A stretch of DNA of 42,605 bases from a virus, in the IMG/VR virus record IMGVR_UViG_3300020477_001071, positions 1 to 42,605 of that record; one strand, given 5' to 3'. Shown here piece by piece: positions 1 through 42,605 of the stretch. Both the position numbers and the translations under genes were made by a program. Numbering within the stretch: position 1 is the stretch's first letter; each line of letters starts with the position of its first letter. The notes under the pieces were generated by a model, which was not told the origin of the DNA, searched no databases, and saw nothing but the letters and a program-made list of their open reading frames with translations.

Positions 1-777
1 TTTTTGATGTGTAATAATGCTGGCGATATCAGGAGTATTTAAAGCTATGACAACATTTTCAGCCGCCATTGCTTCTAAGGTTTTTACGGTAATATGCTTA
101 TACGGATTAATAAAATATTTAGTAGTATTAACGATAGGCGTGTTTGTGTCGTCACGATCAGTGGGTAATATATCATGGGTGTTATTAACATATGAAGCTA
201 CCACAGCTCCTATTTGTGCCGGAATATTATTATCGAGAGCAATTCCTTTTTTATTTTTTGGATTTATACTGTTAAACTTGTTAACATCAACACCTATAAC
301 AATAGTTTGCGCAACTGTCAAATTATTATGTGACCACGACTGTTGTATGTCTGTGTGGTTATAAACGGCTAAGGCCGCATGTCTGTTAAGACGATTAAGA
401 TCAATATTGTGCATGTCTTCTAAAAAGTGATGAGGTCGTATAGATTCTTTAGAGCACATATCTACAATAATAATAGGAACTTGTAGCTGTCGAGACAAAA
501 GAACAGCCTCATCATACTGTTCGGCTCTGTCATAACATATAATAAAGTCTAAAGGAGGAGAAAAGACGTTATAAGTATGTACGTTCGCGGGGCGTTTTTC
601 TATGATATTGTTCCAAGGATGCTGCGGTAGTATATAAAACTGATGCTGCGTAGACGATAATAACGAAATATATTTTTCATTATTTTTACATATACTTAAA
701 ATATGTAATGGGGTCTCTAGATTGTTAGCCCTATCAACAGAGCGTATAACATTTTTGACCGGTACTGTTGTGTTCAT
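1..777 (-). CDS. Glycosyltransferase, GT4-like (3' end off the left edge)
   Basis: An open frame starts with ATG at 777 and runs 259 codons without a stop to the window edge, so the C-terminus is missing. The start lies two bases after the upstream gene's stop, as expected for translational coupling. The visible C-terminal part has a stretch like the donor-sugar region of GT-B glycosyltransferases (a KTLEAMAAENVVIAL segment, matching the family's 'E-A-M-A-x-G-x-P-V-I-A' pattern). The N-terminal half is AT-biased and shows no motif I can name. Two further glycosyltransferases lie directly upstream, so this is the third member of a GT run. Donor and acceptor are unknown. The coding assignment is firm; the family call is moderate because the EGFG-type motif is absent from the visible part. 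Confidence 0.75.
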   Translation of the reverse strand, partial: MNTTVPVKNVIRSVDRANNLETPLHILSICKNNEKYISLLSSTQHQFYILPQHPWNNIIEKRPANVHTYNVFSPPLDFIICYDRAEQYDEAVLLSRQLQVPIIIVDMCSKESIRPHHFLEDMHNIDLNRLNRHAALAVYNHTDIQQSWSHNNLTVAQTIVIGVDVNKFNSINPKNKKGIALDNNIPAQIGAVVASYVNNTHDILPTDRDDTNTPIVNTTKYFINPYKHITVKTLEAMAAENVVIALNTPDIASIITHQK

Positions 778-779
778 AA

Positions 780-1919
780 TTATATATTTATCAGATTGTT
801 ATAGGAAGTGTTGTGTAAATATTGTCGTAATTGAGAATTAGCACGTCTTTTTTTATCGCGTTGAAATTTATCGGTATATACTACCTTCATCGTTTCTGAC
901 AGCGATTTGACAATCGGTCGATACCATGATTCGCCCGTAGTGTATCTGTATAAACCGGGAGGTGCTGTATTAGGAGGTAGTGTACAAAGATCTTCATATG
1001 AATTGACACACCAAAAGTGTTCATCACCTAACCATTCATGTAAGGCGTTATTTTGATTAATTATTGGCGTGTTTTGATAGAGCGCCCCTTCTAGTATTGT
1101 AGATGTGTGTGTCATCGCATAGTCCAGATGAATCATACAGTCACCATCTTTGTGCATAGCCAATCTTTCTGTTGGTTGTATCATACCTTGTTGAGGATTT
1201 AGGACATGTACTAGAGGATCATGTAATGGTGAATTTTTAAATGATATGCGTTTTCTATAACTATCGAAAATTTCCTGTATATTATTGGGGGGCGTGGGCG
1301 TATCTAAGTATACTACTAAAGCTACTGGATCTTGTTTAGTAAATGTATTTAAATATGCAGTATAGATTTCTTTAAATCCCGATCTATCGCTATGTATATT
1401 GCCTATGTAGTAAAATATAAATCGGTCTTTTATAGCGGGGGTGTTATTACGTATTGAAGGTACTTGCGGATCTGGTGGTAAATTATCTAAATTTAAAACG
1501 GGAGGCATAGGCTTAACTATAGTAGATATCTTATAACGTTGGAAGATGTCTTGTAAATTTTTTGCTACGATTTTACTATCTACCCATATTTCATCCATTA
1601 AATTTTCTACGTTTAAAGCAACTCTTGGAATATCGTTGGGAATAGTTTCGTGATGAAATATACCTATACGTTTTTTAAATTCTCCTTGATACACAGCAAA
1701 AGAGGGTAGCATATACTGAATTAGTATATCATAATTTTGATTTTCGTTATTGACAAATTCTGATTTCTCAATATGCGCATTATACGTAGGAGAAGAGTTT
1801 AAATATATGGGACGAGATACTATGTTATGTTCAGTTTGATTTAGGTAGTGTAGTATAAACTGACTTCTATAGCCCCACTCATCCTGTTGTCTATAGGGTC
1901 CGACAAATAAAATGTTCAT
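780..1919 (-). CDS. Glycosyltransferase, GT-B fold (GT4-like)
   Basis: A 379-residue cytoplasmic protein. The N-terminus (MNILFVGPY) and a central beta-strand with IGNIH resemble the two Rossmann halves of GT-B enzymes. A segment near residues 265-290 (HLDYAMTHTSTILEGALYQNTPII) matches the family's C-terminal donor-binding region, where the conserved Glu sits before A-L-x-x-x-x-P-I-I. Length suits the family. It overlaps the upstream GT by four bases (ATGA-type) and is followed two bases later by another GT, so the three are probably co-translated. Substrate cannot be deduced. Alternative: a related GT-B protein without activity. Confidence 0.75.
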   Translation of the reverse strand: MNILFVGPYRQQDEWGYRSQFILHYLNQTEHNIVSRPIYLNSSPTYNAHIEKSEFVNNENQNYDILIQYMLPSFAVYQGEFKKRIGIFHHETIPNDIPRVALNVENLMDEIWVDSKIVAKNLQDIFQRYKISTIVKPMPPVLNLDNLPPDPQVPSIRNNTPAIKDRFIFYYIGNIHSDRSGFKEIYTAYLNTFTKQDPVALVVYLDTPTPPNNIQEIFDSYRKRISFKNSPLHDPLVHVLNPQQGMIQPTERLAMHKDGDCMIHLDYAMTHTSTILEGALYQNTPIINQNNALHEWLGDEHFWCVNSYEDLCTLPPNTAPPGLYRYTTGESWYRPIVKSLSETMKVVYTDKFQRDKKRRANSQLRQYLHNTSYNNLINI

Positions 1920-3574
1920 GATCCTATAATCCTCTCGTGTCTTTGATATGACTCTATTAAAAATTGTTCACGATCCATAGACTGTTGTCCTACTCGCACA
2001 GACTCTATGATATTTCGATTGTTTGCGCGAGCTTGATACTGTGAAAAAATCTGCTCTCGATTGATTGGTTGCACCAATCCCGGTCCTACGCGAGCACCGA
2101 GCATTAAGCTTCGATAAAGACTCATTGCTTCTTCTGTGTAAAGTTTGTGTGGTTCGTGTATTACAGAAGTAAAAATCCACGTAACAAAGTCTTTATTTGA
2201 TAGTTCGGGAGGTATGCTAGTCGGAACATTAATAAATCTTGGAGCACTTGTCCATTGTCCTTGTAGGTTGTGTGGTTGGTAAGAATCTATATAATTTTCC
2301 CATACTTGACTGCTTTTGTCCCAGTCATATCGTTCCAAAGTAGCCTTACGAACCTGTACTGATTCTTGCATCCTGTCGTCTTCAGAACGAGAAAAAAACT
2401 TGATTAAAATTTTAGCAAACTCTGCATTGTCAGGATATGCTCGTTCAGCATTTGTTTCCATTTCCTTAAAGAATGTCCTAACTGGAACAGGGTATCCTTT
2501 GGTGAGTCTAACCACATCATGCATAGCACTATAATCTGTAGCGGCTACTGGAACCCCGCAGGCTGAAGCTTCTATTTGCGGCATTCCAAATCCTTCGCAA
2601 ATTGCATATTGCGCATATATATCAAATAGATTATAAATTTTAGGAAGTTCTTCTACAGGCAATCCTAACGACACTGTAGGACACACTGCTGTTTTTTGCT
2701 GACAGCGTGGGCATTGCGCCAGAGCATCTTGAAAGAAATAAGGAAAGAAATGTTTGCAACTCCTGCAAATATAAGTCATTAAGACTTTACCGCCCAGACC
2801 ATATTCAATTATTCCGTGTGCTAAGTCCCAACCTACTTTTTCAGGATAGCTAGTATGTAAATACAAATATGTTTTATGACTTATTTCAGGAGGCGCTTCG
2901 TCCAAAAAAATGCGAAAAGCTTTCATAAGCTCAAAAAATAATTTGCGTTTTTGATTACGCATAACTGTTCCAACGATAAAACAGTCGGGATCTACACCCA
3001 TAGATATTCTATGTTCGCGTTTAGACAATGGTTTATACATAGTAGGATCAATACCCGGAGAAGCACACCCAATCCAATTAATATTATTTTTACCTTGTTC
3101 TTTTAATACTTGTCCACCAAATTCCGAATAGGTCAAAATAGCATCGCATTCCGCAAACACATTAACCCATTCAGGACGTTGAGGCGCAGAATCTACCGTA
3201 GGCATCCATACCCAATGAAAATACGGTCGCAAAGATGAGTTAGCAATCCATTCATCCATCCATGGGTCTCGATAACTAAGTACGATATCGGGCTTAACCT
3301 CCAAACATACTTTATCAAATCGCCAAACTCCAAACTGATTAGATCCGTTACTATTATATATATCTTGTTCTTGTTGGTTACCATTGGTTGGTAGGTTTGG
3401 AATATACAACCATGGAACATTTTTAGCGTCATTAAAATTGCCATACGAAGCAAATTCTACTACATTATATTTACCGGTTTTATGTAAACGAGTTAGTAAC
3501 TCATTGGTATAGGTTCCAAAACCTGAGTTTAAGTAATGAGCTTCACCCATTACTAGTACTGTTTTTTTATTCAT
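1916..3574 (-). CDS. Glycosyltransferase family 4 with an internal zinc ribbon
   Basis: A 552-residue GT4 protein. The N-terminal Rossmann domain opens with a V-L-V-M-G strand and a G-F-G-T-Y nucleotide-sugar loop (residues about 5-22). The C-terminal domain carries the hallmark motif E-G-F-G-M-P-x-x-E-A-S-A-C-G-V-P-V (about 327-344). Between the two, residues about 270-291 form a C-x2-C / C-x2-C zinc ribbon, an unusual insertion for GT4. About 130 residues follow the catalytic core and have no recognisable fold. The gene overlaps the sigma factor upstream by eight bases and the next GT by four. The family assignment is secure; the acceptor is unknown. Confidence 0.88.
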   Translation of the reverse strand: MNKKTVLVMGEAHYLNSGFGTYTNELLTRLHKTGKYNVVEFASYGNFNDAKNVPWLYIPNLPTNGNQQEQDIYNSNGSNQFGVWRFDKVCLEVKPDIVLSYRDPWMDEWIANSSLRPYFHWVWMPTVDSAPQRPEWVNVFAECDAILTYSEFGGQVLKEQGKNNINWIGCASPGIDPTMYKPLSKREHRISMGVDPDCFIVGTVMRNQKRKLFFELMKAFRIFLDEAPPEISHKTYLYLHTSYPEKVGWDLAHGIIEYGLGGKVLMTYICRSCKHFFPYFFQDALAQCPRCQQKTAVCPTVSLGLPVEELPKIYNLFDIYAQYAICEGFGMPQIEASACGVPVAATDYSAMHDVVRLTKGYPVPVRTFFKEMETNAERAYPDNAEFAKILIKFFSRSEDDRMQESVQVRKATLERYDWDKSSQVWENYIDSYQPHNLQGQWTSAPRFINVPTSIPPELSNKDFVTWIFTSVIHEPHKLYTEEAMSLYRSLMLGARVGPGLVQPINREQIFSQYQARANNRNIIESVRVGQQSMDREQFLIESYQRHERIIGS

Positions 3575-4025
3575 AGTTTAATTCTTTAATTTTTTTGATA
3601 GCACTATTATAATTTTTTTTAATATTTGATCGAGACAGTTGTAATTGACTGGAAATTTCTTTAAAGTTATAGCCAGCCAACCTTAACTCTATGATGTCGT
3701 GCTCACAAGTAGTTAAGGTGTTTGGTATCCACTCCCAAAATGGCTGAGTATAATCACATTCAGGCTCGTATTGATCATCTAATTGTGAAACATTATTATG
3801 TCGTGCCGAGGCTGTACGAATCTCTTTGATGATTTCCCACTTAATAGGATTCCAAGCATATGGAGAAAATTTACTACCTTTAGCTTGGGAAAATTTGCTT
3901 AAAGCTTTCCATAGCCCTATACGACCGGCTTGTATATATGCTTCTTTATCGTGGTGGGTTTTGGGATTGAATCGATTAACTATGGTTAATACCAGACCCA
4001 TATTTTGTTCAATTAAATTTTCCAT
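3567..4025 (-). CDS. Small sigma-70-family sigma factor
   Basis: A 152-residue protein with a sigma region 2 (residues about 5-75: an A-G-R-I-G-L-W-K-A core and an F-S-x-Y-A-W-N-x-I-K-W-E-I helix, where sigma factors bind the beta' clamp and melt the -10) and a region 4 helix-turn-helix near the C-terminus (about 105-148: E-x-D-I-I-E-L-R-L-A-G-Y-x-x-K-E-I). Regions 1 and 3 are missing, as in ECF and phage sigma factors. It would redirect host RNA polymerase to phage promoters, probably middle or late ones; the class is inferred. It is followed by three glycosyltransferase genes in one operon. Its leader holds a TATAAT at 4054-4059 and a tiny Met-Lys-stop frame overlapping the start codon. Confidence 0.88.
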   Translation of the reverse strand: MENLIEQNMGLVLTIVNRFNPKTHHDKEAYIQAGRIGLWKALSKFSQAKGSKFSPYAWNPIKWEIIKEIRTASARHNNVSQLDDQYEPECDYTQPFWEWIPNTLTTCEHDIIELRLAGYNFKEISSQLQLSRSNIKKNYNSAIKKIKELNYE

Positions 4026-4053
4026 TATTTCATATATCCTTCTCTATACTACT

Positions 4054-4059
4054 ATTATA
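4054..4059 (-). promoter_or_regulatory. Possible -10 element for the sigma factor gene
   Basis: On the minus strand TATAAT lies about 30 bases upstream of the sigma factor start, in a gap of 38 bases between genes. No good -35 hexamer is found 16-18 bases upstream. A purine-rich AGAAGG ribosome-binding site lies at 4038-4043. Confidence 0.35.
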
Positions 4060-4063
4060 GTAT

Positions 4064-5710
4064 CTAAACTAGGTTTTTGATCTTAGAAATTGATTTTATT
4101 ATAAAACTTCCTCGTTTTATGTCGCGATTACCAATTAATAAAACGATTTGGCCTTCAGTAAGGTCTTTTTGATATTTTGTCCACTCATCAGAAAACATCG
4201 TAATATTGTCCAAGCTACATGTGCCGTCGCTAGCTGTAATAAATGCCATTTTTTGCCCTTTTGAATTGCCCTTTTTTATTTTCCATTCACGTATATAGTC
4301 AATTTGAGCCGCGATACGTATGCCTTTTTGAGAATTAAATCCATCAACATATTCTTTACAGGTGCAATTGGCGCGACTAGTATCATATTCATCAACTCGT
4401 GCGCATGTTAATGCTACGCCTAAATAGTGTTCTTCTTTTCTGGCTTTCCAGCCGGGAAGATCGACTAATTCATAACCCGGATTTTTTAAAGAATCAACAA
4501 TGCTGGCAACGACCTCTACTCGATCTCGTCGGAATATAGGCCGTTTACGATCTGACCAATCATTTTCATCAATCATCGCCTGAATACATTGTGTTAGGTT
4601 ATGGTCAATATGGTTTTGTTTATAACTCTGTAACCAAGGGATTTCTCTTTTACTTAATTCTCTAAACATTTTTAATTCATGATTCATTTTACTTCGACTA
4701 ACTTTAAAACAATCTAAAGCGCCACTAAGAATTAAAGCTTCAAAAGCATCGACTTTTATACACGGACCAAAGCCAATAAGAAACATATCCCAGTCACATG
4801 TTTTAAGATCTATTTTATTTTTTTCTAGACATAACATCATTTTATCGTATACCGAACCGCCTACTCCTTTAATTTCGGTTATGCCAAAAGTTGGTAGCTT
4901 ACCATTGATTAAAGTGAAATACTTGTTCATCTTTTTTATATTAGGAGGCTGCACATCAATATTCATAAGTCGGGCATTATTTATTAATTCTTCTATTTCT
5001 AAATATGCATCTGGTTTACCAATAGAATTTTTAAGATATGAGGTAAAAAATTCATGTGGAAAATGAGCTTTTGTATATGCTGTTAAATATGAATTGTATG
5101 CATAACTTACCGAATGAGATTTATTAAAAGAATATCGTTGTGACTTTTCTATCCAACTAAATATTTCTTTAGCTTGTTCTTTTGTAACGGTTCCTTTGTC
5201 TGAGGCCTTTTGAATAAATTGCTGTCTTAAGTCTGCCATTAAGCTTACGTTCTTTTTACCAATCGCTTTACGTAGAATATCAGCTTCTTGTAAATTAAAG
5301 CCCGCAACGTCTCGCGCAATTAATAGGGCTTGTTCTTGATAAACTAAAATACCATATGTACTAGACAGAATAGGCTTTAGTGCATCATGAAAATACTCTA
5401 CAGGATCTATTCCATGTTTACGATCTATATAGTGTTGTGTTAGGCTTTTACCGTCTACTATAGCTTCCATACATCCGGGTCTGATAATAGCAATTAAATC
5501 AGATAGCTCTTCAATACTGCGAGGCTTAACTTGTTCGGCCTTGCTTCGTCCAAGCTGGGACTCTAATTGAAATATTCCTTTAGTATTGCCTGCTGAAATC
5601 ATATCCCAAGTATGTTCGCAGTTTAGTGGTAATGTTTCAATGTTGGGATCATATACAATATGGTCGTCGCGTACTTCAAATTTACATCCACATTTAAAAA
5701 GTTTAGCCAC
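4064..5710 (-). CDS. dnaE: DNA polymerase III alpha subunit, C-terminal half (fingers to OB)
   Basis: A 548-residue protein corresponding to the part of bacterial DnaE after the third catalytic aspartate. Recognisable in order: a short N-terminal cap with a C-x-C and later C-x-H (residues 7, 9, 31, 33); F-Q-L-E-S (about 47-51); the fingers segment with S-S-T-Y-G-I-L-V-Y-Q-E-Q (about 115-126) and A-D-I-L-R-K-A-I-G-K-K; the F-N-K-S-H-S-x-x-Y-A helix (about 193-204); helix-hairpin-helix region; and a C-terminal OB fold (about 455-548) with the G-x-x-M-A-F-I-T-x-x-D-G-T pattern. The tau-binding tail of E. coli DnaE is absent and no QxxLF-type clamp motif is obvious. It must pair with the N-terminal half encoded at 6720-8582 to make an active polymerase (inference). 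It overlaps the exonuclease gene by eight bases. Confidence 0.92.
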   Translation of the reverse strand: MAKLFKCGCKFEVRDDHIVYDPNIETLPLNCEHTWDMISAGNTKGIFQLESQLGRSKAEQVKPRSIEELSDLIAIIRPGCMEAIVDGKSLTQHYIDRKHGIDPVEYFHDALKPILSSTYGILVYQEQALLIARDVAGFNLQEADILRKAIGKKNVSLMADLRQQFIQKASDKGTVTKEQAKEIFSWIEKSQRYSFNKSHSVSYAYNSYLTAYTKAHFPHEFFTSYLKNSIGKPDAYLEIEELINNARLMNIDVQPPNIKKMNKYFTLINGKLPTFGITEIKGVGGSVYDKMMLCLEKNKIDLKTCDWDMFLIGFGPCIKVDAFEALILSGALDCFKVSRSKMNHELKMFRELSKREIPWLQSYKQNHIDHNLTQCIQAMIDENDWSDRKRPIFRRDRVEVVASIVDSLKNPGYELVDLPGWKARKEEHYLGVALTCARVDEYDTSRANCTCKEYVDGFNSQKGIRIAAQIDYIREWKIKKGNSKGQKMAFITASDGTCSLDNITMFSDEWTKYQKDLTEGQIVLLIGNRDIKRGSFIIKSISKIKNLV

Positions 5711-6374
5711 TCATTGCTCCCTTAAATTTTGCTACGCTAGACTGTCGTCGATGAAACTTGATAAATTGTGTTAAGAGTTTTGCGCTGTCTACTGTATCAG
5801 AATATGCCTCATGTGCCTGTTCTGCTTTGACACCAAAAAAATCTCTCATTGTATCAAGTCGCATGTTTTTGGGTTCGTCCAGATTTTCAAACCAATAAAA
5901 CAAGAGGTCCATTAAATCCATTTTATTGACTTTGGCAAAGGGCATTGGGGTTTTATGTTTTTTAGCTAGTCTTTCGCAAATAGGTAGATCAAAACCAATA
6001 ATGTTATATCCTGCTGGAATGGGTTCAGTATACCAATTTCCATAGGATTTTTCAATATGGAATTTTTTACAATACTCACAAAAGTTTTTCCAAGCAATTT
6101 TTTCGCTTTTACCCTTCTTCCATGCTGCTACTATATCTGTGCTTTCCACGCCGCGCTGTTTAGCGTGCCACTCAATAGTCTTTTGACGTTCATCTGTAAA
6201 GTATTCTTCTTTTGTTATACCGGGAGGTTTAATAACTGTTCTGAATGCTTTATCTGTTTTAATTTCTAAAGTGCGTGGCTCTATCGGCACAGCAGCTAAT
6301 TCTACTGGATTGCAAGTAGCTGGATCAGTACCATCGGTCTCCCAATCAAAAACTATAATCCAACGATTATTCAT
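5703..6374 (-). CDS. dnaQ: DnaQ-like 3'-5' proofreading exonuclease (DEDDh)
   Basis: A 223-residue DEDD exonuclease. Exo I is D-W-E-T (residues about 10-13, the D-x-E pair), Exo II is the I-I-G-F-D-L-P-I segment, and Exo III is H-E-A-Y-S-D near the C-terminus, fitting the H-x-A-x-x-D pattern of the DEDDh subfamily. In bacteria this activity is the epsilon proofreading subunit of the replicase. Lying between the two halves of the polymerase gene, and overlapping the downstream half by eight bases, it most likely proofreads for this split polymerase. It overlaps the SET-domain gene by four bases upstream. Family call is firm; the direct partnership is inferred. Confidence 0.88.
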   Translation of the reverse strand: MNNRWIIVFDWETDGTDPATCNPVELAAVPIEPRTLEIKTDKAFRTVIKPPGITKEEYFTDERQKTIEWHAKQRGVESTDIVAAWKKGKSEKIAWKNFCEYCKKFHIEKSYGNWYTEPIPAGYNIIGFDLPICERLAKKHKTPMPFAKVNKMDLMDLLFYWFENLDEPKNMRLDTMRDFFGVKAEQAHEAYSDTVDSAKLLTQFIKFHRRQSSVAKFKGAMSG

Positions 6375-6718
6375 TTCATCTCCTCGTTTGATATGTTATA
6401 TAAAGAATAGTAGGTCGTAAGTTCTGTATTAGCAGGTATTAATTGTTTCGTAATTAACATCAACACCGTTTCCCTTTTCCAGTCTTTGTCATGGTCTCCT
6501 ACAATTATGTTTGATTTAATTAATTTGCAGTTGGACACGTTAGCATGATTGATAAATCCACCCAGTGGCGTACGTATATATTGATTTTCAAAGTTATGAT
6601 TGTGAATGTGGGTTATTCCTAGATTATGTCCCTCTTTGATATCACAGGTAGCAAATAATCCTAAACCGTCTATGTGTGACTTATTGATTGTCACTTCTGA
6701 AGGTAGTGGTCTATACAT
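6371..6718 (-). CDS. Small SET-domain protein (putative lysine methyltransferase)
   Basis: A 115-residue minimal SET domain. The S-adenosylmethionine-binding start G-L-G-L-F-A is at residues 18-23. The family's N-H-S-C-x-P-N motif appears as G-F-I-N-H-A-N-V-S-N-C (about 54-64), and the catalytic-tyrosine region as N-T-E-L-T-T-Y-Y (about 97-104). No pre- or post-SET cysteine clusters are present, as in small viral SET proteins. It sits between the N-terminal polymerase half (one base away) and the exonuclease (four-base overlap). The target is unknown; a lysine on a replication protein or a host nucleoid protein is possible. The fold is well supported, the activity less so because N-H-A-N-V-S-N-C departs from consensus. 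Confidence 0.78.
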   Translation of the reverse strand: MYRPLPSEVTINKSHIDGLGLFATCDIKEGHNLGITHIHNHNFENQYIRTPLGGFINHANVSNCKLIKSNIIVGDHDKDWKRETVLMLITKQLIPANTELTTYYSLYNISNEEMK

Positions 6719-6719
6719 G

Positions 6720-8582
6720 TTATCCTTTTAAAATTAGAGGAACTTCCATTATTTTATCTAACATTCTAATACCTAAAACATCCAATTTCAGCAAACCAAC
6801 ATCTTCGCAGCTTGGACCTTCAAAACCAGCCAGCAAATCGGTTTCGCTTTTATTAGCTGATTTAACCATAGGACAAGTTTCGGATATTGGAGATGGAGAT
6901 ACAACCACACCAGCAGCATGTTTTGATTGTATAATTTTGGTTCCTTCCATACGCATGGCTTGTTCAAAAATGCGCGCCATTTTACCTTCCAGCTTTCCGT
7001 CATCTCCTATCTCACACCAATCTTTAAGCTTATCTTTTCTATTTTTTAAGGCCCATAGAATTAATGATGCCTCTCCCAACTCCTCCTTCATGTCTTGAAG
7101 CTCATCGGCAATTTTAGCTTCGTCCATAATATGTTTTGTAATTTCATTTTGTTCTGTAAATGATATATTGCCTCGCGCTTGCATAACACGTTTAAGAGCG
7201 GACCTACCTTGTAACGTTTGATAAGTAACAATTTGTGCTACGTTCGCTTTGCCGTACTTTTGTTTCATATAGTCAATAACTTTTTCTCTAGCTTCTTTAG
7301 GTACATCAAGATCAATATCGGGCATAGAGATTCGTTCGTCTGTATTTCTACCGGCATTGTAAAATCTTTCAAAAACTAAATCATATTTAATGGGATCAAT
7401 TTGAGTAATTCCGATCAAATAAGAAACCATACATCCCGCTGCACTACCCCTGCCGGGACCAGTTAAGTAGCCTTCATGTTTACAATACTTAAGAATATCT
7501 TGAACAATAAGAAAGTAACTAGATAGTCCCGCTTCTTCAAACACCTCCAGTTCTCGATTCACACGGTCTCCATATTGCTCAAACTCTTCAGTGTTCTTTT
7601 TGACATGACCCATTTTTTCAGCCCATCCCAATTTACATAGATGTCGTAAATATTCTTTCGGACTATATCCGGTAGGGGCTTTAAATTCGGGAGGGTTAGG
7701 TGCGCCTAAAATATTATATTGTTCACACATAGAGGCAATTTTAAGCGTATTGTCTAATTCTTCATCGGTATGAAACTTTTTCATATCTTCATACGATGGT
7801 ATATGGTAATTGTTAGAGGCAAAGAACGAGCTTAAGGATTTTGACTTACCCTGTTTTAATTCTTGTCTAACTTGTCCTATAGTTTTTTTAAGTGAAGTAC
7901 ACAATAAGACTCTTTGGTCCTCGGCTGCTTCTCGCGTAGGATAATGAGCATCAGGAGTGGCTACGCATGGTATATTAGCTTGCTTGGCAATGTCGCGCAA
8001 TCGTTCTCCTGCGATACGGGCGCCTTCGTTATTTTCTGAATCTATTAGTTGAATTTCAATAAAGAAATTGTCTCGACCAAACATGTTTTGTAATCGATGA
8101 GCTGCTTCACAAATAAAGCTATCAGATTGGTTTTCGAGAGCTATATTCCCCAAATAAGATCCTAAGTGTCCGCTAAATGAAATTAAGTTCCCTGAAGAGG
8201 CAGCTTCACGTAATTGATTAAAGTCAATGCGAGGTTTATAGTAAAATTGATCGGCATGATTCGATTGGGAAACCAAGCCGAGAATCTGCTTCCACCCCTC
8301 TAGGTTTTTAGCTAATACCACTTGGTGAATTAACTTTCTATTTTCAGACGATTTTTCTGTAGCATCTTTTTCTGATAAATAAAACTCACACCCTAAGATT
8401 TGTTTTTGTGATGCGCCTTTAAAGGTTCTGCAAAAATCTACCGCACCTGATACCGTACCATGATCGGTAAGAGCACAAGTGTCTATTTCTATCTTATTTA
8501 ATCGTTTAGAAATTTGAGAGGCTTGTGAAAGTCCATCTAGTAAGCTATATTCAGAATGGACATGCAATGGAACGTAGGTCAT
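6720..8582 (-). CDS. dnaE: DNA polymerase III alpha subunit, N-terminal half (PHP and palm)
   Basis: A 620-residue protein holding the PHP domain (H-V-H-S-E-Y-S-L-L-D-G at 7-17, T-D-H-G near 40, L-G-C-E-F near 65, P-D-A-H-Y near 210) and the palm. G-P-G-R-G-S-A-A-G is at about 374-382; the first two catalytic aspartates are in P-D-I-D-L-D at about 420-425, and the third is in K-L-D-V-L-G at about 605. The protein stops about 17 residues later, exactly where the fingers domain would start in bacterial DnaE (about 1160 residues in E. coli). The remainder is encoded separately at 4064-5710. PHP metal ligands look conserved. No intein residues are seen at the end. It overlaps the upstream small gene by four bases. 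Confidence 0.93.
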   Translation of the reverse strand: MTYVPLHVHSEYSLLDGLSQASQISKRLNKIEIDTCALTDHGTVSGAVDFCRTFKGASQKQILGCEFYLSEKDATEKSSENRKLIHQVVLAKNLEGWKQILGLVSQSNHADQFYYKPRIDFNQLREAASSGNLISFSGHLGSYLGNIALENQSDSFICEAAHRLQNMFGRDNFFIEIQLIDSENNEGARIAGERLRDIAKQANIPCVATPDAHYPTREAAEDQRVLLCTSLKKTIGQVRQELKQGKSKSLSSFFASNNYHIPSYEDMKKFHTDEELDNTLKIASMCEQYNILGAPNPPEFKAPTGYSPKEYLRHLCKLGWAEKMGHVKKNTEEFEQYGDRVNRELEVFEEAGLSSYFLIVQDILKYCKHEGYLTGPGRGSAAGCMVSYLIGITQIDPIKYDLVFERFYNAGRNTDERISMPDIDLDVPKEAREKVIDYMKQKYGKANVAQIVTYQTLQGRSALKRVMQARGNISFTEQNEITKHIMDEAKIADELQDMKEELGEASLILWALKNRKDKLKDWCEIGDDGKLEGKMARIFEQAMRMEGTKIIQSKHAAGVVVSPSPISETCPMVKSANKSETDLLAGFEGPSCEDVGLLKLDVLGIRMLDKIMEVPLILKG

Positions 8583-9070
8583 TTCCGCCTCCTAAAGTTG
8601 CGTAGTTCCGATATCGGCACATTATAACAGTCGGCTTTAACCATAAATCCATTAGAGCGATCAATCTCTCCTCGATTAAGCTTTTCGGCTTTTTCAAAAT
8701 ATTCATCGTGTTCTAACCATCCCAAAACCCATGCCCGTCCCCATTTTCCATTTACCCATTCTATACGAACAAAGGCGTATCGATCACACTTCTGCTTAGT
8801 ATTATACGCCGCAACCGAACATTCGTAGTGAGATTTTGGTGGAGAAGTGCATCTTTTAGTTTTTACATCATATTTAATATTTTTGTAAACTATGTCATAA
8901 TTATAAGTATTGGTAACTTCTCCTTTAATGAGTGCGTTGGCGACCTCCTCTCCCAAAAACCCCGCAATATTACCTTGTCCTCTCGTAATAGAGTTTCTGA
9001 GCTTACCCATTTTACGTGCTTTAGCCCACGCTCGTTTTTTCATTTGTGGTGTTATTTTAACTTCTATCAT
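8579..9070 (-). CDS. Putative PD-(D/E)XK-like nuclease, small
   Basis: A 163-residue protein. The arrangement G-F-L-G-E-E (about residues 38-43), then Y-D-I-V (about 58-61) and D-V-K-T-K (about 68-72) resembles the E...D...(D/E)xK core of restriction-type nucleases. The C-terminus is basic (NFRRRK). It sits between the Cas4-like nuclease and the polymerase and overlaps the polymerase start by four bases, which suggests a replication or recombination role. I do not recognise a specific family, and the alternative is a DNA-binding protein of unknown function. Confidence 0.6.
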   Translation of the reverse strand: MIEVKITPQMKKRAWAKARKMGKLRNSITRGQGNIAGFLGEEVANALIKGEVTNTYNYDIVYKNIKYDVKTKRCTSPPKSHYECSVAAYNTKQKCDRYAFVRIEWVNGKWGRAWVLGWLEHDEYFEKAEKLNRGEIDRSNGFMVKADCYNVPISELRNFRRRK

Positions 9071-9105
9071 TGTATCTCCTGCATAAAGCTTTGTTTTTGA
9101 TTGAG

Positions 9106-9156
9106 CTTGAGTTGAACTTAAGAAACAAAAAACTTAGTTATAACGGCGACTCAAGA
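9106..9156 (-). other. Intergenic inverted repeat
   Basis: The 92-base gap between two nuclease genes holds arms CTTGAGT and ACTCAAG (9106-9112 and 9150-9156), with a second nested, near-complementary pair (AACTTAAG and CTTAGTT) and an A-rich loop on the plus strand. On the transcript it could fold as a bulged hairpin. There is no clear U-tract after it, so a simple terminator is unlikely. Confidence 0.4.
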
Positions 9157-9162
9157 CCCCGC

Positions 9163-10233
9163 TTACACTTCTCCCGGTGCTTGATAAGTTCCAATAACAT
9201 GCTCTGGATGTGCAATGTTTTGAGTAACCCAATCAATACCATATTTTTTAATCATATATCGTGTTTGTTCACATTTAGTCATAGGTTCTCCGTAGGGAGT
9301 TTTTTGTCTAGGACGGTGTTCGCTTATAGACTCAACATGCGTATCTTCAAAAGTACTCATTCCTTGATGGCATAGCTTTGTACATTTCCATGATTGCTTA
9401 GGATCTATTTGTCTAATAGTTTTAGGGTCATCTGTATTCTTAATAAATTGAAATTTTTGCTTTAACATTTCTTCTGTGTCTTTTAAGTCTTCATCTTGAA
9501 ATTGCAATGTAAATGCACCACCATCATTAATAAAAATAATAGTAATTATAAACGCTTTGACATCTGGAAACATTTGTTTCATGGCATAGTGATAGATCCG
9601 TAGTTGTGCGTCATTAAATAAGCTGGCTTGTGTTTTTTCTTTTCCTGTTGCCCAGTCAAGTCTTCTACCCGTTTTCCAATCGATAACTTCATAAACCCCA
9701 TCTCCCAAGTCGGTGACAAGATCGATAGTGCCTTTCATAGCAAGGTTTCCAGTTAGTTTTATATCATCCATATCATACGTGTACGACGCCCAGTCTTTGT
9801 CGATAACAAAATCAAATCGCGGCTCAGCAGCAACCACGTCTCTATTTCTAGGATCAAACGACCCATCGTTAAGCTGAAGCGCTTTCCAAACCCATAATTG
9901 ACAATCTTTTGCGTCTTTGTCTGTCCATGTATGATGTTTAATACGACTGGTGTAATATTCATATACTCTGGCCGTAATTTTATTTAAATACTCGGGCTTA
10001 TAATTGCTAGTACTAACTCTTCCAATATGTTCATCTACAATAATTTTTTTACCGTCTTGTGCTCCCTTTTTAGCTACTGCACATATTTCTAATACTTTGT
10101 GTACAATAGTGCCTTTATCAGCTTTTTTATTAGACGGCCCTCGCCATCCTAGCGTATATTCTAGGTAGTATTGCATCGGACAAAACCGATGACAATTAAA
10201 CGATGACGATCTAAAATATACAATAGGGATCAT
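9163..10233 (-). CDS. Cas4/RecB-type PD-(D/E)XK exonuclease, probably Fe-S
   Basis: A 356-residue nuclease of the PDDEXK_1 type. Landmarks: an N-terminal C-x3-C (C14, C18) followed by Q-Y-Y-L-E-Y; G-T-I-V-H (41-45); the Glu of A-E-P-R-F-D (137); G-T-I-D-L-V (D171); V-I-D-W-K-T-G (D185, K187); and the Q-x3-Y motif (Q210, Y214). Three more cysteines near the C-terminus (K-C-T-K-L-C and K-C-E-Q) could complete an Fe-S cluster with the N-terminal one, as in Cas4 and AddB. It probably trims DNA ends for recombination with the RecA homologue. No CRISPR array or other cas genes are present, so an adaptation role is not suggested. Confidence 0.82.
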   Translation of the reverse strand: MIPIVYFRSSSFNCHRFCPMQYYLEYTLGWRGPSNKKADKGTIVHKVLEICAVAKKGAQDGKKIIVDEHIGRVSTSNYKPEYLNKITARVYEYYTSRIKHHTWTDKDAKDCQLWVWKALQLNDGSFDPRNRDVVAAEPRFDFVIDKDWASYTYDMDDIKLTGNLAMKGTIDLVTDLGDGVYEVIDWKTGRRLDWATGKEKTQASLFNDAQLRIYHYAMKQMFPDVKAFIITIIFINDGGAFTLQFQDEDLKDTEEMLKQKFQFIKNTDDPKTIRQIDPKQSWKCTKLCHQGMSTFEDTHVESISEHRPRQKTPYGEPMTKCEQTRYMIKKYGIDWVTQNIAHPEHVIGTYQAPGEV

Positions 10234-10640
10234 ATTTTATTTCCATAACGATCACGACCCTGTAAATTATCTATTTCTTTCCATACTTGATCCCACCCAA
10301 CTTGGTTATCACCTTCTACCCTTGCGGCTTTGTCGTCAATATACATAATGCCTCCGGGCTTACCCATAAAAGCATGTGTGTATTTAACGCCGTGTTTTTT
10401 TAACCAGTCAGTCCATTCTCTATATCCCCGTTCGTATTGTAAATGTATACTACCCTTTTCTCTGTCTCCATAGCGTGCGGTATATAATGTAATGTTATAA
10501 CCCATGTCGTATAACTTATTAACTTGTTCTATTCCATGGGGCAGAGGATCAGCCAAATGGTATTGTCCTCCATGACTTTTATCGGCAATGACGCCGTCGC
10601 AGTCTACAATAATTGTGTTGGAAGTGTCTTCGATTGGCAT
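10230..10640 (-). CDS. HAD-superfamily phosphatase
   Basis: A 136-residue HAD-type protein. Motif I is I-I-V-D-C-D-G-V-I-A-D (residues about 9-19, nucleophile D13 and general acid D15), motif II is T-L-Y-T-A-R (about 50-55), and motif IV is M-Y-I-D-D-K-A-A (about 98-105). Such short HAD proteins with a T-A-R motif are common in phages and resemble the phosphatase domain of polynucleotide kinase or 5' nucleotidases. It overlaps the Cas4-like nuclease by four bases and follows the dNMP kinase, so a role in nucleotide or DNA-end processing is plausible. Substrate is not determined. Confidence 0.8.
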   Translation of the reverse strand: MPIEDTSNTIIVDCDGVIADKSHGGQYHLADPLPHGIEQVNKLYDMGYNITLYTARYGDREKGSIHLQYERGYREWTDWLKKHGVKYTHAFMGKPGGIMYIDDKAARVEGDNQVGWDQVWKEIDNLQGRDRYGNKI

Positions 10641-10649
10641 ATCTATTTC

Positions 10650-11417
10650 CTATACTAATATTTCTGTAACATTATTTAAATGTTTAATTGCCGCATATAT
10701 TTGTTGGTTTTGTTCTGGTATGGATAAATGGCTATTGTCAATAACAGTATCGCAAAGTTCTAAACAGTTGTCTATCTGTGTTTCGCTTGCGTGTTGATCA
10801 GTTTTCTTATAAGGACTGCGTGTTAAACCTATTACAACACCGTTTTGTTTTTGGATTGCTTGCACTTCATTTTCAAATCGTACGTCTGATATTAAGGCAA
10901 GCTCAGGATCGTCGGCTTCTATTTGTCTTAGACATGCATTAATCCAAATTTTTGCATCCAGACCTCTAAACATATCAGTTCCAACAAATTGTAATACTTC
11001 TCTAGCAGTCATAGGACCGCTAGACGGTATATCTTTGCTTTGTGTGTTAATCTGGTCCCACATAATATGTGTAGGGGTATTTTTTTGCTCATCAGTACCA
11101 AATACCCATTCTTCTTTTAAACCCAATAACTCAACACATAACATTTTTAACTTATGAGCAAAGGCATATATTTTAATAAATTTGCCTAGCTCGTTGTCAA
11201 ATAAATTTGTAACGTCAACATGTGGCGATTTAAATGGAAACCATTCTTGACCGCTAATACGTTCATTAAATATATCAGTTATCTCAATTTCGCCGGTGTT
11301 GCTTAATCGAGTAGACTTGCTAATGCCTAGCTCAGCAATTTTAAGAGCTAAAATAAAATTACAAGCTGTATTTTTACCCGACTGCTTTTTTCCTGCAAAC
11401 CCTATAACTTGACCCAT
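10650..11417 (-). CDS. Deoxynucleoside monophosphate kinase
   Basis: A 255-residue P-loop kinase. The Walker A motif G-K-K-Q-S-G-K-N-T lies at residues 9-17, right after the first strand, and the D-V-R-F-E-N-E segment (about 175-181) matches the LID/arginine region typical of T4 gp1-like dNMP kinases. Length is close to T4 gp1 (about 240). It would phosphorylate dNMPs, such as those made by ThyA or released from host DNA, for triphosphate synthesis. It lies nine bases upstream of the HAD gene. Which bases it accepts cannot be read from the sequence. Confidence 0.8.
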   Translation of the reverse strand: MGQVIGFAGKKQSGKNTACNFILALKIAELGISKSTRLSNTGEIEITDIFNERISGQEWFPFKSPHVDVTNLFDNELGKFIKIYAFAHKLKMLCVELLGLKEEWVFGTDEQKNTPTHIMWDQINTQSKDIPSSGPMTAREVLQFVGTDMFRGLDAKIWINACLRQIEADDPELALISDVRFENEVQAIQKQNGVVIGLTRSPYKKTDQHASETQIDNCLELCDTVIDNSHLSIPEQNQQIYAAIKHLNNVTEILV

Positions 11418-11421
11418 CGTT

Positions 11422-11721
11422 TTATTCCTGATTCTGAGTTAGTTTTTGAACTGTTTCGATCATTCCATCTGCTTCGTCAATATCTTTAAGTAATTTAATA
11501 ACCTCTTCTACTATATCCGAATGTTCAGCTACGCCAACTGAATTGGTGAGGTATCCATTAACATTAGCAACAGCTCGTGCCTTTTGAGCAATATAATGCG
11601 CATGAACTGCACCAATAATGGACTGTTGCATAAGGTTTGTGGGCTGTTGTTCAGGTGGTGATGCTGGCGTTGGATTGTCTACGTTATTGTTATCGTCGTT
11701 CATTGTAAAAGTTTCAGCCAT
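11422..11721 (-). CDS. Small acidic protein of unknown function
   Basis: A 99-residue acidic protein with a disordered N-terminus (Asn/Asp, Pro and Gln rich, residues 1-30) and a helical remainder that could form a coiled coil. No family recognised. It overlaps the primase gene by eight bases and is followed four bases later by the dNMP kinase, so it belongs to the replication operon and may be an accessory factor. Translation coupling and gene density support it as real. Confidence 0.65.
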   Translation of the reverse strand: MAETFTMNDDNNNVDNPTPASPPEQQPTNLMQQSIIGAVHAHYIAQKARAVANVNGYLTNSVGVAEHSDIVEEVIKLLKDIDEADGMIETVQKLTQNQE

Positions 11722-12868
11722 AAGATTCTCCTAGTTTAGAAATTAAAGGTTTTATATCATTGGTAACTACATCTACATTCATATCTCCTATGTCGTTTGT
11801 GTTTAATTGCGGGAAGTATAAACGATACATTTTTGAACATTGTTCATAGATTTTCTTAGCTCCTTTCTTACCTGCCTCATCGTTGTCTAACAAAACAACT
11901 ATAGATAATGCTCCTGAACTATCTATAATATTTTTTTGATTTTGACTTAGATGCGCTCCAAAAATTGCAACCGCATTATGGATTCCTGCTTCTTCTAATC
12001 TCCAAATGTTGCCCGGAGATTCTACCAATACCACCACTCCTGTTTTAGCGATGTGTGGTTTGGCGTACCAATAATTATACAAACAGTTTTCCTTTTTGAA
12101 GCCCTTTGTGTGCTTCCATTTTGGAAAAAAATGACATTTTTTTGTAGGGTCGTGGTAGTGTTTGCATTTTGAACATTCCGCATGAATACTCCGTCCGCTA
12201 AAACCTAAAATGTATTCTCCCGACTCATCATAGATAGGGACCACAGCGCGTTGATAAAGCTCCTTTTTGGACTTATTGCACGTACCCACATCGTACTTGT
12301 CTAAAATTTCAATGGAGTATCCTCGTTGTAAATAATATGTAGCTGGAATGTCAACCTTATTACGATATGCCTCTATGTCAAATTTATTTTTCGTAATTTC
12401 TGGAGTAGTAAAGTTATTAATTAGTGATGCAAATTTTAACTTGTCGGCGTTATGATATTGTTCCTGAGAGCTAATATCTCCAAAGTTTTGTTGTGTAATA
12501 TTTAATAAAAATTCTACAGTCTCATTGAACGATGCTTCTTTATCTCCTTCGATCTTCCAATTATATTTTACTCTTGATAACCCACCTCGTACTAAGCTAA
12601 TTAAAGATGACCCAAAAGTATCTTCGCATTGATGAGTTCTACACTTATAATGAACTCTAATATCAGCATTATAGTACAAATTTAAAGCGGTTGGATTATC
12701 GCCTCCATGAATAAAGCAGGGCGATTTAATTAAAATATTGTTTTTATAAGATGGTTCTGTGTCAAAATAGCTATAAATTTTATCAATATGATTGACAACT
12801 AGACTAGTTAGTGCGTTTAGCTTAGCTTGGTCTTTATATTTATAAGTATTATGAGAAGGGGATGTCAT
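11714..12868 (-). CDS. dnaG: DnaG-type DNA primase
   Basis: A 384-residue primase. The N-terminal CHC2-type zinc site uses C51, H54, C76 and C81. The Toprim domain has its Glu in L-V-E-S-P (E283) and the metal-binding D-N-D (328-330) followed by G-K-K-G-A. An extra Cys/His cluster (C232, C235, C245, C262 with nearby His) lies between them, which I do not know from bacterial DnaG. It is shorter than bacterial DnaG (about 580) and lacks a helicase-interaction domain. It overlaps the DnaB-like helicase by 20 bases, so the two are likely made together to act at the fork. Confidence 0.87.
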   Translation of the reverse strand: MTSPSHNTYKYKDQAKLNALTSLVVNHIDKIYSYFDTEPSYKNNILIKSPCFIHGGDNPTALNLYYNADIRVHYKCRTHQCEDTFGSSLISLVRGGLSRVKYNWKIEGDKEASFNETVEFLLNITQQNFGDISSQEQYHNADKLKFASLINNFTTPEITKNKFDIEAYRNKVDIPATYYLQRGYSIEILDKYDVGTCNKSKKELYQRAVVPIYDESGEYILGFSGRSIHAECSKCKHYHDPTKKCHFFPKWKHTKGFKKENCLYNYWYAKPHIAKTGVVVLVESPGNIWRLEEAGIHNAVAIFGAHLSQNQKNIIDSSGALSIVVLLDNDEAGKKGAKKIYEQCSKMYRLYFPQLNTNDIGDMNVDVVTNDIKPLISKLGESYG

Positions 12869-14300
12869 CGGTGTAGTTTCCTATGTTATCAGTATCAATC
12901 AAATCGGTTCCGTCTTCTAGTTCAAACGCAGTTTTACCTTCTATTAATTTTCCATACTTACCAATCATGTTAACATTAATATAGTCTTTATCTTGGAGCC
13001 CTTCTCCATGTCTTGCAATTAATGGTACAAGCTTTCTATTTCCGTTCTCAGGCCCGTCTTTTGCAATCTCTTCATCAGATTTATTTTTGTAAATACTAAA
13101 GTTAGAACATAGCCAAATAATTCTGTCTGATCCGCTCGCGGTATCTGTAGACTCTTTAGTAATACCATCTCTATTTAATTGTATGAAAGCTAAAATAGGA
13201 ATCTCATATTTGATGGCAAAATTATGTAACCCTGTCATAAGAAAACCTAACGCTTGATATTCTTTCATGTCTCCTTTAATTTCTGATGACTCCATGATTT
13301 TTAAATAGTCATAGATCACCACACAGTCATTAGCTTTTCCTTCAGCATTTATACCCACTTCTTTTGCAAGCCATCTTCTCATAATCGAGAGTTGATCTTC
13401 AAAAGGTTTTCCTCCGATAGATTTGTGATAGTAAGGAATATCTTTTACATTTTTAGCAGTATCACGAATCTTTTGATTTTTATAACTATTTGAGGCAAAC
13501 TTACCAGTTTCAATATCGCTGATTGCTACTTCAGTTAGCATAGCAATACCTCTATCCTGATGGTCTTTTTTGACCATTTCGGTATCCAAATTCAAGACAG
13601 GAATGTTGAGTTCGCGTGCTATATAAATACCCGCATTTTCTGCAAATAAAGTTTTCCCCGTTTTAGGTCTAGCGCCAATTACATTAACTGTGCCTCTCCT
13701 TAGTCCTCCCCCGATAGCAAAATCATAACGACTAAACCCTGTAGGAATTCCCACTTGATCAATAGGATTTTTTGATAGTTCGTCTAACCGGTCTTCTAAA
13801 TCCGAAAAAACTTTTTGCGGAGAATCGTCGCTATCGTTTAATAGAGAAGTAAATTCAAATATAGATTCTTCAGCTATCCCCAGTATTTGAGAGATCGGCT
13901 CATCTCCTACGACTTGAGCATAACGATCCTTAGTAGACTCTAATTGATCATACATCATACGTGCAATTTGGAGCTTACGTACTTTAACAGCCATCTTACG
14001 CACGTTGTCCGGTAAGATCGGAAACTTCATTATACCCGACAGATGTTGTATCTCTTCTTTACTAGATACTAGCTCGTGTAAATTTAATTCTTTTGCTGAT
14101 GATAGAATAGTAGGTAGATCAATATTTGCAACCGCATCCTTATCCATTACTCGTTTTAAACAAGCATAAATCATGGAGTTAGATTCGATAGTAAAGCTAT
14201 TAGAATCTATTAAATCTGCTACATCGTAATAGGCTTGTGATCCATACTTACATATTCCTGCGAGTATTGCTCGTTCAGCAGGAGCATCAGACAACATCAT
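12849..14300 (-). CDS. dnaB: Replicative DNA helicase, DnaB family
   Basis: A 483-residue DnaB-type helicase. The N-terminal helical domain (1-100) carries the A-E-R-A-I-L-A-G-I start typical of DnaB. The RecA-like domain has T-G-F-S-R-Y-D (about 187-193), Walker A G-A-R-P-K-T-G-K-T (209-217), Walker B-like V-V-I-Y-D-Y-L-K, and I-L-A-F-I-Q-L-N-R (motif H3). It unwinds DNA ahead of the polymerase as a hexamer. The gene is fifteen bases from the hemolysin-III-like gene upstream and overlaps the primase. Length is normal (E. coli 471). Confidence 0.93.
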   Translation of the reverse strand: MMLSDAPAERAILAGICKYGSQAYYDVADLIDSNSFTIESNSMIYACLKRVMDKDAVANIDLPTILSSAKELNLHELVSSKEEIQHLSGIMKFPILPDNVRKMAVKVRKLQIARMMYDQLESTKDRYAQVVGDEPISQILGIAEESIFEFTSLLNDSDDSPQKVFSDLEDRLDELSKNPIDQVGIPTGFSRYDFAIGGGLRRGTVNVIGARPKTGKTLFAENAGIYIARELNIPVLNLDTEMVKKDHQDRGIAMLTEVAISDIETGKFASNSYKNQKIRDTAKNVKDIPYYHKSIGGKPFEDQLSIMRRWLAKEVGINAEGKANDCVVIYDYLKIMESSEIKGDMKEYQALGFLMTGLHNFAIKYEIPILAFIQLNRDGITKESTDTASGSDRIIWLCSNFSIYKNKSDEEIAKDGPENGNRKLVPLIARHGEGLQDKDYINVNMIGKYGKLIEGKTAFELEDGTDLIDTDNIGNYTDDIPFS

Positions 14301-14315
14301 ATCGTTTATCCTTTT

Positions 14316-14996
14316 TTATGAGTCTAGCGGTATCGAATTTGCGTGCATAACCAATAATACGATAGCATGAAAATGGGTAATACTTGCAGCAATAACTAAT
14401 ATGTGCCAAATAGTATGAAAGTGATATTTACGATAGTCTAAAACAAGAAATATAGTTCCGATGCTATATAAAATTCCACCTATGATCATTAAATTTATAA
14501 TCTTCGCCGTTAAGGATGGCTGTATAAGTAGAATCGTCAACGACTCTATCCATCCTAAAATGAGATATAACTTAACATCTACATTGTTTAGGTTGTGTGA
14601 AAAAAGCAATTTAGAGACACATCCTATTAAAGCCAGTAACCACAAGAGTATTACTATCGATAATTTAACCGTAAATGAAATAGACTGATCACGCAGTAAA
14701 AAATACATAAATGGAGTTGCTGTACCTACTATAAGCAAATATATAAACGCTTGGTCACACTTACGTAAAAAAGTATTAATGTGTTTAAACATATACATAT
14801 GTGACAGGGTGGAGGCGAGATATACCATGGTTAAAGTTATTGCATACACAACACATAAACTGGTTAGTAGTGGATTTACATAACTATACGTCATATGTAA
14901 TAGTATGTAGCCGCCGATAATGCTTAAAAGTAATCCTAATCCGTGTGTAATAACTGCTTCTAATTCTTCGTGCTTAGTGCGTAAGTTATGTATCAT
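14316..14996 (-). CDS. Hemolysin III / PAQR-family membrane protein
   Basis: A 226-residue protein with about seven hydrophobic segments. Hallmarks of the HlyIII/AdipoR/PAQR superfamily are present: an N-terminal E-E-L-E-A-V-I-T-H-G; S-T-L-S-H-M-Y in the third segment; K-C-D-Q-A-F-I-Y-L-L-I-V-G-T-A-T-P-F; and near the end F-H-T-I-W-H and H-F-H-A, the His metal ligands of the family. Enzymatic function in bacteria is uncertain; a ceramidase-type hydrolase or membrane stress role is proposed for the superfamily. Its place just ahead of the helicase suggests early expression. A consensus sigma-70-type promoter lies about 150 bases upstream, inside the previous gene. Confidence 0.82.
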   Translation of the reverse strand: MIHNLRTKHEELEAVITHGLGLLLSIIGGYILLHMTYSYVNPLLTSLCVVYAITLTMVYLASTLSHMYMFKHINTFLRKCDQAFIYLLIVGTATPFMYFLLRDQSISFTVKLSIVILLWLLALIGCVSKLLFSHNLNNVDVKLYLILGWIESLTILLIQPSLTAKIINLMIIGGILYSIGTIFLVLDYRKYHFHTIWHILVIAASITHFHAIVLLVMHANSIPLDS

Positions 14997-15002
14997 GAGT
15001 GT

Positions 15003-15434
15003 TTATCGGTTCCTTCCTCGACATATACATGAGTTGCATTTGTAACGATCTCGATCTAGCGGCATAAGCGAAGGTGCAATATTAAATGTCTTTCTGCAAT
15101 CCATGCATTGAATTGACACCTTCTGAAATTTTCTGCTTGGTAATATTATACCATGCGTTTTGGGTTTGTCAACCCCCTTTTCCTTATCAAATTTCGAAGC
15201 TTCTTTTAGTTCTTGTTTTTCTTCGGGCGTTAATTGAAAATCATCTATTATATTGTGATCGGATGAAGTGTTTGGTTTTGTTTTTTTCTTTTGTTTTCTT
15301 TTGCCTCGCCCTCTTTTTTTCTTTTTAGTTTGATTATTTTTATTATGTAGGGTGCTTAATTGTGAAAATAGAGCAGTTAACTCATCTTCCGATAAATTAT
15401 CTAGAAGTTTTTGTAGAATGTCTTTTTTATCCAT
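15003..15434 (-). CDS. Lysine-rich zinc-finger protein, unknown function
   Basis: A 143-residue protein. Residues about 30-60 are a run of Lys and Arg (a natively unfolded basic tail likely to bind nucleic acid), followed by a mixed-charge segment and a C-terminal C-x2-C / C-x2-C zinc knuckle ending in RGRNR. No family recognised. It overlaps the upstream gene by eight bases. It contains an internal promoter, discussed under 15142-15169. A nucleic-acid-binding role is inferred from charge and zinc ligands only. Confidence 0.65.
   Translation of the reverse strand: MDKKDILQKLLDNLSEDELTALFSQLSTLHNKNNQTKKKKRGRGKRKQKKKTKPNTSSDHNIIDDFQLTPEEKQELKEASKFDKEKGVDKPKTHGIILPSRKFQKVSIQCMDCRKTFNIAPSLMPLDRDRYKCNSCICRGRNR
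15142..15169 (-). promoter_or_regulatory. Near-perfect sigma-70 promoter inside the zinc-finger gene
   Basis: On the minus strand TTGACA is followed after 16 bases by TATAAT with a TGG immediately before it, giving a consensus -35, consensus -10 and extended -10. It would start transcription about 140 bases upstream of the hemolysin-III gene, driving that gene and the helicase and primase behind it. Both hexamers match the host housekeeping consensus exactly. Lying inside a coding frame, it was conserved or arose despite the codon constraint. Confidence 0.65.
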
Positions 15435-15924
15435 GCTTAAATACCTTTGACTTTTGGACGTTTATAAACACATCGCTAACATTCTTGATCGAAGACGATA
15501 GGTAATTAAGACGGTCAGCTCTTTGTTGAGCATATCTTTGAATATCTGCTATTTTGCTAGCGTAACCATCTTCCTTAACAGCCTGATTAAATTGACTATC
15601 CCACGAGCCTTTATAAGATTGTTCCCGGCCAGACACACATACTTTCAAGGTTTTAGTCGCCCAATTAACGCGAGCAACCTCTCTATTATAAGTTCTTTGT
15701 ATGTGAAATGCAAGAGATGCTAGTAAAAGCGCCGCCTCTGAGCACTGTTCGGGAGTTAGTTTTTCAATCTGGTCTCTAGATAGTTGTAAATATGCTTGGC
15801 CTACGCCATCGTATAGACCTTCTTGAAACTTCGGCAATCCTAAAGAGCATTCATATTCATCCAGTACGCTATCTATCTTCTCTAGTTGCTGTTTGGCGAG
15901 ATCCCCTTTAGTTTGTTCTGCCAT
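15427..15924 (-). CDS. Conserved-type phage protein, unknown function
   Basis: A 165-residue, mainly helical protein. Features: an N-terminal amphipathic region (1-40), L-T-P-E-Q-C-S-E-A-A-L-L-L-A-S-L-A-F-H-I-Q-R (about 55-76), and R-V-N-W-A. I know similar small proteins from phages beside recombination genes but no function. It overlaps the nuclease-like gene upstream by 43 bases and the zinc-finger gene downstream by eight. The unusually long overlap with its upstream neighbour is notable. Confidence 0.6.
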   Translation of the reverse strand: MAEQTKGDLAKQQLEKIDSVLDEYECSLGLPKFQEGLYDGVGQAYLQLSRDQIEKLTPEQCSEAALLLASLAFHIQRTYNREVARVNWATKTLKVCVSGREQSYKGSWDSQFNQAVKEDGYASKIADIQRYAQQRADRLNYLSSSIKNVSDVFINVQKSKVFKHG

Positions 15925-16307
15925 TGTTCCTCGTCCTCATTAAATGGTAATTCAATATAGTTTAAGTTGTTTAGATTGCACCAGTCCTGTAATTCTCGAT
16001 CTCTTTGTTTTTGATTTAAAAAATCTTGAGCACATGAGTGGTATAGGCTATTAAATTTATAGTGTTGTGGTCCATGTACTTCGATTACCGTTTTGATAGT
16101 ATTAATATAAAAGTCTAGAAAGGCTTTCTTGCCTTTACGTAATGGTACAACAACCTCTTCTGAAATCTGTAGCGTAGGGTATATGTCTCGTAATAATAGC
16201 CTTGCCGTTTTATGTAGTTGCGAACGAGGACGATTTTCATTAAATCTTACGATTGTTCCTTCGGTTTTCCAACGGTGAACGTTTCCTTCTAAGTCTATAA
16301 TTTTCAT
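15882..16307 (-). CDS. Putative endonuclease, Vsr/PD-(D/E)XK-like
   Basis: A 141-residue protein starting at the ATG at 16307, which has a good AAGG site six to eight bases upstream and begins MKIIDLEG; a longer frame to 16367 exists but would overlap the protease gene. A segment D-F-Y-I-N-T-I-K-T-V-I-E-V-H-G-P-Q-H-Y (about 80-98) fits the D...(E)-x-H/K pattern of very-short-patch-repair-type endonucleases, and a following Q-K-Q-R-D-x-E-x-x-x-W-C matches their K-x-R-D helix. It may nick or repair phage or host DNA. It lies between an exported protease and a small gene, with no obvious cognate partner. Confidence 0.62.
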   Translation of the reverse strand: MKIIDLEGNVHRWKTEGTIVRFNENRPRSQLHKTARLLLRDIYPTLQISEEVVVPLRKGKKAFLDFYINTIKTVIEVHGPQHYKFNSLYHSCAQDFLNQKQRDRELQDWCNLNNLNYIELPFNEDEEQWQNKLKGISPNSN

Positions 16308-16314
16308 TATTACC

Positions 16315-17271
16315 TTATTTTTCAGGAGGAAGAGCAATTGTAACAGGTGGTAGAGTTGGCATGTCATTAATCGATGGTAATAAAATTGGAAATTGTTTAG
16401 AGTCTTTGCTTATAGTAGATGCTTCCATAGACCGATGTTCAATAGGTAGTTTGATAATATCTTTATATGGTGGTACGGGTAGTGTTTCATCCAAAGCCCA
16501 TAGTATGTTGTGTTTTTGTGCCCATTGCCTCATGCGTCGAATAGGTACTATTAGATTAAAAGTTTCTCCTGCTCCTCGCACTAACATACCTGCATATCGT
16601 CCAGTATATTCTCCTGAAGATTCAGTTAAAAAAATACCGCCTCCAGAACTTCCCGGAAACGCAGGAGCGCTTGTTTGATCAAAAACAACGCCGTCTCCAG
16701 TCCCTAAATATAATACTCGTCCTACTTTCGACATGATGCCACGAGTCATTGAATTTGAGCCCACCTGACCCAGTAAGCTTCCAACATGGTATAGTTCAGT
16801 ACCAACTGGAATCGGCTTATCTAAAGGATAAAATAAAATATTTTGGTCTACAAAATTTCTTTTACGTACAAGTAAAAGCGCTAAATCTTCGCCGCTTTCG
16901 GCATCGCTATATTTTAAGACTTTGGCATCCATTTTAATTTCGCCTACACGACGACCATTTTCTACTAATTCTTTTACAATTTGCGCGTCTTTAAATTCTA
17001 CAACTTTTTTAGGAGTTCCGCTTTCAATCGTATTGCGTACTGATCGTAAATGAGAAACAACATGCGCGGCTGTCCATACAAAATTAATTTGTTCTGTTGC
17101 GTTTCCTACGGGTACTTCACGAGTAATAATAACTCCTGATCCTTCGCTAGAATTGGCCTTTACAGTTACTGATACGTCTTGTAGCTTTTGGTACAAGATG
17201 ACATCACCGCCATATGTCGAAAGAGCACTAATAAATACTAAAAATACCGTTAGTAACATTTTGTATAGCAT
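16315..17271 (-). CDS. Exported trypsin-like serine protease (HtrA/DegP-like domain)
   Basis: A 318-residue protein. Residues 1-20 are a Sec-type signal peptide (MLYKM then a hydrophobic core). The catalytic triad of the S1/trypsin fold is visible: W-T-A-A-H (H70), E-D-L-A-L (D129) and P-G-S-S-G-G (S209). No PDZ domain is present; the C-terminal 70 residues look disordered and Pro-rich. It would act in the periplasm or outside the cell. It begins eight bases after recA and is followed by the small nuclease. Roles might be lysis, host envelope change or processing of virion proteins; none can be chosen from sequence. Confidence 0.8.
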   Translation of the reverse strand: MLYKMLLTVFLVFISALSTYGGDVILYQKLQDVSVTVKANSSEGSGVIITREVPVGNATEQINFVWTAAHVVSHLRSVRNTIESGTPKKVVEFKDAQIVKELVENGRRVGEIKMDAKVLKYSDAESGEDLALLLVRKRNFVDQNILFYPLDKPIPVGTELYHVGSLLGQVGSNSMTRGIMSKVGRVLYLGTGDGVVFDQTSAPAFPGSSGGGIFLTESSGEYTGRYAGMLVRGAGETFNLIVPIRRMRQWAQKHNILWALDETLPVPPYKDIIKLPIEHRSMEASTISKDSKQFPILLPSINDMPTLPPVTIALPPEK

Positions 17272-17278
17272 AACATTT

Positions 17279-18253
17279 TTACCTTTCTATTCCTATCATA
17301 GAGAAAATACTATCCTCAAACTCGGTGTATTGGTCTGGGTTTTCTTCTAAGTATTTGGCTAAATTATTTTTACCTTGCATTTTTTCTTCGTTGGGCAATG
17401 TGAGCCATGACCCGCTTTTGTTGACAATGCCAAAGTCAATTAATAAGTCAGCCAATTCCATTTCTTTCCATATACCTCTACCATATTTAATATGACTATC
17501 TACTTTTTGTCCCGGTGGTCCAATAGCAGATGTAACAACTTGCCAATGTACTGTTTGTCCAATCTGCGTATCTCCTTGTAAAATAGGGGTTGTGTGACTT
17601 GCGTGTAATTTAACATCTACTTGATATTTTAAAGCAGTTCCAGACTTTTCTACTTTAGCTTTACCTCTACCAAATGCTATATTGGCCATTAAGTGTGTAA
17701 TGCCGACAACGGTTACTTTATTTATCGGCAACGCTGGGGCAATTCTTCTGCAAAACTTTGCTAATACTTTTTGTACGCTCATCACCTGCTGGTCTGTTAG
17801 GTCGCCGCTCAATTCTGCGTCACTAGCCAAGGCTGAAAAAGAATCTACGACACATACAGTATCAGGGTGGGTGTGAATAATTTGATCAAAAATACCTAGA
17901 TATTGTTCAGCGGATAAAATATTCCCTTGTGTAGAACCTATGATCTGAATTTGTTCGGCATCCGTTTTTAAGGAATGAATGCCTTCAAGATCACGTTTAC
18001 GCAACCGTCCTTCAACATTACCATAATAAATTTTACGTTCATCTTGTTGTGCATTGGCACAAAAATTTAATGCAGTAACAGTTTTGCCAGCCTTTTCTGG
18101 ACCGGTCATGATAAATAATGATCCTTCGGGCACACCGCCCCCTAAAGCTATATCGATCTTAGGACTAACGGATATAATTTTAAGCTTTTGATCAATGATA
18201 GAAGATGGGTCATGTATAACATCCCCATATTCTTTAGTAATTTCCTTAATCAT
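17279..18253 (-). CDS. recA: RecA/UvsX-family recombinase
   Basis: A 324-residue RecA-fold ATPase. Walker A G-P-E-K-A-G-K-T is at 51-58, N-V-E-G-R-L-R-K-R-D-L-E at 79-90 matches the segment seen in phage UvsX-like proteins, and Walker B is V-C-V-V-D-S-F (133-139). The strand-exchange core follows. It promotes DNA pairing and repair and, with the Cas4-like nuclease and SSB, would serve recombination-dependent replication (inference). It overlaps the next gene upstream by four bases. Bacterial RecA has a longer C-terminal domain; this one is closer to phage types. Confidence 0.88.
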   Translation of the reverse strand: MIKEITKEYGDVIHDPSSIIDQKLKIISVSPKIDIALGGGVPEGSLFIMTGPEKAGKTVTALNFCANAQQDERKIYYGNVEGRLRKRDLEGIHSLKTDAEQIQIIGSTQGNILSAEQYLGIFDQIIHTHPDTVCVVDSFSALASDAELSGDLTDQQVMSVQKVLAKFCRRIAPALPINKVTVVGITHLMANIAFGRGKAKVEKSGTALKYQVDVKLHASHTTPILQGDTQIGQTVHWQVVTSAIGPPGQKVDSHIKYGRGIWKEMELADLLIDFGIVNKSGSWLTLPNEEKMQGKNNLAKYLEENPDQYTEFEDSIFSMIGIER

Positions 18254-18729
18254 TCTAAATCCTCTAGTTTAGATATAATAGATGTTTTTTTATTATTGCT
18301 ACTAAATGTTTCCGAATTCGTAAAGTTATAGGATAGATAATCATTTGTGGGTTTTGTTTTAGGTATATAGTTATACTGACTTATTTTTTCATGCACCCAC
18401 TTAGGGCGAAGGCTAATAATAAATCTATTATCACGTAAAAATGCAATAATCTTATCTACTGTATGAGTATTTATTAGTTTGGTTAGGCTACGATTATTAA
18501 TTTGTTCAGTGTAGAACTTTTGCCATTCTGTAAGTTGTAATTCTTTAGTATAAAATCCGCGAGGTAATTCTTTAGATGATCCAGTTTTATAGCTATCCTT
18601 TAACGCTTTATTTTCACATAAGAGTTCGACGATATATTGTCTACCACTTACCCACGCATAACCACTTTCGTCAATATTGGGTGAGTAACGGGACGGATAA
18701 TTGTTGGTATTCGATCTTTGTTTAGCCAT
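18250..18729 (-). CDS. Hypothetical protein in the recA operon
   Basis: A 159-residue protein with a low-complexity N-terminus and a C-terminus rich in Asn, Ser and Thr. The middle (about 60-125) is helical with a W-x-x-F-Y segment. No domain recognised. It overlaps recA by four bases and abuts the next gene, so it is probably co-translated and may be a recombination accessory factor; that is guesswork from position. Confidence 0.55.
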   Translation of the reverse strand: MAKQRSNTNNYPSRYSPNIDESGYAWVSGRQYIVELLCENKALKDSYKTGSSKELPRGFYTKELQLTEWQKFYTEQINNRSLTKLINTHTVDKIIAFLRDNRFIISLRPKWVHEKISQYNYIPKTKPTNDYLSYNFTNSETFSSNNKKTSIISKLEDLE

Positions 18730-19029
18730 TTAATTAATTGTATGAATCCAGTTACGATGTTGGGTTTCGTTTGAAGAACGGTTGGTTGTATTGTTATCTC
18801 CACGAACTGAAGCGGCCTCAGTCATAATACTCACACCTGCATGGCCTGATGCGGTTTTATTGATAAATAATTCTTGTTTTACAGCTTCTGCTTTAATGCG
18901 TGCAATTTCTTTTTCAATTGTAGCAACTCCTCTATCCAACTGAAGAGCCATGTCATCAGCAGATATAGTGTTTGCAATCATACCTTCGATACATGCTGAT
19001 TCAATTTTTGTTATTTTACCTTTTTTCAT
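18730..19029 (-). CDS. Small helical protein, possible helix-turn-helix
   Basis: A 99-residue protein. Residues about 5-45 (K-I-E-S-A-C-I-E-G-M-I then D-D-M-A-x-Q-L-D-R-G) look like a helix-turn-helix of the sort in small phage DNA-binding proteins. The C-terminal 35 residues are Ser/Thr/Asn-rich and probably disordered. It overlaps the upstream basic protein by four bases. No family named. Confidence 0.55.
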   Translation of the reverse strand: MKKGKITKIESACIEGMIANTISADDMALQLDRGVATIEKEIARIKAEAVKQELFINKTASGHAGVSIMTEAASVRGDNNTTNRSSNETQHRNWIHTIN

Positions 19030-19463
19030 AACAGTTCCCTTTCTGCGTTGTGTAAATGTGCAATATTTTTAGTTCGTAAAAAGTCTCTATAAAAAAGAAA
19101 TACTCGTTCTCCAACTTCGGTAAATCGCCACTCTAACTTACCTGCATGTCCTAGTCGTTTTGAAGCCATACCTTCACTAAACATACCAATAGGATTGTAC
19201 AGTCTGCCATGTTTTCCACGCTTAGCATAATATTTAATTCTCTTGCCAATAGTAATTTTCATAGCAAATGCATCTGGCGATTGTTGCGCAGCGTCAGAGT
19301 CTAGCTTAATACAAGGATATTTGGCCTTATCTGTCTGTTCAAAATATTCTTGTTTGCCCGCTATAGTATAAACAACTTCTTTTCTTTTAGCTTTTTTTGT
19401 AGTCTTTTTGTTATTAATGACGTGTGTTTCGACTTTCTTTTTTGCGGTTTTCTTTTTAGCCAT
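19026..19463 (-). CDS. Basic protein with histone-H1-like N-terminal tail
   Basis: A 145-residue protein whose first 30 residues are almost half lysine with Thr and Ala (K-K-K-T-A-K-K-K type), as in histone-like tails that coat DNA. The remaining part has a globular mixed sequence with no family I recognise. It probably binds nucleic acid. It follows the zinc-ribbon gene after 12 bases and has a GGAGGG-type ribosome-binding site upstream. Confidence 0.6.
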   Translation of the reverse strand: MAKKKTAKKKVETHVINNKKTTKKAKRKEVVYTIAGKQEYFEQTDKAKYPCIKLDSDAAQQSPDAFAMKITIGKRIKYYAKRGKHGRLYNPIGMFSEGMASKRLGHAGKLEWRFTEVGERVFLFYRDFLRTKNIAHLHNAERELL

Positions 19464-19475
19464 ATTGGCCCTCCT

Positions 19476-19826
19476 TTAGTCCTTTGTCCACTTAATAGAA
19501 TCATTAGACTGCTCTATGCGAGTCATACCTTTAGGTAGTTTATTCATACCTCCAGTCTTTTTGGTTTTAGCTTGTTTCATCATGTCTTCTACCTTCTGGC
19601 GACCATATTTCGCAGTTTGTTTTTCTGCATACTGACCGATAGTTTTACAATCAGACAAACCTACGGATACAAAACCTCCAATATTGTCTGTGGAAAAATC
19701 TCTATAGACTGCTCCTCCACAAGAATTGCATTTAATTTTTTTAGAATTATTACTGTATTCTGAAATCATACACACTAGCGAGGTAGTGGTAGAACATTTT
19801 TCACAGATAAAAGTGTATTCGGGCAT
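19476..19826 (-). CDS. FmdB-like zinc-ribbon protein
   Basis: A 116-residue protein. The first 40 residues match the FmdB-family putative regulatory zinc ribbon: M-P-x-Y-x-F-x-C-x-x-C (about 1-11) and C-N-S-C-G-G (about 33-38). The rest is basic and probably helical. Family members occur widely in phages and bacteria with no settled function. A TATAAT lies about 20 bases upstream. Confidence 0.72.
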   Translation of the reverse strand: MPEYTFICEKCSTTTSLVCMISEYSNNSKKIKCNSCGGAVYRDFSTDNIGGFVSVGLSDCKTIGQYAEKQTAKYGRQKVEDMMKQAKTKKTGGMNKLPKGMTRIEQSNDSIKWTKD

Positions 19827-19843
19827 TTGGGATTCCTTAAAAT

Positions 19844-19849
19844 ATTATA
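19844..19849 (-). promoter_or_regulatory. Possible -10 element for the FmdB-like gene
   Basis: In the 33-base gap on the minus strand, GTATAATATT lies about 18-25 bases upstream of the FmdB-like start. The same ten bases occur near 31145-31154 and at 15139-15148, which supports a shared -10 motif. The -35 region is weak. Confidence 0.4.
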
Positions 19850-19859
19850 CTGCACAATT

Positions 19860-20159
19860 TCATGAATATAGATAGCACAATAAAATTATTTGGGCTATGG
19901 CTATGCTAATAGCAACTGTTCGTGTATATTTACTCTCATGAAAGCTTAAAAGATATATAGCGCCTATCACCAAAAACGTTCCTAAAAATTTACAAAATAT
20001 AAATAATGAGACATCTCCATTATCTGCTTGAAGCAGCCATTTTCCTATCGGATTTTTTTCCATCTCTATCATATGTCCACGATTTTTGCTTAACCAATAA
20101 ATATCGATGGCTGATATACACACTATGATGGCTGTGCAAATATTTAGTATCTTACCCAT
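19860..20159 (-). CDS. Small membrane protein (DUF5658-like)
   Basis: A 99-residue protein with three hydrophobic segments (about 5-22, 53-70 and 80-97) and a central motif (M-E-K-N-P-I-G-K-W-L-L then G-D-V-S-L-F-I-x-x-K-F-L-G-T) that I associate with the small uncharacterised membrane family DUF5658. Function unknown. It sits just downstream of the ribonucleotide reductase with an AGGAGG ribosome-binding site. The family name is from memory and should be treated as tentative. Confidence 0.6.
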   Translation of the reverse strand: MGKILNICTAIIVCISAIDIYWLSKNRGHMIEMEKNPIGKWLLQADNGDVSLFIFCKFLGTFLVIGAIYLLSFHESKYTRTVAISIAIAQIILLCYLYS

Positions 20160-20186
20160 TGTCTGTTTATATATATTAAAGGAGGA

Positions 20187-22700
20187 TTATACACACTTAG
20201 ACCATCCGCACTGTGTGCAAGTAATACATCCTTCCTGTCTGATCAGCCCTTTACTTTCACATGCTTCGCATATGCCTTCTTCTTTTGTTCCATCTGGTAT
20301 ATATTTTTTGAGTGCTCTAGCCATGCTTTTGGCTAAACATGTCATATCTCCTCGTACCTTTTCCAACTGCTGTACAATCATATGTATATCTGCGCCATGT
20401 CTAATAGACGTAGATGTCATTCTTGTTAATGCATCTTCTTCTGCACTACAAGTAGCGTTAATGGGAGATAATTCAAACCCATCTTCAAAGATAGCCTTGT
20501 ACACACCTTTAGGCCTTCCTAGCTTTATCACCGTGCCTGTCTTAACTTTTTTATTAATAAAGCCATTTTTACCCGCAAATACTTCATACGGTTCTTCGTT
20601 CTGCATTCCAACCAATACAAAGTATTGTTCACCCTTTACTGTAATATGATGTACGTTACATGTTAATTCTTTGGGTCGGGACGGAGATTTGGTTTTTTGT
20701 ATTTTGTTAGCGGTAGATGACTTAGATAATACATTTGTCATTGTCCCTGCTCTATACGTAGTAAATCCTTTAATTCCTTTTTCCCATGCTGTTTTATATA
20801 CGTTTTTAAAATCGTCATATTTATAATCGTTAGGTAAATTAATTGTTTTTGAAATAGCAGAATCAACCCAGTGTGCAAATAAAGACATGGTATTTACATG
20901 GGCCGCAACATCTAAATCCATCGTACACGTAGCCCATCCAGCGTCTGGATTCCATTTTTTAACATTTTTAAGATGTGAAACACCATAGTCTTCTATCCAT
21001 TCTTCTTTTAGCAAGCCTCTAGTTCTATCATATTTCCAAGTCTTGTCTACAAACTGTGTGATTAATAAATCTTCATCACCTTCTTTAACCCAAGTCCAAT
21101 TGACTTCATTGTCTTCTACATTTTCTAAATCAAAAGTTTTATTTTTCCAATCTATATTCTTAGGAACGGATAGACCTTCGGGAGAACTAGGTTGAATGGA
21201 TGTGCGAACATAGCCATGCATAAACAATGGCTCTAGCCCTCCACTTACCAAGTTCGCAAAACAAGAACTATTACCGGTTGGCTGAATAGACGTGACATGA
21301 GAATTGCGCATTCCATGCTCTTTTATTAAATTCACAGTGCCTCTATCCAATCTTTTTATAAATTCGCTGTTGACATACTCCTTTTTGTCGTACAGAGCGA
21401 ATGATCCTTTTTCTTTAGCGAGGAGAGCCGAGGCTCTATAAGCCTCATTGGTGAAAAACTTCATCAGTTCATCAGTCATTTCCAGCGCTTTTTTACTACC
21501 GTATTTGACATGAGCCATTAACAAAGCAGATCCATAACCTAAAACGCCTAAGCCAACACGTCTTTTATCTTTTAGGTTGTCTTTTTGATTTTTAAGTGGA
21601 ACATGTGTTTTATCATTTACATTATCCATAAAACGAATAGCTGTATGAATTGTCTCTTTTAATTCTTTATACTTCCACGATTTGTTTTCAGTATCAATAA
21701 AATGTACTAGATTGATAGATCCTAATAAACAAACCCCTCCAATAGGAAGTACTTGTTCACCACAAGGATTGGTAGCATTAATCCATTCGCAATAGTTTAA
21801 ATTATTCATCTTATTCATATGATCAACAAACAAGACTCCGGGCTCATTTCGATTATATGTATTGTCCATAATCAAATTCCATAAGTCTCTTGCCGATTCA
21901 AACTTATGATAAGCTACAACAGCGTCTTGTTCCTCGAATCGCGCTAACCAAGACTCAAGATCTCCATTCCAATAGGTTTTATATTCGGTTGAATATTTTT
22001 CATAGTTTGGAAAAACCAGCTCCCATGGCATATCCATTTTAACCGCCGTCATAAAATCATCGGTACATAATACAGACATATTAAATTTAGATAGACGACC
22101 GGGAGTTTTCTTGGCTTCAATAAATTCTATAATATCAGGATGCCAACAGCTCATTGTCACCATCTGAGCACCTTTACGTATAAAGTTCTTCTGATCTTGA
22201 CGTGCGCTTTTGCCCGATCCTGCCGTAATGATTTCAGATGACTTATCCCATAACTCCAAAAACTTAACCGCTCCGGGCGATTGATTAGCGATACCTCCTA
22301 TATGAGCACCGCAAGGCCGCATGATGTCGGCGCAAAACCCATATCCACCTTCGCTTTTTAAAATTTGAGCCTGTTTGAGTAGGGTATTATAAATGCCTTC
22401 GATAGAATCTAAATCCTTACCTTCAAACCCGTCCACGAAACAATTAATATAGGTCGTGCCTTTAAGTCCAGTTCCGGCATTGGAGGTAATTCTTCCTCCC
22501 GGTACAAATTTAAAATCTTCTAAACATTCATAAAATTTTTGTTCCCATTCTTCTTTGTTTTGTTCAATCGATGCTAAATCTTTAGCTACTCTACGCCAAG
22601 TGTCTTCAACACAAGCATCAGTCTTAAATTTATATTTTTGATACCATGTTTCATAACTGAAACTATTCGTAAACTTACTAGACATATCATTCAACTCCAT
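20187..22700 (-). CDS. nrdJ: Adenosylcobalamin-dependent ribonucleotide reductase (class II)
   Basis: An 837-residue class II RNR making deoxyribonucleotides with a B12 radical, so no NrdB subunit is needed. The radical site N-P-C-G-E is at 311-315 (C313), with the likely redox pair C87 (T-Y-I-N-C) and C324. S-G-G-x-E-P-L-F and P-T-G-N-S-S (about 488-512) are conserved finger and phosphate-binding segments. The C-terminus ends in paired cysteines (G-I-C-E-A-C ... C-x2-C-G-W-S-K-C) of the NrdJ zinc tail. Complete in length. It overlaps the dCMP deaminase gene by 14 bases. Cofactor supply depends on the host or environment. Confidence 0.94.
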   Translation of the reverse strand: MELNDMSSKFTNSFSYETWYQKYKFKTDACVEDTWRRVAKDLASIEQNKEEWEQKFYECLEDFKFVPGGRITSNAGTGLKGTTYINCFVDGFEGKDLDSIEGIYNTLLKQAQILKSEGGYGFCADIMRPCGAHIGGIANQSPGAVKFLELWDKSSEIITAGSGKSARQDQKNFIRKGAQMVTMSCWHPDIIEFIEAKKTPGRLSKFNMSVLCTDDFMTAVKMDMPWELVFPNYEKYSTEYKTYWNGDLESWLARFEEQDAVVAYHKFESARDLWNLIMDNTYNRNEPGVLFVDHMNKMNNLNYCEWINATNPCGEQVLPIGGVCLLGSINLVHFIDTENKSWKYKELKETIHTAIRFMDNVNDKTHVPLKNQKDNLKDKRRVGLGVLGYGSALLMAHVKYGSKKALEMTDELMKFFTNEAYRASALLAKEKGSFALYDKKEYVNSEFIKRLDRGTVNLIKEHGMRNSHVTSIQPTGNSSCFANLVSGGLEPLFMHGYVRTSIQPSSPEGLSVPKNIDWKNKTFDLENVEDNEVNWTWVKEGDEDLLITQFVDKTWKYDRTRGLLKEEWIEDYGVSHLKNVKKWNPDAGWATCTMDLDVAAHVNTMSLFAHWVDSAISKTINLPNDYKYDDFKNVYKTAWEKGIKGFTTYRAGTMTNVLSKSSTANKIQKTKSPSRPKELTCNVHHITVKGEQYFVLVGMQNEEPYEVFAGKNGFINKKVKTGTVIKLGRPKGVYKAIFEDGFELSPINATCSAEEDALTRMTSTSIRHGADIHMIVQQLEKVRGDMTCLAKSMARALKKYIPDGTKEEGICEACESKGLIRQEGCITCTQCGWSKCV

Positions 22701-23328
22701 TATTCTTTTCCAATTCTAAGTCTATAACATCATGTTCAATCAGTATTGTATTACCATGTTGAAACAACCATCGAGAACTTAAATGATAATCCTTTTCTTT
22801 AATACAATGCAGTTCCTTAATACCGGCATTAATAATGGAACCGGCGCATTGTATACAAGGAACTCCACACCAACAGAACATCATAAGTCCTTTGGCTGGA
22901 ATGGGCAGCTTGTTAAGCGCGTTGCGTTCTGCATGTTGACATGAGCATAGCTCAGATCTTTGACCAGACGAATAACCTAATATATTACGGGGACATTTAT
23001 TACATTTTGATAGCGCCGCACAAGCACTATTGGGATCAAATATCGAAGGAGATGTATAAGACAACGGATCTTGATTAACGTTTTGAAGATATTTATAAAC
23101 TTCCGACTGTTCCTTAGCGGTGAGTTGTGGCCAAAAAAAGTTTTTTAAAAAAGCCACATCAGTACAGTGCGGGGTATTCTCAGGAGGGCCATTATAACCT
23201 GCTCCTACTATACCATTAGTTGAGGGGTCAACTACCACAACGCCCACTTTGCGAGACAGGCACGGATTCTGATCATGTGCCATGACTCGTGCCAACCTCA
23301 TATATTTCCTAATAAATTTTTCCTTCAT
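22687..23328 (-). CDS. Deoxycytidylate (dCMP) deaminase
   Basis: A 213-residue deaminase converting dCMP to dUMP for ThyA. The catalytic H-A-E is at 132-134 and the zinc-binding P-C-x-x-C at 157-161. N-terminal motif G-A-G-Y-N-G-P-P is the usual substrate loop. Between them, a 70-residue insertion contains additional cysteines (C103, C109, C112, C128, C130) that could bind a second zinc, reminiscent of the zinc site in T4 Cd. Overlaps with the RNR downstream (14 bases) and a small zinc protein upstream (4 bases) place it in a nucleotide operon. Confidence 0.9.
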   Translation of the reverse strand: MKEKFIRKYMRLARVMAHDQNPCLSRKVGVVVVDPSTNGIVGAGYNGPPENTPHCTDVAFLKNFFWPQLTAKEQSEVYKYLQNVNQDPLSYTSPSIFDPNSACAALSKCNKCPRNILGYSSGQRSELCSCQHAERNALNKLPIPAKGLMMFCWCGVPCIQCAGSIINAGIKELHCIKEKDYHLSSRWLFQHGNTILIEHDVIDLELEKNNGVE

Positions 23329-23582
23329 TGATTTGACTTATGCTCTTCCCATTCTTTTTGACGTTGTTTTTTTACGTTTTTATCTACACAGCTACAATAT
23401 GTTTGTACGCTACGTGCGGGCTGGTGTTTTCGTAATGACGACATCCCTTCGAGAGGGATTTGCGAAATAATATATCCTCGCCCATTGCAGTGTTTGCATT
23501 TCTTATTATTATACAGCCGTGCTATCAGGGGATCGAACGTAGAACGATAAAAAAATGATTTTTCCTCAGACTGTTTGTTCAT
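23325..23582 (-). CDS. Small zinc-finger protein, DnaJ-zinc-like
   Basis: An 85-residue protein. C-K-H-C-N-G-R-G-Y (about 29-37) matches one half of the DnaJ-type C-x-x-C-x-G-x-G zinc repeat, and a second C-x-C at about 63-65 may supply the other ligands. The C-terminus is basic. Function unknown; similar short proteins are common in phages. It overlaps the deaminase by four bases and adjoins the YiiX-like gene. Confidence 0.6.
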   Translation of the reverse strand: MNKQSEEKSFFYRSTFDPLIARLYNNKKCKHCNGRGYIISQIPLEGMSSLRKHQPARSVQTYCSCVDKNVKKQRQKEWEEHKSNQ

Positions 23583-24173
23583 TTACCAATCCTTTTGTAG
23601 TGTAAATTGATATTCAAATAAAGCTGATCTTGCCAAATCGGACGGTGTAACCGCTGAGTCTGCTAAATATGGAACCGGATCTATATAGGCCATTCGGTAT
23701 GCATATGCCGCAGCGGTGCTACACACGAAAATTTTTGTTGCGTTATTGTCTTTAATATTTTGTTGTGCTAATCGACAAAATGGAACATAGTGTTTAACTA
23801 GTTTCCATATATTTCTCCATCCGTATGGTAAGCCCGTAAGCTTTAACATAATACTACTAATTTTCTCTTTAGTTATATCATCTAAAACATAACTGTCATT
23901 TTCATAGTCAACTCGTTTGGCAGCTCGAAATACATCGATGCCAAAAGGACTATTATCAACTTGCGTTTTAAGCGAAACAGAGCGACCACCTTTAAATTCG
24001 CGGAACTCTACGCATTGTAAATTGTCATTATCCCAATGCGCAATCCCTACATGGCTATGAACGCCTGATCCATATCGTTTTATTAGCCATGAGATAATAC
24101 CCTTGCCGCGAAACAGTAATATGTCTGCTTCTTGGATCAGAGGCACAGCCTCCGAGTATGGGAGTATATTCAT
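23583..24173 (-). CDS. YiiX-like permuted NlpC/P60 cysteine peptidase
   Basis: A 196-residue protein of the permuted papain-like fold. Landmarks: A-D-I-L-L-F-R-G (residues about 16-23), H-S-H-V-G-I-A (catalytic His 41), V-E-F-R-E-F (about 55-60), and F-V-C-S-T-A-A-A-Y (catalytic Cys 151). T-P-S-D-L-A-R-S near the end is typical. No signal peptide. Family members cleave peptide or amide bonds in cell walls or lipids; in a phage it could act as an endolysin or in host takeover. It overlaps the membrane/coiled-coil gene by four bases, hinting at a shared role in lysis. Confidence 0.78.
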   Translation of the reverse strand: MNILPYSEAVPLIQEADILLFRGKGIISWLIKRYGSGVHSHVGIAHWDNDNLQCVEFREFKGGRSVSLKTQVDNSPFGIDVFRAAKRVDYENDSYVLDDITKEKISSIMLKLTGLPYGWRNIWKLVKHYVPFCRLAQQNIKDNNATKIFVCSTAAAYAYRMAYIDPVPYLADSAVTPSDLARSALFEYQFTLQKDW

Positions 24174-24502
24174 GTTGCATCATTATCTGAAAGTAGTTGT
24201 AGGGCGTGGGAAAGAGTTGCAATTTGAACTCTTAAACTATTAATAGCTTCTGTGTTTTTTTCTAATATCCTTTCTAGTCTATCGTTTGTTTTTTGGATTT
24301 CATGTTCATGATCTATTAAAGACTCATGATATAGTTCTAATTTAGTTGCCATAGCTATAGTGCGCTGATCAACTAAAACAGACGCTTCTCCTCTACTAAT
24401 TAGATCTTTTCCTGTCAACATCCAAAATCCTGCCATACTAACGACAATAGTTGCTAAAAAAAATACAACGTCCTTAACATAGGGATTTTCTTTTATGGAC
24501 AT
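24170..24502 (-). CDS. Small membrane protein with coiled coil
   Basis: A 110-residue protein with one transmembrane helix (about residues 11-29) after a short charged N-terminus, followed by a long heptad-type helix (about 45-105). This layout fits an inner-membrane spanin-like or holin-associated protein. It overlaps the YiiX-type peptidase gene, which would suit a lysis pair. No sequence family recognised; the role is inferred from topology only. The gene starts downstream of a strong terminator and may have its own weak promoter. Confidence 0.55.
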   Translation of the reverse strand: MSIKENPYVKDVVFFLATIVVSMAGFWMLTGKDLISRGEASVLVDQRTIAMATKLELYHESLIDHEHEIQKTNDRLERILEKNTEAINSLRVQIATLSHALQLLSDNDAT

Positions 24503-24520
24503 GCCTGTGGTTCTTTCGTC

Positions 24521-24560
24521 AGAAAAAGGAAAAAGGGGCCTTAGAAAATACTAAGACCCC
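24521..24560 (-). terminator. Rho-independent terminator after the short virion-like gene
   Basis: Ten-base stem with one mismatch (GGGGCCTTAG and CTAAGACCCC, 24535-24544 and 24551-24560), six-base loop, followed on the minus strand by a U-rich tract (TTTTTCCTTTTT). It ends the transcript of the gene at 24576-25178. Confidence 0.88.
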
Positions 24561-24575
24561 TAGCTAATTATTTAA

Positions 24576-25178
24576 CTACCAATTATGTCGAGCCCCATAT
24601 GCACCATTTGTTGGAGTTGGGCTACCATCTTGATAAGTAATTCTACCCGGAGAATCTGACGTGGTATTAGCTGCAATATCTGTGCCTGAAGCACGAACTG
24701 TAGCCGATGTATCACCAGCTTTGTCAATGTCATATACTCCAGCTGTACCATTAGAAGGACCAGAACTAAATGCTCCGGTAAATTCATTCCAATTACCAGC
24801 AACCACAGCCGTTTTGTAATAGTAAGTTCTTACTACATCAATAGACAATGGGGTATTTGCATCATTTGCGCTATTAGACTGACCACCCTGTAGGGTCGTG
24901 TTGGATATACCTGCAATAGTGGTTTGAGCAACACTAATAACTTGTGTTCCAGCATTAATGACCGCTGCTCCATTTGCGGACACAACACCGCCAACGCCAG
25001 AAACGATGGTAACAATAGGGTTGCCTTCGCCAAGTGCCGATGAGGACCAATTAGTTGAATCAGAAACAGTTCCACCATCTCTAATATTACCATGTCGATT
25101 GTCCACATATAGAGGCAGGCCGTTTTCGCCATACGATCCTGTAACTGGAGTTGAAGTAATATTTGTAATAAAAGCCAT
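24576..25178 (-). CDS. Probable virion protein, Ser/Thr/Gly/Ala-rich
   Basis: A 200-residue beta-rich-looking protein (many Thr, Ser, Gly, Ala, Val, almost no Lys). I chose the ATG at 25178 (MAFITNITS) because it has a GAGAGG site six to ten bases upstream; a longer frame back to 25280 contains a Lys/Tyr-rich stretch unlike the rest. It stands alone between an intergenic region and a strong terminator, as expected of an abundant structural protein. A short decoration or fibre-type role is possible, but I recognise no fold. Confidence 0.62.
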   Translation of the reverse strand: MAFITNITSTPVTGSYGENGLPLYVDNRHGNIRDGGTVSDSTNWSSSALGEGNPIVTIVSGVGGVVSANGAAVINAGTQVISVAQTTIAGISNTTLQGGQSNSANDANTPLSIDVVRTYYYKTAVVAGNWNEFTGAFSSGPSNGTAGVYDIDKAGDTSATVRASGTDIAANTTSDSPGRITYQDGSPTPTNGAYGARHNW

Positions 25179-25211
25179 AACAAAACCCTCTCTTTTAAAG
25201 AGATTATAGTT

Positions 25212-25217
25212 TTCCTT
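25212..25217 (-). promoter_or_regulatory. Possible -10 element for the short virion-like gene
   Basis: In the 76-base gap, ACTATAATCTC on the minus strand (TATAAT at about 25202-25207; boundaries approximate) is about 25 bases upstream of the start. -35 weak. The gap also has an AT-rich tract. Confidence 0.3.
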
Positions 25218-25254
25218 ATAAATCCTAATTATTTTAAATCCTGTCCACCTATAA

Positions 25255-25941
25255 TTACACCAAAGCTTCTTTAATTGCACTGATAGATTTGAACTTTTCT
25301 GATCCTAAAATTCCGTCTACAAACCCATAGGTTATAGCGTCCTTAGAAGATAACCACCAATCTTCCTTAGACTCTAGTTTACGTCGAATAAATGTTTTGG
25401 TTTTAGCTTTAGTCATATCTTTAAAATATTCACCTGTGGTAGAACATGCCTCTGCATATATATTGTACATCTGAGACTTACTTAGTCTAGTAAGCTCATA
25501 ATAAGACTGCACTTGTTTTGTTGTGCCCGACATAGTCTGTTCACCTTCGTGAATAAGCCAATAACAATTAGGCATTGTGATACGCAATCCCTTTTTGTAT
25601 ACGGCTTGTGGAATAATACTACCCATGGAAGCCGCAATACCATGACATATAAAAATAAATGATGATGGGCTTTGCTGAATCGCATCGTACATCATCATAC
25701 CACTTTCCCATTCACCTCCTATACTATTTTGATGAATGACAATCGGCGCATGATTAATACTATTTAAGATTTGGAGATTTTTCAGAAACTTATTAGACAT
25801 TCGACTGTCTATACCAGAGTCTTCTCCGTCCTCTATATGTCCATGTAAAAATATTTCTCTACTAGCAATGATAATATCATTGTCATGTGCTTCAGAAATA
25901 TGTGAATACTCGGACGTGCTAGATTTGCTTTGGATCGGCAT
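25255..25941 (-). CDS. ClpP-like serine protease
   Basis: A 228-residue ClpP/crotonase-fold protease. The catalytic serine is in G-I-A-A-S-M-G-S (about residue 110), the histidine in W-L-I-H-E-G (about 135), and the aspartate probably in the K-E-D-W-W-L-S-S-K-D-A segment (about 190-200). N-terminal strand I-F-L-H-G-H-I is typical. In tailed phages such proteins often process the prohead or act with host Clp ATPases. Here it lies next to virion-like genes but no capsid gene is in view, so maturation protease is a possibility only. It overlaps the upstream gene by 23 bases. Confidence 0.82.
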   Translation of the reverse strand: MPIQSKSSTSEYSHISEAHDNDIIIASREIFLHGHIEDGEDSGIDSRMSNKFLKNLQILNSINHAPIVIHQNSIGGEWESGMMMYDAIQQSPSSFIFICHGIAASMGSIIPQAVYKKGLRITMPNCYWLIHEGEQTMSGTTKQVQSYYELTRLSKSQMYNIYAEACSTTGEYFKDMTKAKTKTFIRRKLESKEDWWLSSKDAITYGFVDGILGSEKFKSISAIKEALV

Positions 25942-26404
25942 CTTGATTATTATCCGTTGTCGTTTTAGACGTTTGATTGGTGGTTACGTATCGCACCATT
26001 TTATCGCGAACACTTGTCATAACATCTCTATCCACAAACATTTTACCAACTGCTATACGAAATCTATATGGAGTTAGTATATCCAGAGCTTCAATCCCCG
26101 GATGTTCTCCTATAATTTTATAAAAATCTTTAGTTAATTTAAAATTTGCATGTCCTACCCAAAACTTAAACACCTTACTTGCCATCGTATGCTCTGTTAA
26201 TGGTAGAACACCAAAAGGAGTTACAATACTACGTATGTGAGAAATAGACTGTAAATTTTCAGCATGTTCGACTAATTCCTCACTAGTTAAGACTTGTTCT
26301 ATATTAGCAATATCTTCATCAAACTCTTCCTCTTCTGCGTCAAAAGCGTCGATCCATTTTTCCCAATATACATCACATCCTTTGGGCTTAGGTATATCAT
26401 TCAT
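25919..26404 (-). CDS. Hypothetical protein upstream of clpP-like gene
   Basis: A 161-residue protein, acidic in the first 50 residues (E-E-E-E-F-D-E-D) with a mixed helical middle and a disordered Thr/Asn/Gln-rich tail. No domain recognised. It overlaps the ClpP-like gene by 23 bases and follows thyA by nine bases, so it belongs to the same transcript. A scaffold or accessory role is not demonstrable. Confidence 0.55.
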   Translation of the reverse strand: MNDIPKPKGCDVYWEKWIDAFDAEEEEFDEDIANIEQVLTSEELVEHAENLQSISHIRSIVTPFGVLPLTEHTMASKVFKFWVGHANFKLTKDFYKIIGEHPGIEALDILTPYRFRIAVGKMFVDRDVMTSVRDKMVRYVTTNQTSKTTTDNNQDADPKQI

Positions 26405-26413
26405 AATAACACC

Positions 26414-27238
26414 TCAAACTGCAACAGGAAAATTAATTTTTGGATGTGGATTGTAATGATCAATAGCAACGTGTTGGCTACTCCAATCATAAATACACGG
26501 GAATCTACCCAAATCCACTGTGGGAAGGTCTCGCGGATCTCGTAAGACTTGTTCTTTGGCTCCATCTATATGGTTTTCATATATATGACAATCTGCAAAT
26601 GTACCCTGTAGTATACCCGGAACCAACCCTGATTCATGTGCTAAGAGCAATAATAAAGTGGCGTAACTAGCAATATTAAATGGAATACCTAACATTAGGT
26701 CGCAACTTCGCTGATGCCATATTAAGTTAATGTGATCTTGAATAACTACCACATTCCATAATACATGACACGGAGGAAGGGCCATACGATCAGCCTGTAT
26801 TGGATTCCATGCTGAACAGACCATTCTTCTACTGTCGGGATTGTTTTTCAGTGTTTGTACGATTGTGTCAAACTGATCATAGCGTTCTAAACAACCATCG
26901 TCATTTTCATCAAAAACATGATTAAATCTACGCCATTGATAGCCATATATTGGTCCTAAATCATTATCATCATTATTTGTAGGATTAGACCATTCATTCC
27001 AAATATTACAGTTTCTATCTTTAAACCACTGTTTGGACGTAATGCCTTTAATAAAGCCTTCTAGCTCGGTCCAAATACTTCTATAAGCCATCTCTTTAGT
27101 TGTTAAAAGAGGAAAGCCATCTTGCATATTATGTCGAAAGACTTGTCCAAACGACGTTAAAGCCCTATCTCCAGTACGTGTTTCTTTCCAAAAACCATTT
27201 ACTAAAACGTCTTCAACGATATTTAAATATTGTTTCAT
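26414..27238 (-). CDS. thyA: Thymidylate synthase (ThyA)
   Basis: A 274-residue folate-dependent thymidylate synthase. Catalytic cysteine in A-L-P-P-C-H (C157); phosphate-binding R-S and the substrate-defining Asn in F-N-I-A-S-Y (N188) are present. N188 favours dUMP, whereas dCMP hydroxymethylases carry Asp there, so this makes dTMP. Length is near normal (E. coli 264). It takes dUMP from the dCMP deaminase and dUTPase. It overlaps the upstream small gene by four bases. Confidence 0.93.
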   Translation of the reverse strand: MKQYLNIVEDVLVNGFWKETRTGDRALTSFGQVFRHNMQDGFPLLTTKEMAYRSIWTELEGFIKGITSKQWFKDRNCNIWNEWSNPTNNDDNDLGPIYGYQWRRFNHVFDENDDGCLERYDQFDTIVQTLKNNPDSRRMVCSAWNPIQADRMALPPCHVLWNVVVIQDHINLIWHQRSCDLMLGIPFNIASYATLLLLLAHESGLVPGILQGTFADCHIYENHIDGAKEQVLRDPRDLPTVDLGRFPCIYDWSSQHVAIDHYNPHPKINFPVAV

Positions 27239-27699
27239 TTAAAATCTCCTTCCGATAACGATTTTAAGGAGAATACCTCAGATGGATCTATAGCCAAAGA
27301 ACTATCTTTACTGTCGTCATTCTGTTCATCGTCAAAAAGAAGCTTCCATTTTGCAATAGTGTCAAGTATAGTAGATTGGTATTCAGGATGTTCTTTAGAC
27401 CATAAATATAATGATTGTAAGAAATATTCAGCCAACAAACCTGAGTTCATCATATGTAAAACAGTTCCGGTAACCTCTATAGCTTCATCGTTAGCTCTGG
27501 TCATACTAGTCGTCACCGCAAATTCTCCATCTTCACGCATATACATAGTAAATACTGTGCAAGCACTAGATAAATTACTTGCCAGATCAACATCTGTAGC
27601 TATGTCATCGTCCTTTTCTAGGGAAGGCTCTGATGATTGTTCGCTTTTAGTATAATTTATCAGTATTTTTCGTAATTTGTTGAGAAATATATGTATCAT
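27235..27699 (-). CDS. Hypothetical acidic protein between guaC and thyA
   Basis: A 154-residue protein with an acidic, disordered N-terminal segment and a helical middle (residues about 40-115). No domain recognised. It overlaps thyA by four bases and lies 44 bases from the GMP-reductase-like gene. It may be an accessory to nucleotide enzymes, but there is no evidence beyond position. Conservation of frame, clean starts and operon spacing support a real gene. Confidence 0.55.
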   Translation of the reverse strand: MIHIFLNKLRKILINYTKSEQSSEPSLEKDDDIATDVDLASNLSSACTVFTMYMREDGEFAVTTSMTRANDEAIEVTGTVLHMMNSGLLAEYFLQSLYLWSKEHPEYQSTILDTIAKWKLLFDDEQNDDSKDSSLAIDPSEVFSLKSLSEGDFK

Positions 27700-27743
27700 A
27701 AATATTTTTAGCCTTGATCCCTATATATACTATACACCCAATA

Positions 27744-28844
27744 CTAAAGCGACCGATCAAAGTGGGTGCGATTAACTCGAATGAATTCTGCACATTTCGA
27801 CATATCTTTAATAGATGTTGCGCCTATATATGCACAACAACTTCTCACACCACCTAAAATATCTTGAATTACGTACTTTGCTGGTCCTTTATAAGGTACT
27901 TTTATACTACGTCCTTCACTACTTCGATAATCATTTAAGCCTTCTCCATGTTTATCTTGAGCTATTTTAGATGACATTCCATAAAATTTTAAATATTTTT
28001 TAACTGTTTTGTCTGTAATTTCCGGGGGCTTGTCTTCATGCCAGTTTACCAAAGCTCCCTCTTCCCATTCTCCTTCACACTCTTCTGTTCCGGCTAGCAT
28101 ACCGCCCAACATTACAAAATCAGCATTGGCGGCTAGGGCCTTACAGACATCGCCCGCAGTTCTACATCCTCCATCAGCGCATATTAGACCCATTCGTTTT
28201 TCATCGCTTTTTAATCCGTGAGCAGCATGAGCACATTCGATAATTGCAGATAGTTGAGGATATCCCACTCCCGTTTTTAGTCTGGTAGTGCAAGCCGATC
28301 CGGGTCCAATACCTATTTTTACAATATCTACACCTCCATGTAGGATGAGTTCTTGTACCATTTCCGGCGTACATACATTACCTGCCATAATAATACATCT
28401 ATGAGAAAATTTTTGTCGAACCTTTGCACAAAATTTTACAAAATTTTCAGTGTATCCATTAGCCACATCAATACAAATATTAGGTACGATATTAGTCTGT
28501 TCAACAGTGTTGCATAACCTATCAAAATCAATGTCTTTAATACCTAATGTATACCAAGTATAAGTAGAAAATGGACAATATTCTAATTGCAATATAGTAT
28601 TGGGATCATAATACTTATGTAAGCATGTTATCATTCTATGAGGCGATAGTGCTTTAGACATAGCTAACGTGCCCGTAGTATCCATGTTAGCAGCCATAAT
28701 TGGAATTCCGCTCCATGACTTATTAGCATGATAGAACTGAAATGTTCGATCTAGTTTAACATTTTTACGCGATGCTGTATAAGTTCGATGCGGAGCTAGC
28801 AACACGTCATCAAAATCTAATTTTATATCGTGCTGTACTTTCAT
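27744..28844 (-). CDS. guaC: GMP reductase (IMPDH/GMPR family, CBS-free)
   Basis: A 366-residue TIM-barrel. The family signature G-P-G-S-A-C-T-T-R with active-site C185 lies at residues 180-188, followed by K-T-G-V-G-Y-P-Q-L-S-A, which is the GMPR-type sequence (E. coli C186). No CBS domains are present and the N-terminus is F-D-D-V-L-L-A-P, as in GuaC. It should deaminate GMP to IMP with NADPH, sending guanine toward adenine nucleotides. IMP dehydrogenase is the alternative, less likely given the GMPR-type loop and lack of CBS. It overlaps dut upstream by four bases. Confidence 0.85.
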   Translation of the reverse strand: MKVQHDIKLDFDDVLLAPHRTYTASRKNVKLDRTFQFYHANKSWSGIPIMAANMDTTGTLAMSKALSPHRMITCLHKYYDPNTILQLEYCPFSTYTWYTLGIKDIDFDRLCNTVEQTNIVPNICIDVANGYTENFVKFCAKVRQKFSHRCIIMAGNVCTPEMVQELILHGGVDIVKIGIGPGSACTTRLKTGVGYPQLSAIIECAHAAHGLKSDEKRMGLICADGGCRTAGDVCKALAANADFVMLGGMLAGTEECEGEWEEGALVNWHEDKPPEITDKTVKKYLKFYGMSSKIAQDKHGEGLNDYRSSEGRSIKVPYKGPAKYVIQDILGGVRSCCAYIGATSIKDMSKCAEFIRVNRTHFDRSL

Positions 28845-29263
28845 TGACCGCTACTCCCAAAACCTCCAGTACCTCTTTTTGTACTATCTAAGCGATCTAC
28901 CTCTATTAAGGGTAAAGGAGGCGCTGGCTGAACAAGTAACTGTGCCATCCTTTCTCCTTTATTAATAACGCAGTGTTCGTTAGAAGAGTTCCATAAGCAT
29001 ACTTTAATTTCACCTCGATATCCACTATCAATTACTCCCGCAAAACGATGGACGCCACGCTTAGTAGACATGCCCGATCTATCCCATATTAAGCCTACGT
29101 AACCGTTGGGAATAGCCATGGCGATATCAGTCCCAACCAACATTCGTTCGGAAGGTTCGATAATTACGTCTTCAGATGCATACAAATCCCATCCCGCATC
29201 ATCTTGATTTGCTTTGGACGGTAGCCTTGCATGTTTACTAAGTTTTTTGACTTTTAGTTCCAT
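28841..29263 (-). CDS. dut: Deoxyuridine triphosphatase (dUTPase)
   Basis: A 140-residue trimeric dUTPase with all five motifs in order: D-A-G-W-D-L-Y (22-28), D-R-S-G-M-S (61-66), A-G-V-I-D-S-G-Y-R-G-E-I (75-86), G-E-R-M-A-Q-L (103-109) and the C-terminal G-T-G-G-F-G-S-S-G (131-139). It keeps uracil out of DNA and supplies dUMP to ThyA. It overlaps a GT gene upstream by 26 bases and the GMP reductase by four. Confidence 0.93.
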   Translation of the reverse strand: MELKVKKLSKHARLPSKANQDDAGWDLYASEDVIIEPSERMLVGTDIAMAIPNGYVGLIWDRSGMSTKRGVHRFAGVIDSGYRGEIKVCLWNSSNEHCVINKGERMAQLLVQPAPPLPLIEVDRLDSTKRGTGGFGSSGQ

Positions 29264-30335
29264 AGATAGCCTCCTCTAGTTTGTCAATAGTATTGGTCCA
29301 TGAAAATTCATTAGCTGTATTAAGACCTCCTTTATTTATAATAGAATTGTCGGACTGCCATTTACGATAAAATTGTCGCATATGTTCTATCCCTTGGCTA
29401 ATACAATTATTATCTAATGATGCCCATTCTCCTAACCCGCTCTGGAAAAACATATCATCTTCTGCGGGTTCTAAAGTTGAGACATCTATCAAAAAGGAAT
29501 TTTCATTATTACAGAATTCGGTATGCGCGGAGTAATTAGTAGCAATAACATGCTTGCCCATAGCCATCATTTCTAATAATTCTAAATTCCAACCTTCTGC
29601 TCGACTAGGAAATATACCACAATTAGTGCGACCCATAATGTGAGAGACTTCGGCTGAAGTAGCTACTCTGGGTAATAAGCGTATTCTATTATCTGTTTTA
29701 TAATATCGTTCCCACTCTTGTCGTTGCTTGGGAGGTAAGAACGGATTAGAACACATCATCCAAAGTTCTACGTCTTGTTCGTTAGGAAATGCTTTTTTAA
29801 AGATTTCTAAGATCACGTCATGACCCTTACGCCTTTCCCATTTACCACAATTAAAAAACACACACTTATTAGTATCGTGGTTGCTTGGTGTTGCCGTAGG
29901 GGTAAAAATTGTAGAATCCACACCTAATGGAACAACATAAGTTGATGCCGATGGTATGTGGTCGTGAATAATGTCTTGTGCCCATTTCGACGCAACAATA
30001 ATATGATCTACAGAACTAAGATGATTAAGTCGTCTTTGGTCCAATGTATTAAGTTCAAAAAACGGAAATGCAAATGATGTTCCTTGCCCAATACGATCTG
30101 CCAATGCAAATTCATGCCATATTTTTAATGATGGCGAATCTGCAAAATTTTCAAACTGATTTGCCACAGATATAGCTTGTGTAATTAGTGAGGCATCTTG
30201 TTGATCAGAAGTTTCGACATTTCCAATGGGAAATAGAGCCACGTCAAATCGTGACATGGTGTGTTTTAAGATGTTAAGTCCGACTACGCCGTAACCTAAT
30301 GTATTAATAGGTGCTATAAGATTAAGTTTATGCAT
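29238..30335 (-). CDS. Glycosyltransferase family 4
   Basis: A 365-residue GT4 protein. The donor-binding motif E-G-W-N-L-E-L-L-E-M-M-A-M-G-K-H-V-I-A-T is about residues 247-266, the R-K-G-H element about 168-171. N-terminus M-H-K-L-N-L-I-A-P-I looks like the first Rossmann strand. It is separated from the other GT genes and sits inside a nucleotide-metabolism operon, overlapping dut by 26 bases; co-regulation suggests early expression. The donor is unknown. Confidence 0.85.
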   Translation of the reverse strand: MHKLNLIAPINTLGYGVVGLNILKHTMSRFDVALFPIGNVETSDQQDASLITQAISVANQFENFADSPSLKIWHEFALADRIGQGTSFAFPFFELNTLDQRRLNHLSSVDHIIVASKWAQDIIHDHIPSASTYVVPLGVDSTIFTPTATPSNHDTNKCVFFNCGKWERRKGHDVILEIFKKAFPNEQDVELWMMCSNPFLPPKQRQEWERYYKTDNRIRLLPRVATSAEVSHIMGRTNCGIFPSRAEGWNLELLEMMAMGKHVIATNYSAHTEFCNNENSFLIDVSTLEPAEDDMFFQSGLGEWASLDNNCISQGIEHMRQFYRKWQSDNSIINKGGLNTANEFSWTNTIDKLEEAIYGTKSQKT

Positions 30336-30375
30336 ATAGATAGACCGCTACGTAAAAAGTGACAGTATAATAAAA

Positions 30376-30410
30376 CCCCTTTACCTAGCTGATTCACTAA
30401 ATAAAGGGGT
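30376..30410 (-). terminator. Terminator after the ssb gene
   Basis: Inverted repeat CCCCTTTA / TAAAGGGG (30376-30383 and 30402-30409) with an 18-base loop, followed on the minus strand by TTTTATTATA. It ends the ssb transcript and separates it from the glycosyltransferase gene downstream. The 114-base gap has no gene. Confidence 0.82.
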
Positions 30411-30449
30411 CTTGTAAACCTAAAAACGACAATGGCGTTTTAAGGAGAT

Positions 30450-30854
30450 TTAAAAGGGCACTTCTTCAGCTTGGGCACTACTATTAGCGCGCGCTGGGGT
30501 ATCTGACTGAGATTTATTATTCTTACCACCTCCCGGAGTAAGATTAATTTTTTCAGCAACCATAGTAAGCTTGCTGCGCTTATCTCCTTCATCAGTTTCC
30601 CACTTGTTTAGCTTAAGTCGTCCCACAACCATCAGATGCCTTCCTTTAACAAGGTAGTCGTTTAGAGACTCGGCTTGTTTGCCCCAAATGGTTACGTCTA
30701 CAAAAGTTGTTTCTTCTTGTCGATCAGAGTCCTTGGACCAAATACGATTAGAAGCAATAACAACATCGGTAACAGCCGTACCACTAGGAGTAAACCGAAG
30801 CTCACTATCTTTTGTTAAACGTCCGCTAATAACTACTTCATTGAGATCACTCAT
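30450..30854 (-). CDS. ssb: Single-stranded DNA-binding protein
   Basis: A 134-residue SSB. Residues 1-110 form the OB fold: V-V-I-S-G-R-L-T-K-D-S-E-L-R-F (about 6-20) and V-D-V-T-I-W-G-K-Q-A-E (about 48-58). A disordered linker leads to the E-E-V-P-F tip, the conserved acidic tail that recruits host or phage partner proteins. The size is normal for phage SSB. Followed by a strong terminator, consistent with high expression. It is 14 bases from the small upstream gene. Confidence 0.92.
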   Translation of the reverse strand: MSDLNEVVISGRLTKDSELRFTPSGTAVTDVVIASNRIWSKDSDRQEETTFVDVTIWGKQAESLNDYLVKGRHLMVVGRLKLNKWETDEGDKRSKLTMVAEKINLTPGGGKNNKSQSDTPARANSSAQAEEVPF

Positions 30855-30868
30855 GTGTTTTAGGCCTC

Positions 30869-31096
30869 CTACTTTAATAGATTGCGATATCTCAAGGCTT
30901 TTCGTGCAAGGCGACGAGCATACATAGAGCCGTGTGTTCTAACAAGCTTGCGAAATTCGCCAGCTTTTTCCGTATTGGCAAAGCAAGACGTTACACCCTT
31001 AGTGCTTACTTCGCCAGTGGCAAACTTATTAATAGTTTTAATACCACACTTGTTAGATAAGAGAAGATTCCAGTCGGTAGTAGTCGTGTCCTTCAT
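30869..31096 (-). CDS. Small basic protein upstream of ssb
   Basis: A 75-residue protein with a basic C-terminus (Y-A-R-R-L-A-R-K-A-L-R-Y-R) likely to bind nucleic acid. No family recognised. It has a strong AAAGGAGG ribosome-binding site and heads the two-gene ssb transcript, with a -10-like element about 50 bases upstream. Its position suggests an ssb-associated role, not proven. Confidence 0.6.
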   Translation of the reverse strand: MKDTTTTDWNLLLSNKCGIKTINKFATGEVSTKGVTSCFANTEKAGEFRKLVRTHGSMYARRLARKALRYRNLLK

Positions 31097-31148
31097 TTTT
31101 TCCTCCTTTGTTAGGGTTAAAGATGGCTGACTAATTTTTGTGCCGATG

Positions 31149-31154
31149 CAATAT
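31149..31154 (-). promoter_or_regulatory. Probable promoter -10 for the ssb transcript
   Basis: In the 102-base gap on the minus strand, GTATAATATT lies about 45-55 bases upstream of the first start (approximate boundaries). A TTGCTC 19 bases upstream of TATAAT could serve as a weak -35. The same ten-base -10 occurs at two other places in the window. Confidence 0.5.
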
Positions 31155-31198
31155 TATACTCATGATTTTCCTGCTGAGAGCAAAAATTTTCAAAATTT

Positions 31199-32308
31199 TT
31201 ATAAAGTTGTTATTTCAATTTCGTCTGCATCTCCTATAACGCCTACGCCTATAACTACCGACGTTTCTAACTGTTCGTTAGAGGCTCCCGGATTCGTTGC
31301 CGGATAATATAGAGCATTATAGTTTCCGCTGGGCCTATTGTTAAATAAGAGAAACTTTTCTGTGGTATTATTATATAATGAAATCGAGGCCATTCGCCCA
31401 GATTGTACGCCAGTAGCTGTCTGTCGTCCCATGGCGATAACAAAAGAATCTTGATTATTGCCATCAATGGTTTTGGTTCCCCATGTTCCACTTGTACCAT
31501 GATCGGTCCAACTACTTAATCTACCCGTAGCATTAACGGCGGGGCCAGTGTCCAGATTTAAACTGAAAACGTAAGAATAATTCGTCGAAATAGCTTGCGT
31601 GTCTAAATTTTTAAGCTGAACGGAGGTTCCGCTTGATATGTTCGCTACAGCAGCAAAGGGCAACGTTTTCATATCGAGGTTATTGGTGGAATATCTCGAT
31701 CCGCTAGCTTCTAAAGTGCCATCTATAAGTAATCCTACTGGGGTTGGTGCTGCTGTGTCATGTGATTTACATGCAGCTAATATCAAGGTGGTTCCACCAG
31801 TATGATCAGTTGTATGAGAATGGAAGATATTATTACTCGCAGTGGTGCGTACACTGGTGTCTGTAGAACTACTATAGTCTGTGCCACTAATTAACGTGCC
31901 GCTTAAACCAGAATATGACAGATCAATAACAAAACACTGTCCATAATCGGTCTCTTCATTATGACCATCATTATAAATTCTTTTTCTATAAATGCCAATA
32001 TTTTGCGGAGGTGATGGTGCTGTAAATTGCCCTATATGACATACATATTGTCCTGAGCTATTGGTGTCATGTCTTTGATCTATAGAGCCAAGAATGTCTC
32101 CACCATCTCCTTCAAACGCAAATTTTGTACCTCCATGATTTCCGCCGGGACTAGTACAGTTTACCCATGAAACCATAACATATTCATTGCCCCCAACCAT
32201 TTGATTCGCATTGAGCAAAACACCTTGCTGAGTCCAGTCAGACTCTGTGGTCGTCTCTTGTGTAGTCTTTTCTTGATATACAAACTTCAACTTATTGGTA
32301 ATAGCCAT
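31199..32308 (-). CDS. Probable virion or fibre-like protein, Gly/Ser/Thr-rich
   Basis: A 369-residue beta-rich-looking protein (rich in Thr, Ser, Gly, Asn; few Lys). No signal peptide. Sequence pattern (repeated short strands with N-G/D-G turns and several Trp) suits a beta-sandwich phage structural protein such as a fibre or decoration protein; I recognise no named fold. It follows a short frame and a small gene and is upstream of the terminator-flanked region, all consistent with abundant expression. Confidence 0.62.
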   Translation of the reverse strand: MAITNKLKFVYQEKTTQETTTESDWTQQGVLLNANQMVGGNEYVMVSWVNCTSPGGNHGGTKFAFEGDGGDILGSIDQRHDTNSSGQYVCHIGQFTAPSPPQNIGIYRKRIYNDGHNEETDYGQCFVIDLSYSGLSGTLISGTDYSSSTDTSVRTTASNNIFHSHTTDHTGGTTLILAACKSHDTAAPTPVGLLIDGTLEASGSRYSTNNLDMKTLPFAAVANISSGTSVQLKNLDTQAISTNYSYVFSLNLDTGPAVNATGRLSSWTDHGTSGTWGTKTIDGNNQDSFVIAMGRQTATGVQSGRMASISLYNNTTEKFLLFNNRPSGNYNALYYPATNPGASNEQLETSVVIGVGVIGDADEIEITTL

Positions 32309-32310
32309 AT

Positions 32311-32367
32311 CTATATCTCCATTTTGTAAATTAATTCCTCTAAAGGGTTATCCTCTTTATAATTCAT
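32311..32367 (-). CDS. Micro-ORF, 18 residues
   Basis: An ATG at 32367, overlapping the end of the 132-residue gene upstream, opens a frame of 18 acidic residues ending with TAG three bases before the fibre-like gene. It includes the ribosome-binding site of that gene near its end, so it could be a translational leader or a chance frame. No family recognised. Confidence 0.3.
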   Translation of the reverse strand: MNYKEDNPLEELIYKMEI

Positions 32368-32755
32368 AATATTTTTCACCATCATATACGGTAAAGTTGT
32401 CATTATCGTTAAATAAATCAGCTTGTTCTAATTCGTCTTCATTAAGCTCGCACCCCACTTCTTTTATAGCGGTAAGCACTTTACCTCCCATAGTCATATA
32501 TTTAAACCATCCTAGATGGCGACGTACCACCCTTTTTAAAATACGATTCTCATTGATTGTGGGAGCGATGACGACCTCTTGACGTTCCTCTCTAGACTTT
32601 TTACATCCCTTAATTAAACGAATAACTGTTACAGAAATTTTACCTATTAAAATAAGAGTGGCTGGATCGACAAACACCTCTTCCGCTGCCCTACCCTTAT
32701 TATAAGCTCTATTGTAAATTTTTGTACTTAAAACGTTCTCTACATAAAGATTCAT
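32357..32755 (-). CDS. Conserved-type phage protein, unknown function
   Basis: A 132-residue protein. A hydrophobic V-D-P-A-T-L-I-L-I-G-K-I-S-V-T-V segment (about residues 29-45) is followed by basic, Cys-containing sequence and an acidic C-terminus. Similar small proteins occur in phages near structural genes but have no assigned function. It lies between the fibre-like gene and a strong terminator. Membrane association via the hydrophobic stretch is possible. Confidence 0.6.
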   Translation of the reverse strand: MNLYVENVLSTKIYNRAYNKGRAAEEVFVDPATLILIGKISVTVIRLIKGCKKSREERQEVVIAPTINENRILKRVVRRHLGWFKYMTMGGKVLTAIKEVGCELNEDELEQADLFNDNDNFTVYDGEKYYEL

Positions 32756-32795
32756 CGCTCACTCCACTATACAGCTACTATCGTTAAGTCTTCAT

Positions 32796-32832
32796 AATAA
32801 AAAAGGGGAGTAGGAGATACCCCCTACCCCCC
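32796..32832 (-). terminator. Strong rho-independent terminator
   Basis: A ten-base G/C-rich stem with one mismatch (32805-32814 with 32823-32832), short loop, and a run of T on the minus strand (TTTTTTAT). It sits just after the gene at 32857-33492 and ends its transcript. Confidence 0.9.
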
Positions 32833-32856
32833 AGAGTAGTTATCTAATTATTTAAA

Positions 32857-33492
32857 TTAGTTGCCACCAAACGTGCTGGTTTCATCAGAAGGTAAAGTTC
32901 CCGTAGGAATGTCGCTTCTGTTAACTTCTCCACCCTTACGTTGTGTGAGAGTGTACAAGACGTTCAATAACGAACGAATCATAACCGACTCATACTTAGT
33001 AAGAGAGTAGGGCTGATGGCGACTATCTACACGAGTAAGCTCAACAAACAAGTTGTCAAGAGCAGCAATAAAGCTGCGAGCTGCATCGTTCGGACAATTA
33101 CCCGGATGTAACTGAGGAATATCAACATCGTTGCCCGACAAATCCCAAGTAACGGTTCGGTTAACACCCACGGGCATTAAAACGTTATCTTGCGTAAGGG
33201 CTACGTCATTGTAATCGTCAGCTACTGCACGAGTAGTGTCAGCTGCCTGTGCTTCAAGCTCTTCTAAAGTAAGAGCATCAGGATTGTAGGTAATATTCTC
33301 AAGAGTATCACCAATCTTTTCAATTTCTGTTACCATATAACGGTTAAGAGCATTGTTCCAGCCAGACTGTGACTTAAACTCTTGTCGTACCGTCAACTGC
33401 TTTCTGAACTTAATAATTTCAGATAAAATAAAGTGAATACCAAGATTCGGAAATTCGGTATTAGCGCCTTTAAAGGTATTTTGCGCTGCCAT
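32857..33492 (-). CDS. Probable abundant structural protein
   Basis: A 211-residue soluble protein with no signal peptide, no Cys-rich or catalytic motif and even composition. It has the best ribosome-binding site in the region (GGGAGG with correct spacing), an upstream inverted repeat and a strong terminator immediately downstream: the single-gene layout expected of a highly expressed virion protein. No family recognised; helical segments (about 20-60, 130-175) could mediate assembly. Confidence 0.65.
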   Translation of the reverse strand: MAAQNTFKGANTEFPNLGIHFILSEIIKFRKQLTVRQEFKSQSGWNNALNRYMVTEIEKIGDTLENITYNPDALTLEELEAQAADTTRAVADDYNDVALTQDNVLMPVGVNRTVTWDLSGNDVDIPQLHPGNCPNDAARSFIAALDNLFVELTRVDSRHQPYSLTKYESVMIRSLLNVLYTLTQRKGGEVNRSDIPTGTLPSDETSTFGGN

Positions 33493-33539
33493 AATTAACC
33501 TCCCATTAAATATACTTGTTAGTGTGTTACGTTACTAGA

Positions 33540-33560
33540 CTTATACATGTTGAATGTATA
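33540..33560 (-). promoter_or_regulatory. Inverted repeat overlapping a possible -10
   Basis: Perfect 7-base arms (TATACAT and ATGTATA, 33542-33548 and 33554-33560) around five bases, in the 78-base gap before the structural gene. TATAAG at 33540-33545 on the minus strand overlaps one arm. This fits an operator or an RNA hairpin near a promoter. Confidence 0.4.
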
Positions 33561-33570
33561 ATCCTAGCTG

Positions 33571-35886
33571 TTAAAACTCAAAACCCATGCGGCGCATGAA
33601 TTCGGTTTTAACCCATTGCTCAATAGATTCTGCTACTTCCTTATACCCCAAAACATTAAACTCACCACGTTTTAATCGGCTTATTGCCTGCTTATATAAA
33701 AATCCTATCATCGCTTCATGGTAAAGGATATGACGATTAATAGTAGCACTAGAAACTCGTTTTAAAAATTGGTTCTGTACATATGACTCAATAGCGTCAG
33801 CAGCTTTGGTTTGACTGCTAACTTTAAACGGCACTGACTTCTTAAGAACAATTAATCTATCGCGCTTTAATAACTCTACAGCCTCTTTGTACAGATGTGC
33901 GTAAAATGCCAATTCTTCTACTCGTTCTCCATCAGATTTTTTTAAATCGACAAAATCTTTAATTCTGTCGCTCGCCTTTGGAAATGAAGGTTCTTGAATA
34001 CAATCTAACACCCGATCACAGTCACAGTCTTCCTTCGCATCTGGTTGTGATCGACGTGTTTCTTTCTTAGGGGTAGAATGCGAAACCTTTATATGGTCTT
34101 TGTCATCAATTGTATTGTAGATATTAAAGTCTATGTCTTTTGTTGCTGTTTGTAAATTATGAAACTTATGATCGATTTCTTTTTTAAGATTATCAATTTT
34201 TGATTCAAATGCAGAACCTAGTCTATCTTCAAGATAGTCAGCCAAGCCTCTCAGGTCGGCTGTTTGCGTAGGTTTCGTAGGTTCTGGTTCTGTAGCAGAT
34301 GGATCATTATCTTGCGATGTAGGTGGAATATCATCTTCCCATATACCATCAATCATGTCTGTAACCTTTGTCTTTCCTCTGAGTTGCCAGTATAGTCCTG
34401 CAATCCATGCGAGCGCTCCAGTAGCAGTACCTCCAAACAACCACCGGAATAAATTACGTTGTTGTTTTACTTCTATTGTATCTTGTTCCAAATTATAATT
34501 TTCATTTGCCAACCCATCAATAATATTGCTCTTGCTGTCTAAGTCTTCTTTCAGGTTAGAGATTTCGCCAAGCTGTGTAGTAATATCGTTTTGTAATGTT
34601 CCGATACGCTTTTGTAGGTATAAAATTTCATCATTGTTTAAATTTTCATTTGACTTTAATGACTTTAATTGGTTTTGTAATTTCTCTAAAAGTTCTTGTT
34701 TTTCGCTAATCGTGGTTGATAATGATTCTTTTTCTTTGACCAATACTTCGATTGTTCCATCTTTTTCACTTACTGATGTAGTTAGGTCTTCTACTTGCTT
34801 AGCTAGTCCTCCAATATCATTTTTTAATTTTTCTATAGTATCTTTATATTCTTGAAGTTTTTTATTGGCTTCTGGAACAAAGTCTTTACCAAAGTTGGGA
34901 GGTAATACCCCATAAGGGTTCGTGTTGTCGCCATCGTTTTCAGGAGCTGGATTTTCTTTGGGAGGAGTATTATTATTAGGAGGACTGATAAATGGAGGAC
35001 AACGACCACCCGGACATTGTACTTCCATTAGAATTCCCCACTGAGCAATTGGTACTGAAGGAGATCCCGCAGGGAAGGTAACTGACTGTAACCATCCCGT
35101 ATGGTCCCAATTTTGCAGATAATAAACACCATTAACGCCTAATGCATAATATGCTTTTCGAGTAATAATATTAGCAGTATCTGTGTTTGTAGACGCATTA
35201 GCATATTGCCAACTATCGGGAACTTGTGTGGGGTCATAGGAAGCCTCACCTTTTACCGCACGTAAAAAGTTACCAATATGTATCGCTCCACCTTTACTAT
35301 TTTCAATTCTCCATGTTAATACCGCACAGAGATACGTGTCCCCATCTATAACTGTATAGACTCCCGATCCGCTTTGCCCTCCTAATGGGGGTGGTGTAAA
35401 TAGTACTCGGTTTTTAGAAGCTTCTGATAACGCATGACCTTCCCACAGCTGAAGCCACCGGGCTTGAGGACAACCTGCGGACGCTATATAGTCATTTTTC
35501 TGTACGACATGGTCAGCAGGGGCTAATGGTACAATCCGTGGAGGAAATTCTCCAAACAAAGCTTTCTCAATACGAATAATCGCAAAGTCTTTGACGCTTC
35601 TATCACTGTGGGACTTCCAGATAATTGCGCCGGGAAGTCTCTGTGTCTTTCTTCCGTATCTAAAAAATTCACACGTAGCTGTTCTATTAGAACCTACAAC
35701 GTGCGCGTTGGTTAAAATATATACGTGTGTGTCATCAGCCGCAATTGATGTTCCACTGCCAGCAGAACCGGATACTCGTACCCTACAAGAAGCTTCACCA
35801 ATTTCATTAAGGCTTAAAAATTTACCTTGTGCTACGGATAAGCACAACGTTAAAAATAATACGAAAGAAAGGATAAAAGATCTCAT
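33571..35886 (-). CDS. Membrane-spanning trypsin-like protease with coiled-coil stalk
   Basis: I start at ATG 35886 (AGG site seven bases upstream); 771 residues. Order: signal peptide (1-20); trypsin-like domain with T-N-A-H (H62), K-D-F-A (D100) and G-Q-S-G-S-G (S172); a further exported segment (225-300) ending in a C-P-G-G-R-C pair; Pro/Asn-rich linker; coiled coil (about 340-478); one membrane helix (about 480-502); then an inner, acidic C-terminal half with two related helical repeats (about 635-690 and 705-771). The protease part would face outside, the tail inside. This arrangement is unlike DegS or DegP. It overlaps the upstream small gene by a few bases. Function is unknown; host-envelope or assembly sensing is possible. 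Confidence 0.8.
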   Translation of the reverse strand: MRSFILSFVLFLTLCLSVAQGKFLSLNEIGEASCRVRVSGSAGSGTSIAADDTHVYILTNAHVVGSNRTATCEFFRYGRKTQRLPGAIIWKSHSDRSVKDFAIIRIEKALFGEFPPRIVPLAPADHVVQKNDYIASAGCPQARWLQLWEGHALSEASKNRVLFTPPPLGGQSGSGVYTVIDGDTYLCAVLTWRIENSKGGAIHIGNFLRAVKGEASYDPTQVPDSWQYANASTNTDTANIITRKAYYALGVNGVYYLQNWDHTGWLQSVTFPAGSPSVPIAQWGILMEVQCPGGRCPPFISPPNNNTPPKENPAPENDGDNTNPYGVLPPNFGKDFVPEANKKLQEYKDTIEKLKNDIGGLAKQVEDLTTSVSEKDGTIEVLVKEKESLSTTISEKQELLEKLQNQLKSLKSNENLNNDEILYLQKRIGTLQNDITTQLGEISNLKEDLDSKSNIIDGLANENYNLEQDTIEVKQQRNLFRWLFGGTATGALAWIAGLYWQLRGKTKVTDMIDGIWEDDIPPTSQDNDPSATEPEPTKPTQTADLRGLADYLEDRLGSAFESKIDNLKKEIDHKFHNLQTATKDIDFNIYNTIDDKDHIKVSHSTPKKETRRSQPDAKEDCDCDRVLDCIQEPSFPKASDRIKDFVDLKKSDGERVEELAFYAHLYKEAVELLKRDRLIVLKKSVPFKVSSQTKAADAIESYVQNQFLKRVSSATINRHILYHEAMIGFLYKQAISRLKRGEFNVLGYKEVAESIEQWVKTEFMRRMGFEF

Positions 35887-35890
35887 AATA

Positions 35891-36094
35891 TTACCTGCTA
35901 TTGTCAAAGGTTAAATCATTGCTTTGGACGAAGTGTGTTATCATGTCCTCAATAGTATCAACATGATTCCAATAAATCGCAGATCCTAGAGTCCCTTCAT
36001 CTTGCGCGATATCGTTTTCAGGATAGAAAAGATTCGCTATATCTTCAGCTAAAAAGCGATATGTAGGTGTATTATTTGTACTACTAGTATTCAT
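35891..36094 (-). CDS. Small acidic protein, unknown function
   Basis: A 67-residue acidic, Asn/Thr-rich protein. No family recognised. It overlaps the gene upstream by eleven bases and ends five bases before the preferred start of the membrane protease gene. Its location suggests co-translation with that protease. Confidence 0.5.
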   Translation of the reverse strand: MNTSSTNNTPTYRFLAEDIANLFYPENDIAQDEGTLGSAIYWNHVDTIEDMITHFVQSNDLTFDNSR

Positions 36095-36440
36095 GATCTT
36101 CTTTAGGAATACACTTGCCGTTTTGTTCTATATATCCCTTATTACAATTTGGTGGATATCCAGCTAACTTATTTGCTTGAGCTGACAACATAGATGCCGT
36201 AGCCACAATAGCAGCAGCGTCATAGCCTTTATCATACATCCAATCTGTAACAACCTTTACGTCTTTCGCATCAAAATATATATCATTATCGCTAGCTTTT
36301 TGAGCAAATTTTTCTGGACCGTCTATTGCGACTCCTTGTTTAATAGCCTTTTTTTTGGCGTCTGGTCCTGTATAGCATTTGCCCTTATCTCCCCATTTAT
36401 AACCACTTTTTTGATTTTCAGTACATTTTTTAAGAGGCAT
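36084..36440 (-). CDS. Small cysteine-containing protein, phage-associated motif
   Basis: Start chosen at ATG 36440 (AGAAGGG site with correct spacing), 118 residues. The N-terminus (K-K-C-x(n)-G-Y-K-W-G-D-x-G-K-C-Y-T-G, then A-K-K-K-A-I-K-Q-G) is a motif I know from phage structural or portal-associated proteins, with two Cys. The C-terminus has C-N-K-G-Y-I-E-Q-N-G-K-C, an EGF-like or disulfide-bonded hairpin. Function unknown. It could be a virion or secreted protein; no signal peptide is seen. Confidence 0.6.
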   Translation of the reverse strand: MPLKKCTENQKSGYKWGDKGKCYTGPDAKKKAIKQGVAIDGPEKFAQKASDNDIYFDAKDVKVVTDWMYDKGYDAAAIVATASMLSAQANKLAGYPPNCNKGYIEQNGKCIPKEDHEY

Positions 36441-36510
36441 TCTCATTCCCTTCTATCTTATAAGCCTTATATTTTAGCAAAACCTCATACCCTTATACAC
36501 CAGACCATGT

Positions 36511-36987
36511 CTATTGTGCTGATATATAATCATATGCTTGTTCAATCAGGACGCTAGAAGAATAGGTTTTAGTATCTCCATAGCCATATTTGAGGCGTAT
36601 ATTGTTGGTATTGCAAAATTCTACTTCAGGAGTACGGGCTGAATGACAATCTCTGTCACCGCCATTGAAAAAATAAAAATCACAATTATTTGTCACTCTT
36701 GAACATGTCTGCGTTCTATACTCATAAATAGCAGACAAACTCTGTACTACACTAGTGTCGCGATCAATAGACAAGAAGGCTTGATCGACATATTCCAGAT
36801 GTTGTACTATATAACATCTAGCCACTTCGTCCAAAAATGGAACAGATTTTTTTAATTTTACTTGATAATCATTATTAACTATGGCTATTAATATACACTT
36901 AGGGTATTCCAATTTAATTTGTTGCATCATACTAATGTGCCCCGGATGAATAGGGTTGAAATATCCTGATACAATGCAAATATTCAT
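36511..36987 (-). CDS. Cytidylyltransferase-like nucleotidyltransferase
   Basis: A 158-residue protein (start at the ATG 36987; a TTG three bases upstream is possible). F-N-P-I-H-P-G-H near the N-terminus is the H-x-G-H active-site motif, and K-T-Y-S-S-S near the end matches the family's I-S-S-S/T region. Such enzymes transfer a nucleotide to a sugar or glycerol phosphate. With the HddA-like kinase just upstream it may make an NDP-sugar, in a pathway resembling heptose activation; the exact sugar is inferred. It is 30 bases from the kinase. Confidence 0.82.
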   Translation of the reverse strand: MNICIVSGYFNPIHPGHISMMQQIKLEYPKCILIAIVNNDYQVKLKKSVPFLDEVARCYIVQHLEYVDQAFLSIDRDTSVVQSLSAIYEYRTQTCSRVTNNCDFYFFNGGDRDCHSARTPEVEFCNTNNIRLKYGYGDTKTYSSSVLIEQAYDYISAQ

Positions 36988-37020
36988 CAAGCAAGTTATC
37001 CTTTATAAACAAGACTGGTG

Positions 37021-37992
37021 TTAGTGTTCGTTGATGATCATCGATCCCTTCTTATCTACATCAACATCAATATATCTATTTTTATATTTTTGCTTAAAAG
37101 TTTTTTGATCTATACCTTCTTGTAAGATCCCAAACATAAAGCCAGAACCGCCTGCTCCCAACAGCTTGGCACCTATAACGCCGTCTTCTTTTAATTCCTC
37201 ATATAAGTTATCTAATTTATTATTAGAAATTAAATTCGATATATTTCTTTTATAAGACCATGATAGGTCTAGTAATTCTCCAAGACTGGTAATGTCTTGT
37301 TTTTCAAACTGACGATATGCTTCGTTAGTAATAGAGGCAATTTTTTTCTGGTACTCCTCTGCTCTATCGTTCGTATATGATTTAGCTATCTCAAATGAAT
37401 TTCTATCATTTCCAGTATAAATTACTACAGATCTTTGTAGAAACCTATCTATAAAGCTATTACTTATCGGTAAGGGTTTAACCTCGAAACACCCATCTTT
37501 ATTAATATCTATACGATTAAAGCCTCCATACGCAGACCAAATTTGATCTTGTATACCTCCCGACTCATTTAATAGTTTACGCTCTACATAAATAGCTTGT
37601 CTGGCTAAGTCGTTATTACTACATTTTTGACCTTGAATAGAATGTAATGCGTTTAAAAGTCCGACCACAAATGCCGAAGAAGATCCCATCCCTGTTTTAG
37701 CAGGAATATCTGATAGATGAGAGATGTCTATTCCGTATTCGATATCTAAAAATTGTAATACTCCTCGCATACCATCATGCTTAATTTCATCATGATTATT
37801 AACTATTTCTATACTGGAATAGCCTAGCTTCGTTTTGTAATCAAATATTGTGGGCGTTTTACGAACACATAAATAACAATATTTATCAATAGCAAAGCCC
37901 AATACACACGACCCATGTGTTTTGTAAAAGCTTTCATAGTCGGTCGAACCTCCAAACAATGAGATTCTAAAAGGCGTTCTAGATATAATCAT
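37021..37992 (-). CDS. GHMP-family sugar kinase, HddA-like
   Basis: A 323-residue GHMP kinase. N-terminal R-T-P-F-R-I-S-L-F-G-G-S-T-D-Y matches the HddA (heptose 7-phosphate kinase) start; the P-loop G-M-G-S-S-S-A-F is about residues 106-113; the C-terminal G-A-K-L-L-G-A-G-G-S-G-F is the third GHMP motif. Whether it phosphorylates the anomeric C-1 of a heptose phosphate or another sugar is inferred from likeness to HddA. The neighbours (nucleotidyltransferase, epimerase, DegT-like enzyme) support a nucleotide-sugar pathway. A 39-residue overlapping frame precedes it. Confidence 0.85.
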   Translation of the reverse strand: MIISRTPFRISLFGGSTDYESFYKTHGSCVLGFAIDKYCYLCVRKTPTIFDYKTKLGYSSIEIVNNHDEIKHDGMRGVLQFLDIEYGIDISHLSDIPAKTGMGSSSAFVVGLLNALHSIQGQKCSNNDLARQAIYVERKLLNESGGIQDQIWSAYGGFNRIDINKDGCFEVKPLPISNSFIDRFLQRSVVIYTGNDRNSFEIAKSYTNDRAEEYQKKIASITNEAYRQFEKQDITSLGELLDLSWSYKRNISNLISNNKLDNLYEELKEDGVIGAKLLGAGGSGFMFGILQEGIDQKTFKQKYKNRYIDVDVDKKGSMIINEH

Positions 37993-38098
37993 GTAATGTC
38001 TCTAAAAATATAGGGTATCCCTTAGTAATGTTAGCTTGCCATTTATGTTCGGGTGGTAGTTCTTCTTTCGTCGCACATACAATCAATAATTTCGACAT
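37979..38098 (-). CDS. Small overlapping ORF (39 residues)
   Basis: ATG at 38098, inside the end of the epimerase gene, opens a frame of 39 residues ending with TAG at 37979, 14 bases inside the GHMP kinase start. The reading frame has a natural-looking composition (K-L-L-I-V-C-A-T-K-E-E-L start). It has no clear ribosome-binding site. It might be a remnant of a longer gene or a genuine short gene coupling the two neighbours. Confidence 0.4.
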   Translation of the reverse strand: MSKLLIVCATKEELPPEHKWQANITKGYPIFLETLHDYI

Positions 38099-39021
38099 CT
38101 ATCAACATCACTTTCAGATAATAAATTATAAAACTTATCCATTTGCATAATACCATAATCTAAGTCACGTTTACATTCAAAGCCAAGATCATAAAGTTTT
38201 TGACTACTTACAATATAGTCTCTTTTATCAGGATCGGTTTTAGAATTATCAACTGAATAGGTTGCGTCAAGGAGATTGCATATTTTTTCTACCAACTCTT
38301 GCTTAGTTGTATTGATGTTATCATTGCCTAAGTTATATACATTCCCATACATTCTGTGCTTTTCATATAGAGTGAATAAAAACGCATCCACAATATCTTG
38401 AACATGTATATAATTCCTTCGGAAGTGGCCATCAAAAACACTAATATGTCCGTGTTCTTTAGCTACCTTGACCAAATTATTAACTAGAAGATCTGTGCGA
38501 GGACGGTAAGACCAACCAAAGACTGTGGCAAGTCTAAAACATATGGCTTGACTATAATTCTCTAGTAGTAGATCTTCTGTATTCTGCTTGGTTTGTGCGT
38601 AAAGTGAAATAGGGTTTGACGGAGTTTCTTCCGTGCATATATCATCTCCTGTAGTTCCATATCCCGAATTGGTATTGGGGTATATAACGATTTGTGAGTC
38701 TAAATATTGTAATAATCTTTTAAACCATGAATAATTGGTTTGTACGGCAAGAACAGGATGCTTATCACACAATGGCGCTCCTACTAAAGCGGCAAGTGGA
38801 ATAATAATATCAGCTTCTTTAATACAACGTATAAGATTGGGTGACCACTTATTAATATCTTCCTTATAAAATTTAATAGATGGATGTAGCATAGACTTCG
38901 CTACCAATGTGCCCTGATCATAAAATAAATTATCAAAGCACGTAATATTTGCGCTACCCTTAAATGCTTCTATAATACTTGTACCTAAATATCCAGCACC
39001 TCCAGTAATTAGAATTTTCAT
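38083..39021 (-). CDS. NAD-dependent epimerase/dehydratase
   Basis: Start at ATG 39021, which overlaps the upstream stop as ATGA and has GGAAGG upstream; 312 residues. The Rossmann fingerprint G-G-A-G-Y-L-G is at about 7-13, the catalytic Y-A-Q-T-K (YxxxK) at about 142-146, and N-T-N-S-G-Y (S/T of the triad) about 116-121. It belongs to the extended SDR family acting on NDP-sugars. Substrate is not defined; it may work with the DegT-like dehydratase to make a deoxy sugar. Confidence 0.88.
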   Translation of the reverse strand: MKILITGGAGYLGTSIIEAFKGSANITCFDNLFYDQGTLVAKSMLHPSIKFYKEDINKWSPNLIRCIKEADIIIPLAALVGAPLCDKHPVLAVQTNYSWFKRLLQYLDSQIVIYPNTNSGYGTTGDDICTEETPSNPISLYAQTKQNTEDLLLENYSQAICFRLATVFGWSYRPRTDLLVNNLVKVAKEHGHISVFDGHFRRNYIHVQDIVDAFLFTLYEKHRMYGNVYNLGNDNINTTKQELVEKICNLLDATYSVDNSKTDPDKRDYIVSSQKLYDLGFECKRDLDYGIMQMDKFYNLLSESDVDRCRNY

Positions 39022-40154
39022 ACTCCACACCTTCCTAGTCCTTCTTTTAAAGCCTTTTGAATACGATCAAGGTCTGCGTCACTCAAATATTGATGACATC
39101 CGATATGGATACCGTTATTGCCTACCCATTCGGATTCAGGAAAATCGCCTAGCTTATAACCCAAATCAGCAAAAGCTTGATGTTGTGTTGGAATACATCC
39201 AAAATTTCTTTTCCAATGAATGTTATATTTGTCTAATGTAGATTTTATATGCTCTATGTCATGTTCTTTTTTACATGTTATACTAAATCCATGAGGACAA
39301 TTAGTATTTCCATTGTCCTCTTCGGAAAACCATGCTACATCCTCAAAGCCCAAGCACGCTTTTCTCATCTGCTTCATATATGCATGTCTAGTATAAAAGG
39401 TGATCCAGAAATTTTCTATAGCCTCAAGCCCTAAAGAAGCTTCCATATCATTCATTTTGGAGTTTAACCCAGTACGTTGATGATCAAAGTATATAGAATT
39501 GAATGGCCTGCCATGAGATCTGGTTGATGATAAAATATTTCCAACCTCTTCATTGTTAGCAGAAACCATACCGCCTTCACCACAACACACCAAATGTGCA
39601 ATATAAAAACTATATATGGACATCTCCCCCCAATGACCTACCGATGTTCCTTGAAGCTTTGCACCATGTGCTTCACAGGCATCTTCAATCACTTGTAAAT
39701 TATGCTTACGTGCAATTTCACAAATTATATCCATCTGCGCCATTCTACCCATAGTATGTACTGGCATAATTGCTACAGTATTCTTAGTGATCGCCTGTTC
39801 TATTTTGGACTCATCAATATTCAATGTTTCTTTTTTTACATCCACAAAGTTAGGGACTAGTCCAGCAGCACGCACGCCATTAGAAGTTGCTATAAAAGAT
39901 AGGGCTGGTACAATAACTTCGCTGACGCCCCTTTTGGCATTTTTTAAATCATACAATGCAAGACATGCATTAATAACCCCGTCCGTTCCAGAACTCATCG
40001 CTACGCTTTTTTTATAACTAAATAGATCATTCCATTGCTTTTCAAAAGCTTTAACTTTGGGACCGCCAGATGCCCAATTAGTATCACACACGTTCATTAA
40101 ATGTTTACGTGCTATATCACCAATACGTAATTCACCAAATTCTATTTTATGCAT
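39018..40154 (-). CDS. DegT/DnrJ-fold PLP enzyme with Lys-to-His at the PLP site
   Basis: A 378-residue DegT/DnrJ/EryC1 fold-type I PLP enzyme. Conserved: S-G-T-D-G (about 55-59), P-A-L-S-F (83-87), E-D-A-C-E-A-H-G-A (D158, PLP N1 ligand) and C-G-E-G-G-M-V-S (191-198). The usual S-F-x-x-x-K lysine that forms the Schiff base is replaced: S-F-Y-I-A-H places His at 187. The sugar 3-dehydratases ColD and RfbH (E1) have His at this site, so this is probably a dehydratase using PLP or PMP rather than an aminotransferase. The E1-type 2Fe-2S cysteines are not evident. It precedes the epimerase gene (ATGA overlap). Confidence 0.83.
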   Translation of the reverse strand: MHKIEFGELRIGDIARKHLMNVCDTNWASGGPKVKAFEKQWNDLFSYKKSVAMSSGTDGVINACLALYDLKNAKRGVSEVIVPALSFIATSNGVRAAGLVPNFVDVKKETLNIDESKIEQAITKNTVAIMPVHTMGRMAQMDIICEIARKHNLQVIEDACEAHGAKLQGTSVGHWGEMSIYSFYIAHLVCCGEGGMVSANNEEVGNILSSTRSHGRPFNSIYFDHQRTGLNSKMNDMEASLGLEAIENFWITFYTRHAYMKQMRKACLGFEDVAWFSEEDNGNTNCPHGFSITCKKEHDIEHIKSTLDKYNIHWKRNFGCIPTQHQAFADLGYKLGDFPESEWVGNNGIHIGCHQYLSDADLDRIQKALKEGLGRCGV

Positions 40155-40162
40155 TTTAACCT

Positions 40163-40258
40163 TTAAAATATTCTGGGATTAATAGAAACAATATTGCATC
40201 CAAATTCTTTACGAAATTGAGAACCATTTATAATGCTCGAAAAAGGGACTCTGGTCAT
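40163..40258 (-). CDS. Small overlapping ORF (31 residues)
   Basis: ATG at 40258, in the last codons of the CgeB-like gene, opens a 31-residue frame (ending P-R-I-F then TAA) that fills the gap to the DegT-like gene. The sequence has protein-like composition but no family. Short remnant of a lost gene, or a coupling peptide; no clear ribosome-binding site. Confidence 0.35.
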   Translation of the reverse strand: MTRVPFSSIINGSQFRKEFGCNIVSINPRIF

Positions 40259-41402
40259 TCTCTATAATATATTTAAACTGATTAAAGAAGCTATGCTTTT
40301 TAACCCACTCCTTTTGCTTAGTTAAAATATGCGTGGTTGTTTCCATATCTTTTGTTACTTCATCATACGTTGCTTTTATAGTGTCAAAGTTATTATATTC
40401 ATATAGAGGAAAAACATCTTGATAAAAAATAGCGTTCCAGTAGTAATCATCATATATGAGAACCACATTTAAAAGTGGGGCCAGAAAATCTTTAACCCCC
40501 TTCATGCATCTCGCAATACGTCTTTGCATTATGTGTTGTTGATAATAATGAGGTGTTTGTATCTGGGACGAAGAGCAAGAAGGTTTTAAGCAGTCTGGAT
40601 TCTTACATGGATGATAGTAGGTAGACTTGTTACTCAACTCCTTGACTTTGTCCCCCCAAGCAGATGATGTGTTTCCTAGATGAACTTTTATCTGTAAATA
40701 CTCTTGCAGCGTTTGTTCTATGTTATATGTAGACAAGCGTGTAGTGGTTGCCTGTCCTAAAAATGGGTTTTTAAAATGCTTGTGCAAATATGTCTTTAGA
40801 TTGGAACGATACTCGTTTTTATGTTTAAAACTCATAAGACATCCAATGTCGTACTGCCTTCCCTCAGTAGGAGCTGGAAATTGATTAATTATTTCTATCA
40901 GTTTTTTACATGGTGTGGAAATATAAAAATGAGCCTTGACACCCAATTGTTCGCGTAAAAAATTAATACTTCTTGGATCATTAGTTAGATATAAATTTGC
41001 TAGCTCTAAGTTAAGCATATTGTTAAGTTGGTAATAGTCATCCCATGCTAAAACAATTATTTCGCACTCTTCGTTACATAGCTTTAAATCTATTAGGCTA
41101 AAATAATCATCCTGCAACATCCATGATTCTATAATAAAAAGAATCTTTCCTAGCTTTTTAAGTTCTCTATTATATACATCGTATATGTCAAATCGTGGAC
41201 CGAGTTGAATATTGTACAACTCTGCGTCTAGTAGTTCAGCGATTTCTGACATATCTAGATAAAAGCTCATTTCTGAGTTTAAAGTATATCTGTTAAAAAG
41301 CTGTTCGCTATTATATGAGGAATCCGCAAAGTTTCCCCCCATGGGATCTACTTCTAGAGGCGTAGTTCTAAAACATATTACTGTATCGAATCCCACACGC
41401 AT
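40209..41402 (-). CDS. CgeB-like glycosyltransferase, probable
   Basis: A 397-residue protein. The middle segment G-R-Q-Y-D-I-G-C-L-M-S-F (about 180-191) and C-terminal region (V-F-P-L-Y-E-Y-N-N-F-D-T-I-K) resemble CgeB/DUF3880-type GT-B glycosyltransferases, where D-V-S-F-I-G-S and a trailing helical domain are typical. It carries several Cys in a short stretch (C-K-N-P-D-C-L-K-P-S-C, about 265-277) that could bind zinc. It lies upstream of the DegT-like gene in the sugar cluster. The family call is by likeness only. Confidence 0.55.
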   Translation of the reverse strand: MRVGFDTVICFRTTPLEVDPMGGNFADSSYNSEQLFNRYTLNSEMSFYLDMSEIAELLDAELYNIQLGPRFDIYDVYNRELKKLGKILFIIESWMLQDDYFSLIDLKLCNEECEIIVLAWDDYYQLNNMLNLELANLYLTNDPRSINFLREQLGVKAHFYISTPCKKLIEIINQFPAPTEGRQYDIGCLMSFKHKNEYRSNLKTYLHKHFKNPFLGQATTTRLSTYNIEQTLQEYLQIKVHLGNTSSAWGDKVKELSNKSTYYHPCKNPDCLKPSCSSSQIQTPHYYQQHIMQRRIARCMKGVKDFLAPLLNVVLIYDDYYWNAIFYQDVFPLYEYNNFDTIKATYDEVTKDMETTTHILTKQKEWVKKHSFFNQFKYIIENDQSPFFEHYKWFSIS

Positions 41403-41472
41403 TAATTTATCTCTTATTGCTTACTTTCTAAATCATAATCTTGTATTAGGTCACGATCAATAGATTGTTTGC

Positions 41473-42605
41473 TTAGTATAGCATATCCTTCACCATATCT
41501 TTAACGGCTTGTTGTTGTATAGGATTAAGTTCGTCTTGAGCCGATTGTGTCGAGACCGCTGAAGTCGTACTACCATTTTGCTTCGTCGCGTAGCCATCTA
41601 GAACGCTCTTTTCAGAATTAGAGTCTGTATCTTGAGCAGTCTCGCCCATCGCAGATACAGCTCTATCCTTCGAAGCAGGTACTAGTTGGTCTGTTAGGTT
41701 ATTAGTCGCCATAGTTAAATGCTGAGCCGTAGCTGGTACTAATTGGGGTATGACATTACGACAATGACAATTAGAACATATAGTCATATTTGGATTAACC
41801 GTATTAACGGGTATTAAAATTTCAGAACCACAAACCTTACATGTCACAGACATATACATTACTATTGCTGATATTGGATTAACTTCTGAAGCAAGGTTTG
41901 AATAAACGACTTCATCTAGTTTGCTTACGCCCGCCTGTCCTGTTTCCAAAAAATATGTATCAATCCCCTGAAAACGTTCTATCTCAATTCCGGCATTTTC
42001 ATCATGATTATAGACTACTACTTCAGGGATGTTAAAAAATCTATTGGCTAAGCTAGTATGAAATACTTTAGCTAAACCAATCTTAGCGGCGTCTATAGAT
42101 AGATCTACCGGAACTAAATATCCTAATGTGTCATATACTTGACGAGTAATTAATGGGAAAATTGCATAGTCAAATTTAAACCAGTTACGCTCTGTTCTAT
42201 TTATCATAGACGGATGTTTGTAGTCGTTGGCGTTTTTAGATCGTTCGTTAGTTTTAACACACAATAAAGTATCTCGTTTGGTTTGTAAAAAGGATCTCAT
42301 AGAGCCTTCTATTATAGAATCAAAGTTCTTGGTTTGTATCTCTATCTCATCACTTAGAAGCCACAAGCATTGACCACTAGATTGTTCTACAAGCAATGGT
42401 AAGATATCTTTGTTGACAGATGTGGAAAAAGTCCATTTAAAAGCCAGTTTTGTAATTGATAAACCCTTATTATAAGTTGTCAACAGCTCCTGCGTTTCTG
42501 CATCCTCTATATCATGCCCTATAACAACTTCAATATTATTGTAGCTAGAAGCATTAACAGCAATACTATCTAATGCTCTTTGTAAAGATTTAGTATTGTT
42601 TCGCG
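41473..42605 (-). CDS. Glycosyltransferase family 2-like protein with zinc ribbon (5' end off the right edge)
   Basis: The frame is open to the window edge, so the start is missing; a TTG at 42483 lies in the middle of the same frame and is not a real start. The visible N-terminus (S-L-Q-R-A-L-D-S-I then N-I-E-V-V-I-G-H-D) is typical of a GT-A family 2 enzyme, though the donor Asp-x-Asp is not obvious. At about 41759-41850 it carries a C-x2-C / C-x2-C-x-C zinc ribbon, then a disordered tail. This mirrors the zinc ribbon of the GT4 protein at 1916-3574. It heads the sugar cluster. Confidence 0.65.
   Translation of the reverse strand, partial: RNNTKSLQRALDSIAVNASSYNNIEVVIGHDIEDAETQELLTTYNKGLSITKLAFKWTFSTSVNKDILPLLVEQSSGQCLWLLSDEIEIQTKNFDSIIEGSMRSFLQTKRDTLLCVKTNERSKNANDYKHPSMINRTERNWFKFDYAIFPLITRQVYDTLGYLVPVDLSIDAAKIGLAKVFHTSLANRFFNIPEVVVYNHDENAGIEIERFQGIDTYFLETGQAGVSKLDEVVYSNLASEVNPISAIVMYMSVTCKVCGSEILIPVNTVNPNMTICSNCHCRNVIPQLVPATAQHLTMATNNLTDQLVPASKDRAVSAMGETAQDTDSNSEKSVLDGYATKQNGSTTSAVSTQSAQDELNPIQQQAVKDMVKDMLY

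What the first reader, a model, noticed from the sequence alone, without database searches (positions are those of the whole stretch)
4064..8582. DNA polymerase III alpha split in two, with SET and DnaQ genes between the halves
Directly seen: the first gene holds PHP plus palm with both PDIDLD aspartates and the third Asp (KLDVLG), and stops right there. The second gene restarts just before FQLES and runs through fingers to the OB fold. Two intact genes, a SET-domain protein and a DEDDh exonuclease, lie between them, with 1-8 base overlaps or gaps throughout. This split point differs from the cyanobacterial split-intein dnaE break, which falls further downstream. Halves must assemble without splicing. 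A four-gene replicase unit (polymerase N, methyltransferase, proofreader, polymerase C) is a strong candidate for an undescribed arrangement.
Basis: partly seen in the sequence, partly recalled or inferred. Interest (0 to 1): 0.78.

Follow-up and report, generated by a model that had tools for sequence, protein, structure and literature searches.

The report
Phage replicase gene split around proofreader
A large group of uncultivated phages makes its only detectable DNA-copying enzyme as two separate proteins, with the gene for the proofreading enzyme always lying between the two halves, so the parts must find each other to copy the viral genome.

Summary
The window (an IMG/VR phage contig) carries a C-family DNA polymerase (DnaE) cut between palm and fingers: polN (PHP + palm, all catalytic Asp) and polC (fingers, HhH, OB), with nothing missing and no intein. 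The same cut occurs in 131 of 131 distinct related IMG/VR loci. A DEDDh exonuclease gene always lies between the halves, usually overlapping the polC start by 4 or 8 nt. These loci form one clade on a long stem, apart from all sampled bacterial and phage DnaE. Fourteen clade contigs (to 200 kb) hold no second DnaE, PolA or PolB. Most likely this is an ancient, intein-free fission of the phages' own replicase.

The 'four-gene unit' is not supported: SET is a local passenger (three lineages); other members carry uracil glycosylases, Zn ribbons, HNH endonucleases, thyX or nothing there. The core module is polN–exo–polC. Split replicative polymerases are known (archaeal PolB; a minimal Pol III in some jumbo phages; phage phiT1, cut at the same joint), so this is a new variant of a known kind. 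Assembly of the halves and binding of the exonuclease are inferred, not shown.

The parts
6720..8582 (-). polN: N-terminal half of a C-family DNA polymerase (DnaE-like alpha): PHP domain (metal ligands H7,H9,D16,H41,E66,H86,H139,D211,H213 all present) + palm/thumb with D422,D424,D426 and D601; ends 15-20 residues after the third Asp
6371..6718 (-). SET-domain protein (115 aa), lineage-specific passenger in the polN-exo slot
   Evidence: only window/L002, L007, L112
5703..6374 (-). exo: stand-alone DEDDh 3'-5' exonuclease (DnaQ-like); D10, E12, D129, H188, D193 identical in 108/108 homologues; always between polN and polC
4064..5710 (-). polC: C-terminal half (fingers, HhH, OB fold; no tau-binding tail), GTG start, with a clade-specific N-terminal extension carrying a CGCxF motif plus Cys31
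8588..8594 (-). Shine-Dalgarno-like TAGGAGG of polN
   Evidence: sequence
6723..6728 (-). Shine-Dalgarno-like AAAGGA of SET, inside the end of polN
   Evidence: sequence
6380..6385 (-). Shine-Dalgarno-like GAGGAG of exo, inside the end of SET
   Evidence: sequence
5717..5723 (-). Shine-Dalgarno-like AAGGGAG of polC, inside the end of exo
   Evidence: sequence
8579..9070 (-). conserved 163-aa protein of unknown family directly upstream of polN (homologue sits between exo and polC in L046)
9163..10233 (-). PD-(D/E)XK nuclease, neighbour conserved across the clade
11714..14300 (-). DnaG-like primase (11714-12868) and DnaB-like helicase (12849-14300) of the same replication block

Best explanation
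This is the replicative DNA polymerase of a large clade of uncultivated tailed-phage-like viruses. It is encoded as two genes after an ancient fission at the palm/fingers junction (between residues about 574 and 579 of E. coli alpha). Shown: the break, its conservation, completeness of both halves, absence of an intein at the break, an intact DEDDh exonuclease gene always between the halves, and no other detectable DNA polymerase in long contigs of the clade. Inferred: polN (PHP + palm, all catalytic Asp) and polC (fingers, HhH, OB) bind each other non-covalently and rebuild an ordinary alpha fold; the exonuclease binds this core as an epsilon-like proofreader; and the overlapping polycistronic layout (exo stop overlapping polC start) couples translation so that the parts appear together. 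The fission probably began with insertion of mobile genes (homing endonuclease or fractured-gene type) at the joint; today the joint also accepts cargo genes such as SET.
For: 131/131 distinct loci split, exo between, same strand; exo-to-polC distance at most 30 nt in 114/131, most often -4 or -8. Single clade (SH-aLRT 100, stem 1.1) apart from bacterial and phage DnaE. The halves are complementary: AlphaFold models with pLDDT 92/92 match E. coli alpha 4-574 (2hnh, Z 38.9) and 579-947 (5fkv, Z 20.7), Mtb DnaE1 8-606 (Z 42.1) and 609-933 (Z 20.8). Catalytic Asp 52/52; exo motif 108/108. No PolA, PolB or second DnaE in 14 contigs. Evolutionary distances of polN, polC and exo correlate (r 0.94-0.95), i.e. 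they are inherited together. Mobile elements hit the same genes: HNH or homing endonuclease genes in the polN-exo slot of L058 and L069; a split intein with an endonuclease-like gene in polN of L272 and L294; LAGLIDADG in polN of L101; an intein in polC of L076.
Against: No experiment, and no model of the assembled complex (only single unaltered proteins could be folded). Contigs are fragments with no completeness estimate, so another polymerase or a clamp could lie outside them; no DnaN was found in 16 contigs, so the source of processivity is unknown. The correlation of distances also follows from plain co-inheritance. Loci were fetched by similarity to the split halves, so an unsplit close relative could be under-sampled, although none appeared. 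Homing elements seen today sit near or in these genes but not as remnants at the window's own joint.
Confidence: 0.8

Rival explanations
1. The halves are joined into one polypeptide by trans-splicing, like cyanobacterial DnaE.
For: Split inteins do occur in this clade: in L272, L289 and L294 polN is broken at GPGRG by an intein N-part (TIGR01445, 35.5 and 37.8 bits in L272 and L294, cut-off 24.5) and a C-part ending in VHN before Ser, with an endonuclease-like gene between.
Against: At the palm/fingers joint polN ends within about 20 residues of the LDKIM motif and polC has only 19-70 residues before GNTKG, too short for intein parts; checked in 129 tails and 124 heads (two apparent long tails, L045 and L139, look like misses of the motif search and were not inspected further). 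NCBIfam finds intein models in L272, L294 and L076 but none in the window's polN or polC.
Confidence: 0.03
2. RNA-level joining: the 1-kb stretch with SET and exo is an intron or is bypassed, giving one alpha.
For: Phage DnaE genes do carry intron- or endonuclease-like interruptions elsewhere (L101 and Bacillus phage Jayan near PDIDxD).
Against: No Rfam match in the window at gathering score; the stretch ranges from 647 to 6,781 nt with unrelated contents; polC has its own start codon, its own Shine-Dalgarno-like sequence and its own extension.
Confidence: 0.03
3. Decaying or accessory polymerase: the halves are remnants or a repair enzyme, and replication uses the host replicase.
For: No phage clamp was found; the PHP domain is degenerate in the L011 lineage.
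Against: Catalytic Asp invariant in 52/52 and exo motif in 108/108; both frames open over deep divergence; genes lie in a replication block with primase, DnaB helicase and RecA-like genes; no other polymerase in the contigs.
Confidence: 0.1
4. A true four-subunit replicase in which the SET protein methylates or is part of the polymerase.
For: SET is tightly packed in the operon of the window, and also lies just downstream of polN in L007 and L112.
Against: Absent from nearly all of the 131 loci; the slot holds UDG, QueF, Zn ribbons, glycosyltransferase, HNH endonucleases or nothing.
Confidence: 0.04

Closest known systems
Bacterial DnaE / Pol III alpha (E. coli, T. aquaticus, M. tuberculosis DnaE1)
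   Same: Domain content and fold of the two halves together; PHP ligands as in enzymes with an active PHP; catalytic Asp.
   Different: One gene in 79 of 80 bacterial-genome loci examined (the 80th, L178, is a phage-like MAG contig of this clade); no CGC extension; the tau-binding C-terminal tail is absent here.
Split minimal Pol III alpha of group 2.2 jumbo phages (PMC7824862)
   Same: Phage C-family polymerase in two proteins, predicted to reassemble.
   Different: Those are minimal (no PHP or other Pol III domains), encoded by distant genes, and accompany a family B polymerase; here PHP is intact, the genes are adjacent around an exonuclease gene, and no PolB was found in 14 contigs.
Rossellomorea phage phiT1 gp20/gp18 (PV767480)
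   Same: DnaE split at the same palm/fingers junction.
   Different: A 49-aa ORF between instead of an exonuclease; no CGC extension; about 30% identical; not placed in this clade (grouped with Bacillus phages at support 65 only; the AU test did not finish), so possibly an independent event.
Cyanobacterial split-intein DnaE
   Same: DnaE encoded as two genes.
   Different: Break lies further downstream and is healed by protein trans-splicing; no intein here.
Split family B polymerases: archaeal Methanothermobacter PolB (Kelman 1999, cited in PMC3984812) and T4-like gp43A/gp43B (own knowledge)
   Same: Replicative polymerase working, or predicted to work, as two polypeptides.
   Different: Unrelated polymerase family.
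Fractured genes with split inteins and free endonuclease genes (Dassa et al. 2009, own knowledge; paper not held)
   Same: L272 and L294 show this layout inside polN.
   Different: The palm/fingers break itself has no intein in any member examined.

Membership tests
C-family DNA polymerase (DnaE) | PHP + palm (pol-beta-like fold) with three catalytic Asp | tested here: met
C-family DNA polymerase (DnaE) | fingers, HhH and OB domains | tested here: met
C-family DNA polymerase (DnaE) | single polypeptide (usual, not defining for the fold family) | tested here: not met
   two genes, complementary halves
C-family DNA polymerase (DnaE) | polymerase activity | not testable with these tools
   needs biochemistry
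PolC-type polymerase | exonuclease domain inserted in PHP of the same chain | tested here: not met
   exo is a separate gene; polN PHP uninterrupted
Split-intein DnaE (cyanobacterial type) | intein N- and C-parts at the break | tested here: not met
Jumbo-phage group 2.2 split minimal Pol III | no PHP domain, distant genes, co-occurring PolB | tested here: not met
   PHP intact (5, 65), genes adjacent (74), no PolB in 14 contigs (59)
DEDDh exonuclease (DnaQ-like) | D-E-D-H-D active-site residues | tested here: met
   D10, E12, D129, H188, D193 in 108/108
DEDDh exonuclease (DnaQ-like) | binding to the polymerase as epsilon subunit | not testable with these tools
   inferred from gene position only
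SET lysine methyltransferase | SET domain with NHxxxxNC and ELTxxY motifs | tested here: met
   PF00856 29.4 bits over cut-off 22.4; motifs INHANVSNC and ELTTYYSLY in sequence

The most novel reading that the evidence does not exclude
An obligate three-protein phage replicase in which the exonuclease is not only a proofreader but the bridge that holds the palm and fingers halves together (possibly with the CGC knuckle of polC). This would explain why its gene has stayed between the halves in every member while every other gene at the joint comes and goes.
Probability: 0.15. Interest if true: 0.85.

Novelty: new variant of a known kind. Interest (0 to 1): 0.64.

Why it matters
A replicative polymerase is usually thought of as one chain carrying the active site and template grip. 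Here a whole clade of environmental phages appears to rely on one cut through its centre, stable over deep divergence and without protein splicing. It is a natural test of how little covalent continuity a DNA polymerase needs. It ties proofreader and polymerase into one conserved operon and yields ready-made split polymerase halves. It also matters for annotation: each half alone is easily read as a truncated or broken polymerase. The clade shows further cuts in progress (split intein, LAGLIDADG, HNH genes), so the route from mobile-element insertion to stable fission can be followed.

Tried and rejected
Frameshift or misassembly: rejected by 131 loci and a near-identical second contig. Second full-length DnaE: none in the window or contigs. 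Intein or intron joining: rejected at this joint. SET as core subunit: rejected by distribution. Search for isolates: polN and polC give only matches under 60% identity (best about 30-36%) in 50,697 phage records, and exo gives none. A bacterial-genome scan gave one split locus (L178, binned as Lokiarchaeota), very near virus locus L044 and so most likely mis-binned virus; it gives no reliable host. AU test for phiT1 inside the clade did not finish. Ten literature searches: only PMC7824862 described a split Pol III alpha in phages; the 2009 fractured-genes paper is not held. PMC2147016 turned up in the last search, but its 'split' refers to a tail chaperone gene.

Full report
What is there. 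The window is an IMG/VR virus record of 42,605 bases. On the minus strand four ORFs follow each other: polN 8582-6720 (620 aa), a SET protein 6718-6371 (115 aa), a DEDDh exonuclease 6374-5703 (223 aa) and polC 5710-4064 (548 aa, GTG start). Joints are a 1-nt gap, a 4-nt overlap and an 8-nt overlap. Reading the sequence, each start has its own Shine-Dalgarno-like stretch, the last three inside the end of the gene before, so all four look independently started but translationally coupled. Pfam gives PHP and the complete DNA_pol3_alpha model for polN, and the finger, HhH and (below cut-off) OB models for polC. On phrog_405 the halves end at 609 and start at 622.

Structure. Models built on 52-row alignments of clade members have mean pLDDT 92.2 for both halves. 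polN residues 1-620 align with E. coli alpha 4-574 (2hnh, Z 38.9, 559 aligned, 2.9 A) and Mtb DnaE1 8-606 (5lew, Z 42.1). polC from residue 16 or 17 on aligns with E. coli 579-947 (5fkv, Z 20.7) and Mtb 609-933. The cut thus lies at the start of the fingers, close to the palm/fingers boundary, and the halves are complementary. Asp422, Asp424, Asp426 and Asp601 are identical in 52/52; the nine PHP metal ligands are all present in the window. The L011 lineage has a shortened, degenerate PHP. polC starts with a short clade-specific extension bearing CGCxF (102 of 108 members) and a Cys at position 31 (51 of 52), absent from the linkers of the unsplit DnaE proteins inspected. It could be a metal knuckle that helps the halves dock; this is a guess.

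How general. Five scans of viral contigs were classified by profile searches on all ORFs. Of 131 distinct loci that hold both the palm end and the fingers start, 0 are unsplit, 131 are split, 131 have the exonuclease between, and 131 have all on one strand. The exonuclease-to-polC distance is at most 30 nt in 114, most often -4 (38 loci) or -8 (33). 'Distinct' means not identical over the last 600 nt of polN; a looser k-mer grouping of the loci gave 75 groups. Scans were made with polN or polC, never with exo, so the constancy of exo is not built in. In contrast 79 of 80 DnaE loci from bacterial genomes are single ORFs; the exception, L178, is a short MAG contig very near virus locus L044. Most GenBank phage DnaE genes examined are single ORFs too. 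Rossellomorea phage phiT1 is split at the same joint with only a 49-aa ORF between, and Bacillus phage Jayan is broken at another place, near PDIDxD.

Tree. On concatenated halves the split loci form one group (SH-aLRT 100) with a stem of 1.1 changes per site, apart from all sampled bacterial and phage DnaE; removing two long-branch phages does not change this. phiT1 falls elsewhere without firm support; the AU test did not finish. So a single, old fission in this clade is the simplest reading, with phiT1 perhaps a second one.

Is it the replicase? Fourteen clade contigs of 61-200 kb contain one PF07733 gene each (one of them broken again inside polN) and no PolA or PolB; no DnaN was found in 16. 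The neighbourhood is a replication block: PD-(D/E)XK nuclease, deoxynucleoside monophosphate kinase, primase and DnaB helicase, with a RecA-like gene further on. The contigs may be incomplete, so this is strong but not final.

What the joint contains. Between polN and exo, or exo and polC, members carry: SET (window/L002, L007, L112), a 60-aa SCC-motif protein (most of one subclade), uracil-DNA glycosylase (L051), zinc-ribbon-like ORFs (L009, L030), QueF-like (L032), glycosyltransferase and methyltransferase (L011), thyX (L066), and others.

How it may have arisen. The same genes are under attack by mobile elements. HNH or homing-type endonuclease genes lie in the polN-exo slot of L058 (phrog_374, 6e-28) and L069 (phrog_3322, 1e-18). 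In L101 and four other loci (some may be the same contig) polN is broken near PDIDxD, in the two inspected with a LAGLIDADG-type gene between the pieces. In L272, L289 and L294 polN is broken at GPGRG by a split intein (TIGR01445 above cut-off in L272 and L294; C-part ending VHN before Ser), with an endonuclease-like gene between in L272 and L294. L076 has an intein inside polC. These serve as positive controls: where an intein is present the profiles find it, and none is found at the palm/fingers joint, where polN tails and polC heads are too short. Insertion of a mobile gene at the joint, followed by loss of the element and survival of two interacting halves, is the likeliest route; it is inference.

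Literature. Ten searches of the PMC library found one description of a split phage Pol III alpha: the minimal, PHP-less, distantly encoded version that accompanies PolB in group 2.2 jumbo phages (PMC7824862). A split archaeal PolB is cited in PMC3984812. The arrangement polN-exo-polC was not found described, but subscription papers and preprints are not covered.

Verdict. Observation confirmed; interpretation partly right. It is a new variant of a known kind (split replicative polymerase), with unusual constancy of the exonuclease gene at the cut.

Noticed in passing
L272:4044-7120, L294:4059-7148, L289: polN broken a second time at the catalytic GPGRG|S site by a natural split intein (intein_Nterm TIGR01445 above cut-off in L272 and L294), with an endonuclease-like gene (weak Phage_endo_I/TnsA-like matches) between the pieces in L272 and L294: a polymerase encoded in three pieces, two of which should be trans-spliced.
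   Followed up: partly
L076:8001-10154: polC carries an in-frame intein (Pfam Intein_splicing matches residues 103-253, just under its cut-off) after RPG; C-half is 717 aa instead of about 545.
   Followed up: partly
L101:4108-7101 (also L308, L313, L319, L322): polN broken just before PDIDxD; a LAGLIDADG endonuclease gene lies between the pieces in L101 (the same layout in L313); the neighbouring PD-(D/E)XK gene of L101 also holds a LAGLIDADG intein-like insert.
   Followed up: partly
L260:3110-6392 (Rossellomorea phage phiT1, PV767480): A GenBank phage with DnaE split at the same palm/fingers junction but with only a 49-aa ORF between; would be a tractable laboratory model.
   Followed up: partly
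L103:7123-7302 and most members of that subclade: A conserved ~60-aa protein (motif RxSCC[RK]xxNA) sits between polN and exo; no Pfam match, weak PHROG 2183.
   Followed up: no
window 14316-14996 (-): Phage-encoded Haemolysin-III (HlyIII) family membrane protein next to the DnaB helicase gene.
   Followed up: no
window 16315-17271 and 33571-35907 (-): Two trypsin-like peptidase genes; the second (778 aa, TTG start) carries a long region with weak DUF4407 similarity between residues 347 and 475.
   Followed up: no
window 8579-9070 (-): 163-aa protein without Pfam or PHROG match, conserved directly upstream of polN in close relatives; in L046 its homologue has moved between exo and polC.
   Followed up: partly
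L178 (JABXKB010000087.1): Contig binned as Candidatus Lokiarchaeota carries the split polymerase and is very near virus locus L044; probably mis-binned virus, but worth a host check.
   Followed up: partly
L015:3986-7393 (Bacillus phage Jayan): dnaE broken near PDIDxD with a 76-aa ORF between, the same place as in L101; possibly an intron (no Rfam match at gathering score).
   Followed up: partly
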